NCBI RefSeq assembly: GCF_013359755.1
Contig: NZ_JABMCJ010000076.1
Location: 124,001-188,000, forward strand
Direction of reading: 5' to 3'
Source of the DNA: Tardiphaga robiniae
GTDB taxonomy: Bacteria; Pseudomonadota; Alphaproteobacteria; Rhizobiales; Xanthobacteraceae
DNA: 64,000 nt
The position numbers and the translations under genes are program-made. Positions 1-64,000 of this stretch are shown in pieces; position 1 is the stretch's first letter, and each line of letters opens with the position of its first letter. The notes under the pieces are model-generated. The model made no database searches. It was not told where the DNA came from and saw only the letters and a list, made by a program, of their open reading frames with translations.

Positions 1-91
1 GCGCTGCTTTCAGAAGGGCCTGGGCTTCGATGTCTCTCGGTGTCGCCGTGGTCTGCGCAGTACGCGCGTAAGCTTGAGCACCGATCGACAT
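1..91 (-). CDS. flaF: Flagellar biosynthesis regulator FlaF (5' part only)
   Basis: Reading leftward from an ATG at 89-91, the frame gives MSIGAQAYARTAQTT and then about 15 more residues before the window edge, which matches the usual FlaF start. FlaF is a small cytoplasmic protein of alphaproteobacteria needed for flagellin secretion and assembly, and it acts together with FlbT. The start lies only 3 bases past the flbT stop, so the two are clearly co-transcribed. Only the first 30 codons are visible, so nothing can be said about the C-terminus. Confidence 0.85.
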   Translation of the reverse strand, partial: MSIGAQAYARTAQTTATPRDIEAQALLKAA

Positions 92-94
92 TCG

Positions 95-472
95 CTACCT
101 CAAAAACTCTTCTTCCCGCTTGATTAGCGGACGCAATTCCTTGAGTGCTTTGTAAAGCGCGCCGCTTAAAATAAGCTTACTGACGTCCTCGATCGTTTCA
201 CGAAAACTCGGAACCGCTTCAATCAATTCCTTGATGAAACCGAGATATAGCTCCTGATAGGCTGGGATATCGTTTTCCAGATACATCATCTGTACGCAGA
301 GATAGACGCGTTTGACCGGCGTCGTTGCAGTCTCCGCCGTGAGGATGTCCTTTTCACGCATGATCGGCGCATCGCCATCAATCAGGAACGCCGTGCGCGT
401 ATCGGAATTGGTGATCACGCTCTGACCGATGATGATTCGCTCACCCGGCTTCAGTTCGACTCGCAAAGGCAT
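95..472 (-). CDS. flbT: Flagellar biosynthesis repressor FlbT
   Basis: This 125-residue protein begins MPLRVELKPGERIIIG and has the full FlbT pattern, with a short beta-rich N-terminus and a helical C-terminal half (YLGFIKELIEAV, ALKELRPLIKREEEFL). In Caulobacter, FlbT binds the 5' leader of flagellin mRNA and blocks its translation until the hook is finished; that is family knowledge. The start is supported by GGAAGGAGAG just upstream. It lies downstream of two flagellin genes and 3 bases before flaF. The leader hairpins in front of both flagellins are plausible targets. Confidence 0.92.
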   Translation of the reverse strand: MPLRVELKPGERIIIGQSVITNSDTRTAFLIDGDAPIMREKDILTAETATTPVKRVYLCVQMMYLENDIPAYQELYLGFIKELIEAVPSFRETIEDVSKLILSGALYKALKELRPLIKREEEFLR

Positions 473-671
473 TCAGCTCTCCTTCCCCGCAGCGGCCGTG
501 AGGCCACATGCAAAGCCAACGGTATCTGGTGCCACATTTCGGGCGGGCATGACTATCCAGGAACCCTGAAAATACGCCTGCGATTCGAATAATACCAGCG
601 TTCAGCGACCGGCGTCTTCAGTCTGGGGAAAGCCAGGATGCCGGGCGACGCGCCGCTGACTACCCCGACCA

Positions 672-700
672 ACGAAAAACGGCGGGATTTCTCCCGCCGT
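672..700 (-). terminator. Rho-independent terminator of the distal flagellin gene
   Basis: On the minus strand, ACGGCGGGA pairs with TCCCGCCGT across a 4-base loop (stem 679-687 / 692-700), followed by GTTTTTCGTT. It lies just beyond the flagellin stop codon and separates that gene from flbT-flaF. Confidence 0.85.
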
Positions 701-727
701 TCGGTAATCTTGGTGCGACCGCCAGAC

Positions 728-2326
728 TTACTGGAGCAGCTTGAGCACGCTCTGCTGCGACTGGTTGGCCAGCGCCAGCGCGGACACCGCGATCGACTGC
801 CGGGTCGACAGTGCCTGGCTGTTCGCGGCTTCCTCATTGGTGTCGGCCAGCGTCAGGTTGGACGAACCGGTCTGCAGCACGTTGATCAGGTTCTTGGCGA
901 ACTCCTGACGGATCTGCACGATCGACAGGTTGGAGCCGAGCGCCGAGGCCTGCGCGCGGAGAACCGAGCTGGAGATGTTGAGCGCAGCCAGCGTGTTGTT
1001 CGCCGAGGTATTGTCGAGGAAGTCCGCGCCCTTGGCGAGCTTGCTGAGACCCAGACCTGCCGGCGTCAGGGTCGTGCCGGCGATGTTGAGCGTCGACTTG
1101 CCGGTCTCGTTGAACACCAGCTTGAGCTGATCGCCACCGAGCAGGTTGATGCCGTTGAACGAGGCATCCTGCGACGTGGTCGTGATCTGATCGATGATGT
1201 TGTTGTACTGCGCAACGAGATTGGCGCGCGAGGTCTGCGACGCGAAGTCCTGAACCGGAGTGCTCGGCACCAGGCCATTGAACAGCTTGCCGACGGCCGC
1301 GGCTGTGCCGCCAATGGCGCCGATGGTCGACGAGGCCGCATCGTTGGACGTCTGGATGGTCATGAAGCCGGCGGGATCGATGACGGCTTGCAGGTTGTTC
1401 GGCGCCAGCGCGGCGTTGAGCTGCGCCAGGGTAGAGACCTGGCCGCTCGCGGTACCGAAGGTGATGTTCGTCGCGGTGCTCGACGGATTGGTCGCCGCAA
1501 TCGTCAGCGTCAGCGCCGGCGGACCACCCAGGGCGGTCGGACCTGAGGTCCGCGCCTGGGTCACCGACGTACCCAGGCCGAGCCCGGCGAGTGCGGCGGT
1601 GTTCGAGCTCGTGATCGACAGATCGGAAGCCGCACCCGTGTGCAGCGTGATCGCGCCGATGGGCGCTGCCGCGTTGACTGCAGAGCCCGCACCACCCGAC
1701 AGCGCATCGATCTTGCCCAGCAGCGTAGCGACGGTGTCCGTGATGTTGATTTCGTTGGCGCCCGACGCGCCCGAAGCTCTGAAGGTCAGGCTCTGACCGT
1801 TGACGGTGATGGTGTCGTTCGCCGCGAAGCTGGTAGCAATCGAGTCGGTGGCGGCAAGACCCGACAGCAGCGTGGCGCCGGTGATGGCAGCGGCATTCTT
1901 GTTGTTCGCGACAGTGCCGACATAGGTGTTGTCGGTCTTCGTGGATGTACCCAGCAGGTTGTCGGCGGTCGCACCGGGATTGATCGGCGTCGTGAACGAC
2001 GACTTGGCGTTATAGCCGACCGGAATCTGCAGCGCCTGGTTGGCGATCGATTTCGCGGTATCGACCAGCTTCTGCAGCGAGGTGATGCCGGTGTTGGCCG
2101 CCTGCAACACCTGCACGCCGTTGCCGATGCCATCGAGCAGGCTGTTGATGTCGCCGGCGCGGCTGTCGAGCCCTGCTGCCGTGAAGAAGTTCGTGGGGTT
2201 GTCGAGCGCGGTGTTGACCTTCTTGCCGGTCGCAAGACGGTTCTGCGTCGTGGACAAGAGGTCCGCGGTCGACTGCAACGACAGCAGGTTCTGGCGAACC
2301 GAAGCCGATAGAACGATGCCTGACAT
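728..2326 (-). CDS. Flagellin (distal copy)
   Basis: A 532-residue flagellin, the filament subunit exported by the flagellar type III system. The conserved N-terminal D0/D1 segment (residues about 1-140, starting MSGIVLSASVRQ, with LSTTQNRLATGKKVN) and the C-terminal D1/D0 segment (about 440-532, ending SQQSVLKLLQ) flank a long Ala/Thr/Gly-rich variable middle. The frame is open 20 codons further upstream, but the ATG at 2326 has AGGAAGG before it and matches the neighbouring flagellin. It is a paralog of the gene at 2701-4290, with near-identical ends and a different centre. Its leader carries a CGACC/GGTCG hairpin, and a TTAA array lies about 215 bases upstream. The symbol is left blank because flagellin numbering varies among species. 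Confidence 0.93.
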   Translation of the reverse strand: MSGIVLSASVRQNLLSLQSTADLLSTTQNRLATGKKVNTALDNPTNFFTAAGLDSRAGDINSLLDGIGNGVQVLQAANTGITSLQKLVDTAKSIANQALQIPVGYNAKSSFTTPINPGATADNLLGTSTKTDNTYVGTVANNKNAAAITGATLLSGLAATDSIATSFAANDTITVNGQSLTFRASGASGANEINITDTVATLLGKIDALSGGAGSAVNAAAPIGAITLHTGAASDLSITSSNTAALAGLGLGTSVTQARTSGPTALGGPPALTLTIAATNPSSTATNITFGTASGQVSTLAQLNAALAPNNLQAVIDPAGFMTIQTSNDAASSTIGAIGGTAAAVGKLFNGLVPSTPVQDFASQTSRANLVAQYNNIIDQITTTSQDASFNGINLLGGDQLKLVFNETGKSTLNIAGTTLTPAGLGLSKLAKGADFLDNTSANNTLAALNISSSVLRAQASALGSNLSIVQIRQEFAKNLINVLQTGSSNLTLADTNEEAANSQALSTRQSIAVSALALANQSQQSVLKLLQ

Positions 2327-2354
2327 ATGGAAACCTTCCTGTTCCCCGCGCAGT

Positions 2355-2368
2355 CGACCTTCAGGTCG
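2355..2368 (-). promoter_or_regulatory. Flagellin leader hairpin (possible FlbT target)
   Basis: In the mRNA sense, CGACC-TGAA-GGTCG forms a 5-bp stem 29-42 bases before the ATG. The same stem occurs before the second flagellin. That the hairpin is a translational control element is inferred from the presence of flbT and from the Caulobacter model. Confidence 0.5.
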
Positions 2369-2539
2369 CGCAAGCGCATGGTGCATCTGACGAGACCCGT
2401 CTCGCCGCGATGCTGTCGGTTGAATTTGACGCCCTTCTGGAAGAGGAATCTCGGTCCGCCTTGCGGCAATGCCCGGATTAACGCGGCCGATTCTCGGCCT
2501 ACCTTCTTCCTACTCAGGCCGAATATGACCGACGACCAT

Positions 2540-2565
2540 TTAAGATATGGTTAACAGCGGATTAA
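2540..2565. promoter_or_regulatory. Triple TTAA array, CtrA-type binding site
   Basis: Three TTAA half-sites sit at 2540-2543, 2551-2554 and 2562-2565, each separated by exactly 7 bases. TTAA-N7-TTAA is the established CtrA consensus in alphaproteobacteria, so this is two overlapping perfect sites. It lies about 215 bases upstream of the distal flagellin start. It is part of the 374-base gap between the two flagellins, which otherwise holds the terminators of the upstream flagellin. Confidence 0.55.
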
Positions 2566-2591
2566 GGCTTTCGTAAAACTGTCCCAAAACG

Positions 2592-2629
2592 GCAAAGGCC
2601 CGGAAAGCTTGAGCTTTCCGGGCCTTTGC
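2592..2629 (-). terminator. Second stem-loop after the proximal flagellin
   Basis: An 18-base perfect inverted repeat (2592-2609 / 2612-2629) starting GCAAAGGCCCGGAAAGCT is followed on the minus strand by CCGTTTTGG. It lies about 15 bases beyond another terminator, making a tandem pair. It could also act on the plus strand, where no gene ends nearby. Confidence 0.7.
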
Positions 2630-2642
2630 GACGATCGGACAA

Positions 2643-2671
2643 CGAAAAACGGCGGGGCTTTCTGCCCCGCC
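2643..2671 (-). terminator. Rho-independent terminator of the proximal flagellin
   Basis: On the minus strand, GGCGGGGC pairs with GCCCCGCC across a 5-base loop (2651-2658 / 2664-2671) and is followed by GTTTTTCGTT. The same tail sequence follows the terminator of the other flagellin, so the terminators were probably duplicated with the genes. Confidence 0.85.
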
Positions 2672-2700
2672 GCCTTCTGTTTCGACTAGTCCGCTGAAGT

Positions 2701-4290
2701 TTAGCGGAGCAGCTGGAGAACGCCCTGCTGCGACTGGTTCGCCAGCGACAGCGCGGAGACGGCGATCGACTGACGGGTCGACAGCGCCTGGCTGTTGGCG
2801 GCTTCCTCGTTGGTGTCGGCGAGCGTGAGGCTCGACGCACCGGTCTGCAGCACGTTGATCATCTGCTTCGAGAAGTCCTGACGCATCTGCACGACCGACA
2901 GGTTCGAACCGAAGGCCGAAGCCTGCGAACGAAGCTTGGAGCTGGCGTTGTTCAAACCGGTCAGCAGCTTGTTGGTGGCAGCATTGTCGAGGAAGTCAGT
3001 GCCCTTGGTCAGCGACGCCAGGCCGAGGCCCGACGGATCGAAGGTCACGCCCGTGATGCTCAGCTTGGACTTGCCGGTCTCGTTGAAGGTGAGAGCCAGC
3101 GTGTCGCCGTTGAGCAGGTTGACGCCGTTGAAGGATGCGTCAGCCGCAGTCGTCTTGATCTGATCGATCACCGTGTTGTACTGGGCAACCAGGCCAGCAC
3201 GGGTGTTCTGCGCGTTGACGTCGGCAACCGGACCGCTCAGCGACAGAGCGGCGCCGAACAGCTTGCCAGAAGCAGCAGCCGTACCGGAGAAGATGCTCGT
3301 ACCCTTCGTGAAGTCGAACGAGGCCTCGTCGTTGGTCGTGGTGATGGTCAGCTTGCCGGTCTTGTCGTCGATCGATGCCTGCAGGTTGCTGTCAGCCAGC
3401 TTCTTGTTCAGGTCGTCGAGCGTCTTGACCTGTCCTGCGCCGGTGCCGAAAGTGATCGTCTGAGCAGCGCTGCCATCGAGAGCACCGATCTTCAGGGTTT
3501 CGCCAACGTGGGAGCTCGTCGCCGCCGTCGTTCCAGCGGTGAGACCCAGCTTGGCCAGAACAGAGGCACTACCGCCCAGAACGATGCTGTCCGTGCCGTT
3601 GGCGCCAGTGAGTGTAACCTTGCTGGCGGTGATGGAAGCGGCTGCAGAGCCGCCACCGAGTGCCGTCTTGATGGCATCGGTCATATCGGTCGAGGTAGCA
3701 GGAGCGGTTGCAGTGGTGTTCAGAAGGATCGAGCCATCGGTATCGGTCGTGTTGGCATTGACGGTGGTGCCGAGCGCCACAACCTTGATGGTCGTTCCAT
3801 TAACACTGAAAGAGTCGCCAGCAACGAAGCTACCGCCGGTCGCACCAGTAAGAGCCCCGCCGGTAGCGAGCGTACCAGCAGCTGAACCGGTGAGCGTTGC
3901 TGCCACGTCGGGCGTGCCGAGCAGATTGTCAGCGGTCGCGCCGGTAATCGTCGCAGTAGCCTGGGACTTGGTCGAATAGCCCGAGGTCGCCTGCAGCGCC
4001 TGGTTGGCAATCGACTTGGCGGAGTCAACGAGCTTCTGCAGCGAGGTGATGCCGGTATTGGCAGCCTGCAGGATCTGCACGCCGTTGCCGATACCATCGA
4101 GCAGGTTGTTGATGTCGCCAGCGCGGTTGTTCAGGCCCTGCGCGGTGAAGAAGTTGGTGGGATTGTCGAGCGCCGAGTTGACCTTGTTGCCGGTCGCGAG
4201 GCGGTTCTGGGTGGTGGAGAGAAGATCCGCGGTCGACTGCAGCGAGAGCAGGTTCTGACGAACGGAAGCCGAGAGTGTAATGCCGGACAT
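2701..4290 (-). CDS. Flagellin (proximal copy)
   Basis: A 529-residue flagellin beginning MSGITLSASVRQNLLSLQ and ending LANQSQQGVLQLLR. The first 120 or so residues and the last 90 or so are almost the same as in the gene at 728-2326, while the surface-exposed middle differs. The start has AGGAAGG upstream, and CAGGAAGGT followed by CCA is shared with the other flagellin leader. A hairpin lies 32-46 bases before the ATG. It sits directly downstream of flgL but behind a terminator, so it is probably its own transcription unit. No sigma-28 or sigma-54 promoter could be picked out by eye upstream. Confidence 0.93.
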   Translation of the reverse strand: MSGITLSASVRQNLLSLQSTADLLSTTQNRLATGNKVNSALDNPTNFFTAQGLNNRAGDINNLLDGIGNGVQILQAANTGITSLQKLVDSAKSIANQALQATSGYSTKSQATATITGATADNLLGTPDVAATLTGSAAGTLATGGALTGATGGSFVAGDSFSVNGTTIKVVALGTTVNANTTDTDGSILLNTTATAPATSTDMTDAIKTALGGGSAAASITASKVTLTGANGTDSIVLGGSASVLAKLGLTAGTTAATSSHVGETLKIGALDGSAAQTITFGTGAGQVKTLDDLNKKLADSNLQASIDDKTGKLTITTTNDEASFDFTKGTSIFSGTAAASGKLFGAALSLSGPVADVNAQNTRAGLVAQYNTVIDQIKTTAADASFNGVNLLNGDTLALTFNETGKSKLSITGVTFDPSGLGLASLTKGTDFLDNAATNKLLTGLNNASSKLRSQASAFGSNLSVVQMRQDFSKQMINVLQTGASSLTLADTNEEAANSQALSTRQSIAVSALSLANQSQQGVLQLLR

Positions 4291-4321
4291 GTTTGGTTAC
4301 CTTCCTGGTAGACACAACGAA

Positions 4322-4336
4322 CGACCTTCTTGGTCG
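4322..4336 (-). promoter_or_regulatory. Flagellin leader hairpin (possible FlbT target)
   Basis: In the mRNA sense, CGACC-AAGAA-GGTCG forms the same 5-bp stem as the leader of the distal flagellin, at a matching distance from the start codon. The loop plus 3' arm reads AAGAAGG, which resembles a ribosome binding site. Confidence 0.5.
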
Positions 4337-4437
4337 GTATCGGGAAGATGACGCTGAGGTTCTAAAATTGCGTAAAGGGAACTGCGCGGATTCGATGCTC
4401 CTTATGCGTGTATTTAATTACCTATACCCGCCCTGAA

Positions 4438-4478
4438 AATGACAAAGCCCAACTCGTGAAAGTCGGGCTTTGTCATTT
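4438..4478 (-). terminator. Terminator after flgL
   Basis: AAATGACAAAGCCC at 4438-4451 pairs with GGGCTTTGTCATTT at 4465-4478 around a short loop; the pairing continues inward with one mismatch. It lies 95 bases beyond the flgL stop and before the proximal flagellin start, so it would end the flgE-flgK-flgL transcript. Confidence 0.75.
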
Positions 4479-4572
4479 GTTATCAGTGCTTTTTGTGTAG
4501 CTGGGAGGTTGGCCTCCCGGACTTTGGCGAGGTGGCCAAAACCCGGCGAAGTTGTAAACACGAAGCAACCCG

Positions 4573-6195
4573 TTAAAGAAACTTAACCAAGCTCATCTGA
4601 TAAAGATTTGACGTTGTCTGATACGAGGCCTGCAAAGCGGTCTGCAGCGCCAGAATTTTGGTCGCGACCTCGTCGTCATTGATGCCCTCGATGGAGTCGA
4701 GCATCGTCTGGGCCATCGCCTTGGTCTGAACCTGACGATCCGTGGTCGACTTGATCGACGCCTGCGCTCCGGCGAAGTCGGCCTGGATGTCCTGAATCGT
4801 CTGCTGACCGGGGATATTCGCCAGGTTTTGCGCCACGCGCTGGTTCAGCGCCGCGATCTGCGCATTGGCGCTCTTTGCATAGGTCGCATTGCTGAGTTGT
4901 GCCGGATCGACGGCCACGGCCGCGAACACCGCGACGGTCTGCAGTTGCGCGCGCAGGGCCTGCTCGTCGGCACGCGCGCCATATTGCACCTTGATCGATG
5001 TATCGACCTGGGAGACTGCCGATCCGCGGGCCGAGCCGTTGGCGGCCGTGTTCTGCTCGCCCTGATACCAGATCACGGTATTGTCGGCCGTGCCGGCAAC
5101 GAGCGTGGTCGCAGAGCCGAGCGGCGTCGAGCCGACGCGCAGCGGCGGCTGGTCGAAGAAATTGTCGCCGGCCTCGATCGCGGACGCCGCCACCATCGGC
5201 CCGTTGGCGAGATCCTTCATGGCCGTGCCGAGCACGGCATTGAGATTCGCTGCGGTGACCGTCGATGACGGCGCCACCGGCGGAACGGCGTTCGGCTGAC
5301 CGGGATCGATCAGGAACGAATTGGCCGGCAGCGGCGTCTGGTCCGACGCCGTCAGGACGATGTCTTCCTTCGTGCCATCCGGCATCGTGAAAGTGAACTT
5401 CACCTGATCGCCGACATTCGGGTTGGTCGCCCCGAGATCGATCGACATCGATTTCTGCACGGGCGTTGCCGGCGGCGTCGGCGGAACGGTCGCGGGCAGA
5501 TCGACCGGCTGGGTGACCGTCGCACCGGCAATCGTGGTGGACACACCCGTGACCTTCATGCCGAACGGCTGCGCTGCAGCCGGCGGTGCCGGCGTCGCAT
5601 CCTCTTCGGAGATCACCACCGAGGTCACCGGGGTTCCGACTGCGCTGCCAACGCGCCCGTTTGCGTTGACGCCGAGATCGGCCGTCTTGCGCTCGGCGAT
5701 CACCTGCTTGAGGCCGGCGACGAGCGCACCATTGCCATTCATGATCTGGTCCGCGGGAGCGACCGGCGCCGTATCGGTGGCGCGGCCGGAGAACAGGTAG
5801 CGGTCGCCCGACCGCGCATTCAGCATATCGACGGAATCGAAGAAGCCGAGCGAAGCCGTCTTCTGCCCTGGCGTCTGACCGGTATTGTCGAAATTGCCGC
5901 CAGCGCTGACCGCGGCGCCTTTCACATCCGATCCGATCGCCACCAGCCGCTGCAGCGACAGATTTGCGACGCCGATGCGCGTGTTCAGATTGACGGCAGT
6001 ATCGGCATAGGCCGCGACATTGCTGATCTGCGCGCGCAGCGCGATCGCGAGACTGCGACCGCTGCCCTGCCCTGCATAGGTGTTGGAAATCTTGCCGCTC
6101 GACAGCTGCTGCGTCAGCGCGTCGAGCTGATCGCGCAGATTGGTAATTCCGGATCCGATATAGGATGTGCGTGAGCCGACACCGCTGATCGTCAT
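4573..6195 (-). CDS. flgL: Flagellar hook-associated protein FlgL (HAP3)
   Basis: A 540-residue protein starting MTISGVGSRTSYIGSGITNLR with LDALTQQLSSGK, the flagellin-like N-terminal helix seen in FlgL. The C-terminal helix has ILALQTALQASYQTTSNLYQMSLVKFL. HAP3 forms the second junction ring between hook and filament. The protein is much longer than the enterobacterial FlgL because of a large Pro/Ala-rich middle insertion, which is usual in rhizobial relatives. It starts 7 bases after the flgK stop, so the two genes are translationally close. Confidence 0.88.
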   Translation of the reverse strand: MTISGVGSRTSYIGSGITNLRDQLDALTQQLSSGKISNTYAGQGSGRSLAIALRAQISNVAAYADTAVNLNTRIGVANLSLQRLVAIGSDVKGAAVSAGGNFDNTGQTPGQKTASLGFFDSVDMLNARSGDRYLFSGRATDTAPVAPADQIMNGNGALVAGLKQVIAERKTADLGVNANGRVGSAVGTPVTSVVISEEDATPAPPAAAQPFGMKVTGVSTTIAGATVTQPVDLPATVPPTPPATPVQKSMSIDLGATNPNVGDQVKFTFTMPDGTKEDIVLTASDQTPLPANSFLIDPGQPNAVPPVAPSSTVTAANLNAVLGTAMKDLANGPMVAASAIEAGDNFFDQPPLRVGSTPLGSATTLVAGTADNTVIWYQGEQNTAANGSARGSAVSQVDTSIKVQYGARADEQALRAQLQTVAVFAAVAVDPAQLSNATYAKSANAQIAALNQRVAQNLANIPGQQTIQDIQADFAGAQASIKSTTDRQVQTKAMAQTMLDSIEGINDDEVATKILALQTALQASYQTTSNLYQMSLVKFL

Positions 6196-6202
6196 GATTA
6201 CC

Positions 6203-8104
6203 TCAGAATGCCTGCATCAGGGTTTTGTACAATTCGTTGACCGTCGACATCACGCGCGCATTGGCCGAATAGGCGTTCTGCAGCGACAGCAGATGCGCCA
6301 TCTCGTCATCCATATTCACGCCGGACGCGTCTGCCATCTTCTTGTCGAGTGTGTTGAGAACGACGTTCTGGCCATCCGCGAGTTGCTTGGCGGAATCCGC
6401 CGCAGCGCCCTGTTGCCCGACGAACTGGCGCATATAGCTCGACAGCGTCCCCTTGAACGGTGCCGTATCGCTGCCCGTTCCCGTCGCCGGCGAATAAGTG
6501 AAACTGGCATTGTTCAACTGGTTGAGCAGGAGGGCCGACCGCGTCGTGTCGCCTGCTGCCGTCGATCCGCTATAAACCACCAGCTTGGAAGGGTCGGCGA
6601 CGATCGCATTGTTGATCGTCAGCCGGCCGGCGAGACCGGTCATCTGCGAACCGTTCTTGCTGATGCCACCGCTATAGGCGGCGCCGTTGTCAGTGAACAA
6701 CGCCAGCTCCGGGCTGCCGTTGCTTAGATCAGTGGGACCTTGCGTAACCGTCACCGACGCCGCATTGATGTTGGCGAATGCGGGATTGTTGACGACGGTG
6801 AGCGCACCGGCCGTGCCGGAGAACGTAGCCTGGCCGCCAAGCGCCGCGTTCAACTGATTCAGAACCGAGCCGAAGCCCGAAGAAAAATCGAGGCCGATGA
6901 CGGTATCATTCGGATTGGTTGTTGCCGTGTTCGGCAGCGGCAGCACGCTGGGATCATCGACCCGCATGAACGAAATTTCGCGCTGCGTGTTGGTCGCCGT
7001 ATCCGTATACGTGAAGTGAATGACATTGCCCGGCTTCATTTGCGATACGTCGAGCGTGAAGCCGGTCGGCGTTCCCGGCGGCAGCGTCGTCGGCGGCACC
7101 GTCGGTGCCGGGAACACGCTTCCCGCCGTCGTCTTGTCCGAGAGCGCGCTCGAGATCGATGCTGCGAACTGATCAAGCTGGTTCTGCGCCTCGACAAGCG
7201 TCTTGTCGCGAAGTTCGGTATATGCGGCGATCGTGCCCGACTTGATAGCACCGGCAGCAGTCAGGTCGATCGATCCGCCGTTCGGAAACTCGATCACCAC
7301 CGAGCCGAGATTGCTCTTGCTGGGATCCGCGCTCCACGTCGTGTCGGCCGATACTGTGCCTTGGGCATTGAACGCCAGAGTCGCCGCTTCGTTGCCCACC
7401 AGCTGCACACCGGAACCGGTGAAGATGGTGACCTGGTTGGCACCATTGGTGGTGACGCGGATATCCATCAGCTGCGACAGCTGCGTGACATATTGATCGC
7501 GCTGATCGAGCAGCGCGGCGGTGTTGGAATCCGTCGATGTTCCGCCTTGCGGATTGGCCGTCAACTGATTGTTGATCTTGGCAATCTGCTTCATCAGAGT
7601 GTTGGCGGTCGTCACCGAATCCTTGATGCCGCTTTCCGCCGAGCTGCGCAGGTTCTGAATACCCTGCGTCATCGAATTCAATTGTTGCGCGAGTGTCTGC
7701 GCAGCGTTGAGCACGCCGATCCGCGCCGACTGACTGTCCGCGCTCGTTGACAGCGCCTGCACTGCTGTCGTCAGGGCATTGAAGGAATATTCGAGCGAGC
7801 CGACTGAACCAGGATCGCCATAGAGGCTCTGCATCTGCTGCAGGAAGCTCGAACGGAGCGAAGCATAGCCCGCGCCCGACGTTTCGGTGCGGAGCTGCGC
7901 CTGGATATACTGATCGAGTTCGCGATTGACGCCGACGGTGCGGACGCTGCTGCCGTTGCCGGAATTGACTGCGACCTGATCCGTCGACTTGCGAATGTAG
8001 CCAGGCGTTTCCGCATTGGCCACATTCGAGGAGACCAGCGACATCGCGGCCTGATTGGCGCGCAGGCCGGACATGGCGATGGAGAGTGCGTCGTTCAGAC
8101 TCAT
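6203..8104 (-). CDS. flgK: Flagellar hook-associated protein FlgK (HAP1)
   Basis: A 633-residue protein beginning MSLNDALSIAMSGLRANQAA with SSNVANAETPGYIRK, the rod/hook-family N-terminal motif. It ends MAHLLSLQNAYSANARVMSTVNELYKTLMQAF, the matching C-terminal helix. HAP1 is the first hook-filament junction protein. It follows flgE by 58 bases that contain a strong stem-loop, and it precedes flgL by 7 bases. Confidence 0.93.
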   Translation of the reverse strand: MSLNDALSIAMSGLRANQAAMSLVSSNVANAETPGYIRKSTDQVAVNSGNGSSVRTVGVNRELDQYIQAQLRTETSGAGYASLRSSFLQQMQSLYGDPGSVGSLEYSFNALTTAVQALSTSADSQSARIGVLNAAQTLAQQLNSMTQGIQNLRSSAESGIKDSVTTANTLMKQIAKINNQLTANPQGGTSTDSNTAALLDQRDQYVTQLSQLMDIRVTTNGANQVTIFTGSGVQLVGNEAATLAFNAQGTVSADTTWSADPSKSNLGSVVIEFPNGGSIDLTAAGAIKSGTIAAYTELRDKTLVEAQNQLDQFAASISSALSDKTTAGSVFPAPTVPPTTLPPGTPTGFTLDVSQMKPGNVIHFTYTDTATNTQREISFMRVDDPSVLPLPNTATTNPNDTVIGLDFSSGFGSVLNQLNAALGGQATFSGTAGALTVVNNPAFANINAASVTVTQGPTDLSNGSPELALFTDNGAAYSGGISKNGSQMTGLAGRLTINNAIVADPSKLVVYSGSTAAGDTTRSALLLNQLNNASFTYSPATGTGSDTAPFKGTLSSYMRQFVGQQGAAADSAKQLADGQNVVLNTLDKKMADASGVNMDDEMAHLLSLQNAYSANARVMSTVNELYKTLMQAF

Positions 8105-8138
8105 AACTAACTGTCGCTCTCAAGGTTCACGCGGGAAG

Positions 8139-8158
8139 AAGGCCGCAGATGCGGCCTT
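8139..8158 (-). terminator. Stem-loop between flgE and flgK
   Basis: AAGGCCGCA (8139-8147) and TGCGGCCTT (8150-8158) form a perfect 9-bp stem with a 2-base spacer just after the flgE stop. There is only a CTTC tail rather than a U-run, so it may be an attenuator or an mRNA stabiliser that lets flgE be made in excess over flgK. Confidence 0.5.
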
Positions 8159-8162
8159 GCGA

Positions 8163-10019
8163 TTAACGCATCACGTTCAGCAGATCCTGAACCATGGTGT
8201 TGGTGGTCGTGATCACCTTGGTATTGGCCGAATAGGCCTGCTGGGTGACGATGAGCTTGGTGAATTCGTCGGCGATGTCGGTGTTCGACGACTCCAGCGA
8301 CGAGCCGGAAATACTGCCACCCTTGCCGTACAGCGCTTCGCCGGATTCGTTGGTGGTCTCGAACGCGCCGCCATCGATGCGCTTGAGGAAGTTGGCGCCG
8401 TTGAAGGTGGCAATGCTGACTTCGGCAAGATCGATGTTGCGGCCGTTGGAGTAGCTGCCGACCACGCGGCCTTCATTGCTGACCGACACGCTCTGAAGCT
8501 GACCCGCAGCGTAGCCGTCCTGCTCGAGCTGATTGACCTGGACGTTGCCGTTGGTGTCGGCAAATTGCGTGAGACCGCCCGTGCCGAACGCCATGGTGAC
8601 ATTACCAAGGCTCTTGCCGCTGACGGTCAGGCCGGTCAGCGTGATCTGGCCAACAACCGGCTGCATCTGGCCGTTCGGGCCGAACTTGAAGTCGGTGCCG
8701 ACATTCTGCCAGGCAGGGCTTGCACCCGTGGCCGCTGGATCGGTCTGATAGAACAGGTTCCAGGTATCCGTTCCGCCCTGCGTGGCGGACTCGACCTTCG
8801 CCCACCTGAATTGCAGGCTGACCGGTGCACCGTTGCCATCATAGACCGTCTTGGCGCCACCGCTGATCGATTCATCGAGGAAGGTCTGGGAGTCACTGCC
8901 GATCACGACGCCGGTGCCCGCCGTGCCGCCGCCCGAACGAAGGCCGGTAACGGTGCCGGTGAAACCCAGGGCCTGGAATGCGGCGACCGCCGTGGTCGTC
9001 GAACCTGCCGCCAGCGTAAAGTCGTTCGCCGTACCGGAGTTCAACGTGATCACGCCGGTGGCGGACACGCTCGATAGCGGCGACGCATTGCCGGTCGCGG
9101 TGTCGATGGCGGTGAGCACGTCGCCGACAGTGGCCGTATCGATAGGGATAAAGGTCGTGCCTGGTACAGCCGCAGGAGCAACGGCGCCCGTGTAGAACGA
9201 AAGCGTCTTGGTCGTGGTGACACCGGCACTGGTGGTCTTCAGCACGAGCGTATCGCCGTTGGCAAAGCCGACCGGCAGCGTATCGCTGCCGGATACGGGC
9301 GCGAGTTTGGTATTCGCCGAGATCGGCGCCGGCGTCGTCGCGAAATTGTTGCGCGCGTTGCCGGGAACAGCCGTATTCCCGAAGGGCGTTGCCGCAGTGC
9401 CCAGCACGCGCGGGTTCGACACGAAGTCGGCCGATCGCAGCAATTCGGAACCGGGCACCGACGTCTGATGCTTGGTGGTCAGCGGATAACTGGCGAGGTT
9501 GGCGCGGTAGTCGATCTTGGTGGTGGCCTGCGACGGCAGGAAGTCATTCTGGAAGCGCAGCACTTCCGGCGTACTGCCGGCCGGGTTGCCGGTCGAGGGA
9601 TCGATCTTGACGCCCTGCAGATAGTAGCCTGCGCCGTTGACGAGATAGCCGTTCTTGTCGAGCGAGAAGTCGCCGCGACGGGTGTATTTGTTGACGCCGT
9701 CAAAGATCGGCGTGGAGTCGGAGACGTTGCCCGGCTTCTGCACCGCAAAGAAGCCGTCGCCGTTGATCGCCATGTAAGTCGCAACCGAAGACGACTGCAC
9801 CGAACCCGCGATGGTGTTGGTGCTGCGCGATTGCGCCGTCACGCTGCCGGCCACCTGTGCGGATGTGCCGGCATCAGGAATGAGGTCGAGGAAGCTGGTA
9901 TCGATCCGCTTGAAAGCGGTGGTCTGCGAGTTCGCGATGTTGCCGGAAATGTTTTCCAGCGCATAGGAGTTCGCCCGCAGGCCCGCAACGGACGTGGTGA
10001 GAGCGCCGAAGATACCCAT
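8163..10019 (-). CDS. flgE: Flagellar hook protein FlgE
   Basis: A 618-residue protein starting MGIFGALTTSVAGLRANSYA with LENISGNIANSQTTAFKR, the hook-family N-terminus. The C-terminus has LESSNTDIADEFTKLIVTQQ and ends VQDLLNVMR. It polymerises into the flagellar hook. The frame is open for 51 more codons upstream, but that stretch runs through a terminator and a promoter. The ATG at 10019 with GGAG nearby is the sensible start. A sigma-54 promoter lies about 76 bases upstream. This is the first gene of the hook/junction set here. Confidence 0.93.
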   Translation of the reverse strand: MGIFGALTTSVAGLRANSYALENISGNIANSQTTAFKRIDTSFLDLIPDAGTSAQVAGSVTAQSRSTNTIAGSVQSSSVATYMAINGDGFFAVQKPGNVSDSTPIFDGVNKYTRRGDFSLDKNGYLVNGAGYYLQGVKIDPSTGNPAGSTPEVLRFQNDFLPSQATTKIDYRANLASYPLTTKHQTSVPGSELLRSADFVSNPRVLGTAATPFGNTAVPGNARNNFATTPAPISANTKLAPVSGSDTLPVGFANGDTLVLKTTSAGVTTTKTLSFYTGAVAPAAVPGTTFIPIDTATVGDVLTAIDTATGNASPLSSVSATGVITLNSGTANDFTLAAGSTTTAVAAFQALGFTGTVTGLRSGGGTAGTGVVIGSDSQTFLDESISGGAKTVYDGNGAPVSLQFRWAKVESATQGGTDTWNLFYQTDPAATGASPAWQNVGTDFKFGPNGQMQPVVGQITLTGLTVSGKSLGNVTMAFGTGGLTQFADTNGNVQVNQLEQDGYAAGQLQSVSVSNEGRVVGSYSNGRNIDLAEVSIATFNGANFLKRIDGGAFETTNESGEALYGKGGSISGSSLESSNTDIADEFTKLIVTQQAYSANTKVITTTNTMVQDLLNVMR

Positions 10020-10094
10020 TACATCGTCTCCAACTTCGATCCGGGCGGCCCGCCGGATGGTGCCAAATTCACAGCCGCTGTCGGAGGAGATGTC

Positions 10095-10109
10095 GCAAGC
10101 CCCGTGCCA
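10095..10109 (-). promoter_or_regulatory. Sigma-54 promoter of flgE
   Basis: On the minus strand TGGCAC-GGGGC-TTGC gives the exact -24/-12 consensus (TGGCAC-N5-TTGC). The -12 element ends at 10095, so transcription should begin near 10083 and leave a leader of about 64 bases before flgE. Class II hook genes under sigma-54 are established in alphaproteobacteria. Confidence 0.8.
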
Positions 10110-10140
10110 AGGGGATAAATTCAACGAATTCAATGCACTA

Positions 10141-10169
10141 AACAAAGAACCCCGGTCCATGGACCGGGG
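10141..10169 (-). terminator. Terminator of msrB
   Basis: A perfect 20-base palindrome at 10150-10169 (CCCCGGTCC / GGACCGGGG) is followed on the minus strand by TTCTTTGTTTAG. It lies 67 bases beyond the msrB stop and insulates flgE from msrB. Confidence 0.75.
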
Positions 10170-10236
10170 CACAATTGCCTAGCAGGGAAATAATTGCCGG
10201 ATCGGCGCCTGATTTCGCCGGGTTCTGCGTAGTTGC

Positions 10237-10743
10237 TCAGGTCGCCGACGGCGCGGCCGGTTTGAAAATCATCGCGAAGCCGTCCATGCAGTAGCGCAGG
10301 CCGGTCGGCTTCGGGCCGTCATCGAAAACGTGACCAAGATGACCGCCGCAGCGACGGCAGTGGATCTCGGTGCGAACCATGCCGAGCGTCGAATCCTTGC
10401 GCTCGCCCACAGCATTCTGCAGCGGCTGCCAGAAACTCGGCCAGCCGGTGCCGCTCTCGAACTTGGTCTCCGACGAGAACAGCGGATTGTCGCAGCCGGC
10501 GCAGGCGAAGGTGCCCTTGCGCTTTTCCTTGTTCAGCGGGCTCGAAAACGGCCGCTCGGTGCCTTCCTTGCGCAGGATCTCGTATTGCTGCGGCGTCAGC
10601 TGCTTGCGCCATTCCTCATCGGTCTTCATGACCTCGAACTTCTCGTCCGAGGCAGCCCGCGCCGGCGAAGCCGTCAGCCATTTCAGCGACAGCAATCCTC
10701 CCAGGCCAGCAGCGGTCGTCAAAAGAAAGCGGCGGTCGATCAT
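10237..10743 (-). CDS. msrB: Exported peptide-methionine (R)-S-oxide reductase MsrB
   Basis: A 168-residue MsrB that repairs R-sulfoxide of methionine in oxidised proteins. The start at 10743 gives an N-terminus [14 protein letters not shown] that looks like a Tat signal, followed by SPARA as the cleavage region near residue 30. The mature domain has the zinc pairs C81-xx-C84 and C129-xx-C132 and the catalytic cysteine C152 in RYC. The Tat signal implies a periplasmic enzyme, whereas many MsrB proteins are cytosolic. It stands alone between flgE and a divergently unrelated gene, with its own terminator. Confidence 0.9.
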
Positions 10744-10872
10744 GGTTGGTCTCCCTGACAATCGAGACAATCATCTCGTTCGCTTGAAATACGGGCGGAC
10801 GAGCCGGAAGTTACACGCCGGTTCCGGAATATTACTCACGTTTTGTTGCGCGCCCAAACCGGGTGGATCGGC

Positions 10873-12246
10873 CTAGCCCGGCCGCGGGCCCCTCGTTCCC
10901 GCGCGCAGATTGGCCTCGGCCAGCCGCGCCTCGCGGATTCGCTCCCGTGCCCCGGCCCGTTCGCGGTACCGCGCCAGCGTGCCGGCCAGCGCCGAGCCCT
11001 GCCGCTCCCATAGCCCGACCGCGTAGCCGACGGCCCGCCCGGTCGTGCCACCAGCCCAGACCAGTTCGAACGGCGCGAACAGCTTGAAGCGATCGTCATA
11101 GGCATACATGCCACGGGCGATCAGTTGCCCGGCCATCGCCGTCGTGTTCAGGCCCCGATGGCTGAAGCCGCTGGCGACCCACAATCCCTGACGGAGTTGC
11201 CCGATCTGCGGCATGCCGTGCACAGTCTGGCCGAGCGCGCCGCCGAAGGTCTCGGCCATGGCGACCTTGCTCAGCGCCGGAAACACGGTGCGGATGCGAC
11301 GCGCGATGGCGCCGGCATAGCGCTCCGGCTGCCCGGCCCAGGTTGTTTCCGGGCTCGACCACATCAGCCGATCACCGTCGACAATACGGAAATGGTCGAC
11401 CCCGTCGCTATCGCTCACCGAGCCCTGAAACGTCACCGCCTCCGCGAGACGCTCACCGAGCGGTTCGGTGATGCCGGCATAGCGCCACACCGGCAACAGC
11501 GTGTCCGACAGCTTTTGCGCAGGCGCGCCGAGATGAACATTACCGGCCAGCACGATGTGTGTGGCACGCATCCGCGCCGACGGCGTTACGATACGCTTGC
11601 GGATGCCGCCGGCATCGATGCTGACCACCGGCGTGTCCTCGAAGATCCGCACACCGGCCTGTTTTGCCAGCGCTGCGAGACCCAGCAGATATTTGCGGCC
11701 ATCGATCTGGAACGCCTTCGGATAGTGCACGCCGTGAAAGTAGCGTTTCGTTTTCAGCACATCGCGGACGCGGTCGATCTGCCAGCCGTCCACTTCAGTA
11801 TCGAAATCTTCGCCGAGCATCTGCAGGCGGGCGATCAGGCGATCGCCGACATCGACATTGGAGACTTCCAGCGCGCCCTCAGACAGGCCGAGACCGGGGA
11901 TCAGGTCGTCCGAGGCCTGGGTCCGGACATACTCTGCGCCCTGCTTCGACAGCGCCCACAACTCACGAGCGTCCTCCAGGCCAACACGCGCAATCAGATC
12001 GGCGAGCGGCAGGCCAAAGCCCGGCATCACGGTTCCCAACTGGTTGCCGGACGCGTTCCAGCCGACATAACGTCCTTCGAGCACCGCGACGCTTGCACCG
12101 AGACGCGCCGCTTCCAGCGCAATGCTGAGCCCGGCGAGCCCGGCCCCGACCACGCAGACATCGACATCGAGGCTGAAGGTCAGCCGCGCGCGGTCGGCGT
12201 CGGCGACCTCAGGTCCAAATGTCACGCTTGCGGAAGGGACAGTCAT
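10873..12246 (-). CDS. FAD-dependent oxidoreductase, DAO / PuuB-like family
   Basis: A 457-residue flavoprotein. A dinucleotide-binding motif GAGLAGLSIALEAARLG lies at about residues 36-52, followed by an acidic strand end (VAVLEG). The second conserved region TFGGALGQTVHGMPQIG and SGFSHRGLNTTAMAGQLIA near residues 350-390 is typical of D-amino-acid oxidase fold amine oxidases such as gamma-glutamylputrescine oxidase. It probably oxidises a secondary or primary amine, but the substrate cannot be read from the sequence. No neighbouring polyamine genes support a specific pathway. Confidence 0.75.
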   Translation of the reverse strand: MTVPSASVTFGPEVADADRARLTFSLDVDVCVVGAGLAGLSIALEAARLGASVAVLEGRYVGWNASGNQLGTVMPGFGLPLADLIARVGLEDARELWALSKQGAEYVRTQASDDLIPGLGLSEGALEVSNVDVGDRLIARLQMLGEDFDTEVDGWQIDRVRDVLKTKRYFHGVHYPKAFQIDGRKYLLGLAALAKQAGVRIFEDTPVVSIDAGGIRKRIVTPSARMRATHIVLAGNVHLGAPAQKLSDTLLPVWRYAGITEPLGERLAEAVTFQGSVSDSDGVDHFRIVDGDRLMWSSPETTWAGQPERYAGAIARRIRTVFPALSKVAMAETFGGALGQTVHGMPQIGQLRQGLWVASGFSHRGLNTTAMAGQLIARGMYAYDDRFKLFAPFELVWAGGTTGRAVGYAVGLWERQGSALAGTLARYRERAGARERIREARLAEANLRAGTRGPRPG

Positions 12247-12387
12247 GACGTTTTCTTACGGACCGGTGGGGCGCTTGTCACCTTGTCCTCACGGTTCATG
12301 TCCATTAATCCGCAGACCTGACGTCTGGCGCGACCGCGCCGCTCGCCTCGCTACTACCTCTTGCTCTTGCCGAATCGAGATCGCGCC

Positions 12388-12924
12388 ATGCGCCGTTTAC
12401 TGCTGCTGCGTCACGCCAAGACTGAAACGGACGCGCCGAGCGGCAAGGATTTCGATCGCAGGCTGGATGACCGCGGCCGGCTGGATGCGGCTCTCATGGG
12501 CGCCTGGCTCAGCAGAAATCCGCCCCTGCCCGACCTGGTGTGCGTCTCCACGGCGGTCCGCGCGCAGCAGACCTGGAGCCTCGTGGCCGCGGCGATGCCG
12601 GCGGCGAAACCGACAGTCGCCAGCCTTGATGAACTCTATGGCGCCGGCCTCTCCGAATTGCTGGGGGTGATCCGCGGCGCCGCCGTGGAAGATCCAGAGC
12701 AGCTGATGCTGGTCGGCCACAATCCCGGCCTGCATGAAATGGCGCTCAGCCTGATTGGCGGCGGCGATGCCGCAGGCAGGAAAGCCGTCGCCGACAACCT
12801 GCCAACCGGCAGCATCGTGGTGATCGACTTTCCCATCGAGGACTGGAACGACGTTGCCTTCCGCGATGGAAAACTCTTGCAATTCGTCAGCCCGAAACTG
12901 CTGAAGGGCGCCGCGGGCGAATAA
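12388..12924 (+). CDS. SixA-type histidine phosphatase family protein
   Basis: A 178-residue member of the branch-2 histidine phosphatase (phosphoglycerate mutase-like) fold. It opens MRRLLLLRHAKTE, with the catalytic RHA motif at residues 8-10, and has a second histidine in VGHNPGLHE. SixA of E. coli dephosphorylates phosphohistidine in Hpt domains or PTSNtr; whether this homolog does so is unknown. The frame also opens at a TTG nine codons earlier, but the ATG at 12388 places RHA at the usual position. It is followed 58 bases later by a universal stress gene on the same strand. Confidence 0.8.
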   Translation: MRRLLLLRHAKTETDAPSGKDFDRRLDDRGRLDAALMGAWLSRNPPLPDLVCVSTAVRAQQTWSLVAAAMPAAKPTVASLDELYGAGLSELLGVIRGAAVEDPEQLMLVGHNPGLHEMALSLIGGGDAAGRKAVADNLPTGSIVVIDFPIEDWNDVAFRDGKLLQFVSPKLLKGAAGE

Positions 12925-12982
12925 GCCGCGCCCATCGGAACCGGTTTGTGCTATCCTTCTCCGGACGACGATGGAGGTGCGC

Positions 12983-13408
12983 ATGTACAAATCCATTCTG
13001 GTCCCGATCGATCTGGCCGAAACCGATGTGGCCAAACCCGCGATTGCCCAGGCCGCGACGCTGTCGCAAACCTTCGGTGCCACCGTCCGGCTGCTCAACA
13101 TAATGCCGATGACCCCGGTGATGCTGGCCGAATATGTCCCGGCGGATTTCGATACTCAGCAACTGGAATCGTCGCAGGCCGCTCTTGCTGCGGTGGCACG
13201 CGATTGCGGCATCGACAGCAGCCGCGTCTCCAGCGTGGTGCGACAGGGCGGCATCTATCACGAGATTCTCGAAGAAGCCTCGGCGATCAAGGCCGATCTC
13301 ATTGTGATGACCTCGCACCGCCCGGCCATGCGCACTTACTTTCTCGGCTCCAATGCCGGCCATGTGGTGCGCTATGCGAAATGTTCGGTACTCGTCGTGC
13401 GGCCGTGA
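12983..13408 (+). CDS. Universal stress protein, UspA family
   Basis: A 141-residue single Usp domain starting MYKSILVPIDL, with LIVMTSHRP and the terminal SVLVVRP strand. The C-terminal loop (about GSNAGHVVRYAKCSVLVV) corresponds to the G-x9-G-S/T nucleotide-binding loop of ATP-binding Usps, though it is not perfect. The start at 12983 is chosen because GGAGG lies 5 bases upstream; an ATG 12 bases earlier has the ribosome site inside it. Its stop touches the stop of the convergent gene at 13409. Confidence 0.88.
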   Translation: MYKSILVPIDLAETDVAKPAIAQAATLSQTFGATVRLLNIMPMTPVMLAEYVPADFDTQQLESSQAALAAVARDCGIDSSRVSSVVRQGGIYHEILEEASAIKADLIVMTSHRPAMRTYFLGSNAGHVVRYAKCSVLVVRP

Positions 13409-14023
13409 CTACGGCAACAGCTCCTGCGGCACGCTGCTGAATGTGTAGTTGCGCGGTTTGTTGCGGCGGATGAAGCCGCTGATCTGCCAGCCGAAGAATA
13501 CTGAGAAGCCAATGATGAAGACCACGCCGGCAAACTCGCCGGTGAGCAGCGCACGCAGGAGCAGCGCTGTCATTGCGAGACCGACAAAAGCCAGTGCCAC
13601 GACAATCATTGTGTAGATACCTGGTCGCAGGCCGGAGCTCAGCCTGGCTAGACTACCTGCCGCAGCGAGGCGTCGATGTAGCTCCAGGATAAACGCGCTG
13701 TAGCCCGACTGCGGCTCCATCAGCGCGACGGTTTGTTTCGACGTCGAGAAGATCGTGATGTGACGACCGTCGGCATGATCGATATCGGCGCGAAAGCGGC
13801 GGTGCTGCATCCCCATCGGCCGATAGGACAACCGGATCGCCGCGACATCCGCATAGGCCCAGACACCAGAGCGACGACCTGTGCGCCATAACAAACCTTC
13901 ATCGGTCAATTCATAACGATGCGCGGCGCCAATCAGGGAGGCCTTGTAAGCATAGGTGTGCCCCGACCCTGCCGCTTCTGCGGCAGACGATGCGTCCCTG
14001 CGCCTGAAGAGGGTCTTGAGCAA
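13409..14023 (-). CDS. Conserved membrane protein, function unknown
   Basis: A 204-residue protein with a soluble N-terminal part (about 1-130) and two predicted membrane helices, MIVVALAFVGLAMTALLLRA (about 138-158) and FAGVVFIIGFSVFFGW (about 164-180). A basic tail FIRRNKPRNY follows. The N-terminal part resembles a PH-like sheet (YELTDEGLLWRTG, VAAIRLSYRP), but I do not recognise a named family. It is convergent with the universal stress gene, with no bases between the stops. Confidence 0.7.
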   Translation of the reverse strand: MLKTLFRRRDASSAAEAAGSGHTYAYKASLIGAAHRYELTDEGLLWRTGRRSGVWAYADVAAIRLSYRPMGMQHRRFRADIDHADGRHITIFSTSKQTVALMEPQSGYSAFILELHRRLAAAGSLARLSSGLRPGIYTMIVVALAFVGLAMTALLLRALLTGEFAGVVFIIGFSVFFGWQISGFIRRNKPRNYTFSSVPQELLP

Positions 14024-14093
14024 ACAGAAGTCCCCTGCACTGTTCGATCTCGCTTGCTTGCGCGATCGCCTGCATGTCCCTTACAAGCTTGCC

Positions 14094-14528
14094 ATGGCCG
14101 AGACGACCACTTTTCCGCGCCGCCTGATTCTGGCCGGCGCGATGATTTCAGGATTGCTGCTGGCGCTGGCCGTACACATGCTCGGCCAGCGATTCGGCCT
14201 CGACCTCGGTGGCCTCTGGCGCAACGACCCCGACAATTTCATGCCGATCGGATCGGCCTTCGCCTGGTGGCTGATAGCGGCGATGGCCTTTGTCGGCGGC
14301 TATGTGACCGCTAACCTGCTGCACAGCGCAGCATCCGGTCGCATCCCGCAGCGCATGCGGCAATTTTTGATCACCATCGGCGTGCTATTTCTGGCCGGCG
14401 CCGGTCAGGCGGCCTCGGCGCCCAACGCTATACCGACGGCATCGGGTGTTCTGGCCAGTCTTGCCGCCCTCGGCCTCGGCGGCGTCATGGCGTTCTGCGG
14501 CGCCCATTTTGCGCTGCGAAAGGCGTAA
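14094..14528 (+). CDS. Small membrane protein, function unknown
   Basis: A 144-residue protein with four likely membrane helices: LILAGAMISGLLLALAVHML, FAWWLIAAMAFVGGYVTANL, FLITIGVLFLAGAGQAA and VLASLAALGLGGVMAFCGA. The open frame reaches 46 codons further upstream and would overlap the divergent gene at 14023. The ATG at 14094 gives a compact membrane protein and is preferred. No family is recognised, and neighbours give no clue. Confidence 0.6.
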   Translation: MAETTTFPRRLILAGAMISGLLLALAVHMLGQRFGLDLGGLWRNDPDNFMPIGSAFAWWLIAAMAFVGGYVTANLLHSAASGRIPQRMRQFLITIGVLFLAGAGQAASAPNAIPTASGVLASLAALGLGGVMAFCGAHFALRKA

Positions 14529-14535
14529 GCAAAGC

Positions 14536-14570
14536 AAAAAAGTCGCGCAGGTTTTGCCCGCGCGACGTTT
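14536..14570 (-). terminator. Bidirectional terminator between the membrane protein and yciF-like gene
   Basis: GTCGCGC (14542-14548) pairs with GCGCGAC (14560-14566). A run of six A precedes it (a U-run for the minus-strand transcript) and GTTT follows, so it can end both convergent genes. The minus-strand direction looks stronger. Confidence 0.75.
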
Positions 14571-14596
14571 CTATGCCGCGATCGCTGATACCGCGA

Positions 14597-15103
14597 TCAG
14601 CTTGCGGCGCGCATATTGACCTTGCCTTCGGCCAGCGAGGTGAGCTTCTTGTCGGTGGTCTTTTCCTCGTCGAGCGTCTTCTGCAGCACGGCCGCGCAAT
14701 CATTGCGGCCAAGCTGGCGCGCCCACGCGATCAGGCTGCCGTACCGTGCGATCTCGTAGTGCTCGGCGGCCTGAGCCGCATTGATCAGCGCGGCGTCGAG
14801 TACCTTCTTGTCCTCGACTTCCCCGGCGGTCTCGTCGGCTTCCTTGATGATACCGTCGATTGCCGGGCAGGTAACCGCCTTCACCTCGGCGCCGTGCATG
14901 GCGAAGACCTGTTCAAGCCTCTGCACATGCACTTCGGTTTCTTGCAAATGCGTCTTGAAAGCCTGCTTCAACAGTGGTTCTGCAGCCTTGTCAGCCATTT
15001 TCGGCAGCGCCTTCAGAAGCTGCTTCTCCGCGTAATAAATGTCCTGCAGCTGGTGCACAAACAGGTCATCCATCGTCTTGATGTCCTTGGTGAACAGTCC
15101 CAT
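14597..15103 (-). CDS. YciE/YciF (DUF892) ferroxidase-like protein
   Basis: A 168-residue four-helix protein beginning MGLFTKDIKTMDDLFVHQLQ. It has the YYAEKQLLKALPKMA helix typical of the family, with ferritin-like Glu/His residues (QETEVHVQRLE, AAEHYEIARYG, DEEKTTDKKLTSLAE). YciF-like proteins are stress-induced and are common targets of the general stress sigma factor EcfG in rhizobia. A near-consensus EcfG promoter lies about 75-100 bases upstream. It is alone on the strand, with a strong terminator. Confidence 0.88.
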   Translation of the reverse strand: MGLFTKDIKTMDDLFVHQLQDIYYAEKQLLKALPKMADKAAEPLLKQAFKTHLQETEVHVQRLEQVFAMHGAEVKAVTCPAIDGIIKEADETAGEVEDKKVLDAALINAAQAAEHYEIARYGSLIAWARQLGRNDCAAVLQKTLDEEKTTDKKLTSLAEGKVNMRAAS

Positions 15104-15505
15104 CGTTTCAATCCCGGTGTTCTGGAACGGGGTGGCCGCTGCGGCGCATTGTCCCGCTCGGTTGCGATAGGCCGGTAACCATCGATATTGGGACGTGTTC
15201 CGGGACCGTCTTGATTTGCCGCATGGAACATTCGACTTGCCCGCCTATATGAAATGCGGGACGAATGGCTCGGAATTGTCTGTGCGATTGTCGTGCAGGG
15301 TCAGGGCTTTGCAGCCGGCGCGGGTATGTGGCGACCTTGCGGCGCGGTATTAACGCTGGCGCTGTCAAGGACTGCACAACGAAACGTTTTTGCCGTAAGG
15401 GTTTGGGCTTGATGAGTGAACTTCGCGTATGAGTGAATTGGTCGCCGCTTGCCGCCTGTTACCCCGATCGGCTTTCCACCTGTTCGCGCTCCGCCGGGAG
15501 GACGA
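15104..15505. other. 402-base divergent intergenic region
   Basis: It separates the yciF-like gene from the YbhN-type gene. It contains the EcfG-like promoter at 15177-15202 and an interrupted dyad at 15230-15268 (CATTCG..CCCGC / GCGGG..CGAATG) whose role is unclear. No coding frame in it looks real. Confidence 0.5.
15177..15202 (-). promoter_or_regulatory. Candidate EcfG (general stress) promoter of the yciF-like gene
   Basis: The minus strand reads GGAAC-N17-GGTT, against the rhizobial EcfG consensus GGAAC-N16/17-CGTT, so there is one mismatch. The spacing to the start codon (about 75 bases from the -10 element) is reasonable, and the YciF family is a known target class. Confidence 0.4.
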
Positions 15506-16582
15506 ATGCAACGATTGCTGACCGCGCTCGGGCGCGGCTTCAAGCAACACGTCGGCTGGAAACGGCTGGGTGTTGTAGCAAGCCTGATCGTCATCGCCCT
15601 CGCCATCTCCCATCTGGTGCATACGCTGAAGGGCCTTGATACCGCCAAGATCCTGGCGGCGATGGCCGCAAAATCGACGATGCAAATCGCTATGGCGACG
15701 CTGTGCGTGATCGGCGCCTTCTGCACCCTCACCTTCTACGATTACTTCGCGCTCAGAACGATCGGCAAGAAGCATGTGCCATATCGGATCGCGGCGCTGT
15801 CGGGCTTCACCAGCTACACCATCGGCCACAATATTGGGGCCACCGTGTTCACTGGCGGCGCCATCCGCTTCCGTATCTATTCGGACTACGGATTGAATGC
15901 CATTGACGTCGCCAAGATCTGCTTCATCTCCGGACTGACCTTCTGGCTCGGCAATCTGTTCGTGCTCGGCATCGGCATGGTCTGGCATCCGCAGGCCGCC
16001 TCGGCCATCGATCTCCTGCCCAATGCCATCAATCGGCTGATCGGGTTCGGCTGTCTGGCCGGCATCATCGGCTATCTGATCTGGCTGTCGATCGGCAAGC
16101 AACGCCGCGAGCTCGGTCAGAACGGCTGGAAGGTCGTCCTGCCCTCCGCCCAGTTGACGCTGCTGCAGATCGCCATCGGCGTTGTCGATCTCGGCTTCTG
16201 CGCGCTGGCCATGTATCTGCTGATGCCAGATCAGCCCTATATCGATTTCGTCTCGCTGGCTGTGGTGTTCATCCTCGCCACCCTGCTGGGCTTCGCCAGC
16301 CATGCCCCGGGCAGCCTTGGCGTATTCGACGCCGCTTTGCTGGTGGCGCTACCGCAGTTCCGCCAGGAGGAGCTGGTCGCCACCGTGGTCATGTTCCGGA
16401 TCCTGTATTTCATGATCCCGTTCGCCATCTCGATCTGCATCATGGGCACCCGCGAAATCTGGCTCAGTGTCATCCAGCCATGGCACAGGCGCCGCCTGGA
16501 TGACCGCAATGAACGTCGCGAGACCGAGCCCGCCCCGGTCGTGGTGCATGAGCAGCCATTGAAGCGTCAGTCACAGGGTTGA
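15506..16582 (+). CDS. YbhN-type (UPF0104 / LPG synthase TM region) membrane protein
   Basis: A 358-residue polytopic protein with about eight membrane helices and the family signature (FTSYTIGHNIGATVFTGGAIRFRIY; later LLGFASHAPGSLGVFDAALL). The family matches the flippase half of MprF-like lysylphosphatidylglycerol synthases. This protein lacks the catalytic aminoacyltransferase domain, so it is likely a lipid flippase or related permease. The ATG at 15506 is preceded by GGGAGGACGA. Its stop is 80 bases before the likely start of the SGNH hydrolase. Confidence 0.8.
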   Translation: MQRLLTALGRGFKQHVGWKRLGVVASLIVIALAISHLVHTLKGLDTAKILAAMAAKSTMQIAMATLCVIGAFCTLTFYDYFALRTIGKKHVPYRIAALSGFTSYTIGHNIGATVFTGGAIRFRIYSDYGLNAIDVAKICFISGLTFWLGNLFVLGIGMVWHPQAASAIDLLPNAINRLIGFGCLAGIIGYLIWLSIGKQRRELGQNGWKVVLPSAQLTLLQIAIGVVDLGFCALAMYLLMPDQPYIDFVSLAVVFILATLLGFASHAPGSLGVFDAALLVALPQFRQEELVATVVMFRILYFMIPFAISICIMGTREIWLSVIQPWHRRRLDDRNERRETEPAPVVVHEQPLKRQSQG

Positions 16583-16662
16583 ATCAGTCGCGGGCGCGCC
16601 ACATCGCGCGTCCGGCCAATCGATTTCTTACTTCCGCCCCATACGTGACGTTCAACACCGCC

Positions 16663-18621
16663 ATGGCCCCCATTTATTTCAGACGTTCATTGATCAACCT
16701 CGCCTTGCTGCTCGGCATGCTCGGCGCACTGCCGGTTGGACCGGCCGCCGCGCAGGGCGTGGCCAACAGTTCGATCCAGATTTCCTGGGAAGTGCGCAAC
16801 CGCTTTCGACTGTTCCGCGAAGAACGTGACTTCCAGCTCCATGTCGACGCCATGCGCAACCGCAGCGTGCTGGGTGCCGAACAGGCTTTGGGCGTGCAGA
16901 GCGATGGCCGCGGCTGGGCGCGCAACACCGTCAACCGGCTGTGCATCGATCTGGCCGGAAAGGTCAGCGAGCCCTGCACCCGCGACACCGTCAAGGAAAG
17001 CTACCTGACACCGACCGAACATCCGATCACCGTCCGCCTTACCGGCGAAGTGCCGGTCGGTGCGATCTGCGCCTGGACCTTCGAGGACGGCGAAGGCCCG
17101 CGTCAATCCACCCTCGACTGCGCCGAGCCGATCAATTTCCGCGCCATCTATGGTCGCCGCACGGTCGCGACTGTGGAGGTTACCAGCGGCGCCGAGGCTC
17201 CTGTGCGGGTCAGCGCCGACATCGCCGTCCGCGACATCCTGATTGCGGGCCTCGGCGATTCCATTGCTTCGGGTGAAGGCAATCCGGATCGTCCGGTTGC
17301 GCTGTCCGATGACGGTTTCTGCTTCCGCTCTTATCTCGGCGGCCCCAGCGGGCAGTTCTATCGGCCGAGCCGTGCCGGCTTCAAAGGTGGCCGTTCCTGC
17401 GACTCCTATGAGTCGCTGCAGGCCTGGCAGCGCGCGGGCGCGCAGTGGTTCAACGCCGCGTGCCACCGCTCGCTTTATAGCTACCAGACACGCGCCGCAC
17501 TGGCGCTCGCCGTGCAGTATCCGCACATCGCCGTCACCTATCTGCCGCTGGCCTGTTCGGGCGCGACCATCGCCGACGGATTGCTGGGTGGACAGCGCGC
17601 GCGTGAGTGCCTCACCACGAAGAATGCGAGCACCTGTGCGGGCAGCGTCAACGCGCAGATCGCCGAACTGCGCGAAGCCATCACTGCCGCCAAGCGCCGT
17701 CAGCCGGCACGCCGGCTCGATCTCGTGCTGCTGTCGATCGGCGCCAACGACATTAACTTCTCCGGGCTCGTTGCCGACGTCATCGTCGAGAACGCCACCG
17801 AACGTGCGCTGTTCAAGCGCGGCGGCATTCTTGGCTCGGTCGAGGACTCCCGCAGCGCGCTGGTCCGCGAACTGCCCTCCAGCTTCGGCAAGGTGCGGGA
17901 AGCCCTGAAGCCGCTGCTCGGCGGAGACATGTCGCGCGTGGTGTTTGCCGCTTACGCCAACCCGACTTTCGCCAATGGCGCACCCTGCCCCGGCGGCCCG
18001 GCCGGCTTCGACGTGCATCCGTCATTCTCAGCCGATCCGCAGCGGCTGGCCAATGTCGCGAATTTCGTCGAGTCCGAATTCCTGCCGCAACTGAAGTCCA
18101 TCGCGCTGTGTCAAGGCGGCGTACTGTGCCGCAATCCCGAAGCCGACCGTATGACCTTCGTCGATCAGCATCAGGCGAGTTTCGCCAATCACGGCTTCTG
18201 CGCACGCTCCGCATCCGATCCCGAATTCGATCGCGCCTGCTTCTCGCCCAAGGGCGACAGCTTCGAGACCAGTCTCGTCGAAGCGGCGGCGCAGCCGATG
18301 GTGTGCGGTCGCGGCGCCAGCGAATTCCGCCCCTATTTGCCGCGTGGCCGCTGGATCCGCGACGCCAATGACAGCTACTTCGCGGCGATGACCTATCCGC
18401 AGGGCTATTCGGCGGCGATCCAGCCGGCCGATATCCATGACGCGACCTGGGGCATTCTCTCCGCCGTCTATGGCGGTGCGATCCATCCCACCGGCGAAGG
18501 TCATGCAGCAATGGCCGATGCCGTCGTGCCGGCAGCGGCGAGCGTATTGCGGCTGGGCGCGGAAGCTGATGTCACGCAGGAGCCACTGGCACCGATGGTG
18601 CTGCAGCCAGCTGCGCGATAG
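16663..18621 (+). CDS. Secreted SGNH/GDSL-type hydrolase
   Basis: A 652-residue protein with a signal peptide (RRSLINLALLLGMLGALPVG then AAAQG near residue 31). After a beta-rich N-terminal region comes the SGNH core: block I GLGDSIASGEGN (about 202-213), block III GANDINF (about 364-370) and block V HPTGEGHAAM (about 608-617) with catalytic Asp/His. It is probably an exported esterase or lipase. An upstream TTG that overlaps the previous stop is possible, but the ATG at 16663 puts the hydrophobic signal at the N-terminus. Cysteines in the core (CFRSY, CDSYES, CHRS, ACSGAT) suggest disulfides in the periplasm. Confidence 0.82.
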   Translation: MAPIYFRRSLINLALLLGMLGALPVGPAAAQGVANSSIQISWEVRNRFRLFREERDFQLHVDAMRNRSVLGAEQALGVQSDGRGWARNTVNRLCIDLAGKVSEPCTRDTVKESYLTPTEHPITVRLTGEVPVGAICAWTFEDGEGPRQSTLDCAEPINFRAIYGRRTVATVEVTSGAEAPVRVSADIAVRDILIAGLGDSIASGEGNPDRPVALSDDGFCFRSYLGGPSGQFYRPSRAGFKGGRSCDSYESLQAWQRAGAQWFNAACHRSLYSYQTRAALALAVQYPHIAVTYLPLACSGATIADGLLGGQRARECLTTKNASTCAGSVNAQIAELREAITAAKRRQPARRLDLVLLSIGANDINFSGLVADVIVENATERALFKRGGILGSVEDSRSALVRELPSSFGKVREALKPLLGGDMSRVVFAAYANPTFANGAPCPGGPAGFDVHPSFSADPQRLANVANFVESEFLPQLKSIALCQGGVLCRNPEADRMTFVDQHQASFANHGFCARSASDPEFDRACFSPKGDSFETSLVEAAAQPMVCGRGASEFRPYLPRGRWIRDANDSYFAAMTYPQGYSAAIQPADIHDATWGILSAVYGGAIHPTGEGHAAMADAVVPAAASVLRLGAEADVTQEPLAPMVLQPAAR

Positions 18622-18674
18622 GACGATCAGCTCAGCTATCCATCGAGGTCCCGGCAGAAGGAAAGCGGTCCGGA

Positions 18675-20219
18675 CTACGCCCGTCCGTCGCCTTCGACAC
18701 AGCTTTGACCATGTGGCGCGCGTCTCGGCAGTCCATGGCCGAAGACAACAAAGCTGATGCCCGCGAGAATCCACACGCTCATTCCGCCATAGAGCATGAC
18801 CCAGCCGAACCCTTGGGTCAGGGCGTCTTGAATGACGGCTCCGCCGGGATTGTATTCGGACGCGAGCGCCGTGCCGGCTGCGACGCTTTCTGCCAGCGAG
18901 CGTAAGAGCTCGACACTGGTACCGCTCGGTAGCGCGGCCTTCAAAGACGCACGAACTCCCTCGACGAGAATGAGGCCCATGAGCGCGATATTAATGGCAA
19001 GCGCAATCATGCGGGCGCTCATATCGATGCCTGACGCCATGCCCGCGCGTTCCTGCGGCACCGATCCGGTCGTCGTGTTGGTCACGGGCGTATTGGTCAG
19101 CCCCAATCCGATGCCGGCAAGGACGCATCCCGGCAGCATCGTCAGCCAGCTTGCATGCGCGACCGAGCTGCCGATCTTCATGGCGAAGAACCCCGCTCCG
19201 ATCGTGAACAGGCCGAGCGGGATGACCAGACCTGGATGGAAACGTAGCATGAGGCGTTCGGCCACCGGCGGCACGACCAGCGTCGGCAACGTATAGGCAA
19301 GAAGCGACAGTCCGGCGCCGACGCTGCCATAACCCAACCCTGCCTGGAAATAGATCGGCAGATAGATCATGAACGGCCAGAAGCTGAAGTTCATGGCCAT
19401 CGAGCCGACCAGCGCGCCGGAAAAATTACGGATCCGGAAGACGGTGAAGTCGAACATCGGCCTCGGGCTGAGACGCTCGGCGAAGACAAAGCCGATCAGG
19501 CTTGCAGCGAACACGCCGACGACCGCAAACGCCGTCCAGCTGTCGAAGCCGATATCCGGGCCTTGCGTAATGAAGAATGCGAGGCAGAAGACTGCAAGCG
19601 AGAGCGTGATGATCCCTGCAAGATCAAGGCTGCTGGCCTCCGGATCGCGCGACTCGCGAACTCCGCTCCCGGCGAGGATCAGGGCGATCACGGCAAGCGG
19701 GACATGGATGAGGAAGGCCCATTCCCAGCTCGACAAAGCCACGATCGTACCACCGATGATCGGGCCGAAGCCCAGACCGATGCCAAAGATGATCCCCCAC
19801 CAGCCGAAGGCAACGGCGCGTTGCCGCCCTTCCGGAAATTGATGGGATAGCACCGCGACCTGGCAGATCAGCATCGCCCCGCCGCTCATGCCCTGGAGAA
19901 ATCTGGCAACGATCAGCACCAGTATATTTTCGGTCAGGCCGCAAAGCAGCGATGCAGCGGCAAACGCGACGATCGCAATCAGATAGACGCACTTGCGCCC
20001 ATAGCGATCCGCGAGCGTGCCGGTGGCCATCAGCACCGTCGTCACCGCGATCGTATACGCATTCATGACCCATTGGAGCTGTTTGAAATCGGCATGAAGC
20101 ACCCGCTCCAGTGTCGGCAGGACCGCGGGAATGCTGGAAATCTCCAGACCGAACATCAGGGAGGTGAGACAGGCAGCCGCCAAAGCCAATGTGCTTTGTC
20201 GTGTCGATTCGGAGAGCAT
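18675..20219 (-). CDS. MFS transporter, DHA2 (14-TM drug:H+ antiporter) type
   Basis: A 514-residue major facilitator with about 14 membrane helices. The motif ADRYGRKCVY between helices 2 and 3 is the MFS motif A, and GWWGIIFGIGLGFGPIIGG is the antiporter motif C of the drug efflux group. It probably exports a toxic compound. The start at 20219 has GAAAGG upstream; 64 further codons are open but extend into the operator region. It is divergent from a LysR gene, its likely regulator. Confidence 0.87.
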   Translation of the reverse strand: MLSESTRQSTLALAAACLTSLMFGLEISSIPAVLPTLERVLHADFKQLQWVMNAYTIAVTTVLMATGTLADRYGRKCVYLIAIVAFAAASLLCGLTENILVLIVARFLQGMSGGAMLICQVAVLSHQFPEGRQRAVAFGWWGIIFGIGLGFGPIIGGTIVALSSWEWAFLIHVPLAVIALILAGSGVRESRDPEASSLDLAGIITLSLAVFCLAFFITQGPDIGFDSWTAFAVVGVFAASLIGFVFAERLSPRPMFDFTVFRIRNFSGALVGSMAMNFSFWPFMIYLPIYFQAGLGYGSVGAGLSLLAYTLPTLVVPPVAERLMLRFHPGLVIPLGLFTIGAGFFAMKIGSSVAHASWLTMLPGCVLAGIGLGLTNTPVTNTTTGSVPQERAGMASGIDMSARMIALAINIALMGLILVEGVRASLKAALPSGTSVELLRSLAESVAAGTALASEYNPGGAVIQDALTQGFGWVMLYGGMSVWILAGISFVVFGHGLPRRAPHGQSCVEGDGRA

Positions 20220-20338
20220 GGGAGCCTTTCGGGATAATAACGCGCCACAGTGAAGCCCGACGACAGAGGACGAGGTCCACCCGGTCTGCGTTGTGATGAA
20301 CGCAACATAGGCAGAGGTTGACCATTTCAGAATTGGAT

Positions 20339-20379
20339 GATTGAATATTTCAGAGACAACAAATCTGGATAATTCAAAT
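20339..20379. promoter_or_regulatory. AT-rich dyad in the MFS/lysR intergenic region
   Basis: GATTGAATATTTCAG (20339-20353) and CTGGATAATTCAAAT (20365-20379) form an imperfect dyad with 10 of 15 bases matching. An ATTTCAGA copy at 20324-20331 repeats one at 20347-20354. LysR-type regulators usually bind such sites between themselves and a divergent target. The dyad abuts the lysR start codon. Confidence 0.35.
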
Positions 20380-21235
20380 GAGCGCCCTGGACGTGGATGC
20401 CGTGCAGGCATTCGTGACCATCGCCAATCTTCAGAGCTTCACGCGTGCGGCGGAAGCGCTCGGCACGACCCAGGGCGCGATCAGCGTGAAGCTGAAGCGG
20501 CTGGAAGACCGCCTCGGCCATAAATTGATCGAACGAACTCCGCGAATGGTGCGCCTCTCGGCGCAAGGCGCGCTATTCGTCGATTCAGCCCGCGACTTCC
20601 TGGCCGCGCATGATCGCGCTGTCGCAGCTTTGTCTGCGACACGTCGCCGTTTCGCACTCGGCATTGCGGCCCATGTGGCCGGGCCAGAGGTTCCGACGCT
20701 GCTGGCTCGCCTGAATGCGCATGACCCGACGCTCACGATCGAGGTTCGCCTCGATAATTCACGCAATTTGCTGGACGCATTCGACCGCGGCGAAATCGAT
20801 GCGGCCATCGTCCGGCGTGAGGATGATCGCCGCGATGGCGAAGTGCTTGCGCCGGAACATTTCGGCTGGTTCGCAGCACCAGGTTTCGTGCACCGGCCGG
20901 GCGAGGCATTGCGACTGGCGGCGCTGACGCCAGTATGTGGCGTGCACGACGTTGCCATTCATGCGCTGGACGCGGCTGGCATCGCATGGACGGAGGTGTT
21001 TCTCGGTGGCGGCTCTTCAGTCGTGTCGGACGCTGTCTCGGCGGGCCTTGCCACCGCGGTCTTCTCCTGCCGGCTTGCACCGGCCGGCACCATCGAAGTC
21101 AGCCAGAAGTTTGGCCTGCCACCGCTGGCGTCGTCGGAAATTGTACTTCTCTCGACACTGTCGGATATGCAGTCTCGCCAAGCGCTGCGAACCCTCGCGG
21201 CTGCGTTCCGCGAACACCGCGCGCATACGAGCTAG
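20378..21235 (+). CDS. LysR-family transcriptional regulator
   Basis: A 285-residue LTTR with the N-terminal winged helix (residues 1-62: AVQAFVTIANLQSFTRAAEA, TTQGAISVKLKRLEDRLG, RTPRMVRLSAQG). The C-terminal effector domain follows (VRLDNSRNLLDAFDRGEIDAAIVRRE). It sits divergent from the DHA2 transporter and convergent with the DUF4865 gene, overlapping that gene by 4 bases. The likely job is inducer-dependent control of the transporter; the inducer is unknown. Confidence 0.92.
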   Translation: MSALDVDAVQAFVTIANLQSFTRAAEALGTTQGAISVKLKRLEDRLGHKLIERTPRMVRLSAQGALFVDSARDFLAAHDRAVAALSATRRRFALGIAAHVAGPEVPTLLARLNAHDPTLTIEVRLDNSRNLLDAFDRGEIDAAIVRREDDRRDGEVLAPEHFGWFAAPGFVHRPGEALRLAALTPVCGVHDVAIHALDAAGIAWTEVFLGGGSSVVSDAVSAGLATAVFSCRLAPAGTIEVSQKFGLPPLASSEIVLLSTLSDMQSRQALRTLAAAFREHRAHTS

Positions 21236-21801
21236 GTAGCGTATGGAAGGCGATCCAGCAGCGGCTGCGCCAGATGCAGGATCTGGTAGCAAGCGCCAGC
21301 ATCGGTCTGTTCATTCTCTGACAGCAGAACGCGGGTGAATATCCACTTTTCAGCATCCAATCCGATAAGAGCCGCAACGATTCCGGCGCGCGCAGAGAGA
21401 TCGGCGTTGCGCTCGATCTCCCCTCTTATCGTTGTTTCAAGATCGGCATCGGGCGGAATGGCGATGTCTTGCCGATAGGCGAAGCGAGCTTTCCGGCCAC
21501 GCCCCTTCCGGGCATCGAGGGCAACGCGTGTTTCGATCCGCGCCCGACCGAACATATCGACGACGATCTTGTAACCGCCGTTCACGAGAAAATCGCGAAA
21601 CGCCTCGTCGTGCCGCCACAGATAAAGCGAGGAATAGCTAGACGTCGTTGCACCGAAGCGCCCGCGCTCTCGCAAGAGGAATCCCTTGAAATAAAGCTCC
21701 GGCTTTGCATCCCAGAGCGGCCCACGCTCCTGTGCGCGTGAGCGGATCAGGCCGAGATCATAGTCGGCGGGCAAGCGATGCTCGTAATGCGCAACGATCA
21801 T
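21232..21801 (-). CDS. DUF4865-like protein
   Basis: A 189-residue soluble protein starting MIVAHYEHRLPADYDLGLIR, with FKGFLLRERG and SSLYLWRHDEAFRDFLVNGGYK. This layout fits the DUF4865 family, which often sits beside LysR regulators and small oxidoreductases; its biochemical role is not known to me. The pattern of paired alpha/beta units resembles a ferredoxin-like fold of the ABM (antibiotic monooxygenase-like) type, but that is inference. A 16-base palindrome lies 80 bases upstream. Confidence 0.6.
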   Translation of the reverse strand: MIVAHYEHRLPADYDLGLIRSRAQERGPLWDAKPELYFKGFLLRERGRFGATTSSYSSLYLWRHDEAFRDFLVNGGYKIVVDMFGRARIETRVALDARKGRGRKARFAYRQDIAIPPDADLETTIRGEIERNADLSARAGIVAALIGLDAEKWIFTRVLLSENEQTDAGACYQILHLAQPLLDRLPYAT

Positions 21802-21881
21802 CGTGATGGGCTCCTTCAGCAGCCATTGTCATTGGATCGATGCACGATATCGATCGACGGGCCGCGAAGAACAGACGTGGA

Positions 21882-21897
21882 ATCATATTTCTATGAT
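21882..21897. promoter_or_regulatory. Palindrome upstream of the DUF4865 gene
   Basis: ATCATA-TTTC-TATGAT is a perfect 6-bp dyad in an AT-rich patch about 80 bases before the start at 21801. It may be an operator. Nothing else recognisable was seen between 21802 and 22068. Confidence 0.3.
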
Positions 21898-22068
21898 CCG
21901 GTATTCAAATAAATGACGTCCGGAGAGAGCCGACAAGCAACGTTGGAAGCTGGCGCGCCACGATTGAATTGGCAACGAAATGGCCGACGCGCCATGGCGT
22001 CGGCTTCCAGAATGTGGGGTGTTGGACAGTCTTCGCTTGTGGGGGAGCCACAAGCAAGTTGGCGGCGA

Positions 22069-22704
22069 TCAGCGCGCGACGTTGCTACCCGGGGTCACGT
22101 TGCTGGCCTTCTTCATCGGCGCGACGGGGGCCTTCGCGGCGGCATTACCGACGGTTGGCGGCTTCACAGCTGCTGCCGCGAGGGTCGGCACATATTTCGC
22201 GATCACGGTTGGATCGAGCGAGGCCATTTCGGTGTCGGGCAGACGGTACCAGGTCTCGTCCTTGCCGAGCAGCGCAATGCCCCAATAGCCACGCACGGTG
22301 AGCGCCCGACCATCGGCGCTGACGCTCATCTTGGCCTTGTAGACCTTGCCATCGCGCGGATCGAGAATGTTGCCGTTCTCGTATTTCAGTCCCTGCTGCT
22401 GCATGTTGCGGATGAAGGAGATGCCCAGCACTGGCTGGCCCTTCCGGTCATCGACGCACTTGCCGCAGAAGTCGTCGCCCGGCTTGTCATCGGGGCTCGG
22501 AAACGTCTTGGCGATCGCGCCTTCGAATACGCCGCCGCCATGGTCAACCACCAGAACCCAGACGACAGGCTTGTTATTCTCGACCTTCTGCCAAAGCCCG
22601 GCAGCAGTCGGCTCAGCGGCGTGGAGAGGGCCGGCGAACATCGCGCATGCGGCCAGACCTGAGGCGACTGTGAGCGCCAGACGTCGGGATCGAAGTTGTG
22701 CCAT
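22069..22704 (-). CDS. Exported DUF2147 protein
   Basis: A 211-residue protein with a signal peptide ([19 protein letters not shown], cleavage after LHAA near residue 30). The DUF2147 core follows: [60 protein letters not shown]. The family is periplasmic, of unknown function. It has a Pro/Ala/Lys-rich C-terminal tail. The start at 22704 is chosen for GGGAAGG upstream and the signal peptide; 80 codons of open frame lie before it and are not protein-like. Confidence 0.8.
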
Positions 22705-22968
22705 CGCCTTCCCCAGTGCAGTTCGTCGTCCAGGCATCCGCCGAGTATCCGCACTCGATCCGATTGCATAGACTATCAATCTTCCGCGACGAGAGAGTGA
22801 CTGCGGTTGATGGCTTTTGCAAGATTGCCGATCGCGCGCCGGATGTCCGATTGTGTCAGCGGCCACAGCTTTGCCACAAGCTGCCCCACCGAACCCGACG
22901 CGGTTACCGGCGATCCGAACCGCCTTTGCATCTCCGTCATACAAGATGATTCCAACAACTAGCCGAAG

Positions 22969-24189
<1,221 letters not shown>

Positions 24190-24197
24190 TCAATTTC

Positions 24198-24650
24198 GTG
24201 AACGCCCCTGCCCGCGCTCCGGCGCCTGTCCTCGACGACTATCCCTATCGCCTGTCGGACAATGTGCGCTTTGCGGATCTCGATCCGAACAATCACGTCA
24301 ACAACGCGGTGTATTCGAGCTATTTCGAGACCAGCCGCGTGTTGCTGATGCGGGACCCGGCGTGCGGGCTGATCGCGCCTGGCCAAAGCTGGGTGCTGGC
24401 GCGGCTCGATATTCACTTTCGCGCCGAATTGCACTGGCCCGGCAAGATCGAACTCGGGCTCGGCGTCACCAAGATCGGCCGGACCTCGGTGACCTATTCG
24501 CAGGTCGTGTTTTCGGAAGGCAAGTGCATGGCCTCGGCGATCGCAACGACCGTGATGGTTGGCCTCACCAGCCGTCAACCAACGCCGATCCCGCCCGACG
24601 TCGTCGACCGGTTTCAGCCATGGATGCTGCGCGGCTTGAACGCGCAGTAG
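24198..24650 (+). CDS. Acyl-CoA thioesterase, 4HBT hot-dog family
   Basis: A 150-residue hot-dog protein with the 4HBT signature FADLDPNNHVNNAVYSSYFE, including the catalytic Asp of the D-x-N/D-x-H-V-N-N motif. It hydrolyses acyl-CoA or 4-hydroxybenzoyl-CoA-like thioesters. The GTG at 24198 is taken as the start because GGAG lies 9 bases upstream; a TTG at 24180 is less likely. It sits divergent from the FNR gene and convergent with the ferredoxin gene. Confidence 0.82.
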   Translation: MNAPARAPAPVLDDYPYRLSDNVRFADLDPNNHVNNAVYSSYFETSRVLLMRDPACGLIAPGQSWVLARLDIHFRAELHWPGKIELGLGVTKIGRTSVTYSQVVFSEGKCMASAIATTVMVGLTSRQPTPIPPDVVDRFQPWMLRGLNAQ

Positions 24651-24669
24651 ATAACAAGGCTTGGAAAGC

Positions 24670-24990
24670 TCAGGCCTGGCGTTCCGGCGTGATCACGACA
24701 AGTCCATCGAGCGCATCGGTGATCTTGATCTGGCACGACAGCCGGGAGTTCGGCTTGATGTCGTAACCGAAGTCCAGCATGTCCTCTTCCATCGGCGTCG
24801 GCGCACCGACGCGTTCCTGCCAGGCTTCGTCGACATAGACGTGGCAGGTGGCACAGGCGCAGGCGCCGCCACATTCGGCTTCGATACCCGGGATGGCATT
24901 GCGAATGGCCGCCTCCATCACCGTGGAGCCGATCTCGGCGTCAATGCTGCGGGTCTCACCGGAGTGATCGACAAAGTTTATCTTGGCCAT
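24670..24990 (-). CDS. [2Fe-2S] ferredoxin, adrenodoxin / palustrisredoxin type
   Basis: A 106-residue ferredoxin of the vertebrate-type class. The cluster ligands are C40-x5-C46-x2-C49 and C86, with the typical [13 protein letters not shown] loop and [16 protein letters not shown]. Such ferredoxins feed cytochrome P450s and iron-sulfur cluster assembly. It lies 19 bases from the convergent thioesterase stop and about 700 bases from the FNR, a grouping also seen, as I recall, around palustrisredoxin B in R. palustris. Confidence 0.88.
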
Positions 24991-25114
24991 GATGCTCGCG
25001 CTGCCGAAAGGAAGATACCGGCTGTCCTATAACGGGTCGATCCGGATCGCGCCAGCGCTCCGCAGCAAAACCGTCATCTAGAAAAGCCGTGCCAAGCAGG
25101 ACCCCTTTGGGGAA

Positions 25115-25137
25115 TCAAAAACGATCCCTTGGGGATC
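25115..25137 (-). terminator. Terminator of the Hpt gene
   Basis: GATCCC (25123-25128) and GGGATC (25132-25137) form a stem that overlaps the stop codon. GTTTTTGATT follows on the minus strand. Confidence 0.75.
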
Positions 25138-25513
25138 AGGACCGTTTCAGAAGGACGTCGATCTCCGCCCGCGCCTCGAGAACGGCGTCGGTGAGCGTCA
25201 TCAGGGCCTCAGCGGTATCGCTGCTGTCGCGCAGCGTAGTTTCCAGCCATTCAGCGGCTTCCGTGATGCGGAACGCGCCGACCGCCTGCGCGGAGCCCTT
25301 CAGCTTGTGCGTGAGTTCAGCCGCATCCGCCGGCATTTTGACGATCTTCTCGATCAACTCGCTCGACTGGGCCGCGAACATCGCCAGAACTTCACGTTCC
25401 AGGCTGCTATCGCCCATAGTCATACGTTGAAGGTGGGGGAAATCGATCGGTCCGTCATCGGGAACCAGCGGCGGTGACGGCATCCATTGAATCCGTTCGA
25501 GGTGAAGCGGCAT
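25136..25513 (-). CDS. Single-domain Hpt phosphotransfer protein
   Basis: A 125-residue protein whose C-terminal part is an Hpt four-helix bundle with the phosphorylation motif ELTHKLKGSAQAVGA (H-x-x-K-G-S-A). Hpt proteins pass phosphate between hybrid histidine kinases and response regulators. The start is uncertain: ATGs at 25513 and 25483 are both plausible, and neither has a strong ribosome site. It is divergent from the giant polar-growth protein, with a CtrA-type site between them, which suggests cell-cycle signalling. It is shorter than and unlike ChpT. Confidence 0.78.
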   Translation of the reverse strand: MPLHLERIQWMPSPPLVPDDGPIDFPHLQRMTMGDSSLEREVLAMFAAQSSELIEKIVKMPADAAELTHKLKGSAQAVGAFRITEAAEWLETTLRDSSDTAEALMTLTDAVLEARAEIDVLLKRS

Positions 25514-25701
25514 TGATGATGGCCCAAGTTCCCGCCAACCGAACGATCCGGCTGCGATTTTTTGCAGCCAAACACGGAATTGGTTAACGGAACGTTCTAG
25601 GTACAATCCGCTGGGTTGACGCAGTTTTGACGCAAACTCGCCACGATTGAGGGGCCATTCCGTTTATTTGAGGCGCCACAAGAAGTTACCGCGGGAAGCC
25701 G

Positions 25702-25726
25702 TTAACTATCATTAAGAATGTCTTAA
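25702..25726. promoter_or_regulatory. CtrA-type site between the Hpt gene and the giant protein gene
   Basis: TTAA-GAATGTC-TTAA at 25712-25726 is a perfect TTAA-N7-TTAA site, and a third TTAA lies 6 bases further left at 25702. It is in the 396-base divergent region, about 185 bases from both likely start codons. The rest of this gap shows no other clear element. Confidence 0.55.
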
Positions 25727-25909
25727 CCAGAACCATTTCATTCGCACGACCAAGCCAATAGGATGTTTGCGGAAGTAGCGGACAAGCCGAGCGACCGGCA
25801 GTCCGAAATTCGTCCCGCGGGGTGCACATGGCCAGTCGCCATGCTGCAGGCGGGAACGAATCATGGGGACTTCTGTGTCAGTTGCGTAATCAGGGGGCGT
25901 GGAACGAGC

Positions 25910-28900
25910 ATGGCAAACAACACCAAAAAGGCCAAGGATCCGACCGAAGTCGCGCTCTCTGCCATCCAGGAAGCTCTCAACATCAGTGACCCCGCGCATG
26001 TCGATCGCGATCAACCCGCGATCCGTGCCGACAACGCTCCCATCAATTCATCGCCCGCCGTTGACCTCGACGACAACGCCTTCGACGCACGCATCGCCAA
26101 TGATCGCCCGAGCTTCGAAGCGCAGGACGATCAGCGCTTTGCGCGCCGTCCCGCGAACGATGACCGCGAAACTATCGGCCAGATCCTGCAGGCGCTGCAG
26201 AAGAATCGCCCCGCCCGCAACGTCTATACGCTCGCCACCCTGTTCGCCGGCTTGTGGATCGTCGGCGCAGGCCTGTTGACCGTTGCGTTCCTGCCGTCGC
26301 TGCAGGCCCTGATCGGTCAGGGTTCCGGCGGCACGCTGGCGCTGGCTGGCCTTGCTGCGCTGCTGTTCGCCCCGATCCTGCTGTTTTACTTCCTCGCCAG
26401 CCTCGCCTGGCGCGGCCAGGAAATGCGCCTGATCGCCCAGTCGATGGCACAGGTCGCGATCCGCTTCTCCGAGCCCGAAAGCACGGCCAGCGACTCGATG
26501 GTCACGGTCGGCCAGGCGATCCGCCGCGAAGTCGCCGCGATGGGCGACGGCGTCGAGCGTGCGATTGCGCGTGCCGGCGAACTCGAAACCCTCGTCGCCA
26601 ACGAAGTTTCCGCACTCGAGCGCGCTTACTCTGACAACGAAGTCCGTATCCGCGCGCTGCTGCAGGACATCGCGCATCAGCGCGACAACCTGGTGGGTCA
26701 GGCCGAGCAGGTTCGCTCCGCCATTTCGGGCGTGCAGATCGATCTTCGCCACGACATCGCGCTGATTTCGGACGCCATCGCATCGCGCGTCGACGAAGTC
26801 GCCAAGAGCATCACCGGCGCCCTCGAAGAGCGCGGTGAACACATCACCCGCGCGCTCGGCAATGCCGGCGACAACATGATCCTCGCGCTCGGCGAGCGTG
26901 GTGGCGACCTGCTCGACCGCCTCGAAGAGGCCAGCGCCGAGACGACCCGCGCGGTGCTCGACGCCAGCGAGCGTCTGACGACGAGCCTCAACTTCAAGAC
27001 CGGCCACGTACACGACGAGTTCGTCGATCTCGCCGACCGCGTCCACGAAATGCTCAACGAGCGTATTGACCGCATCACCAGCGAGTTCGAACAGCGTTCG
27101 TCCACGATTGTCGATCGCGTGTCGGACCGCACCGAGCAGGTCCACGACTCGCTGAAGAATTCCAGCGATAGCCTGCTGCTCGAACTCGAGCTGCGTAGCG
27201 GCGACCTCGTCAGCAAGATCGACGATGCCGGCAACCGCCTGGCCAACCAGATCCTCACGTCAGGCGACAAGGCGGGCGAGTCCCTCGACGCCACCGTCAA
27301 CGCGCTGGTGGCCAAGGTCGCGAGCCAGACCGAAACCGCGCACGACACCCTCAGCCTGCAGATGAACGCCTTCGACGAACTAGTGAAGGAACAGGGCTCT
27401 GAGCTGGCCGAGCGTTTCTCGCGCGACAGCGGTACGCTGGGCGCACTGATCACCAAGCACATCTCGGAATTCGACCGCACCGTGAAGACCTTCGGCGGCG
27501 AAGTCGTCGATCGCCTGGGTCAGCGTACGCAGGACATCTCGGAAACGTTGAAGACCTATGTCGATAATTTCGACACCCGCGTTGCGTCCAATGTTGGCGG
27601 CATCACGTCGTCGCTCGACACCCGCCTCGCAGAATTCGAGACCAAATTCGAAGGCCGCGTCGTCAATCTCGATGCGTCGCTCGATAGCAGGATCAAGTCG
27701 TTCGACGAGACCGTCGATGGACGTCTCAAGAGCCTTGAAGAAACGTTTGACGCGCGCGCTCAGTCGGTCACCGCGACCATCGATACGCGTCTTGAAAACC
27801 TCGCATCGACGCTCTCGGAAGGTGCCAATCAGGCCGTCCAGTCGGTCGACGCGCGCCTGACGCATCTGACCACCGCCCTGACCGAAGGCGCGAATCTCGC
27901 AGTCAGCTCGGTCGACGGCCGCCTGACCCACCTGACGACCGCGCTCACGGAAGGCGCCGTGCAGGCGATCCACTCGATCGACGACCGCCTTTCCTACTTC
28001 ACGAGCTCGCTCACCGAAGGCACGACGCAGGCGATCACGGCCATCGACAGCCGCATCAACAACGTTACCGATGCTATCGACAGCCGCAGCACACAGTTCG
28101 CGGATACCATCACTGCACGCTTCCAGACGATCCACGAAGGCATGGAAGGTCGTATCGGCATCGTCGCCGGCGGGATCGAAACCCGCGTCGAACAGTTCGA
28201 GGAACTGCTCGGCTCGCGCATCGAGGCCGTTGCCGGTCGTATCGAAACCTCCGGCCGCACGGCCAGCGACTCGCTCATGGCCCGCGCCGAAGAACTCTCG
28301 ATCGGCATCAAGACCAATGTCGAGGACGCCGAGCGTTCGCTCACGCATCTCATGGTCAATACCAGCGAGACCATTCAGGCTGGCGCCCGCGCCGCGCAGG
28401 AATCCCTCGTGTCGGTCTCGACCGATGTCGGCGCGCAGCTGAAGCTGACGGCGTCCGATATCGAGAGCTCGCTGACCGCCGTCGGCACCACTGCCGCCAC
28501 GGCCATCGTCAACAGCGCCCGCGATGCGCAGGCCACGCTGGTCAATGCGTCTTCGGAAGCCTCGCTGCAGGTGAAGTCACTGTCGGCCGATGTCGAGCGC
28601 ACCCTCACCGCGGCCGGCTCCGCCACCGCAGCCTCGATGCTGTCGGGTGCCCGCGACGCCCAGTCGACCCTGGTCGCCACCTCTTCGGAAGTTGCCAGCC
28701 AGATCCAGTCGCTCTCGGCCGATATCGAACGCACGCTCACTGCCGCCGGCACGGCGACGGCCGACTCGGTCCTGTCTGGCGCCCGCGCCGCGCAGAGCAC
28801 ACTGGTCGCCGCATCGACCGACGCCTCGCAGCAGGTCCGCACCCTTGCGGCCGACGTGGAGCGCACGCTGATCGCCGCCGGCACCGCCAGCGCGGACTCG

Positions 28901-31324
28901 ATCCTGGCCAGCACGCGCAACGTCCAGTCCTCGCTGATCGACGCCTCGACCGAAGCGTCGAACCATGTCCGCAACCTCGCGGCCGATATGGAACGCAGCC
29001 TCACGACAGCCGGCACCGCGACCGCGGAATCGATCGTTGCCGGCGCCCGCGAAGCCCAGAGCACGCTGGTCACGGCGTCTTCCGAGGCATCAAGCCATGT
29101 GAAGTCGCTCTCGATCGACGTGCAGCGCACACTCACCGCGGTCGGCGCCGACACGGCGGCTGCGATTCTCTCGAGCGCTCGCGAAGTGCAGACCTCGCTG
29201 GCAACCTCCTCGGCGGATGCCGCGAACCAGATCAAGGTGATTTCCGCCGACATCGAGCGTTCGCTCTCGAACGTCACCGCCAACACGACCGACAACATCC
29301 AGACCAGTGCGCAGAATGCGCACAACTCGTTGGTCGCCGCCTCGAACGAGATCACCACCAAGATCAAGACCACCTCGTCGGAGATCGAGCGGTCGGTATT
29401 CGCCGCTTCGGGCAGCTTCGGCACCACGATGACCGGCAAGACCGACGAAATCGTCACCTATGTGCAGCAGCAGACCGACCGTCTGTCGCAGATGGTCGAC
29501 GCCAAGCGCGGTTCGCTGGTCGATGCGCTGGGCGCCAAGGCCAATCAGCTCACGGTCGATATCGATCGCGTCACCGCCGACGCGCTCAAGGCGATCGAGA
29601 GCCGCGGCCAGACCTTCTCGCAGACCATGGTCACCAACAGCACAGACGTGGCTCGCGCCATCACCACGGCTGGCGAACTCGCCACCGGTGCGGTCAACAA
29701 GTCGCTGAAGGATCTCGAGCAGAGCTCGCGCACCGCCATCGAGCAGTCGCGTCAGGTCTCGATCACTGCGGTCACGGAGATGCAGGAAACCAGCAAGATC
29801 CTGCGCACCGATACCGTGGCGCTGTTCGAACGCCTGCGTGAAGGCAACATCCTGCTGCAGGAAGTCCTCACCGGCGCGCACGACAATCTCAACTCGCTGG
29901 AGCGCGCTCTGGTCACCCGCGTGGCGGACTTCGTGTCCACCATGAACGATGTGACGTCGCGCAACGGCTTGGCTACCCAGACGTTGGAAGAACAGCTCAC
30001 CGTGTTCACCTCCAAGACCTCGAAGGCCCTGGAAGATCTCGGCTCACTCTCGGGCCAGTTCGAAACCCATGGCCATGCCCTCGTGGATGCCGCGGCTCTG
30101 GTCGAACAGAGCAACCGCACCACGATGTCGTCGGTCGGCGAACGCAAGGCGGCGCTGGAATCGCTGGTCACCACCATCGATCTGCGCACCACCGATCTCG
30201 ATCAGCGCCTCACCCGCTTCACCGGCCTTCTTGATGAATCGCTGGCAGCCGCTGAAGAACGTGCCCGCGACATCGCCCGCGTCGTCGCAGAGACCGCCGG
30301 TCAGGGCTCGGCAGCGATCAGCCGGCAGTTCGAAGCCGTCCGCACCGCCGCGGAAGAAGAACGCCGCGCGACAACGCAAGCCATGAGCGAAATCTACCAG
30401 CAGGGCACGCAGGAAGCCGATGCCATGTTCAAGCAGTCGGCCGACAAGTTCTCGTCGATGGTCGCCAGCATGAAGCAGATGGCTGCCGAAATGCACAACG
30501 AGCTCGAGAGCACCCGCACCGAACTGCGCCGTGGCGTTCTCGACATGCCGCAGGAAGCCGCCGAGAGCACTGCGCAGATGCGCAAGGTGATCGTCGACCA
30601 GATCGAGGCGCTCGCCGAGCTCAACCGCATCGTCGCCCGCCACGGCCGCGGCCTCGACGTGGTCTCGACCAGCCGCACCACCAGCGTGCAGCGTGACGAG
30701 GAGCCGGCGATGGCGATCGCCAGCAGCCGTAGTGAAGCGCGCCACGAGGCTCCGCGTCCGGCCCCGCGCCGCGAGGAGCCGCCTGCCCGTAGCGCAACGA
30801 ACTTGCCGATGCCCGATATCGGTGGTCCTGCGCCGCGTCGCACCGAAGCGCCGTCGGTCGCTCCGGCCAACTCCGACCAGGGCCGTGACGGCTGGCTGTC
30901 GGATCTGCTCGGCCGCGCCGATCACGTCGAGGAAGATCGCACGCCGCCGCGCCGCGCACCGGCTCCGCAGCAGCCTGCAGCCTCGGCCAATCCGCTGGAG
31001 TCGCTGTCGCTCGACATCGGCCGCTTGATGGATCGGACGCTCGCCGCTGAAATGTGGGATCGCTATCAGCGCGGCGAGAGCAAGGCCTTCAGCAAGCGGC
31101 TCTATACGCCCGCCGGCCAGAAGGCTTTCGATGAAGTCGCCCGCAAGTATCGGTCGGACCGCAACTTCAAGGGTACGGTGGATCGCTACATCACCGAGTT
31201 CGAACGCCTGCTCGACGAAGTCGCCCGCGATGAACGCGGCCCGGCAGCGCTGCGCAGCCATCTGACCTCGGAAACCGGTCTGGTCTACACCCTGCTCGCG
31301 CATGCAGCGGGTCGGCTGGGCTAA
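25910..31324 (+). CDS. Giant two-TM coiled-coil repeat protein, Growth Pole Ring (GPR/RgsE)-like
   Basis: A 1804-residue protein. Residues 1-103 are acidic and disordered, then come two membrane helices at about 105-127 and 137-160. A very long helical region with 11-residue periodicity follows to about 1580. A Pro/Arg-rich linker (about 1590-1690) leads to a conserved 90-residue C-terminal helical domain (MWDRYQRGESKAFSKRLYTP to the end). Two internal tandem arrays are present (4 x 22 and 7 x 44 residues). This architecture, with apolipoprotein-like repeats, fits GPR of Agrobacterium and RgsE of Sinorhizobium, which form a ring at the growing pole. ATG at 25910 follows GGAACGAGC. Orthology is inferred from architecture only. 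It has its own terminator. Confidence 0.68.
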   Translation: MANNTKKAKDPTEVALSAIQEALNISDPAHVDRDQPAIRADNAPINSSPAVDLDDNAFDARIANDRPSFEAQDDQRFARRPANDDRETIGQILQALQKNRPARNVYTLATLFAGLWIVGAGLLTVAFLPSLQALIGQGSGGTLALAGLAALLFAPILLFYFLASLAWRGQEMRLIAQSMAQVAIRFSEPESTASDSMVTVGQAIRREVAAMGDGVERAIARAGELETLVANEVSALERAYSDNEVRIRALLQDIAHQRDNLVGQAEQVRSAISGVQIDLRHDIALISDAIASRVDEVAKSITGALEERGEHITRALGNAGDNMILALGERGGDLLDRLEEASAETTRAVLDASERLTTSLNFKTGHVHDEFVDLADRVHEMLNERIDRITSEFEQRSSTIVDRVSDRTEQVHDSLKNSSDSLLLELELRSGDLVSKIDDAGNRLANQILTSGDKAGESLDATVNALVAKVASQTETAHDTLSLQMNAFDELVKEQGSELAERFSRDSGTLGALITKHISEFDRTVKTFGGEVVDRLGQRTQDISETLKTYVDNFDTRVASNVGGITSSLDTRLAEFETKFEGRVVNLDASLDSRIKSFDETVDGRLKSLEETFDARAQSVTATIDTRLENLASTLSEGANQAVQSVDARLTHLTTALTEGANLAVSSVDGRLTHLTTALTEGAVQAIHSIDDRLSYFTSSLTEGTTQAITAIDSRINNVTDAIDSRSTQFADTITARFQTIHEGMEGRIGIVAGGIETRVEQFEELLGSRIEAVAGRIETSGRTASDSLMARAEELSIGIKTNVEDAERSLTHLMVNTSETIQAGARAAQESLVSVSTDVGAQLKLTASDIESSLTAVGTTAATAIVNSARDAQATLVNASSEASLQVKSLSADVERTLTAAGSATAASMLSGARDAQSTLVATSSEVASQIQSLSADIERTLTAAGTATADSVLSGARAAQSTLVAASTDASQQVRTLAADVERTLIAAGTASADSILASTRNVQSSLIDASTEASNHVRNLAADMERSLTTAGTATAESIVAGAREAQSTLVTASSEASSHVKSLSIDVQRTLTAVGADTAAAILSSAREVQTSLATSSADAANQIKVISADIERSLSNVTANTTDNIQTSAQNAHNSLVAASNEITTKIKTTSSEIERSVFAASGSFGTTMTGKTDEIVTYVQQQTDRLSQMVDAKRGSLVDALGAKANQLTVDIDRVTADALKAIESRGQTFSQTMVTNSTDVARAITTAGELATGAVNKSLKDLEQSSRTAIEQSRQVSITAVTEMQETSKILRTDTVALFERLREGNILLQEVLTGAHDNLNSLERALVTRVADFVSTMNDVTSRNGLATQTLEEQLTVFTSKTSKALEDLGSLSGQFETHGHALVDAAALVEQSNRTTMSSVGERKAALESLVTTIDLRTTDLDQRLTRFTGLLDESLAAAEERARDIARVVAETAGQGSAAISRQFEAVRTAAEEERRATTQAMSEIYQQGTQEADAMFKQSADKFSSMVASMKQMAAEMHNELESTRTELRRGVLDMPQEAAESTAQMRKVIVDQIEALAELNRIVARHGRGLDVVSTSRTTSVQRDEEPAMAIASSRSEARHEAPRPAPRREEPPARSATNLPMPDIGGPAPRRTEAPSVAPANSDQGRDGWLSDLLGRADHVEEDRTPPRRAPAPQQPAASANPLESLSLDIGRLMDRTLAAEMWDRYQRGESKAFSKRLYTPAGQKAFDEVARKYRSDRNFKGTVDRYITEFERLLDEVARDERGPAALRSHLTSETGLVYTLLAHAAGRLG
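27788..28051 (+). repeat. In-gene tandem repeat, 4 x 66 bases
   Basis: Four in-phase copies of a 22-residue unit of the form RLTHLTTALTEGANLAVSSV plus two residues. Each copy starts with Arg and keeps TEG (or SEG) at the same place. Twenty-two residues is twice the 11-residue helical period. Confidence 0.85.
28463..29386 (+). repeat. In-gene tandem repeat, 7 x 132 bases
   Basis: Seven in-phase copies of a 44-residue unit beginning ERTLTAAG and ending with SADI or SADV, with no length change in any copy. An eighth copy starts at 29387 and diverges after ERS. Forty-four residues is four 11-residue helical periods. Confidence 0.88.
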
Positions 31325-31345
31325 GCAAGATTAAATACGAACGCG

Positions 31346-31377
31346 AAAAGCGGAGGCAGCGATGCCTCCGCTTTTTT
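31346..31377 (+). terminator. Terminator of the giant protein gene
   Basis: AAAAGCGGAGGCA and TGCCTCCGCTTTT pair across GCGA, followed by a run of T, 22 bases after the stop. Confidence 0.9.
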
Positions 31378-31432
31378 GTTGAGCCTGCTGTTGTGCCGGA
31401 GCGCTAGACGCGGGGCCAGGCCGGTGCCGTCA

Positions 31433-31837
31433 TCACGCGGGATCCTTGTCGTGAATGTTGACGCCGAACGGCAAGGACACCCAGGCATGCCGCCGACAAT
31501 GATAGACGGAGATCTCCGGAGGCGGAAAATCCGGATCAGCAAAGCAGCCGACCGCCACAGCTACGGAACGCGCTTCATATCCTTCTTCGGTGTGGAAGAG
31601 ATTGGTGCCACAGACGGGACAGAACCGGAATCGGAAGCGCGCGCCCTGATCCCCCGTGCGGACATACTCGGTCGCGATGCCGCTCACATTGTAACTTGGC
31701 CCGAAGCCCGCGAGCGCGGCAAAGACGCTGCCGGTCCGGCGCTGGCAGGCGAAACAGTGGCATATACCGACGCCCCTCGGCTCGCCTTCGAGCACGATGG
31801 ACAGCTGACCGCACGAACAGGACGCAGTTCTCGACAT
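31433..31837 (-). CDS. GFA-family (CENP-V/GFA) zinc protein
   Basis: A 134-residue protein with the family's cysteine pattern: CSCGQL near residues 7-12, CHCFACQRRTG (about 27-37) and CPVCGTNLF (about 73-81). The fold binds zinc, and some members speed the addition of formaldehyde to glutathione, but most are uncharacterised. The start at 31837 has GAGGAGG upstream. It stands alone between the giant gene and the epimerase-like gene. Confidence 0.82.
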   Translation of the reverse strand: MSRTASCSCGQLSIVLEGEPRGVGICHCFACQRRTGSVFAALAGFGPSYNVSGIATEYVRTGDQGARFRFRFCPVCGTNLFHTEEGYEARSVAVAVGCFADPDFPPPEISVYHCRRHAWVSLPFGVNIHDKDPA

Positions 31838-31890
31838 GACGGACCTCCTCGATGCAGCGGTCTGCTGGATCACGGGCCGCGACAGTTACC

Positions 31891-32766
31891 TTATGCGAAC
31901 CCTATGCGTTGGGTGAAGCTGCGCGTCTCGCCCACCGCGATATGCATTACGCCCGGCTTGTCGGCGAACTCGCCGTCAAAATCCACCGGGCTGGCATAGC
32001 CGTACCACGGCTCGATGCAGAGGAATGCAGCCCCGGATGGTTTCGACCAGATGCCAAGTTCGCGAAAGCCTTCCCAGGCGAAGGTGATCGTCGGTCCGCC
32101 AGGCGCGCTATAACTCAGCGACCTGCTGGCGAGATGATCGAAGATCATCGCATCCTTGAGGAACAGCGATTCCGACAGCGCCAGTGCGCCGCCCTGCACC
32201 GGCGATAGTTCTGGCTCCCTCAGCAACAGTCCACCCTCAAGCCGTCTGATCGGCGCCGGCTCAGCATCAGAGAAGATGATCGTATGCGCGCGCTTGTCGG
32301 CGCCATCCGTCAGCGGCCAGTGAAACGCGGGATGCGCACCGATCGAGGCCGGCAGCATCTCGTCGCCAGTGTTGGTCACGGCATAACCGATCACCAGTTC
32401 ATCGCCCTCGATCACATAGGTGACGTCAAGCCGAAACGAGAACGGATATTTCGCCCGGCTGGCGTCATTGTCCGCCAGCGACAGCGCGCAGGATGCAGGT
32501 CCCTGCCCGGTCCAGCTGAAGCGCTGGTCGCGCGCAAAGCCGTGTTGGGTCATTGCATAGACCTGGCCGCGATGGCGCAGCACATCGTCCTTTAGCTTGC
32601 CGACAATCGGAAACAGCAGCGGCGCGTGGCGAGGCCATTCCTCGCCGGCCTGCCAGAGCACCTCATGCCCATGCGCATCCTTCAATGAGCAGAGTTCGGC
32701 ACCAGCGGCCTTGATCGTCGCCGTGACGCGGCCATTGCTGATGGTGAAGCTATCTTGGGTCTCCAT
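31891..32766 (-). CDS. Aldose 1-epimerase family protein (LacX-like)
   Basis: A 291-residue galactose mutarotase-fold protein. Landmarks are FPIVGKLKD near residue 50, ASIGAHPAFHWPL near 150 with the conserved histidine, and CIEPWYGYAS near 255 with the conserved Glu. It likely interconverts sugar anomers, but its sugar is not evident. GGGAGAG precedes the ATG at 32766. It is 31 bases downstream of mlaD and could be on the same transcript; a role in lipid transport is not expected. Confidence 0.83.
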   Translation of the reverse strand: METQDSFTISNGRVTATIKAAGAELCSLKDAHGHEVLWQAGEEWPRHAPLLFPIVGKLKDDVLRHRGQVYAMTQHGFARDQRFSWTGQGPASCALSLADNDASRAKYPFSFRLDVTYVIEGDELVIGYAVTNTGDEMLPASIGAHPAFHWPLTDGADKRAHTIIFSDAEPAPIRRLEGGLLLREPELSPVQGGALALSESLFLKDAMIFDHLASRSLSYSAPGGPTITFAWEGFRELGIWSKPSGAAFLCIEPWYGYASPVDFDGEFADKPGVMHIAVGETRSFTQRIGFA

Positions 32767-32797
32767 CAGCGCTCTCCCTGTATATTCAGACTGGTGT

Positions 32798-33727
32798 CTA
32801 TTGAGCCTGCTGACGACGACGCGGCGGAGCGACAGATGCCGGCGGCGCGGCCGGAGCAGGTGCAGCCGCGGGTGTGCCGCTGCTGGCGCCAAACAACAGG
32901 CGCGTCGGGTTGCGGTCAAGATTGTTCACCGCACGGCTGATATCGGCGAGGGTACGGCGGCCATCGAGCATCAATGCGCCGGAACGCTTGTCGAGGTTCT
33001 CGGTCAGCTCATGGAACGACTTCACGGCCGCAGTCAGCTCACCGCCGTCCTTGCCCCCCGCGAGCGCATCAAGGCCGAGCAGGATATTGTCGGTTCGCGC
33101 AACAACGCTGTCGGCCTTGCCCATGACACCATCGGCTTTGCCCATCACGCTGTCGATCTTCAGCATGATGCCGTCGATTACTTCCGAATTTTTCGCCAGC
33201 GTCGCCGTGAAGGTTTCGACATTCTTCATGGCGCCCTTGAGAGTATCCTGATTGTCGGCGACCAGACGATTGACGTTGTTCAGCGTTGCCCGGATCGATT
33301 CAGAGATATCCCGCAACAGCTCCGGATCGGCCGTCAGGACCGGCACGCCGTCGGTGTCCAGCGGGACCGCGGGCGCAGCTTCATCGCCGCCCTTCAGCGC
33401 GATCGCCGCTACACCCGTGAGCCCCTGAAATTCCAGACCGACCTGCGTGTCCTTGCGAATGGGCGCGATGTTCTCGACCATCGCCAGCGCAACGACGCGC
33501 TTGGGATTGTCGAGCTTCACAGAGACGACCTCGCCGACCCTGATACCATTGAAGTTGACATTGCCGCCGTTGCGCAGGCCCGACGCCGCGCCTTCGAAAA
33601 TGATGCGCAGCGGCGTGCGCTGCGTGGTCGAATGCAGATTCTGGAACCACAACACGAAGCCGAACGCTGCGGCGATCACCGCCAGCGTGAAAATTCCGAT
33701 CAGGACGAAGTTCGCCCGCGTTTCCAT
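32798..33727 (-). CDS. mlaD: MlaD/MCE-domain lipid-binding protein
   Basis: A 309-residue protein with one N-terminal membrane helix (ANFVLIGIFTLAVIAAAFGF). The MCE domain follows (RIIFEGAASGLRNGGNVNFNGIRVGEV). A long helical stretch comes next, and a Pro/Ala-rich tail closes it. MCE proteins form periplasmic hexamers that carry phospholipid to or from an inner-membrane ABC transporter. It is the last gene of mlaE-mlaF-mlaD, starting 19 bases after mlaF. No mlaC or lipoprotein partner is present here. Confidence 0.87.
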   Translation of the reverse strand: METRANFVLIGIFTLAVIAAAFGFVLWFQNLHSTTQRTPLRIIFEGAASGLRNGGNVNFNGIRVGEVVSVKLDNPKRVVALAMVENIAPIRKDTQVGLEFQGLTGVAAIALKGGDEAAPAVPLDTDGVPVLTADPELLRDISESIRATLNNVNRLVADNQDTLKGAMKNVETFTATLAKNSEVIDGIMLKIDSVMGKADGVMGKADSVVARTDNILLGLDALAGGKDGGELTAAVKSFHELTENLDKRSGALMLDGRRTLADISRAVNNLDRNPTRLLFGASSGTPAAAPAPAAPPASVAPPRRRQQAQ

Positions 33728-33746
33728 CAAACCAACTCCAGTACAA

Positions 33747-34559
33747 CTAGCCGATAACAGCGCGTGCGCGCTTGCCGTGGAAATATTCCCGAAGCCAGGG
33801 ATGCTGCGAGGCCAGCATGTCGGCCATCGTTCCCTGCGCGATGATCTTGCCATTACCGAGAACGGCGATCCGGTCGCAGGCTGTATGCAGGCTGTCGAGA
33901 TCATGAGTTACCATGAAAACGGTCAGCCCCAAAGTTCGCTGCAGCGTGCGCACCAATTCGTCGAAATCGCCAGCGCCGATCGGATCGAGACCCGATGTTG
34001 GCTCGTCCAGGAACACGATCTCCGGATCGAGCGCGAGCGCCCGCGCCAGCGCCACGCGCTTGATCATGCCGCCCGAGAGTTCCGACGGATAGCGATCGGC
34101 GACCTCCGGCTTGAGACCAACCATGGTAAGCTTGGCCATGGTGATCTCGTCGAGCAGACGTTCCGAGACCTTGAGATATTCGCGCACCGGAAACTGGATG
34201 TTCTGTCGCACGTTGAGCGACGAGAACAGCGCCCCGTGTTGAAACAGGATACCCCAACGCCGCTCGACTTCGCGGCGTTCCTTGTCGCCGCTGTCGAGAT
34301 CGGTGCCGAACACTTCGATCGTGCCGGAGACCTTTGGGACGAGGCCAATGATCGTGCGCATCAGCACGGACTTGCCGGCGCCGGACGCGCCGACGAAACC
34401 GAGGATTTCGCCGCGCGCCACGTTCAGGTTGAGGCCGTCGAGCACCCGACGGCTGCCGAATGCCACGGTAAGATCGCGCACGCTGATGATCGCATCGGCA
34501 GAGGTGGAGGCGGCAGCCGTCGGCGTCTCAGTAATGGGCATCGCAGTCGTCGAGGTCAT
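33747..34559 (-). CDS. mlaF: MlaF-type ABC transporter ATP-binding protein
   Basis: A 270-residue ATPase with Walker A GASGAGKS at residues 57-64, signature LSGGMIKR, Walker B VFLDEP and the switch histidine in MVTHDL. LSGGM with Met is typical of the MlaF/Ttg2A class. The N-terminal 24 residues are Thr/Ala-rich and may be disordered. It lies 5 bases after mlaE and 19 before mlaD. Confidence 0.9.
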   Translation of the reverse strand: MTSTTAMPITETPTAAASTSADAIISVRDLTVAFGSRRVLDGLNLNVARGEILGFVGASGAGKSVLMRTIIGLVPKVSGTIEVFGTDLDSGDKERREVERRWGILFQHGALFSSLNVRQNIQFPVREYLKVSERLLDEITMAKLTMVGLKPEVADRYPSELSGGMIKRVALARALALDPEIVFLDEPTSGLDPIGAGDFDELVRTLQRTLGLTVFMVTHDLDSLHTACDRIAVLGNGKIIAQGTMADMLASQHPWLREYFHGKRARAVIG

Positions 34560-34564
34560 GGCCG

Positions 34565-35695
34565 TCAGATCCCGATCGTTGCGAAGAAGATCGCGAATAC
34601 GCCATCCATCACGATTACAAAGAAGATCCCCTTCACCACGGACGATGTTGTGTGCTGCCCCAGCGACTCCGCGCTGCCCTGCACGGCAAGGCCTTCGACG
34701 CAGGCCACGATGCCGATCACCATGGCCATCACAGGCGCTTTCACCATGCCGACGATGAAGTGGTTGATCGAAATCGCCTCGCGCAGCCGCGACAGGAATG
34801 ACGATGGATCGACGCCCCCATAGAGCCAGGCGACCAGACCGCCGCCATAGAGCGCAGCCATAGCGCCGAGAAATGCGAGAATGGGCAGCGCCAGCACCAG
34901 CGCCACCATGCGCGGCAGGATCAGAACTTCGATGGCATCGAAGCCCATGGTACGAAGCGCATCGATCTCCTCGCGCATCTTCATGGAGCCGAGTTCGGCT
35001 GTGTAGGCGCTGCCGGACCGGCCGGCGACCATGATCGCCACCAGCAGCACGCCGAGCTCACGCAGCACCAGCACGCCGAGCATATCGACCACGAAGACGT
35101 CGGCGCCGAAGCGGCGAAAATGGAACAGACCCTGCTGGGCAACGATACAGCCGATCAAGAAGGTGATCAGGACCACGATCGGTACTGCGTTCCAGCACAC
35201 CTGCTCCAGGTGATGCACCACCGAGGTGAGCCGGAATTTCGACGGATGCCGCCAGACGCGGAACCAGGCCGCGATCACGGCACCAATCATATCGACCAGC
35301 GCGACGAGGGTTTCCCCGATGCCATAGATATTGCGGCCGATGCCATCGAGCACGGCAGTCAGGGCGCTACCGCTTGCCGGTAACGGGACAGCAGGCTTCA
35401 CGCGGCGGACTTCGTCGACCAGGGTCGCGTAATTCGCCGAGAGGCCTGCGATCTGCGCCTCGTGGCCGCCATTGGTCAGCGCCCGACGCAACCTCTCGAT
35501 CAGCCACGCGCCGAATGTATCCAGCTTGGAGACCTGCGACACGTCGATGAAGATGTTGGGGCGGCTACCGGTCAGCTTCTCGGCCTCGCCGACGAGTTTT
35601 TCGAGCGCGGGGGCAAAACGCGCCGTCCACGACCCAGCCGCGCACAGCGCCAAGCCGTCGCCTTTCGCGATCTGTTCCAGGGTCGGGCCGCTCAA
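34565..35695 (-). CDS. mlaE: MlaE-type ABC transporter permease with N-terminal STAS domain
   Basis: A 376-residue fusion. Residues 1-110 look like a STAS domain (IFIDVSQVSKLDTFGAWLIERL), which in E. coli is the separate protein MlaB. The MlaE permease follows, with five or six helices and the motif ELGSMKMREEIDALRTMGFD. The start is a TTG at 35695 supported by GGGAG 8 bases upstream. The fused domain explains why no mlaB is found. A CtrA-type site lies about 100 bases upstream. Confidence 0.88.
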   Translation of the reverse strand: MSGPTLEQIAKGDGLALCAAGSWTARFAPALEKLVGEAEKLTGSRPNIFIDVSQVSKLDTFGAWLIERLRRALTNGGHEAQIAGLSANYATLVDEVRRVKPAVPLPASGSALTAVLDGIGRNIYGIGETLVALVDMIGAVIAAWFRVWRHPSKFRLTSVVHHLEQVCWNAVPIVVLITFLIGCIVAQQGLFHFRRFGADVFVVDMLGVLVLRELGVLLVAIMVAGRSGSAYTAELGSMKMREEIDALRTMGFDAIEVLILPRMVALVLALPILAFLGAMAALYGGGLVAWLYGGVDPSSFLSRLREAISINHFIVGMVKAPVMAMVIGIVACVEGLAVQGSAESLGQHTTSSVVKGIFFVIVMDGVFAIFFATIGI

Positions 35696-35793
35696 AACAG
35701 GCTCCCGCGGGCGTTCAGTCTGTGCATGAACAAAGTATTAACACGCCCAAATACGTTTCTGAGAAGCCAAGTGAAGCCAACACGTTGCTATGG

Positions 35794-35808
35794 TTAATAT
35801 AGCCTTAA
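35794..35808. promoter_or_regulatory. CtrA-type site before mlaE
   Basis: TTAA-TATAGCC-TTAA is a perfect TTAA-N7-TTAA match in the divergent region between mlaE and the epimerase gene, about 100 bases from mlaE and 140 from the other start. Confidence 0.45.
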
Positions 35809-35948
35809 TCCGCCCTGTCAGACACCGGCATTGCGTCGCAAACAAGTTCACGGCGATCACGTAAACTTATAGACACGCCAATACCCGCCGTTACCGGCAC
35901 AGCCCGAAAGACGCCGCATTGTCCGCATCCGACGCTGCCCCCACCCTA

Positions 35949-36920
35949 ATGACCGCCCGGATCGAGCAATGGCCGATCGCTGGCGCCTTCACCATCAGCC
36001 GCGGTGCCAAAACCGAGGCCGTCGTCGTGGTCGCCGAGATCCACCGCGGCGGTTTGACCGGCCGTGGCGAATGCGTCCCCTATGCGCGCTATGGCGAGAC
36101 CCCGGAGGCCACGCTGGCGGCTATCCTGGCGATGCAGGACCGATTTGCCGCGGGCCTCGACCGAAGCGCCCTGCAATCGACCATGCCTGCCGGTGCTGCC
36201 CGTAACGCCGTGGATTGCGCCCTGCTTGACCTCGAAGCCAAGAGCCAGGGCCAGCGCGTCTGGGACATGCTGCAGCGGCCGGCACCGCGCGCCTGCACCA
36301 CCGCCTATACGATCTCGCTTGGTACGCCCGAGGCGATGGCCTCCGCCACCGCAAAGGCCGCCTATCGACCGCTGCTGAAGATCAAGCTCGGCAGTGACGA
36401 CGACATCAGCCGCATCACGGCCGTGCGCCAGGCTGCACCGGAATCCGAGTTGATCGTCGATGCCAATGAGGCTTGGACGCCGGACAACCTGAAAGCCAAT
36501 CTCGATGCCTGCCATAACGCCGGCGTCACGCTGATCGAGCAGCCGCTGCCGGCAGGCAAGGATGATGCGCTGATGCATGTGCATCGGCCGATCATGGTTT
36601 GCGCCGACGAGAGCGTGCATGGCCTCGCTTCGCTCGAGGCGTTACGCGGGCGTTACGATGCGATCAACATCAAGCTCGACAAAGCCGGCGGCCTGACCGA
36701 AGCGCTGGCGATGGCCGATGCCGCGCGTGCCATGAATCTCGACATCATGGTCGGTTGCATGGTGGCGACGTCGCTGGCGATGGCGCCCGCGATGCTGATT
36801 GCGCAATATGCACGCTTCGTCGATCTTGATGGCCCGCTATTGCTCGCCGGAGATCGCGACGGCGGTCTGCGCTATGACGAAAGCACGGTCTATCCGCCCG
36901 ACGCGGCGCTCTGGGGCTGA
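35949..36920 (+). CDS. Dipeptide epimerase / enolase superfamily, MLE subgroup
   Basis: A 323-residue enolase-superfamily protein. The KxK pair is in LLKIKLG (near residue 150), metal ligands are in LIVDANEAW, IEQPLP and CADES, and the second catalytic Lys is in NIKLDKAGGL. This set fits L-Ala-D/L-Glu epimerase and relatives (YcjG, or N-acetyl-glutamate racemase DgcA). It probably recycles murein peptides, but substrate is not fixed by sequence. A TTG 30 bases earlier is an alternative start. Its last 31 bases overlap the convergent MFS gene. Confidence 0.82.
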   Translation: MTARIEQWPIAGAFTISRGAKTEAVVVVAEIHRGGLTGRGECVPYARYGETPEATLAAILAMQDRFAAGLDRSALQSTMPAGAARNAVDCALLDLEAKSQGQRVWDMLQRPAPRACTTAYTISLGTPEAMASATAKAAYRPLLKIKLGSDDDISRITAVRQAAPESELIVDANEAWTPDNLKANLDACHNAGVTLIEQPLPAGKDDALMHVHRPIMVCADESVHGLASLEALRGRYDAINIKLDKAGGLTEALAMADAARAMNLDIMVGCMVATSLAMAPAMLIAQYARFVDLDGPLLLAGDRDGGLRYDESTVYPPDAALWG

Positions 36921-38107
36921 TCGCCCGCAACGCCCGGCGGCTGCCCGGCGCGATGCCGGCCGAACCATGTGACGGTCGCGCCGGCCAGGCCAAGCACGGC
37001 CATCACGTAGTAAACGCCCTCGCCGTAACGCGCATAGATCGCGCCTGACAGAACTGCCATGCTGCTCATCACAAGGCCGGTGCAGGCGGTGACGTAGCCC
37101 TGCGCACGCGCCATGACGTGCGGCGGCACGTGATGCAGCAACAGGCCCATAGTACCGAGCTGCGTCAGGCCATAGGTCGCGCCGTGCAGCAATTGCACAA
37201 CCACGAGAATCGGGAGCGGAAGCGTTTGCGCGGTCAGCGTCCAACGCAACAATGCGCCGAGGCCACCGAGGATGACCATGGTCGCAGGTGCCAATGTCAG
37301 GCGTGGCGACACCGCGAACAGGATGATTTCGGCGAGCACGCCGAGCGTCCATAGACCAGCGATGGTGAGGCCGTCGAGCCCAGCCGCCTGCCAGGTGATC
37401 GACGCAAAGGTGTAGTAACCGGCATGGCTGCCCTGGATCAGTGCGGCGGAGATCGCGATGGCGAGGAAGCCGGGATCGCGTAGCAACGCGCTTGCCTTCG
37501 AGAGCACCGTACCGTCGCCTGTCGGCACGCCCAACGGCTGCAGACCAAGGCTGACGACAGCCGACAGCACCATCGCTGCAACAATCACCCAGATCAAATG
37601 CTCACCGTCGAGCCAGTTGACCACCAGACCGCAGGCAAGCGCGCCAACCACGAAGGCGGCCGAGCCCCACAGCCGCAGCGGACCGTAACTGAAGCCGAAG
37701 CGCACCACGCCTTTCAGCGCATAGCCATCGGTCAACGCCGTGAGCGGCGTCCAGACCACTGCCGTCAGCGCGAACACCAGGAGCACGGCGAGCGGTTCGC
37801 GTAGCGTGCCTACTGTCGCAAAGCCGATCATGGTGAGGAAGGCACAGACAATCATCGTCTGGCGCAGGGCATGACGGCGCTCTGCGAAAGCGGTGATGAA
37901 GGGCAGCGTGGTGAAGCGCGTCATCGACGGCACAGCAAGGATGGCGCCGATCCAGGTCGGGTCGATGCCGATCGCCTTCAGCCAGACCGGGAAGAACGGC
38001 AGATAGAAGCCGCTGGAGCCGAACACGGTGCCGTAGAACATCGCCAGCCGCTGCGCGAATTTGCGGCGGATTTGCGGGGCGCTATGGGTGGCAGATTCGG
38101 CTATCAT
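36890..38107 (-). CDS. MFS transporter, HcaT/nucleoside-permease-like
   Basis: A 405-residue permease with about 12 helices. The pattern FYGTVFGSSGFYLPFFPVWL, then PSMTRFTTLPFITAFAERRHALRQ and FGFSYGPLRLWGSAAF, is that of the 3-phenylpropionate transporter HcaT and its relatives. HcaT-like proteins are broadly distributed in rhizobia, and the substrate here is open. The start at 38107 is preferred over an upstream open stretch of 42 codons. It converges on the epimerase gene with a 31-base overlap. Confidence 0.78.
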   Translation of the reverse strand: MIAESATHSAPQIRRKFAQRLAMFYGTVFGSSGFYLPFFPVWLKAIGIDPTWIGAILAVPSMTRFTTLPFITAFAERRHALRQTMIVCAFLTMIGFATVGTLREPLAVLLVFALTAVVWTPLTALTDGYALKGVVRFGFSYGPLRLWGSAAFVVGALACGLVVNWLDGEHLIWVIVAAMVLSAVVSLGLQPLGVPTGDGTVLSKASALLRDPGFLAIAISAALIQGSHAGYYTFASITWQAAGLDGLTIAGLWTLGVLAEIILFAVSPRLTLAPATMVILGGLGALLRWTLTAQTLPLPILVVVQLLHGATYGLTQLGTMGLLLHHVPPHVMARAQGYVTACTGLVMSSMAVLSGAIYARYGEGVYYVMAVLGLAGATVTWFGRHRAGQPPGVAGDQPQSAASGG

Positions 38108-38183
38108 GAGGTGAATTGCGATTCGCCACGGGATCGTGGAGATGGTTACATACCGCGCATCCCTGTGCGCGCCACGAGTTATC

Positions 38184-39437
38184 ATGATGGCCGAAGAAGC
38201 ATTTGCCCTGTCGCCGATCTCCGCCCGGCCCACCCTGCCGGGCGAGGCAGACTATGACGCGATCCGCGAAGCCTTCATGGAGACCGCGCGCGGCCGCTGG
38301 TTTCTTGCCGAATATGCCAAGCGCAACCGCACCGCCGATACCAGCCTGGTTCTCGAAGCCGTCACGCGCCTTGAAGCCAATCTCGCCGCCCAGAAGCAGG
38401 CGCCGGCGCTGAGCCTGATCGCCGCGCTCGGCGCGATCCGTTCTGCCGTCCGTCAGGCCAAGGCCAGCGCCATAGAGGCGATGCCGCGCGTCGACACCGA
38501 CGAGGTTTTGACCGGTGCCCGCAACGGCACCCGCATCATCCGCGAGATCGCCTGGACGCTGCGCGAATGCGGCGCCGACACGCGCATCTGCGATCTCCTG
38601 GACACACAGGTGAAGGCCATCGAGGCCGGCCAGCAGGCGCTCAACGGCAATGGCCGCGAGGACGTGTTGGCGAGCTACGACTTGCTGATGCAGCGCATCG
38701 AGCAGATGGTCGATGGCAGCGCGGCGACAACTGCGCAGGCCGAACCGACTCCGGTTGCCGAGAAGGCTGAGCACGTTGTCGCAGAAGCGCGCGAAGCATC
38801 CGTGACGCCGCTGTTCAAGTCACAGGCGAGCGAAGTGTTGGCTGAGACGGTCACGATCTCAAGCACTGCACCGGCGCGCGCGGCTGCCCAGCCGGTCTTT
38901 GCGGAAACGGTCGCAGCAGAGGCCGTTGCCGAAGCAGTTGCTCCTATCGCAGAAGCCACCGTGGAGCTCGCCGCGACGATGGCCGAGGCCTCCGCGGCTA
39001 TCGCCGCAGACGATGTCCCGCAAGCGTCTGAAACGGCAGGGATTGCAGAGGACGAACATGACCTCGCCGTCCTCGATATGGTCGCCGCAGAGATGGGCGC
39101 GCTCGATCTGAGCGAGCCGGACATTATTGAGCCTCAGCTTGCCGAGCCTCAATACCTTGAGCCTGAGGTGATGCGGGTTGAAGCTGTCGCTGTTCAGTCA
39201 GCCGAGCCCGAAGCCCTCAATCCCGATCTGATGACGCTGGCGCAGATCGCCGAGGTTGCACTGGCACCCGAGCCGCCGCAGCCAGATCTGGTACCTCAGC
39301 CGGAAGCCGCCGCGCCATCACTCGGCGCAGCGCTGATCGCTGGCGGCGTGATCGCGGATCCGAACGCACCGGCATTGGACCCGCTGGCGCCAATCCGCAA
39401 GATGACGCAGGCCGAGAAGATCGCGTTCTTCTCGTAA
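38184..39437 (+). CDS. Conserved alphaproteobacterial protein with Ala/Glu-rich tail
   Basis: A 417-residue protein. Residues 15-170 form a compact helical domain with the conserved stretch AFMETARGRWFLAEYAKRN. The rest is a low-complexity Ala/Glu/Pro region (EAVAEAVAPIAEATVELAA; SEPDIIEPQLAEPQYLEPE) ending KMTQAEKIAFFS. The conserved head is known to me only from uncharacterised proteins of this group. The acidic tail might be a flexible tether. Starts at 38184 and 38187 are adjacent ATGs. Its neighbours are unrelated in function. Confidence 0.65.
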   Translation: MMAEEAFALSPISARPTLPGEADYDAIREAFMETARGRWFLAEYAKRNRTADTSLVLEAVTRLEANLAAQKQAPALSLIAALGAIRSAVRQAKASAIEAMPRVDTDEVLTGARNGTRIIREIAWTLRECGADTRICDLLDTQVKAIEAGQQALNGNGREDVLASYDLLMQRIEQMVDGSAATTAQAEPTPVAEKAEHVVAEAREASVTPLFKSQASEVLAETVTISSTAPARAAAQPVFAETVAAEAVAEAVAPIAEATVELAATMAEASAAIAADDVPQASETAGIAEDEHDLAVLDMVAAEMGALDLSEPDIIEPQLAEPQYLEPEVMRVEAVAVQSAEPEALNPDLMTLAQIAEVALAPEPPQPDLVPQPEAAAPSLGAALIAGGVIADPNAPALDPLAPIRKMTQAEKIAFFS

Positions 39438-39452
39438 GCGCCTCAATCCCGA

Positions 39453-40439
39453 TCAGGCATTGATGATCCTGGCGTAAAGATCCGCATCGACATTGCCACC
39501 CGACAAAACGATCACGACCGTCTTGCCGCGCGCGTCGAAACGCCCCTGCATCAGCGCGGCCAACGCCACGGCGCCGCCGGGTTCGACCACCAGCTTCAAG
39601 TCGCGGAACGCAAAAGCCATCGCCTTGCGGACTTCGTCGTCGGTGGCCGTGACGCCCCCCGACAGCAGATGCTGATTGACGGCGAAGGTGATTTCGCCGG
39701 GCGTCAGGGCCATCAGAGCGTCGCAGATCGTGCGGCCCGAATTGCTGTGCGCGACGCGCTTGCCGGCGCGCAATGAGAGTCCGTGATCGTCAAACCCCGC
39801 AGGCTCGGCGACGATGATTGCCGTCTCGGGGAAACGCGCCTTCACGGCGGTCGCGATGCCACCGATCAAACCGCCGCCGGAGGCCTGTGCAGACACGATG
39901 TCCGGCACGATGCCGAGGGCGGCCATGTCCTCGGCGATCTCGCGTCCGACAGTACCCTGCCCGGCCATCACGAACGGGTCGTCATAGGGCGGCACGACCG
40001 TGGCGCCGCTCTTGCCGGCAATATCGCGGGCGATGGCTTCGCGGTCTTCCTTGTCGCGGTCATAGAGCACGACTTCGGCGCCATAGCCCCTGGTTCGCTC
40101 GACCTTCGACACCGGCGCATCGGACGGCATCACGATGGTCGCCTTCATGCCGAGTATCTGCGCTGCGGCGGCAACGCCCTGTGCGTGATTGCCGGAGGAG
40201 AATGCGACGACGCCCCTGCCGCGCTCACCCTCGGGGATCGAGGAAATCTTGTTGAAGGCGCCGCGAAACTTGAACGAGCCGGTTCGCTGCAGCACTTCGG
40301 GCTTCAGGAACACTTTCGCGCCGGTCAGCGCATCGAGCGCAGGCGACCGGAGCAACGGCGTACGCGCTGCATAAGGGGCGATGACGCGCGCGGCGGCATC
40401 GATATCGGCGGATGTGATCGGCAATGGAGTGTTTGTCAT
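39453..40439 (-). CDS. Threonine/serine dehydratase (PLP)
   Basis: A 328-residue fold-type II PLP enzyme. The Schiff-base lysine is K57 in SFKFRGA, and the Gly-rich phosphate loop is SGGGLIGG. There is no C-terminal ACT regulatory domain, so it resembles the catabolic TdcB or a serine racemase rather than biosynthetic IlvA. It converts L-threonine to 2-oxobutanoate and ammonia. It follows agt on the same strand with 53 bases between. It may make 2-oxobutanoate for the MdeB-like E1 enzyme at 52246, but this is only a suggestion. Confidence 0.85.
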   Translation of the reverse strand: MTNTPLPITSADIDAAARVIAPYAARTPLLRSPALDALTGAKVFLKPEVLQRTGSFKFRGAFNKISSIPEGERGRGVVAFSSGNHAQGVAAAAQILGMKATIVMPSDAPVSKVERTRGYGAEVVLYDRDKEDREAIARDIAGKSGATVVPPYDDPFVMAGQGTVGREIAEDMAALGIVPDIVSAQASGGGLIGGIATAVKARFPETAIIVAEPAGFDDHGLSLRAGKRVAHSNSGRTICDALMALTPGEITFAVNQHLLSGGVTATDDEVRKAMAFAFRDLKLVVEPGGAVALAALMQGRFDARGKTVVIVLSGGNVDADLYARIINA

Positions 40440-40492
40440 GGGCGCATTTTATCGCGCGGCACAACCAGCGGGCAAGCTATACCAATCGCAGA

Positions 40493-41542
40493 TCAGGCAG
40501 CAAAACGCGGATGCTTCGCTGCGGACGGTGCACGGGCAGCGATTTCGGCCCGCACATGGCTGATATTGTTGACGAAAGCGCGTGCCGACGCTTCCCAAGT
40601 GTGACCGGCAGCAAACTTGAGACAATCTTGCGGCGAGATTTCGAGCGCCTTGAGACAGGCCTGCCGCAAGTCATCCGACAACACACCGACCGGCGACGCG
40701 CCGATCACGTCCTTCGGACCCGTCACCGGGAAGGCTGCCACCGGCACGCCGCTCGCTAGCGCCTCGAGCAGCACGAGACCATAGGTGTCGGTCTTACTCG
40801 GAAACACGAAGACATCGGCTGAGGCATAGGCAACTGCCAGAGCCTCGCCCTGCAGCCCGCCCATGAACAGTGCATCCGGGTATTTCGCTTCGAGCGCCGC
40901 ACGCGCCGGACCATCGCCGACCACGACCTTGGTGCCCGGCAGATCGAGATCGAGAAAGGCTTCGAGATTCTTCTCGACGGCGACGCGGCCGACCGAGAGG
41001 AAAATGGGCTTCGGCTTGCCGAGATCGACCTGCCGCGGATGAAACAGATTGGCGTCGACGCCGCGCGGCCACAGCACGACATTACGGAAGCCGCGGTCAC
41101 GTAGCTCGGTCGCCAACGCCGGCGTTGCCGCCATCACCGCGGAACTCGCCCCATGGAAACGGCGCAGGCCGGCCCAAACCCAAGACTCCGGGATCGGAAA
41201 ACGCGCCGAGATATATTCGGGAAAGCGCGTGTGGAAACTGGTGGTGAAGGGAATGTTGCGACGGCGGCAATAAGCACGCGCGGAAAATCCGATCGGGCCT
41301 TCGGTGGCGATATGGATATTGTCGGGCTTCGCCTCGTCGATCAGTTGTGCAATCTTGCGGCGGCTCGGGATCGCAACGCGCAAATCAGCGTAGCTCGGCA
41401 GCCCGACCGTACGAAACGATTCCGGCGTGAGAAAACTCACATCGACGCCAAAGCCCTTCGCCGCCTCCGCCATCATCGTCAGCGTGCGCACGACACCGTT
41501 GACTTGGGGATGCCAGGCGTCGGTAGCAACGAGAATGCGCAT
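40493..41542 (-). CDS. agt: Diacylglycerol glycosyltransferase, Agt-like (GT4)
   Basis: A 349-residue GT-B glycosyltransferase with MRILVATDAWHPQVNGVVRTL at the start and the C-terminal motif FPSKTDTYGLVLLEALASG, which binds the sugar nucleotide. In Agrobacterium and related bacteria, Agt makes glycolipids from diacylglycerol during phosphate starvation and is encoded beside plcP. Here it starts 14 bases after plcP. Assignment as Agt rests mainly on this pairing; other GT4 enzymes share the motifs. Confidence 0.7.
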   Translation of the reverse strand: MRILVATDAWHPQVNGVVRTLTMMAEAAKGFGVDVSFLTPESFRTVGLPSYADLRVAIPSRRKIAQLIDEAKPDNIHIATEGPIGFSARAYCRRRNIPFTTSFHTRFPEYISARFPIPESWVWAGLRRFHGASSAVMAATPALATELRDRGFRNVVLWPRGVDANLFHPRQVDLGKPKPIFLSVGRVAVEKNLEAFLDLDLPGTKVVVGDGPARAALEAKYPDALFMGGLQGEALAVAYASADVFVFPSKTDTYGLVLLEALASGVPVAAFPVTGPKDVIGASPVGVLSDDLRQACLKALEISPQDCLKFAAGHTWEASARAFVNNISHVRAEIAARAPSAAKHPRFAA

Positions 41543-41556
41543 CAGGCCGCCATCCT

Positions 41557-42354
41557 TCACGCCGCCTTGGCCGGTGCAAGCGCCTGCACCGGCATGCCGC
41601 GGCGGACCGGATCGGTCCAGGTAATGATCTCGAAGCGGCCATCCTCGTGTTCGACCAGCGCCGTACAGCTTTCGACCCAATCGCCGCAATTCATGTAACG
41701 GATGCCGTGCTCGTCACGGATCGTCGCGTAGTGGATATGACCGCAGATCACACCGTCAGCGCTGTGGCGCCGTGCCTCGCCGGCCAGCGTCTCTTCGAAT
41801 GCGCCGATATAGTTGACGGCGTTCTTCACCTTCATCTTGGCCCATTTCGACAGCGACCAGTAAGGGAAGCCGAACAATTTGCGCAGCGCATTGACCAGAC
41901 GATTCATCTGGATCGCGAAGTCATAAGCCTTGTCGCCGAGATGGGCGAGCCAGCGCGCGTTCTGCACCACGAGGTCGAAAATGTCGCCATGGATGACAAG
42001 ATACTTCTTGCCGTCCGCGCCTTCATGCGTCGCAGTCTCGACGACCTCGATGCCGCCGAAATGCGTACCGTAATAGCTCCGCAGGAACTCGTCGTGATTG
42101 CCGGGAATGTAAACGACCTTGGCGCCCTTGCGCACCTTGCGCAGCATCTTCTGCACGAAGTCGTTATGGGACTGCGGCCAGTGCCAGCCGGATTTCAGCG
42201 CCCAACCATCGACGATGTCGCCGACGAGATAGATGGTATCGGCATCATGGGTACGGAGGAAGTCCAGCAGCCGGTCAGCCTGCGATCCGCGGGCGCCAAG
42301 GTGGACGTCGGAGATAAACAAGGTGCGAAAGCGCTTTTCGTTGCCTTCACTCAT
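41557..42354 (-). CDS. plcP: PlcP-type phospholipase C (metallophosphoesterase, LpxH-like)
   Basis: A 265-residue calcineurin-like phosphoesterase with DVHLG, VGDIVDGW, PGNHDEFL, HGDIFD and GHIHY metal-binding motifs. Family databases tend to name it UDP-2,3-diacylglucosamine diphosphatase, but its pairing with the adjacent glycosyltransferase matches PlcP of Sinorhizobium, which cuts phosphatidylcholine to diacylglycerol under phosphate stress. The ATG at 42354 has GGAAAGAGA upstream. A Pho box candidate lies 38-55 bases before it. An LpxH role is less likely but not excluded. Confidence 0.72.
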   Translation of the reverse strand: MSEGNEKRFRTLFISDVHLGARGSQADRLLDFLRTHDADTIYLVGDIVDGWALKSGWHWPQSHNDFVQKMLRKVRKGAKVVYIPGNHDEFLRSYYGTHFGGIEVVETATHEGADGKKYLVIHGDIFDLVVQNARWLAHLGDKAYDFAIQMNRLVNALRKLFGFPYWSLSKWAKMKVKNAVNYIGAFEETLAGEARRHSADGVICGHIHYATIRDEHGIRYMNCGDWVESCTALVEHEDGRFEIITWTDPVRRGMPVQALAPAKAA

Positions 42355-42391
42355 CACGTCTCTTTCCATGTCGAGCAGCTAACTGATTTGC

Positions 42392-42409
42392 ATGACACGG
42401 CGATGACGA
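42392..42409 (-). promoter_or_regulatory. Candidate Pho box before plcP-agt
   Basis: On the minus strand TCGTCAT-CGCC-GTGTCAT matches the rhizobial PhoB repeat CTGTCAT-N4-CTGTCAT at 11 of 14 positions, with the correct 11-base period. It lies between the pmtA stop and the plcP start, 38-55 bases from the latter. Confidence 0.5.
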
Positions 42410-42410
42410 T

Positions 42411-43070
42411 TTACGCCGCCAGCGCCGCCGCGGTTCGCTCAAAAGTAACCAATGTGTAGATGCCGAACGGCGCCACCTTGCGGCGTTCGACGAGGATCGA
42501 TTCAGCGTTCGATTGCGACCACGCCTGCAGCCGCGCGAACGGAAATTCCGGGCGCAGACCGAGCGAGCGCGTCTTCACGGCGGCCCAGCGCTCGACGGCG
42601 GCTGCCAGACCAGTCTCCGAATACAGATGATTGACGAGAATGATGCGGCCGCCCGGCTTCACCACACGGTGGCATTCCGACAGCACCTGCTCGGGATTCT
42701 CGACCAGCGTAATCACGAACTGTGCGACGACACAGTCGAAACTGGCATCGGCAAAGGTCATCGCATGGGCGTCCATCTCCCTGATGTCCTTGACCCATGG
42801 ATAGCGGCCGGTTGCCATCTTGGCGCGCGCCTTGGCGAGCATGGGCGCGCTCAGATCGATACCGGTGATCTCGGTTGTCGCATCATAGTCATCGAATGAC
42901 AGGCCGGTGCCGACGCCGACTTCAAGCACCTTGCCGCCCACAGCGCGCGCTGCTTCCGCAGCCGCACGGCGCCCCTTCAGCATCACCGGACCGCACACCG
43001 CATCATAGATCGGAGCCCAGCGCGCATAGGCCGTTTCAACAATGGACTTTTCGAGATCCAGCGTCGTCAT
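42411..43070 (-). CDS. pmtA: Phosphatidylethanolamine N-methyltransferase, PmtA-like
   Basis: A 219-residue class I SAM methyltransferase. Motif I is VLEVGVGTGLS (about residues 48-58), with IDLSAPML and NHLYSE further on. This matches the Rhodobacter-type Pmt that methylates phosphatidylethanolamine to phosphatidylcholine. It sits immediately upstream of plcP, whose substrate is phosphatidylcholine, which supports the call. A UbiE-like methyltransferase is the alternative. Confidence 0.7.
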   Translation of the reverse strand: MTTLDLEKSIVETAYARWAPIYDAVCGPVMLKGRRAAAEAARAVGGKVLEVGVGTGLSFDDYDATTEITGIDLSAPMLAKARAKMATGRYPWVKDIREMDAHAMTFADASFDCVVAQFVITLVENPEQVLSECHRVVKPGGRIILVNHLYSETGLAAAVERWAAVKTRSLGLRPEFPFARLQAWSQSNAESILVERRKVAPFGIYTLVTFERTAAALAA

Positions 43071-43204
43071 CGAAGGTTCCGCCCAGCGTGTCCGGAAGAA
43101 TCGGACAACCCATTTGCTGTTCGGCTGATATCAAGCCGGGATGACAGATCGACGACAGAGTGTCGCAGGAACAAGTATCTGAGTGCTGTAGACACACCCT
43201 GTGT

Positions 43205-43258
43205 CACCCATCCTGAGAAGCTCGCTCCTGGGAGGCTCGAAGGATGAGGCTATGGGTG
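43205..43258. repeat. REP-like palindromic element
   Basis: CACCCAT at 43205 pairs with ATGGGTG at 43252, and an inner CTCC-TG-GGAG pair lies at 43225-43234. The related sequence CCTCATCCTTCGAG on the minus strand is a familiar intergenic repeat of Bradyrhizobium relatives. It is the only recognisable element in the 303-base gap 43071-43373. Confidence 0.5.
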
Positions 43259-43373
43259 CCTCGGCGCATCCAGGGCCCTAAGACGTTGACGGCGATGGCA
43301 AAGAACCATGCCACCCGCAGAACCATTCGTATCTATTAACAGCCACTAAAGGTTTTCCACGCAGGATTCGACG

Positions 43374-44447
43374 ATGGGCACGCTCAGAATCATCCTCGCG
43401 ATTTCCGTTGCATTCGCGCATTTCGGGCTGCCTTTCGGCATTCTCACCAGCGACATCGCCGTACAGAGCTTCTTTGTTATTTCTGGGTTCTATATGGCCC
43501 TGGTGCTGAACGAGAAATACGCGCCCGGTTCCTATCGGCTGTTCATCTCCAACCGCCTGCTGCGCCTGTTTCCGGCATACCTGCTCGTGCTGACTCTCTC
43601 CCTCGTCGTGACCGGGCACTGGAAGCAACTGATGTCTCTGGACCCGTTTGACGCCGCATATTTCGTCGTCTCCCAATTAGTGATCATTGGTCAGGAGACG
43701 TACTTTTTTCTGGTCGTTCGAGATGGTGGGCTGGCGCTCGCCTTGCAGCCGGCCGGTGTACCCGACCTGCTCTACACATTCGCCCCGATTCCGCAGGCAT
43801 GGACTCTGGCACTGGAGATCTACTTCTATCTACTCGCGCCGTTGCTGGTGAGACGAGGACCGATCGTGATTGCCTCAGTTATCGCTGCAAGCCTTGTCTT
43901 CCGGATGGGAGTTCAATGGCTATTCGGCTTCAGTGGAGACCCGTGGTCCTATCGCGTATTTCCTTCCGAGATGGCGTTATTCTGCGCGGGAGCGCTAGGC
44001 TACCAAGTATACGCATCCGGAGATGACAGCAGGCGAGCGCGCCTGAATGGATTGCTCGTACTGGCTTCGGCGCTGATATTCGTTTGCCTCACGATCAACA
44101 AGTCGAAAGGATTCGAGACGCTGCCGTCGATCTCGTTCCTCGCCATTGTGATCGGTGCAGTTCCCAGACTGTTCGAGCTAAGCAAGAACATAGGATGGGA
44201 CAGATACCTCGGCGAGCTGTCCTATCCAATCTATATCTGCCATTTTCTATTTGGATGGATATTGCTGCCGGAGACGCTTCTAGCGTCCTATGGCGCGCTA
44301 TTCCTCACCGTGACGACGTCGATACTGATCTATCATCTTGTCGATCAGCCGATCGATCGCTGGCGACAAAAGCGCTTTGCCCGAATTCAACGCAAGGTGA
44401 GCGAGCGCGGCCCATTAAGCAGCCGCGTAACGGTGCGACCGACTTAA
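43374..44447 (+). CDS. Acyltransferase 3 family membrane protein
   Basis: A 357-residue polytopic protein of the OafA/Acyl_transf_3 family, with about 10 helices. The conserved N-terminal histidine region is SVAFAHFGLPFG, followed by FFVISGFYMALVL, and YLGELSYPIYICHFLFGW lies near the C-terminus. Such proteins O-acetylate or acylate surface sugars. Its codon use looks less GC-rich by eye than its left neighbours, and its stop lies at the edge of the thiD relic. It looks like part of the accessory segment. Confidence 0.82.
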   Translation: MGTLRIILAISVAFAHFGLPFGILTSDIAVQSFFVISGFYMALVLNEKYAPGSYRLFISNRLLRLFPAYLLVLTLSLVVTGHWKQLMSLDPFDAAYFVVSQLVIIGQETYFFLVVRDGGLALALQPAGVPDLLYTFAPIPQAWTLALEIYFYLLAPLLVRRGPIVIASVIAASLVFRMGVQWLFGFSGDPWSYRVFPSEMALFCAGALGYQVYASGDDSRRARLNGLLVLASALIFVCLTINKSKGFETLPSISFLAIVIGAVPRLFELSKNIGWDRYLGELSYPIYICHFLFGWILLPETLLASYGALFLTVTTSILIYHLVDQPIDRWRQKRFARIQRKVSERGPLSSRVTVRPT

Positions 44448-44526
44448 TAGAACGGGTAGAAACGATGCACCCGGCCGGTCCTGTGGCCGCCCCTGATCAG
44501 CACAGCCTTGCAGCCGAGCGCAAGCG
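44443..44526 (-). pseudogene. Decayed thiD fragment
   Basis: 44471-44526 matches 51094-51149 inside thiD at 51 of 56 bases. 44443-44471 resembles the thiD 3' end at 50841-50869 (22 of 29, including AATAGAACG and GATGCACC). The two parts are joined with the intervening 220 or so bases of thiD missing. It reads on the minus strand like the intact gene. Beyond 44526 the similarity stops. The 369-base gap to the next gene also holds a direct repeat copy but no convincing gene. Confidence 0.7.
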
Positions 44527-44746
44527 TTTCGCGGACATTGTCTCTCTGGCTTCGGCATCAAGCTTCAAGACGGGTCGCTAGATCGCAGAGCCGCTACAGC
44601 GCGTGGATCGCGAATCCGGTTCTGACGCGCAGAATGCGCAAGACGAAGCCCTTCCTGACCGCGTTCGACACGCCTGGCGGCCTTTTTGGCAGCGCCTTAA
44701 GCGGAAATAACGCTGCTCTGACGCCCGACTGACGTCGGCGACGACG

Positions 44747-44773
44747 TCGACAGGCTTCAATGGATGTCACGCG
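44747..44773 (+). repeat. Direct repeat, copy 1
   Basis: TCGACAGGCTTCAATGGATG and the following CACGCG region match 45190-45216 at 24 of 27 bases. Weaker similarity continues for about 30 bases after each copy. Copy 1 lies 43 bases upstream of the DUF1127 gene. Confidence 0.6.
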
Positions 44774-44816
44774 GCGATGTGCCGGGATATCCCGGTCACA
44801 AAATCGGAGCACCACC

Positions 44817-45041
44817 ATGCGCGCTTACGCACAGTTTGTATCAGGCGACGATCATCTGCGTCTCGGCGCGATCTTCAGCCTGCCTGCCACGTGGCGACAG
44901 CGAGCCCGTTTCAGAGCAGAGTTGCGCGCCGATATCAGAGACCGTCCCGATTTTCTCCACGATATCGGCATCGGCCTGTACGAAGCGCATGCCGAAGCGT
45001 CACGGTTTTTCTGGGAGCCTTGGCTACTAAAGCGCCGCTAG
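44817..45041 (+). CDS. DUF1127-like small protein
   Basis: A 74-residue protein (start at 44817 with GGAG 8 bases upstream). The C-terminal half (RFRAELRADIRDRPDFLHDIG with EASRFFWEPW) matches the YjiS/DUF1127 pattern of short basic, helical, C-terminal R-rich peptides. In Agrobacterium, DUF1127 proteins affect phosphate and carbon metabolism and RNA turnover, but the role here is unknown. It lies between the two direct repeats. Confidence 0.6.
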   Translation: MRAYAQFVSGDDHLRLGAIFSLPATWRQRARFRAELRADIRDRPDFLHDIGIGLYEAHAEASRFFWEPWLLKRR

Positions 45042-45376
45042 TCCAAAATCACAATCCGATTGTTGCGGCGGACCTGCGCTCGACCAAGAGCATAACATTC
45101 GTCTTTTCCAACAACGATTGATCGGACGATCTAACGCTCATACTGCACGCATTCTTTTAACAGCACCTCTGCAGCGCCCAACTAAGACTTCGACAGGCTT
45201 CAACGGGTGCCACGCGAGGCCTGCGGCCGCACATTCGGGTCGCAAGAGTCTCTACCAGATAGCTACCGATTTCGGACCGATGCAATTCCAATGATTGCGA
45301 TCGCGATTGCTTCGCGTTCCGCGGAGCACTTGAGAGGCCCGCCAGGGCAAATACGTAAACGAGGCAAGGGGCGCGC
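45042..45376. other. 335-base intergenic region in the accessory segment
   Basis: It holds copy 2 of the direct repeat (45190-45216) and presumably the promoter of the ten-TM protein gene. The left part is AT-richer than average by eye. No gene, terminator or further repeat could be defended. Confidence 0.4.
45190..45216 (+). repeat. Direct repeat, copy 2
   Basis: TCGACAGGCTTCAACGGGTG followed by CACGCG is the second copy of the sequence at 44747-44773, exactly 443 bases further on. Confidence 0.6.
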
Positions 45377-46327
45377 ATGCAGATGGTTGGCAGGCTATTG
45401 TCCGCACTTGGCGGACAAGGACCAGCGCTTTTGGTGATCTCGCTTTGTGCAGGGCTGTTGATCCAACCTCTCGCTCATTTCGGCTACGATCTTTTGCCGT
45501 TCTCCGCATTTCTGCTGACACTAGGCTCGTTTCTCGCAGCCGGTCTCGCACCATCCGAAGCCAGGATTCGTCTGCCTCTGATGGCCCTGGTGATTGCCTG
45601 GGTCGGCCTGGCGCTTCCTCTGGCCGCTGCCGCTCTACTGTCCTTCCTTCCGCTTGATCCTGCGCTGCGGGCCGGTGTTCTGCTTTCGCTCCTGGCGCCG
45701 CCGGTCGGAAGCGCGGCCGCGATCGCTGGGATGCTTGGTCTGCGGACCCGTCTCGCTTTACTCGTGTCCATCGCACTAACCCTCCTCGCGCCGATTTCAA
45801 TTCCATGTTTTGCCACAGTGCTCGGACTTGGAATTGAATTCGACATGGGCGCGCTGGCTATCCGATTGTTCAGCATCATCGGCGCTGCAGGCTTGGTTGC
45901 CTTTCTGGCAATACGGTTTCACCGGAATCTGATGCCCGTTCTGCCCGACCAACACGCTGCCACCGGGGTCGCCGTTATCGGACTCATCATCGTCGGACTG
46001 GCAACCTCACAGGGCATACGGACCCACTGGATCAGCAATCCGCTACGTTTCGATGTCATGCTCGCCGCGGCGGTCGTCTCCAACTTTGGACTGTGCGCGC
46101 TCGCAATTTTGACATTCGCGAGAATGGGGTTACAGACCGCTGGAACGATAGGCCTCGTGAGCGGAAACCGTAATGTCACTCTCGTGTGGGCAGCGGCCAG
46201 CTTTGGTCTGCCATCTCTCGCGGAGGGTTATGTCGCTGCGTGCGTCATCCCTGTCCTCGCGCTCCCTCTCATCGTCAAGCTTTGCCTCAAACTACCTTCC
46301 TTCAGCCGTCTCCTCCCGCAAAACTGA
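45377..46327 (+). CDS. Ten-TM transporter-like protein (BASS/Na+ symporter-like)
   Basis: A 316-residue, almost wholly hydrophobic protein with about ten helices in two similar halves (LSLLAPPVGSAAAIAGMLGL near residue 105-125, and GLVSGNRNVTLVWAAASFGL near 260-280). The crossover residues GN-RN and PPVGS resemble those of the bile acid:sodium symporter superfamily. The start at 45377 has AAGGGG upstream. Substrate and partner are unknown. Confidence 0.5.
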   Translation: MQMVGRLLSALGGQGPALLVISLCAGLLIQPLAHFGYDLLPFSAFLLTLGSFLAAGLAPSEARIRLPLMALVIAWVGLALPLAAAALLSFLPLDPALRAGVLLSLLAPPVGSAAAIAGMLGLRTRLALLVSIALTLLAPISIPCFATVLGLGIEFDMGALAIRLFSIIGAAGLVAFLAIRFHRNLMPVLPDQHAATGVAVIGLIIVGLATSQGIRTHWISNPLRFDVMLAAAVVSNFGLCALAILTFARMGLQTAGTIGLVSGNRNVTLVWAAASFGLPSLAEGYVAACVIPVLALPLIVKLCLKLPSFSRLLPQN

Positions 46328-46447
46328 TGACCAAGAGGCGACAGCCCCCGATCAACACTCGTACGGGGGGCCAAATCCCGCGTAAACAGACACAGACATT
46401 GTATTTCGCTGGGAAACGCGCTGGGCCATAGATACGATCTATGGCCT

Positions 46448-46930
46448 ATGGGGGACGGCACATTGGACAAACTCACTCTGAACGATCCGCTATTCGCTGC
46501 CTACGTCATTGCCGCGAGCCTGACGATCCTCAAGGCTGTGGCGATGTCGTGGCTGACTGTAGTCCGTATGGTCGACGTCAAAGGCGGCTACCGTTCACCC
46601 GAGGATATCAAGAAGACGCCCATGAACCCCGCGCCCGACCCGGCGCAACTCTTGCCCAACGAGCGCGTCGAGCGGATCCGCCGGATCCAAATAAACGACC
46701 TCGAGAGCCTGCCCTACTTCCTGGTCGCGGGTTTGCTCTACATTCTCACGCAACCGTCCCTGCTGCTCGCCCAATGGCTGCTATACGGTTACGTCGCCTC
46801 ACGTCTGCTTCACTTCGTCGCCTATCTCACCGGACAGATTCATGAGATACGCGCGACCTTTTGGACTGTGGGCTCGCTCATCCTGATCTTCATGACCGTC
46901 CGGACGTTGATATCTGCAGTCGGCGCGTGA
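46448..46930 (+). CDS. MAPEG family membrane protein
   Basis: A 160-residue protein with four helices and the MAPEG signature ERIRRIQINDLESLPYFLVA between helices 1 and 2. Members (microsomal glutathione S-transferase, prostaglandin E synthase types) use glutathione to handle lipid peroxides or xenobiotics. The bacterial members are poorly studied. It converges on the BTAD regulator with 3 bases between stops. Confidence 0.82.
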   Translation: MGDGTLDKLTLNDPLFAAYVIAASLTILKAVAMSWLTVVRMVDVKGGYRSPEDIKKTPMNPAPDPAQLLPNERVERIRRIQINDLESLPYFLVAGLLYILTQPSLLLAQWLLYGYVASRLLHFVAYLTGQIHEIRATFWTVGSLILIFMTVRTLISAVGA

Positions 46931-46933
46931 AGT

Positions 46934-48916
46934 TCAAGCCGTAACGCCGGCTTCGCGCTGGGCCGATAGGTAACGTTCAAGATCGTCGTCCTGCTTGAAA
47001 AAGCGCATGGCACGAAGCTCTGTTATAGTTGTCTTTTGCACGGCATCGCGCTGACGCGTCACGTCGCGGGCCTCTTCCAATCGCCTGGCGGCTACAAGAT
47101 TGGCTACCAGCATGCGATGGCCCGTACCGTTGGCCGGATTTTGCTGGATCGAGTTGCGCGCCCACAAGACACCATCCTCAGGGCGTCCGAGCGCAAAGCA
47201 TGATGCAGCCAGGCCCGTCATCCAAAAATGGAGCATATTGTCGTAGGGGCTGAGGGCGATCGACCGGTGAAGGCATGTGACAGCATGCTCATAGTCGCCC
47301 CCCATGCTGTCGATCATTCCAAGAATGCCCCAGGCGAAGGCGGAGCTTGGATTGAGGCGCACAGCTTCCTTGCAGTGGATGCGCCCCTGATCGTTGTTGC
47401 CGACCGGACCAAACAATGTGAAGCCATAGACCGCATGGGCAAAAGCATCTGCGCCATCTTGCTCGACGGCGCGGCGCGCCAAGACGAGGGCTTCGACCAA
47501 CGTTCCCGGCAACGCCGCCGCCCCCAGAGGCGAAGCCATGACAAGTGCCCAGGCAAGGGACGCCAGCGTGGCTGGGCGCAGCTGATCGCGGTTGAGAGAC
47601 TGTCGCAACAATACGATCGCCCTCGTGATCCCGTCACGGGTTCCGTTCCATAGATGGGGAAGCGCTCGCAGGTAGATGTCGTAAGCCGAAAGATCAGAGA
47701 GCGGCTTGCGCCTTGCGCGCTCGACCTCGGCGCTCCGCACGGCCGGATCAATCACTGCAGCGACGCTTGCGCTGATGTCATCCTGCAGATCGAAAACATC
47801 GACGATGGCGCGATCGTAGCGATCAGACCAGACCTGAACCTCATCGCGGGCATGGGTTAGTTCGGCCGATACACGAATGCGGTTGCCCGCTTTGCGGATA
47901 TTGCCGCTCAGGACGTATTGAACACCCAGTTGTTGCGCGATTTGCCGGCTGGTCAGCCTTCTATCCTTGAAGGCGAAGCTCGATCCGCGTGCGATGACCA
48001 CGAATTCGCGAAAGCGCGACAAAGCGGTGATGATGTCCTCGGTGACGCCATCAGCGAAGTATTCCTGCTCCGGCTCGTCGCTCATGTTCCGAAACGGCAG
48101 AACCACGATGGATGGTTGATCCGCGACCATCATCAGAGCAGGCGCAAGTGGAGTCGATATCTCGATCTCGCCGACAGCCGCCGATTCGATCAGTGTCTGG
48201 GCTCTGCGTAATTCAGCAACGAGCGCTCTGGTTGCCTCGTCCGGCTCTGTGTTGAGCTCTCGCTTCAGAAGCCCAACGACCTCTTGATAGTATTTGAGCG
48301 CTTCAGCTTTACGCCCGGTTGCAGACAGAGCCTGCATGATCAGCCGGTGCGCATCCTCACGCATGTTGTTCAGTGCGCTGGCACGGTGCCCGGCCTTCAA
48401 TGCGTGATCAGCGCGACCGGCGACCAGTTCTTTTTCGCCGAGCCCGACCATCGCAGTCAGAGCCAGCTCCTGAAATCGCTGGCGTTCGCCAGCCAGCCAA
48501 TCGCTCCAGCCTTCTTCGGTAACTCCGATGTCATCGACGAAGCGCCCTCGATAGAGATCCGCCGCCTCACCCAGCGCATCACGGCCGCCCTCCCGCACCA
48601 GGGCCTCGAACCGGCTGATATCGCACAGGATCACCGTCGTATTCAGCGATACGAACTCGCCATCGCTCTTGAGAGCATCGCGACCCAGAATTTGACGTAG
48701 CTTGAACAGTGACTGACGGAGGTTCTGCCTTGCTTGCGCGTCGAAATAAGACCCCCAGAACAGGGTCGACAGTTTTTCGCGCGGCTGAGGCTCCGGTGCC
48801 ATGCAAGCCAGATAAGCAAGCAATCCCGAGAGCTTCTTGTTTGGCAAGCCGACCACGCCGTTCGGCCCGGTGAGCACGACGCGTCCCAAAAGCGAAAGAT
48901 TAAATTTTGGGCACAC
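46934..48916 (-). CDS. BTAD-type transcriptional regulator with TolB-like and TPR regions
   Basis: A 660-residue protein. Residues 1-95 are an OmpR-like winged helix (FNLSLLGRVVLTGPNG, QNLRQSLFKLRQILG). Residues 100-245 are the BTAD helical region (YYQEVVGLLKRELNTEPDE). Residues 268-370 are a TolB/adenylate-cyclase-associated segment (SIVVLPFRNMSDEPEQEYFA). The rest is TPR-like repeats to the end. No cyclase catalytic domain is present. The start is a GTG with GGAAG 9 bases upstream. It probably controls genes in this accessory block in response to a small ligand, but that is inference. Confidence 0.78.
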   Translation of the reverse strand: MCPKFNLSLLGRVVLTGPNGVVGLPNKKLSGLLAYLACMAPEPQPREKLSTLFWGSYFDAQARQNLRQSLFKLRQILGRDALKSDGEFVSLNTTVILCDISRFEALVREGGRDALGEAADLYRGRFVDDIGVTEEGWSDWLAGERQRFQELALTAMVGLGEKELVAGRADHALKAGHRASALNNMREDAHRLIMQALSATGRKAEALKYYQEVVGLLKRELNTEPDEATRALVAELRRAQTLIESAAVGEIEISTPLAPALMMVADQPSIVVLPFRNMSDEPEQEYFADGVTEDIITALSRFREFVVIARGSSFAFKDRRLTSRQIAQQLGVQYVLSGNIRKAGNRIRVSAELTHARDEVQVWSDRYDRAIVDVFDLQDDISASVAAVIDPAVRSAEVERARRKPLSDLSAYDIYLRALPHLWNGTRDGITRAIVLLRQSLNRDQLRPATLASLAWALVMASPLGAAALPGTLVEALVLARRAVEQDGADAFAHAVYGFTLFGPVGNNDQGRIHCKEAVRLNPSSAFAWGILGMIDSMGGDYEHAVTCLHRSIALSPYDNMLHFWMTGLAASCFALGRPEDGVLWARNSIQQNPANGTGHRMLVANLVAARRLEEARDVTRQRDAVQKTTITELRAMRFFKQDDDLERYLSAQREAGVTA

Positions 48917-49108
48917 CGTCGGCTACTTCCAAGTTTTGAACAAATGCGTCCTCTGAATATACATTTAACTCAGATTGGCAACTTTGCGAGCAGTATTAAC
49001 GCAGCGATGACGGCTGACTAACGCCGGTGAGACGGCGGCGGGTTCAAGTCAAAATGCGACGAGATGCGAATGGCATTCGGCGCAGAGCAACTTCACCCGG
49101 AAGCCGTC

Positions 49109-49261
49109 ATGCGCACGCGTCACATCATTGCAGTCGTCGCTACCCTGACCGTGATCCTCGCCGGAGTTGATGTGGCGCTGACTTCCCTCGCCGCTCCGAA
49201 AGCCAGAGCGGCTTCGCACGCCACGCCTCCCGTCTCACCCCTCCTTTTCGGAGGCGACTGA
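49109..49261 (+). CDS. Short exported peptide, function unknown
   Basis: A 50-residue product with a signal-like N-terminus (HIIAVVATLTVILAGVDVAL), then AAPKARAASHA, and an ending PLLFGGD. The ATG at 49109 has GGAAG 6 bases upstream. It is the first of five tiny plus-strand genes. Confidence 0.45.
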   Translation: MRTRHIIAVVATLTVILAGVDVALTSLAAPKARAASHATPPVSPLLFGGD

Positions 49262-49303
49262 TCTCAGTTCGATTTCGAAGTAGCCGTCAAGCAGGAGGTC
49301 GCA

Positions 49304-49525
49304 TTGACCAATACCGCGCAATTACGAGCGCGATCGTATGCCTTTCTCTCAACCGAAGACGAACGACGAGTCGTCGCGAGATGGAGAACTGGAGTGATCG
49401 CGTTCTATGGCTCGATTTTGTTGATTGCTTTGGCTGCAACGAGCCAAAGGCCCCGAGCCGATCAGCCTGACCTCGCTTCCGATGATTTCGTCACATACCA
49501 CATGTCGAGCTTGCCGCTACCGTAG
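49304..49525 (+). CDS. Short single-TM protein, function unknown
   Basis: A 73-residue protein with one central membrane helix (VIAFYGSILLIALAAT) and a basic N-terminal half. It uses a TTG start, which is supported by GGAGG five bases before it. It lies 42 bases after the previous small gene. Confidence 0.5.
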   Translation: MTNTAQLRARSYAFLSTEDERRVVARWRTGVIAFYGSILLIALAATSQRPRADQPDLASDDFVTYHMSSLPLP

Positions 49526-49669
49526 GCGAACAAAGCCAACGCCGCGGTAGCATCGCTGCCAATGCCAGCAAGCACAGCGAAGTTTCAATGCAAATTTCAA
49601 GGGTGTCAGGCGGGCCGAGCGGTCAGCAAGCTCACCTGCATCATCCCGTGAAGCATCAGGAAAAGAGTG

Positions 49670-50029
49670 ATGAAGACCGACTTTCCGGCACCATCTCCAA
49701 CACCTGTGCGGGCTTCGATGATCGTCAGCGCACTTCATGAATCCCGTCGCCGGCAGGCAATCAACGTCATTCATCGCTACCAGCATCTCATCTCCGACCG
49801 CATCGAAACCAACCTTGGCAAGCTCATTCCAGCGCCAGACGCGAAGATGCGCGTTCGTCAGACGCAGAATAATGAAAGGAAAAGAAGCGTGAAGCGATTG
49901 AGTGAGACGCACCTGATCATCCTGATCCTTATCGGCTTCGGCATTGTGCACGTGATTGGTGGCGTGCTGCTGGCACGGGCGGCGCCCGAGCACAGTCGCC
50001 CTGTGAATATAGCAGCCTGGGGCGACTGA
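49670..50029 (+). CDS. Single-TM protein with basic N-terminus, function unknown
   Basis: A 119-residue protein. The N-terminal 75 residues are soluble and basic, and a membrane helix (HLIILILIGFGIVHVIGGVL) near residue 84-103 is followed by a short tail ending AAWGD. The ATG at 49670 has GGAAAAGAG upstream. No family is recognised. Confidence 0.45.
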   Translation: MKTDFPAPSPTPVRASMIVSALHESRRRQAINVIHRYQHLISDRIETNLGKLIPAPDAKMRVRQTQNNERKRSVKRLSETHLIILILIGFGIVHVIGGVLLARAAPEHSRPVNIAAWGD

Positions 50030-50087
50030 TCGCGGCAGGCGAAGACGGCATCAATCATCAATGGACGGCAACAATCGTGAGGCTGAC

Positions 50088-50240
50088 ATGACTGCAATCG
50101 CGAGCGCGATGTCCCGCGCGATTCGATCGATCACCGGAGCCGATGTGCTCAAGCATTTTCTGTTTTTCTGCGGAGCCGGAATTCTGGTGTTCGTGCTCTC
50201 GCTCACTTACGGCCTGGATTTGAGCTCGGGCCTTTTCTGA
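50088..50240 (+). CDS. 50-residue single-TM peptide
   Basis: The frame MTAIASAMSRAIRSITGADV continues into one helix (LKHFLFFCGAGILVFVLSL) and ends TYGLDLSSGLF. GAGG lies 6 bases before the ATG. It lacks homologs that I can name. It belongs with the other tiny membrane genes of this stretch. Confidence 0.4.
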   Translation: MTAIASAMSRAIRSITGADVLKHFLFFCGAGILVFVLSLTYGLDLSSGLF

Positions 50241-50308
50241 TCCTCGCCACGATTACGCAACTGAAGCGTCCAGTTCCCCCGCAGGCCATACCCGCACGAG
50301 GTCACTAC

Positions 50309-50728
50309 GTGAACGCTCTGATCGCCACCTATATCGCATGGATCATCGCCCAAACCGGCTTCGCCCCTCCGGCTCATCCGCCAATTCATTTCGCGACGTC
50401 AGCAGAAATGGCTGTGCTAAGTGGTGCACCGGAAAATAGCGGGCTCGAATTTCAAGCCCTCTACAGCCGCGAACAAGGCGCGATCTACCTTCCCCACGAA
50501 TGGCAACCGGTCAATTTGCGGCAGAAGAGCGCGCTGCTGCACGAACTCGTGCATCACGTGCAACGAGCCAACAACGTCGAAGCTCCGTGTGTGGCAGCCC
50601 ACGAACGCCAGGCCTATGACCTTCAGATGACATGGCTCCGCGAACAGGGGGTCGAGGATCCCTACAGCCTCATCGGCACGAATGAACTCACAATCTACAT
50701 GGTGAGCGTCTGCCGCGACGGTTCGTAA
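50309..50728 (+). CDS. Putative exported metallopeptidase-like protein (DUF6647-like)
   Basis: A 139-residue protein with a hydrophobic N-terminus (LIATYIAWIIAQTGFAPP) and HELVHHVQ near residue 90, a zincin-like HExxH-variant (H-E-L-V-H-H). Later CVAAHERQAYDLQ supplies a possible third ligand. The start is a GTG with GAGG upstream. It lies just before the thiD 3' end and is the last gene of the accessory segment. The family name is recalled, not searched. Confidence 0.55.
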   Translation: MNALIATYIAWIIAQTGFAPPAHPPIHFATSAEMAVLSGAPENSGLEFQALYSREQGAIYLPHEWQPVNLRQKSALLHELVHHVQRANNVEAPCVAAHERQAYDLQMTWLREQGVEDPYSLIGTNELTIYMVSVCRDGS

Positions 50729-50841
50729 GCGGCACACGACATTCCGTCGTCATAGGCCATGAGATGCAACGGGCTCGTGCGCGGACCGATGCTCACGCGA
50801 TTGGAACGCGCCGAGGTTGGTTTGAGCCGATCTTGATACGC

Positions 50842-51642
50842 CTAATAGAACGCATGAAAGTGATGCACCGGGCCGTGGCCGTGACCGACCGTAAAACGAT
50901 CCGCCGCAGCGATCGCAGCCGTGACATAGGCTTTCGCCGTACGCACGGCGGCTTCCATGTCCTGCCCCTTGGCAAGGCCTGCCGCGATCGCTGATGACAG
51001 CGTGCAGCCGGTACCGTGCGTATTCTTCGTGGACACGCGCTCTGCCGGCAATGCAATGGCGCGGTCTGCGGTGATAAAATAGTCAGTGCTCTCCGGGCCG
51101 GTCCCGTGGCCGCCCTTGATCAGCACAGCCTTGCAGCCGAGCGCGAGCAGACGCTTGCCCTGCGCCTCGATGGCCGCATCGCCCTCCGCCATTGGCTCAT
51201 CCAGCAACGCGGCCGCCTCTGGCAGGTTTGGCGTGATGATATCGGCAAGCGGGATCAACGTGCTGCGCAGCGCGGCGATGGCCTCCGGCGCCAGCAGGCG
51301 ATCACCTGACGTGGCCACCATCACGGGATCGAGCACCACATGTTTCGGCTGCCATGTCGCGAGGCCCGCAGCGATGGCCTCGATCACGTCACGCTGCGCG
51401 ACCATGCCGATCTTCACCGCGCCGACCGCGAGATCGACGAACACGGCATTGATCTGCTCGCTCACGAACTCTGCAGGCACCTGATGGATGCCGGTGACGC
51501 CCTTGGTGTTCTGCGCGGTCAGCGCGGCGATCACCGACGCGCCATAGACGCCCAGCGCCGCGAAGGTCTTGAGGTCGGCCTGGATGCCGGCGCCGCCCGA
51601 GGAATCCGAACCGGCAATGGTCAGCGCAACGGGTGTGGGCAT
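50842..51642 (-). CDS. thiD: Hydroxymethylpyrimidine / phosphomethylpyrimidine kinase ThiD
   Basis: A 266-residue ribokinase-fold enzyme of thiamine biosynthesis that phosphorylates HMP and HMP-P. It has [19 protein letters not shown] near the N-terminus, [10 protein letters not shown] in the middle and [20 protein letters not shown] with the catalytic Asp/Gly anion hole near the C-terminus. The ATG at 51642 is preferred over a GTG 15 bases earlier. A fragment of the same gene occurs at 44443-44526. No TPP riboswitch was recognised upstream. Confidence 0.92.
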
Positions 51643-51795
51643 CGGAAAAACTCGCACGAGATCAAGGGATAAGCAGCCATACCAGTCCTACCCCGCCAGT
51701 CGTGAACCAGCAAGGCGGCGACATGCTGGCGGCTTGCGCCGCACCCTGTTTTGGGCTTGATGATCTCTAAAATCGCCCGTTTCCGGAGAATCCCG

Positions 51796-52032
51796 ATGGT
51801 CCCCTTCTTTGTCCAGTTCAAGTGCAAGCTTGGCCAGTCCTACGCCGTCGCCAACGCGCTGGCCGAAGCCGAAATCGCCTCGGAGATCTATTCCACCGCC
51901 GGCCACTACGACCTGCTGGTGAAGTTCTATGTCGATAACGCCACCGACATCGGCCATTTCGTGAACGAGAAGGTGCAGACCATCCCGGGCATCCAGGACA
52001 CGCATACGATCATCACGTTCAAGGCGTTTTGA
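51796..52032 (+). CDS. Stand-alone Lrp/AsnC effector-domain (RAM) protein
   Basis: A 78-residue protein consisting only of the alpha/beta ligand-binding domain of Lrp/AsnC regulators (VPFFVQFKCKLGQSYAVANA, AGHYDLLVKFYVDN, PGIQDTHTIITF). There is no DNA-binding helix. Such domains form rings that bind amino acids and may modify full-length Lrp proteins; a full-length one lies at 54783. The ATG at 51796 has GGAGAA upstream. Confidence 0.82.
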   Translation: MVPFFVQFKCKLGQSYAVANALAEAEIASEIYSTAGHYDLLVKFYVDNATDIGHFVNEKVQTIPGIQDTHTIITFKAF

Positions 52033-52053
52033 GAAACGCACCGGCCGTGCGCT

Positions 52054-52237
52054 CCTTCTCCCCGCTCTGCGCGGGGAGAAGGGTGGGATGAGGGGCGAGG
52101 CACAATAGCCGTTCCAATTCACCCTGGGCATGTCGCACAGATTCCGATCCGCGAATTGCGAGTATATGGCGACGTCGTGCCATGCCCCTCACCCGCCGCG
52201 AAGACGCGGCGACCTCTCCCCGCAAGCGGGGAGAGGT
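52054..52237. repeat. Paired inverted REP element (REPIN-like)
   Basis: Two perfect 12-bp stems, CCTTCTCCCCGC / GCGGGGAGAAGG at 52054-52082 and ACCTCTCCCCGC / GCGGGGAGAGGT at 52212-52237, lie in inverted order. They are joined by matching outer arms (GATGAGGGGC ... GCCCCTCACCC) around about 90 bases. Elements of this type are frequent between genes in this family. The left stem may also serve as terminator for the gene ending at 52032. Confidence 0.65.
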
Positions 52238-52245
52238 TAAGAGAC

Positions 52246-54630
52246 CTACACCGCCATCTTCCGGTGCAGCACGGGCACGCCGCTCAGCTCCTCCGCCGCG
52301 TCGACGATCGCATTCGCGTCGATGCCGTGGTTGCGATAGAGATCGCCAATGGTACCGGTCTGGCCGAATTGTTCGACACCCAGCGCTTCCATGCGATGAC
52401 CGCACACGCTGCCGATCCATCCGAGCGTCGCCGGATGGCCGTCGAGCACGGTGACGATGCCACAATCGCGCGGCAGCGGTTGCAGCAGCTTCTCGATGTG
52501 GCTCAGATGCTGCGGGTTGCGCCTGTCGCGGCGGATTTTCCGCGCCGATGTCCAGCCGGCATGGAGACGATCCGCCGAGGTGATCGCCAACAGGCCTATG
52601 TCGCGATGGCTGTCGCCGAGCAATCCCGTTGCCTCGATCGCCTCCGGCGCCAGCGTGCCGGTATAGGCAATCACCAGATCGCAATTGGCGCCAGGCTTGC
52701 GCAACCAGTAGGCGCCATCGGTGATGCCCTGCTGCAGCTCCGGCGTCATCATGCGCTGCGGCTGCTCGATGGTGCGCGTGGAGAGCCGCAGATAGACCGA
52801 GCCGCCGGCACGCTGGCCGCTGTCATCAGTGCCCGCGTCGCGCTGCATGTGCTGGAAGCCCCAACCCATGATGACGGCGAGCTCATCGACGAAAGCCGGC
52901 TCGAACGATGCGAGCCCGTCTTGCGCCATGCCGATCAGCGGCGTCGCGATCGACTGATGCGCACCGCCTTCTGGCGCAAGCGTGATGCCCGACGGCGTCG
53001 CCGCCACCATGAAACGGGCATCCTGATAACAGGCATAGTTGAGCTGATCGAGACCACGCTCGATGAAGGGATCGTACAGCGTCGCGACCGGCAGCAGACG
53101 GACGCCGTTGATGCTGCTCGACAAGCCCAAGGCTGACATCAGGATGAACAGGTTCGCCTCGGCGATGCCGAGTTCGAGATGCTGGCCCTTCGGCGAAAAG
53201 TCCCAGTTGAAGGTGGACGGAATCTTCTCGCTGCGGAAGTGATCGGCCTTCTCGGCACGCGCGAACAGCCCGCGGCGATTGACCCAGGCGCCGAGATTGG
53301 TGGACACGGTGACATCGGGCGACGCGGTGACGATGCGCGACGCCAGTTCGGTATCGCCGCGTGCCAGCTCATGCAGGACGAGGCCGAAACCCTGCTGCGT
53401 CGACATTTCCGGCGATGGCTTGAACGACAGATGCGCGGGAACATCGATCACGTCAGCGCCCAGGCGCCGCGTGCCCTGCTGCACGAAAGGCACATCCTTG
53501 AGGAACGCATCGAGCATCAAAGCGTCCTGCGTCAGGCCCTCATATCTGTCCCATTCATGGCCGGGCCGGATGTTCTGCGCCGCGCGCCAGGTCTCCATCT
53601 GCGTCGGCGTCATTAGGCCGGCATGGTTGTCCTTGTGGCCCTGGAACGGCAGGCCGATGCCCTTGATCGTATAGGCGATGAAGCAGACCGGACGATCGTG
53701 ATCGATGGCTTCAAAAGCCTCGACCATGCTGGCCATGTCGTGGCCGCCCAAATTGGACATCAGTGCCAGCAGCTCCTCGTCGCTGCGCGCTTCGATCAAG
53801 CGCGACACCGGACCCTGATCGCCGATCTCGTCGTTGAGCCGCTTGCGGAACGCAGCACCGCCCTGGAAGCACAGCGCCGAATAGATCTGGTTCGGACAAT
53901 TGTCGATCCAGGTCTTCAATGCAGCTCCGCCGGGCTCGGCAAAAGCCGTCTGCATCAGCCGGCCATACTTCACGATCACCACATCCCAGCCGAAGTTGCG
54001 GAACATGGATTCGAACTTCTCCCACAGCCCCTCGCGCACCACGGCGTCGAGGCTCTGGCGGTTGTAGTCGACGATCCACCAGGTGTTGCGCAGCCCGTGC
54101 TTCCAGCCTTCAAGCAAAGCTTCGAAGATATTGCCCTCGTCCATCTCGGCATCGCCGACCAGCGCGATCATGCGGCCTTCGCGGCGGTCCTTCATCCAGC
54201 CGTGAGCCGAGACGTAGTCCTGCACCAGCGATGAGAACAGCGTCTGCGCGACGCCGAGGCCGACCGAGCCGGTGGAGAAATCGACATCGTCGATGTCCTT
54301 GGTGCGCGACGGATAACTCTGCGCGCCCTTGAAGCCGCGAAAGTTCTCGAGCTTCTCGCGCGTCTGGTTGCCGAACAGATACTGAATGGCGTGGAACACC
54401 GGACTCGCATGCGGCTTCACCGCAACGCGGTCTTCCGGCTTCAGCACCGCGAAATACAACGCCGACATGATCGTCGCCAGCGACGCCGACGAGGCTTGAT
54501 GGCCGCCGACCTTGAGGCCGTCGGTATTGGGGCGGATGTGATTGGCGTTGTGGATCGTCCATGACGAGAGCCAGAGCACCTTGCGCGCCAAGGCGGTCAG
54601 GGTCTGCAGGCGATGATGATCGATCGGCAT
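52246..54630 (-). CDS. Pyruvate/2-oxobutanoate dehydrogenase E1-like protein (AceE/MdeB type)
   Basis: A 794-residue ThDP enzyme of the homodimeric E1 / transketolase class. The ThDP motif is GDAEMDEGN..WWIVDYNRQS at residues about 160-190, with GVAQTLFSSL and the transketolase-like middle and C-terminal domains. It is divergent from a Lrp regulator, as MdeB of Pseudomonas is from MdeR, and MdeB acts on 2-oxobutanoate from methionine breakdown. No E2 or E3 gene is near. The substrate could also be pyruvate. Confidence 0.78.
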   Translation of the reverse strand: MPIDHHRLQTLTALARKVLWLSSWTIHNANHIRPNTDGLKVGGHQASSASLATIMSALYFAVLKPEDRVAVKPHASPVFHAIQYLFGNQTREKLENFRGFKGAQSYPSRTKDIDDVDFSTGSVGLGVAQTLFSSLVQDYVSAHGWMKDRREGRMIALVGDAEMDEGNIFEALLEGWKHGLRNTWWIVDYNRQSLDAVVREGLWEKFESMFRNFGWDVVIVKYGRLMQTAFAEPGGAALKTWIDNCPNQIYSALCFQGGAAFRKRLNDEIGDQGPVSRLIEARSDEELLALMSNLGGHDMASMVEAFEAIDHDRPVCFIAYTIKGIGLPFQGHKDNHAGLMTPTQMETWRAAQNIRPGHEWDRYEGLTQDALMLDAFLKDVPFVQQGTRRLGADVIDVPAHLSFKPSPEMSTQQGFGLVLHELARGDTELASRIVTASPDVTVSTNLGAWVNRRGLFARAEKADHFRSEKIPSTFNWDFSPKGQHLELGIAEANLFILMSALGLSSSINGVRLLPVATLYDPFIERGLDQLNYACYQDARFMVAATPSGITLAPEGGAHQSIATPLIGMAQDGLASFEPAFVDELAVIMGWGFQHMQRDAGTDDSGQRAGGSVYLRLSTRTIEQPQRMMTPELQQGITDGAYWLRKPGANCDLVIAYTGTLAPEAIEATGLLGDSHRDIGLLAITSADRLHAGWTSARKIRRDRRNPQHLSHIEKLLQPLPRDCGIVTVLDGHPATLGWIGSVCGHRMEALGVEQFGQTGTIGDLYRNHGIDANAIVDAAEELSGVPVLHRKMAV

Positions 54631-54782
54631 GGTGGGCTCCCGCGTCGGCCAGCTGCGCTGGTTCGTGATGAGGTCGCCATTCTAGCAGGCGCCTCCAAGG
54701 GATTTTCTCAATTCATCGCGACAACCACGGTCATATTGGTATAAATGAATGGTTCCAGCTCCCATTTCATGGAATTTTCCCA

Positions 54783-55244
54783 ATGTCAGCCCTCGACGCA
54801 ATCGACCGCAAGATTCTCGCCGCGCTGCAGATCGACAGCCGCATCACCATGCAGGAGCTCGCCGAGAAGGTCGGGCTCTCGATCTCGCCGTGCCATCGCA
54901 GGGTGAAATTGCTGGAAGAGCGCGGCGTCATCACCCGCTACATGGCGCTGGTCGATCAGAAATCAATCGGGCTTCCAGTCAGCGTCTTCATCTCCATCAA
55001 GCTTGTCCGGCAGAAGGAGGAAGATCTCAACCGTTTCGCGAAAGCGATCTCGAAATGGGAGGAAGTGCTGGAATGCTATCTGATGACCGGCAACCGCGAC
55101 TATCTCTTGCGCGTCGTCGCGGCGGATCTGTCATCCTATGAGGCATTCCTGAAGAACAAGCTGACGCGGCTCGACGGCATCGCCTCGATCGAATCCAGCT
55201 TCGCCCTCAGCCAGGTGAAGTATTCGATCGCACTGCCGGTGTAA
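54783..55244 (+). CDS. Lrp/AsnC family transcriptional regulator
   Basis: A 153-residue regulator with an N-terminal helix-turn-helix (IDRKILAALQIDSRITMQEL, SISPCHRRVKLLEERGVITR) and a C-terminal RAM domain (NRDYLLRVVAADLSSYEAFL). It is divergent from the E1-like gene across 152 bases and is probably its regulator. It ends 10 bases before the convergent GGDEF/EAL gene. Confidence 0.93.
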   Translation: MSALDAIDRKILAALQIDSRITMQELAEKVGLSISPCHRRVKLLEERGVITRYMALVDQKSIGLPVSVFISIKLVRQKEEDLNRFAKAISKWEEVLECYLMTGNRDYLLRVVAADLSSYEAFLKNKLTRLDGIASIESSFALSQVKYSIALPV

Positions 55245-55254
55245 GGGCCCAGAG

Positions 55255-57672
55255 CTAGCTGGCTCGCTTCGCCGCGGCGGCGGTACCACTCGGGGCGCTG
55301 ACGACACTTTGATAATGCGCAATCGGCTGCGGGCGGCCGATCAGGAAGCCCTGGATCTCCGCACAGCCCTCGGCGGCAAGAAACGACATTTGGGCGACGG
55401 TCTCGACGCCCTCGGCGATCACCGGGAGCTTCAACGAGCGGCCGAGCCCGATGATAGCGTGAACAATAGCCGCGGACTGCGGATTGTCCTCGAGATTGGC
55501 CACGAAGGTCTGGTCGATCTTGATCTTGTCGAAGGGGAAAGCCTGCAAATAGCTCAAGCTCGAATAACCCGTGCCGAAATCGTCCATGGCGACGCGAACG
55601 CCCAGTTCCTTGACGGCGTGCAGGATCGCGATGGCACCAGCAAAATCGTCAATCAGCACGCCTTCGGTGATCTCGATCTCGACACGCTTCGGGCAGAGAC
55701 CGGTTTCCGCCAGAACGGCGGCGAGCATCCCGGGCACATCGCCGCGCTGAAAATTGACCGGCGACAGATTAATGGCGATCGACAGCGGATTGACCCAGGT
55801 TGCCGCCTCGCGACAGGCCTCGCGCACTACCCACTCGTCGATGGCGCCTATCAGACCGCTCTCCTCCGCCAGCGGAATGAACACCGTGGGCGAGATGATG
55901 CCGCGCTCGGGATGCCGCCAGCGCAGCAGAACCTCAAAGGCGACGACAGCGCCCTCGGTGGTCGCCTGCGGCTGAAAATAGAGTTGGAATTGCTTGTTCT
56001 CGACCGCCACCACGAGATCACGTTGCAGCAGTCGCTTCTCGCGGATGTGCTGATCCATCGCAGCCTCGAAGAAGCGGATGGTGCCGCGTTCCTCGGCCTT
56101 GGCGCGATCGAGCGCCAGATCCGCATGCGCAATGAGAGCTTCGATATCCTGGCCGTCCTGCGGATAGACCGAGATGCCGATACTACAGCGAACATTGACG
56201 TGCTGGCCGACGATCTGAAACGTATTATCGAGAATGCCCGACAACCGCGCACAGAGATCTTCCGCTGTTTGCGGCTCCGCGCCGAGATGAGACACGATCG
56301 AAAAGATATCGCCACTCGGCCGTGCCAGAAATGCACCGTTGCAGGCTTGCGACAGCCGCTTCGCCAGCTCGGCCAGTACGGCATCGCCGGTGGCCTGGCC
56401 GTATACATCATTTGTTTCTCTGAAACGGTCGATATCGATCCGCGCGATCGCAAACGAGCCGTGTCCCGCCGAGGCCTCTTTGAAGACGCGGGCCAGATGT
56501 TCGTTGAAGGCAACACGATTGGGCAGATCGGTGATCGGATCGTGCCGCGCGAGATGCACGATCCGCGCTTCGCTGAGTTTGCGGTCGGTGATGTCGGCAT
56601 GGGTCGCGACCCAGCCGCCATTCTTCATCGGCCGGTAGCGCACATTGATGGCGCGTCCATCCGGCAGCTCGGCGGTCTGGCTGCTCGGCACGCGATCCGC
56701 GAGCGCCGTCCGCATCTTCATCTCATAACTATCCATATCGACGAACAGCGTGCCAGCTGCCGCGCGAATTGCCAGCACCTGATCCTCGGTCGCGCCGGCG
56801 AACATTTTCGCCGGCGCGATATTGTACATGCGCATGTAGCTTTCGTTCCACAATTCGAGCAGACCATCGGCGCTATACATGCACAGGCCCTGCTCCATAT
56901 TGTTGAGCGCCGCATCGAGCTGCAGATTGCGCTTGCTCATGCTGCGGCGGGTGCGCTGATCTGTTACGGCAACGACGAGGCCCGCGATCACCACGGCGGC
57001 GGTGAAGGCCGCAATGGCCAGCGACAGTTCGATCGGCGACAGCAGACTTTGGGTCTCAGCGGCTGCGGCATTGTAGGTCAGATCGATCGCGCCCATGGCG
57101 ACGAAGTGATGTACGCAGATCGCGAGCGTCAGAAGCAGTGCGGCAACGAGCAGCTTGCCGGACCGGTCGGCAGTCTGGGCGACGAGGATCGCCAAGGCGG
57201 CAATCACCATGCCGCCGACGACCGACACCGTCACGAGGTCCGGCATCCACTGGATGATGGCGGGGATGCGCAGCGACGCCATGCCCATATAGTGCATGCA
57301 GGCGATGCCGAGGCCAATCACCGCGCCGCCGGCCAGCGCGTTCCGTTTGGTTCGATTGAACAGCGCGATGGCGAAGCCGGCCGTGGTCATCACTGCAGAG
57401 GCGACAAGCGAACAGGCGGTGATGATGAGGTCGTAGTGGAGTTCGAAACCAGGCGTGTATGCGAGCATCGCGATGAAATGCGTCGCCCATGTGCCGAATC
57501 CGGTGACCGCGCCTGCGGTAATCAACCACGCAAGGCGCGTATCGGGCAATGCGGTGCGCGCACGCGTGAACAGGTTGACGGCAGCAAGGCTGGAGAGAAA
57601 ACACACCGCTGCCGCCAGCAGGATCTGCCGCCAGTCATGCTGCAACTCGATGCAATTCCAGACTCGTAGCAT
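55255..57672 (-). CDS. MHYT-PAS-GGDEF-EAL protein, c-di-GMP phosphodiesterase
   Basis: An 805-residue membrane protein. Residues about 10-250 are an MHYT sensor with helices and the HFIAML, MHYMGMASL and HHFVAMG motifs. A PAS-like domain (about 265-375) follows. The GGDEF domain (about 385-545) has SGDIF in place of GGDEF, so cyclase activity is probably lost. The EAL domain (about 560-800) keeps EVLLRW, NLSPVNF, EITEGVL, DDFGTGYSSL and AEGVET, so it is likely an active phosphodiesterase. MHYT domains are thought to sense gases or copper. An upstream ATG 45 bases away is possible. Confidence 0.85.
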   Translation of the reverse strand: MLRVWNCIELQHDWRQILLAAAVCFLSSLAAVNLFTRARTALPDTRLAWLITAGAVTGFGTWATHFIAMLAYTPGFELHYDLIITACSLVASAVMTTAGFAIALFNRTKRNALAGGAVIGLGIACMHYMGMASLRIPAIIQWMPDLVTVSVVGGMVIAALAILVAQTADRSGKLLVAALLLTLAICVHHFVAMGAIDLTYNAAAAETQSLLSPIELSLAIAAFTAAVVIAGLVVAVTDQRTRRSMSKRNLQLDAALNNMEQGLCMYSADGLLELWNESYMRMYNIAPAKMFAGATEDQVLAIRAAAGTLFVDMDSYEMKMRTALADRVPSSQTAELPDGRAINVRYRPMKNGGWVATHADITDRKLSEARIVHLARHDPITDLPNRVAFNEHLARVFKEASAGHGSFAIARIDIDRFRETNDVYGQATGDAVLAELAKRLSQACNGAFLARPSGDIFSIVSHLGAEPQTAEDLCARLSGILDNTFQIVGQHVNVRCSIGISVYPQDGQDIEALIAHADLALDRAKAEERGTIRFFEAAMDQHIREKRLLQRDLVVAVENKQFQLYFQPQATTEGAVVAFEVLLRWRHPERGIISPTVFIPLAEESGLIGAIDEWVVREACREAATWVNPLSIAINLSPVNFQRGDVPGMLAAVLAETGLCPKRVEIEITEGVLIDDFAGAIAILHAVKELGVRVAMDDFGTGYSSLSYLQAFPFDKIKIDQTFVANLEDNPQSAAIVHAIIGLGRSLKLPVIAEGVETVAQMSFLAAEGCAEIQGFLIGRPQPIAHYQSVVSAPSGTAAAAKRAS

Positions 57673-57920
57673 AAAGATACCAACATATGACGAGATATCG
57701 AAGCATAGCGCGTGCAACGTTCGGAATGTTTAAAACTCACGGAAAAATTGCACAGAAGAGCAGTTATTCTTAAGCCGCGATAAAGCCCGAAATATGCCGG
57801 GTATCATCGTCCATGTTTGCGGAAAGATATGCAACACATTCGGATGTACCCACCGCAAGCGCCATGGCTCAGGGGAAGATCGAGCAAGGGGGACGACCTG
57901 TCTCGATCAACAGCTCATCA

Positions 57921-58874
57921 CTAGGCGCTCGGATAAGGTTCCGCCGGTGCGGTGACCTGCGCGCGGCGCACGCGTTCGCGATGTGCGGTGTAGACACCGC
58001 TGGCGATGATGATTGCAGCACCGGCGAAAGTGACAGCATCGGGCACTTCGCCAAACAGGAAGAAGCCGATCAGCGTCACCCACACCAGCTGCACATAGGA
58101 GAACGGCGCCAGTACCGATGCATCCGCATAGCGGAAGGCCAATACGACAATCCAGTGGCCGACAGTAGCGGCGACGCCAATACCAACGCCGAGCGCGATC
58201 TGCGTCCAGCTCGGTACGATCCAGTAGAACGGCACGATGACACTGAGCACGAGAAAGCCGGTGATCGCCGAGAACGCCATCGTGGTGATGGCGCGATCTG
58301 CACCGCTTATTTTGCGCGTCAACACCAATGCGGTCGCCCAGCCCAACGCCGAAATGATCGGAAAGATCGTACCGGGCTGAAACGCCGCGGTGCCCGGCCG
58401 CACGATGATCAATACGCCCAGAAGCCCTGCGATGGTGGCGGTCCAGCGGCGCAGACCGACCTTTTCGCCGAGGAAGAGAACCGATAGCCCGGTGACGAAT
58501 AGCGGCGAGATGAAGCCGGTTGCCGTCGCCTCCGCGATCGGCAGATAACCGAGCGCCATGATGAAGAAGATCGACGAACACAACAGGCCCAGCCCGCGAA
58601 ATACCTGCAGCAGCGGCCGCGTCGAGCGCATCGGATTGCCCGAGGCCGGCGCCAGTACGATCGGCAGCAGGATCACGACGAACACCAGAAAGCGGATCCA
58701 GGCGATCTCCACCGATGGCATGCCCGTGCGCGACAGATACTTCGCCATCGCGTCCGATGACGCCAGAAACGCCGTCGAGCAAATGATCATCAGAATGCCG
58801 CGCAGCGGCCGGTCGGTATGGCGATGCGCCGATACAGGGGCAGCAGTCTTCGGCGGCGGAACATGGCTTGTCAC
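57921..58874 (-). CDS. EamA/DMT-family transporter
   Basis: A 317-residue permease with ten helices in two EamA repeats (LRGILMIICSTAFLASSDAM at the start; ALGWATALVLTRKISG opening the second half). Family members move amino acids, nucleotides or drugs. The start is GTG at 58874. A longer overlapping minus-strand frame (57907-58908) is a shadow of this one in another phase. It is preceded by nothing related. Confidence 0.82.
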   Translation of the reverse strand: MTSHVPPPKTAAPVSAHRHTDRPLRGILMIICSTAFLASSDAMAKYLSRTGMPSVEIAWIRFLVFVVILLPIVLAPASGNPMRSTRPLLQVFRGLGLLCSSIFFIMALGYLPIAEATATGFISPLFVTGLSVLFLGEKVGLRRWTATIAGLLGVLIIVRPGTAAFQPGTIFPIISALGWATALVLTRKISGADRAITTMAFSAITGFLVLSVIVPFYWIVPSWTQIALGVGIGVAATVGHWIVVLAFRYADASVLAPFSYVQLVWVTLIGFFLFGEVPDAVTFAGAAIIIASGVYTAHRERVRRAQVTAPAEPYPSA

Positions 58875-59061
58875 GAGCGGGGACCAATATGCGGGCTCGT
58901 CGGTGCATGCGAGCCGAATCGAATACGGCTCACAAAACGACGATCACGAGGCCGGGACAACTGCCGATATCAGGACACGGATATGCAGGCAGGCAAAAAA
59001 GCCTATGCCGGCCGATGCATCAGCGGCCAGCGTGCAGCGCAGCATCGATTTTACCGCATCC

Positions 59062-59901
59062 CTACAGCATCGGTAGACTGGAAGGCTCCCGGCCGAGCGG
59101 GAATACCTTTCCAATATCAGCCAGTTCGGCCGCGCTGAGCGTCAATGCACTCGCCGCCGCGTTGTCCACCGCATGGGCGGCCGAAGACGCCTTCGGAATT
59201 GCGAAGACCGTTGGCTGACGGATCAGGAAAGCCAGCGCCACCTGCCGCGGCGTGGCCAGATGGGCATCGGCGATCTGCTGCAGGATTTTGCCGCCCGGCG
59301 AGCGCGTCGACGGGAAATCATTATGACCGAACGGCGAATAGGCCACGACGGCGACGCCATGGCTCTCGCACCACGGGATCACGCGATGTTCGATGGCGCG
59401 CTCCTGCAAATGATAGAGCACCTGATTGCAGGCGATAGCGCCCTTACCTGCAAGTTTCGACAGCTCGTTGAGATCGTCGACATCGAAATTGCTGACACCC
59501 CAGGAGGCAATCTTGCCGGCCGCCTTCAACTCTCCGAAGGCGGCGACAGTCTCGGCAAGCGGAACCTGACCGCGCCAGTGCAGCAGGTAGCAATCGAGCC
59601 GATCAGTCCCCAGCCGCTTCAGCGAGCGCTCGCAGGCGGCAATGGTGCCCTTCCGCGACGCGTTGCTCGGCAGCACCTTGGAGACCAGGAACACCTCGTC
59701 GCGACGGCGGGCGATGGCCTCTGCAATCACGAGTTCCGCGTCACCGTACATTTCGGCCGTGTCGATATGGCTCATGCCGGCATCGAGGCCGGCCTGCAGC
59801 GCCCTGACCGCCGCAGCGCGGTCACTGTGGTCGATATACCAGGTGCCCTGCCCGATGACTGAGACGTCGCGCTTGGTTTGGCCGAATGGATTGTGTCGCA
59901 T
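59062..59901 (-). CDS. Aldo/keto reductase
   Basis: A 279-residue TIM-barrel oxidoreductase. The catalytic residues are in HIDTAEMYG (Asp, Tyr), in SKVLPSN (Lys) and in LLHWRG (His). NADPH binding is suggested by the C-terminal AIPKASS. It reduces an aldehyde or ketone of unknown nature. The ATG at 59901 follows a GGAGGCGGAGGC ribosome region. Its neighbours are not metabolically linked. Confidence 0.88.
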   Translation of the reverse strand: MRHNPFGQTKRDVSVIGQGTWYIDHSDRAAAVRALQAGLDAGMSHIDTAEMYGDAELVIAEAIARRRDEVFLVSKVLPSNASRKGTIAACERSLKRLGTDRLDCYLLHWRGQVPLAETVAAFGELKAAGKIASWGVSNFDVDDLNELSKLAGKGAIACNQVLYHLQERAIEHRVIPWCESHGVAVVAYSPFGHNDFPSTRSPGGKILQQIADAHLATPRQVALAFLIRQPTVFAIPKASSAAHAVDNAAASALTLSAAELADIGKVFPLGREPSSLPML

Positions 59902-59969
59902 GCTGCGCCTCCGCCTCCCGCGGCAATGAGGCACACGGGAGTGGACTTTAGCGCATCAATTCAGAGGAG

Positions 59970-60311
59970 TCAGTGGCTGATCATCCACGGCCGCGCTGTC
60001 GGGAAGCTCTTGGCGCCCGAGCGGGTCTGCTTCACCAGCCGCGACGGCTTCTTGCCGGAACAGCAGCCGCAACCGGCCCCGTGCGACGCCTTGTACTCCG
60101 CCGATGTCTTCGGCGCATTGCGGCTGCGCTCGTTGGTGGCGTGGGCCTTGCGCTTGTCGGAGGGCATGCAGAAAAACGCCGGCGCGGTCAGGATCACACG
60201 CGGCGCCTGTGTCGCGCAATGCGGGCAGTCCTGCGGGTCATCGCATTCGGCCATCGGCCGCATGTCGGTGAAGGGACCGCAATCGTCGCAGAGATATTCA
60301 TAGACCGGCAT
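59970..60311 (-). CDS. fmdB: FmdB-family zinc ribbon protein
   Basis: A 113-residue protein starting MPVYEYLCDDCG, with CPHC giving the CxxC-x(n)-CxxC zinc ribbon typical of FmdB. In Methylophilus, fmdB lies in the formamidase operon and may regulate it. Here it lies downstream of fmdA, separated by a palindromic repeat. The C-terminal tail adds a second Cys group (GAGCGCCSGKKP). Confidence 0.85.
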   Translation of the reverse strand: MPVYEYLCDDCGPFTDMRPMAECDDPQDCPHCATQAPRVILTAPAFFCMPSDKRKAHATNERSRNAPKTSAEYKASHGAGCGCCSGKKPSRLVKQTRSGAKSFPTARPWMISH

Positions 60312-60343
60312 GGGATGATCCATTGTGAGACAATGCCCTCTCC

Positions 60344-60432
60344 CCGTCAGTGCGAGCGAAGCGAAGCAATCCAGAAAGCCGCGAGCGAGGGAAGACTGGA
60401 TTGCTTCGTCGCTTCGCTCCTCGCAATGACGG
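60344..60432. repeat. Palindromic intergenic repeat (CCGTCAnTGCGAG type)
   Basis: CCGTCAGTGCGAGCGAAGCG at 60344 and following GAAGCAATCCAG pair with CTGGATTGCTTCG..CGCAATGACGG at 60396-60432. The internal sequence is about 20 bases. This is a well-known repeat class of Bradyrhizobium and Rhodopseudomonas intergenic regions. Confidence 0.75.
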
Positions 60433-60500
60433 CGGAGAGTTAGCGAAAGAAAAAGGGGCTGCGGGGTCGTGACGCCAACCCCGCAGCCGAGTTGACCGCG

Positions 60501-61730
60501 TTACTTGTCCGGCGAGAGCGGCATCTGGATGTCGCCCTTGATATGTTTGATCGGGCCCGCCGACGACGGATTGATGTCGAAGTCGAAGATCTGCGTCGGC
60601 AGCCACAGTGTGGCGCAGGCATTGGGCACGTCGACGACGCCGGAGATGTGGCCCTGCACCGGCGCGGTGCCGAGGATCGAATAGGCCTGCGCGCCGGAAT
60701 AGCCGAACTTCTTCAGATATTCGATGGCATTCAGACAGGCCTGACGATAGGCGATATGCACGTCGAGATAATGCTGCTTGCCCTGCTCGTCGACAGAGAT
60801 GCCTTCGAAGATCAGGAAGTCATTATAGTTCGGCGTCATCGGCGACGGCTTGAACACGGGGTTCTTGATGCCGTATTTCGACACGCCGTCCTTGATGACA
60901 TCGACCTTGATGTGCAGCCAGCCGGCCATCTCGATGGCGCCGCAGAAGGTGATTTCGCCGTCGCCCTGCGAGAAGTGCAGATCGCCCATGGAGAGACCGC
61001 CACCGGGGACATAGACCGGGAAATAGACTTTCGAGCCGCGCGACAGGTCCTTGATGTCGCAATTGCCGCCATGCTCGCGCGGCGGCACGGTGCGCGCGCC
61101 TTCGGCCGCAGCCTTCTCCTTCGCCTCGCCCTTCAGCCGACCCATATGGGCAGTCGGGCCGAACGGCGGATTGGCAAGGCCGGGCACGCGGGTCGGGTTC
61201 GTCGCGATCAGTGCAGTCTCGCGCTCGTTCCAGGTGGCAAGCAGTTTCGGATCGGGCAGACAGCCGATCAGGCCGGGATGGATCAGGCCGGCGAAGTTCA
61301 CGCCCGGGATGTGACGCGACGAGGTGTACATGCCCTTGAAGTCCCAGATCGACTTCTGCGCTTCCGGGAAGTGATCAGTGAGAAAGCCGCCGCCATTCTG
61401 CTTGGAGAAGAAGCCGTTGAAGCCCCAGAGACTATCCTTCATCGGGCCGACATCGAGCAGGTCGACGACGAGGAGATCACCGGGCTCCGCGCCCTTGACA
61501 CCGATCGGGCCGGACAGGAAGTGCACGATCGACAAATCGATGTCGCGCACGTCATCGGCGCTATCGTTGTTCTTGATGAAGCCACCAGTCCAGTCATAGG
61601 TCTCGACGATGAAGTCATCGCCGGGATTGACCCATGCGACCATGGGAATGTCCGAATGCCAGCGGTTGTGAATCATGTCGTTGTCGTAGGCCGATTGCGT
61701 AAGGTCGACCTTGATCAGTGTATCTGGCAT
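60501..61730 (-). CDS. fmdA: Formamidase / acetamidase FmdA
   Basis: A 409-residue enzyme of the FmdA/AmdA family that hydrolyses formamide to formate and ammonia. It starts MPDTLIKVDLTQSAYDND and has GGFLTDHFPEA, REHGGNCDIKDLSRG and SMGDLHFSQGDGEITFCGAI, all typical. AGGGGAG precedes the ATG. It follows the urtE transporter ATPase by 49 bases on the same strand, so uptake and hydrolysis of the amide are probably co-expressed. Confidence 0.92.
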   Translation of the reverse strand: MPDTLIKVDLTQSAYDNDMIHNRWHSDIPMVAWVNPGDDFIVETYDWTGGFIKNNDSADDVRDIDLSIVHFLSGPIGVKGAEPGDLLVVDLLDVGPMKDSLWGFNGFFSKQNGGGFLTDHFPEAQKSIWDFKGMYTSSRHIPGVNFAGLIHPGLIGCLPDPKLLATWNERETALIATNPTRVPGLANPPFGPTAHMGRLKGEAKEKAAAEGARTVPPREHGGNCDIKDLSRGSKVYFPVYVPGGGLSMGDLHFSQGDGEITFCGAIEMAGWLHIKVDVIKDGVSKYGIKNPVFKPSPMTPNYNDFLIFEGISVDEQGKQHYLDVHIAYRQACLNAIEYLKKFGYSGAQAYSILGTAPVQGHISGVVDVPNACATLWLPTQIFDFDINPSSAGPIKHIKGDIQMPLSPDK

Positions 61731-61779
61731 TCAATGCTCCCCTTCGGTTACTGGTCTTGGTGGTTGGACGCGTGGTGAA

Positions 61780-62469
61780 TTAGACGGACAGGTATTTGGC
61801 GATCTGCGCGGCATCGATGCCCTCGCGGGCTTCGTCGCGAACGATCTCACCATTCTCGATCACCAGCACGCGGTCGGCGACATCGAGCGCGAAACTCAGC
61901 ACCTGTTCGGAGACAATGATCGAAAGACCCTTGGTGTCGCGGATGTGCTTCAGCGTGCGGGCCATGTCCTTGATGATCGACGGCTGGATGCCTTCGGTGG
62001 GTTCATCCAGCAGCAGCACCTTCGGCTTGGTGGCGAGCGCGCGGGCGATGGCAAGCTGCTGCTGTTGGCCGCCGGAGAGATTGCCACCGCGGCGGCCCTT
62101 CATTTCCAGCAGCACCGGAAAGAGCTCGTAGAGATCGTCGGGCACTTCCTTCTCACCGGAGGCGACAAGGCCGGTCTCGATATTCTCCTTCACCGTCATG
62201 TGCGAGAAGATCATGCGGCCCTGCGGGACATAAGCGAGGCCGCGCGCGACGCGCTCATAGCTCTTGAGCGCACCGAGCTCCTTGCCCTCCATGGTCACCG
62301 AGCCGGACTTGGTCGGCACGATTCCCATCAGCGATTTCATCAGTGTGGTCTTGCCCATGCCGTTGCGGCCCATGATGGCCACGATTTCGTTGGGCTGCAC
62401 TGAGACATTCAGGCCATGCAGGACTTCGCTCTGGCCGTAAGCGACGTGGAGATCGTTGATCGCGAGCAT
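61780..62469 (-). CDS. urtE: Urea/short-chain amide ABC transporter ATPase UrtE
   Basis: A 229-residue branched-chain-type ATPase with Walker A GRNGMGKT, signature LSGGQQQQLAIARAL and Walker B VLLLDEP. The wording LAYVPQGRMIFSHMTVKENI and EGIQPSIIKDMA matches UrtE rather than LivF. It starts 10 bases after urtD. Confidence 0.88.
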   Translation of the reverse strand: MLAINDLHVAYGQSEVLHGLNVSVQPNEIVAIMGRNGMGKTTLMKSLMGIVPTKSGSVTMEGKELGALKSYERVARGLAYVPQGRMIFSHMTVKENIETGLVASGEKEVPDDLYELFPVLLEMKGRRGGNLSGGQQQQLAIARALATKPKVLLLDEPTEGIQPSIIKDMARTLKHIRDTKGLSIIVSEQVLSFALDVADRVLVIENGEIVRDEAREGIDAAQIAKYLSV

Positions 62470-62479
62470 GATGATCTCC

Positions 62480-63235
62480 TCAATGACCCAGATAGACTTC
62501 GATGACCTTGGGATCGTTCTGGACCTTCTCCATGGTGCCTTCGGACAGGATCTGTCCCTGATGCAGCACGGTCACCTTGTGGGCGATGTCCTCGACGAAT
62601 TTCATGTCGTGTTCGATCACCAGCACCGAGCGGTTCTTGATGATCGTATTGAGGAGTTCGGCCGTCTTGACGCGCTCGCTGACGCTCATGCCAGCAACTG
62701 GCTCGTCGAGCATCAGCAGGTCCGGATCCTGGATCAGCAGCATGCCGATCTCGAGCCACTGCTTCTGGCCATGCGAGAGCACATCGGCATACATGTTGAG
62801 GCGATCCTTCAGGAAGATCATCTCGGCGACTTCCTCGACGCGTTCGCGCACCGCCGCATCACGCTTGAACATCAGCGAACCGAACACCGAGCGCCCACGC
62901 GGATAGGAAATCTCCAGATTTTCGAAGACGGTGAGATCGTCATACACCGACGGTGTCTGGAATTTGCGGCCGACGCCGGCCTGCACGATCTGGTTTTCCT
63001 TCAGCTTGGTCAGCTCCGTGCCACGGAACTGCACCGAGCCCGACGTGGCTTTGGTCTTGCCGCAGATCAGATCGAGGACGGTGGTCTTGCCCGCGCCATT
63101 GGGGCCGATGATGACGCGGATCTCATTCTCCTCCACATAGAAGGAGAGATCGTTGACCGCCTTGAAGCCGTCGAAGGAAACGGTGAGCCCTTCGACCGCG
63201 AGCAAAAACTCTTTGGGCTGATGTCCGATGAGCAT
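62480..63235 (-). CDS. urtD: Urea/short-chain amide ABC transporter ATPase UrtD
   Basis: A 251-residue ATPase starting MLIGHQPKEFLLAVEGLTVSFDG, with Walker A GPNGAGKT and LMLDEPVAGMS. The weak signature SHGQKQWLEIGM replaces LSGGQ, as is usual in UrtD. It lies 9 bases after urtC and 10 before urtE. Confidence 0.88.
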   Translation of the reverse strand: MLIGHQPKEFLLAVEGLTVSFDGFKAVNDLSFYVEENEIRVIIGPNGAGKTTVLDLICGKTKATSGSVQFRGTELTKLKENQIVQAGVGRKFQTPSVYDDLTVFENLEISYPRGRSVFGSLMFKRDAAVRERVEEVAEMIFLKDRLNMYADVLSHGQKQWLEIGMLLIQDPDLLMLDEPVAGMSVSERVKTAELLNTIIKNRSVLVIEHDMKFVEDIAHKVTVLHQGQILSEGTMEKVQNDPKVIEVYLGH

Positions 63236-63244
63236 GATGTCCCC

Positions 63245-64000
63245 TTACTCGGCCGGCGCGCCGTCGGCGGCGGATTTGATGGCCCAAGCCTTCTTGGATT
63301 TAGACGAGCGCATGGCAATCAGGCGATCGATGTGGCGCGCCACGTGATCGCGCCAGATGCCGGACAGGCCATTGGGGAAGAACAGCACCACGGCAATGAA
63401 CAAGCCGCCGAGGCCGAACAGCCAGAGCTCGGGGAAGGATTCCGACAGCATGGTCTTTGCGTAGTTCACCAGTAGCGTGCCGTAGACCGCACCGAAGATG
63501 GACATGCGGCCACCCACGGCCGTGTAGATCACCATCTCGATGGACGGCACGATGCCGACAAAGGACGGCGACATGAAGCCGATCTGCAGCGTGAACATGG
63601 CGCCGCCGATTGCCGCGAACATCGCCGCGGCACAGAAGGCGAAGATCTTGAAATTGGCGACGCTGTAGCCGGAGAAGCGGACGCGGTCCTCCTGTTCGCG
63701 CATCGCCACCAGGATGCGGCCGAGCTTGGTCAGGCGGATAAACTGCGCGGTGATGATACAGGCGAACAGCACGAAGACTTCGAAGAAGTAGAGAATGACC
63801 TTGGCGTGATCGGTGCGGATGTCCCAGCCGTTCAGCGTGCGCAGGTCGGTCATGCCGTTGATGCCGCCGGTGTAACCCTGCTGGCCGATGATCAGGATGG
63901 TGGCGATCGCTGCGATGGCTTGGGTGATGATGGCGAAATAGACGCCGCCCACGCGGCGTTTGAACATCGCAGCGCCGATGATGAAGGCCAGTAGCGTTGG
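63245..64000 (-). CDS. urtC: Urea/short-chain amide ABC transporter permease UrtC (C-terminal part)
   Basis: The frame is open to the right edge (PTLLAFIIGAAMFKRRVGGV), so this is the C-terminal 251 residues or so of a larger permease. It has GVYFAIITQAIAAIATILII, QQGYTGGINGMTDL and the EGSS-like inner-membrane loop region of the LivM family. urtA and urtB are expected to the right. Confidence 0.85.
   Translation of the reverse strand, partial: PTLLAFIIGAAMFKRRVGGVYFAIITQAIAAIATILIIGQQGYTGGINGMTDLRTLNGWDIRTDHAKVILYFFEVFVLFACIITAQFIRLTKLGRILVAMREQEDRVRFSGYSVANFKIFAFCAAAMFAAIGGAMFTLQIGFMSPSFVGIVPSIEMVIYTAVGGRMSIFGAVYGTLLVNYAKTMLSESFPELWLFGLGGLFIAVVLFFPNGLSGIWRDHVARHIDRLIAMRSSKSKKAWAIKSAADGAPAE

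Follow-up and report, generated by a model that had tools for sequence, protein, structure and literature searches.

The closest described relatives of the gene studied here are GPR (Atu1348), the growth pole ring protein of Agrobacterium tumefaciens, and RgsE (SMc00190) of Sinorhizobium meliloti. Passages of PMC8262873 describe GPR as a 2115 aa protein with two transmembrane (TM) domains, a long helix and a C terminus that is needed, and report that six GPR foci form a 200-nm ring close to the tip of the growing pole. Loss of GPR results in round cells, and Δgpr cells are spherical (passages of PMC8262873 and PMC9239152). RgsE, according to excerpts of PMC7327166, is a homolog of GPR with 42% identity; it is located in the cytoplasm with membrane anchoring, is associated with a shape defect, and showed two-hybrid contacts with TolQ, RgsA, and RgsS, and S. 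meliloti cells were viable without it. Few structural candidates exist for what restricts growth to a single pole in rod-shaped bacteria that lack MreB, and GPR is among them.

The window, which is the whole 64,000-nucleotide stretch of Tardiphaga robiniae DNA analysed here, carries a gene of this already known family, which is near-universal in its order (Table 1). By the published description, the plan of GPR is the same as that of the T. robiniae protein, and the two were compared via RgsE and that description. The ring has been reported for GPR of Agrobacterium and would be a prediction for the T. robiniae protein.

Table 1. Positions of the gene, its modules and the neighbouring elements in the window.
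Feature	Position	Strand	Basis and remarks
Hpt-domain gene, divergent conserved neighbour	25136..25606	-	PF01627 2.6e-8; synteny; start codon provisional
TTAA-N6-TTAA-N7-TTAA cluster	25702..25727	+	exact CtrA-like full site TTAAGAATGTCTTAAC at 25712-25727
Conserved CATTTC-16-CAATAG, putative promoter	25734..25761	+	77/79 named upstream regions
GPR/RgsE ortholog	25910..31324	+	1804 aa; start common to relatives; RgsE homology
N-terminal conserved segment, residues 1-24, predicted helix 11-23	25910..25981	+	near-invariant in named relatives; model helix, low pLDDT
TM hairpin, residues 103-136 and 141-186	26216..26467	+	hydropathy, model
Juxtamembrane module, residues 197-260 (VGQA-RREV...), start of rod	26498..26689	+	HMM
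11-residue-periodic helical rod, residues 197-1520, 1324 residues, no proline	26498..30469	+	spectrum vs shuffles
66-bp (22-residue) tandem array, 3.4 copies, indel hot spot 1	27810..28036	+	about residues 634-709
132-bp (44-residue) tandem array, 3.7 copies, indel hot spot 2	28584..29071	+	about residues 892-1054
Conserved link module that closes the rod, residues 1521-1579	30470..30646	+	HMM
Pro/Ala/Arg-rich linker, residues 1580-1695	30647..30994	+	sequence
C-terminal domain (C-domain), 108 residues	30995..31318	+	alignment, profile searches; no convincing Pfam/PDB relative

Module plan and relation to RgsE

The mechanical open reading frame runs from 25763 and gives 1853 aa, and the start at 25910 gives 1804 aa. 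A near-identical MANN/MANT...KDPTEVALSAIQEAL segment stood at the same place in 80/80 named loci of the Bradyrhizobium group, and 25910 was therefore taken as the start. The closest named relative was that of Tardiphaga sp. P9-11 (96%). The T. robiniae genome gave a single match to the C-terminal 334 residues, and the whole protein is free of cysteine.

The near-invariant N-terminal segment is followed by a variable stretch, the TM hairpin, a break at a conserved SEPE, and a helix from about residue 200. Two N-terminal TM helices had been proposed in the earlier note on this DNA and were confirmed by hydropathy and by modelling: 19-residue windows above 1.6 occurred in the whole protein only at starts 105-118 and 138-151, and the AlphaFold2 model of residues 1-317 showed helices at 103-136 and 141-186 and an unbroken helix at 200-316, with block mean pLDDT values of 70-96 from residue 201 on. 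Only the local helices were used, because the whole model had a mean pLDDT of 65 and a pTM of 0.26. In the TM region the sole Pfam match was DUF898 (0.0012), below its cut-off.

Three modules were tracked with HMMs across the order, namely the juxtamembrane module (64 positions), the link (59), and the C-domain (108). The juxtamembrane module and the C-domain lay in one open reading frame in 79/80 fetched order loci (78/79 distinct genomes). The exception was a single-contig genome of the same family (G176, locus L117) whose GPR gene is split, by a sequencing error or a real break, into two open reading frames at 2864 and 5376.

The S. meliloti sequence used for comparison (L002:11719-17988, UIJ93612.1, 2089 aa) is annotated 'kinesin', and its record carries a pSymB label that is probably wrong, because the tag SMc00190 is of the chromosomal type. 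It was taken as RgsE because 2089 aa is the published RgsE length (excerpts of PMC7327166). Outside the rod, the C-domain showed 53% identity to RgsE (E 1e-41), and the N-terminal/TM/juxtamembrane region showed 42% identity over 219 residues (E 2e-54). A divergent Hpt-domain gene is the neighbour in both loci. Both proteins have the TM hairpin, the juxtamembrane module, a long rod, the link, the linker, and the C-domain, but RgsE is longer (2089 aa against 1804 aa). Apolipoprotein-like repeats (PF01442), a GPR/RgsE trait, were also present, at 198 bits against a cut-off of 90. Judged by the matches outside the repetitive rod and by the Hpt neighbour, the T. robiniae protein is an ortholog of S. 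meliloti RgsE. The GPR/RgsE-like label given earlier to this gene is therefore upheld outside the rod, with the link to GPR running via RgsE.

Because of the orthology to GPR and RgsE, a polar role in Tardiphaga is most likely. The protein is very probably a scaffold at the growing cell pole that is anchored in the membrane and lies in the cytoplasm, the polar location being a prediction from its relatives. Polar growth was described in the earlier note as little studied in the Bradyrhizobium group, which is roughly right: the available text of PMC11031950 reports polar growth in Bradyrhizobium, and GPR is absent from that text.

The 11-residue rod

Residues 197-1579 contain one proline, at 1547, and none between 197 and 1546. 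The hydrophobicity power of this stretch at exactly 11/3 was 21.2, compared with 0.2 at 7/2; the maximum over four periods reached at most 2.6 in 300 permutations, and the subsampled full spectrum gave at most 5.1 in 20 permutations. The spectral peak was at 3.662 (power 31.7). For the rod alone (1324 residues) it was at 3.664 with a power of 33.4, compared with 3.6 in ten shuffles; RgsE had a weaker peak (14.3). The hydrophobic phase hardly changed between about residues 250 and 1240 and slipped between about 1240 and 1460, so the 11-residue rule is imperfect toward the rod end. With this reservation, the spectrum, the low proline content, and the model helix bear out the very long 11-residue periodic helix reported before. 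Two of eleven positions in the stripe were strongly hydrophobic (77% and 54% VILMF) and the next had 25%, values that are averaged over the phase slip.

The periodicity extends across the order. In all 80 order rods the peak exceeded the maximum of ten shuffles. It lay at 3.63-3.70 in 55/80 rods and at 3.57-3.63 in the other 25, all of which had 800 residues or fewer; therefore all rods above 800 residues are close to 11/3. A straight T. robiniae rod would be about 200 nm long, taking 0.15 nm for each residue. Passages of PMC8262873 state 600 nm for 1,700 helical residues of GPR, which would require about 0.35 nm per residue, whereas an α-helix gives about 255 nm.

Rod length was measured in 79 of 81 Bradyrhizobium-group sequences (T. 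robiniae and 80 named relatives; L059 and L063 were dropped, as they had no C-domain match). The rods had 1192-1544 residues with 22 distinct lengths, and 74/79 sequences and 19/22 lengths fell into one class modulo 11, while the classes modulo 7, 10, and 12 were spread. The RgsE rod (1588 residues, 264 more than in T. robiniae) belongs to the same class. Among the rod indels, 59/62 binned events were multiples of 11 residues, with 44 as the commonest gap length; these events were derived by aligning 78 sequences pairwise with the T. robiniae sequence and binning by 15 residues, so that one event may count repeatedly. Of 97 distinct position/length pairs, 57 were at residues 500-799, 39 at 800-1199, and 1 at 1400-1499, and the indels clustered around the two tandem arrays (66 bp and 132 bp). 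The 11-residue step size is at least partly accounted for by replication slippage or unequal recombination, and selection for phase is not claimed. Among close relatives, rod length would evolve in steps of 11 residues gained or lost, often 44 at a time and mostly within or next to the arrays, and such changes would keep the hydrophobic stripe in phase.

Over the order, rods had 312-2309 residues (n = 80), corresponding to 47-346 nm if straight. Three of the 80 fetched order loci were left out of this set: L117 (split gene), L163 (no link match), and L136 (same genome as L195). Classes 4 and 8 modulo 11 held 42/80 sequences and 36/72 distinct lengths, against 2 of 11 expected. Class 2 is the only one missing, so the rule loses strength in more distant members; the spread would be compatible with shifts by 4 or 7 residues. 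The shortest rods, of 312 and 389 residues, were found at L168 (G013), L190 (G047), and L191 (G111), with peaks at 3.57-3.59, and no MreB was found in these genomes at E ≤ 1e-30.

Proteins of the apolipoprotein A1/A4/E family (PF01442) consist of 11/22-residue amphipathic helix repeats, which make up the protein and are commonly punctuated by proline, and they have no membrane anchor. Their likeness to the T. robiniae protein is the PF01442 match to the rod (1.2e-58). Two PDB sequences were matched at E ≤ 0.001, and both were apolipoprotein A-IV. A better match to an unrelated repeat family had been named beforehand as an outcome against the GPR/RgsE reading; the Pfam apolipoprotein model, human apolipoprotein A-IV, and the ZorA tails found their best matches inside the rod only, and the same holds for all Pfam models above cut-off, the listed ZorA models, and the PDB sequences at E ≤ 0.001. 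The TM hairpin and the C-domain lie outside the best match. An apolipoprotein as whole-protein family is ruled out by the TM hairpin, the linker, and the C-domain that stand besides the rod.

Another reading, favoured by the authors of the GPR work, is that the rod is mainly a lipid-binding apolipoprotein, which forms helical bundles by folding back on itself, either on lipid or at the membrane. The Pfam and PDB matches agree with it, and so do the deletions of A-IV-like regions, which impair function in passages of PMC8262873. However, the T. robiniae rod is nearly proline-free, order rods had no proline in 23/80 and at most two in 77/80, and the stripe with its two strongly hydrophobic positions looks narrow. 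A straight 11/3 helix could still lie on the membrane, so lipid contact is possible. Taken as the main nature of the rod, we consider this reading doubtful, and favour rods that may associate side by side through the stripe.

The C-terminal domain and MreB

In an alignment of 30 members the T. robiniae C-domain showed 24-56% identity to the 29 others from the order, in keeping with the conserved domain noted before. It was found in 194/199 sampled genomes of the order, with one match each. The five genomes without a match were G033, G063, G122, G139, and G188, and a second search at E ≤ 1 returned only G033 (0.889). MreB was likewise not found in these five at E ≤ 1e-30. G033, G063, G122, and G188 are near-complete genomes without C-domain or MreB at the thresholds used. 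The T. robiniae genome had no MreB at E ≤ 1e-30; its three weak PF06723 matches were not taken as MreB, the best being an Hsp70.

MreB (E ≤ 1e-30) was present in 23/199 order genomes, and 23/23 of these also carried the C-domain. Excerpts of the S. meliloti study (PMC7327166) conclude that Rgs homologs and MreB homologs exclude each other, Rgs homologs being absent from four Rhizobiales with MreB. In the present sample of 199 genomes this exclusion fails for the RgsE C-domain, although the two counts are not like for like, because the published search was filtered by length and topology. As every sampled MreB-bearing order genome has the GPR C-domain, GPR was probably not invented simply as a replacement for MreB, and the counts suggest that GPR is older than the loss of MreB.

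Rods in genomes with MreB had 437-888 residues (median 507, n = 19), and those without MreB had 312-2309 residues (median 1324, n = 59, T. robiniae included). An apparent link between short rods and MreB found no support on an rpoB tree of 70 genomes made by a quick method, and it is not claimed. The tree showed 8 changes of MreB and 4 changes of the state 'rod over 900'. Starred branches gave 4 independent pairs and all branches together gave 8, at most 1 of them informative.

Searched through the class at E ≤ 1e-6, the C-domain profile matched 115/289 sampled genomes, 4 of them inside the order. Of the 111 carriers outside the order 80 were tested, and 77 of these have MreB. Distant RgsE homologs have been reported in Emcibacterales and Rhodospirillales (excerpts of PMC7327166). 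In 20 outside loci the C-domain stood at or near the end of the open reading frame, with one or two hydrophobic stretches; the juxtamembrane module gave no match in 12 and weak matches in the same frame in 8 (best 4e-8). In one MreB-bearing genome of another order (G328, locus L297, minus strand), a 377-residue open frame was observed with a C-domain-like end (E 2e-7) and two hydrophobic stretches.

As the C-domain is common in MreB-bearing alphaproteobacteria, polar growth is unlikely as the ancestral role of the whole family. The protein could then be an ancestral alphaproteobacterial envelope scaffold, with a role in the Bradyrhizobium/Tardiphaga group that is not specific to polar growth, as the spread of the C-domain among MreB-bearing genomes inside and outside the order might indicate. 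However, strong matches to the juxtamembrane module are confined to the order, polar growth is the process in which both characterised orthologs take part, and growth of Bradyrhizobium is itself polar (available text of PMC11031950). Such a general envelope role is improbable for the T. robiniae protein, and the polar scaffold remains the preferred reading.

ZorA proteins of the Zorya defence have an N-terminal MotA part and a long membrane-anchored helical tail, and this tail is their likeness to the T. robiniae protein. A ZorA-like MotA/TolQ-family stator with a long tail is highly improbable: the matches (PADLOC ZorA3 1.7e-17; NCBIfam ZorA_1 5.5e-7) have their best stretches, for all listed ZorA models, inside the rod at residues 294-826, start at profile position 270 or later, and score far under the NCBIfam cut-offs (28 against 190 bits; 15 against 500). 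ZorA membership was rejected on the rod-only matches and on the result that no MotA-type (MotA/ExbB/TolQ TM) domain was matched by Pfam in the T. robiniae protein.

The fold of the C-domain gave no close relative, and none is claimed. Its model had a mean pLDDT of 69 on a shallow alignment. Foldseek against the PDB returned nothing (best E 4.9), the profile search against the PDB gave weak matches alone (best 0.0055, a designed protein), and Pfam scans of 30 members gave scattered weak matches (best 0.0027 in one member).

Upstream region, Hpt neighbour and proposed mechanism

Upstream counts were made in up to 400 nt before the start, unanchored, in the 79 named loci with enough DNA (L005 was dropped). 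An exact TTAA-N7-TTAA, the pattern of the CtrA box, was present in 79/79 loci, the triple cluster in 78/79, and CATTTC-16-CAATAG in 77/79. In mononucleotide shuffles, a site with at most one mismatch occurred in 5.6%. The 79 loci are close relatives, yet they have 79 different upstream sequences and their aligned flanks vary. Across the order, 15/81 loci had an exact CtrA-like site against 1.3 expected by Markov resampling, and 53/81 had a site within one mismatch against 13.2 expected. The other 28/81 had no site even with one mismatch, and many MreB-bearing families had none. The scanned stretch upstream of RgsE held only one-mismatch sites, compared with the exact site in T. robiniae. In the T. 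robiniae genome, exact TTAAN7TTAAC occurred 36 times, against 22 for the reversed pattern. GANTC sites were rejected as a candidate signal (46/79 upstream regions, below the shuffle expectation of 78%). A scan of 25480-25920 for σ70 promoters and terminators found neither.

A link between CtrA and GPR was not met in the literature searched, although published CtrA ChIP tables may list the gene. The matched passage of an S. meliloti CtrA paper does not concern the RgsE gene. In RdsA-depleted R. etli the expression of GPR is normal, and the matched passages of PMC9022086 hold no link to CtrA.

The divergent Hpt-domain gene belongs to a neighbourhood outside the published definition of GPR/RgsE. 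A divergent copy was found in 67/81 order loci; as two of the loci are from G016, this makes 66/80 genomes. G029 was left out of the count, its DNA being too short. Of the exceptions, G031 had a match on the same strand, and 13 loci with at least 1.2 kb of upstream DNA had no match. Among the named loci the Hpt gene was divergent in 78/80; L005 and L054, the two without it, held 255 and 381 upstream bases.

From these data the following mechanism is proposed. The hairpin would hold the protein in the inner membrane, with the rod and the C-domain in the cytoplasm. The rods would associate through the hydrophobic stripe to give a polar ring, and the C-domain and the other modules may bring in partners or set their place (TolQ, RgsA, and RgsS in S. 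meliloti), so that wall synthesis would be kept at one pole. Transcription may be timed by CtrA through the candidate box at 25712-25727, a motif match, and the divergent Hpt protein may share the same cell-cycle circuit. Among these proposals, rod association through the stripe would be the firmest, followed by CtrA timing and then by the Hpt partnership.

These parts can be joined into one tentative reading, which is possible but should not be taken as probable. The rod would act as one unbroken ruler or tether, locked in 11-residue phase, that lengthens and shortens by whole units, and short rods (period about 3.57-3.63, with and without MreB) would have approached a purer 11/3 period as they grew longer. 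CtrA would directly time the gene, which would have an Hpt phosphotransfer protein of its own as partner, and assembly of the growth pole would thereby be tied to the cell cycle. If the ruler holds, ring size should scale with rod length. The 11-residue-step indels, the upstream CtrA-like box, the Hpt pairing, and the C-domain in all MreB-bearing order genomes were not met in the literature searched; the paper that turned up on hendecads and polar growth deals with Gram-positive proteins. The rod that changes in unit steps, the CtrA-like box, and the pairing with Hpt deserve further work, and the sequence evidence makes testable the dependence of function and ring size on 11-residue steps, the CtrA timing of the scaffold, and the Hpt partnership.

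Exact CtrA-like sites were also seen elsewhere. Flagellin genes are a typical class of CtrA targets, and in the window two overlapping exact TTAA-N7-TTAAC sites, one per strand, lie at 2540-2565, 154 nt upstream of a flagellin gene (731-2386, minus strand). MCP and Amidase_3/AMIN proteins are plausible CtrA targets, and ten mechanically picked open reading frames downstream of exact sites in the T. robiniae genome included an MCP (L299) and an Amidase_3/AMIN protein (L305), together with enzymes such as an aminotransferase; three had no Pfam match. In S. meliloti, pole selection involves the amidase AmiC (PMC7822825). On the other side of the GPR gene, an aldose-epimerase gene (31894-32919) stands between it and an Mla-type cluster on the minus strand (32801-35695) with MlaD, ABC ATPase, and MlaE permease genes. 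MlaE and a divergent enolase-like gene at 35919 are each about 100 nt away from another exact CtrA-like site (35793-35808).
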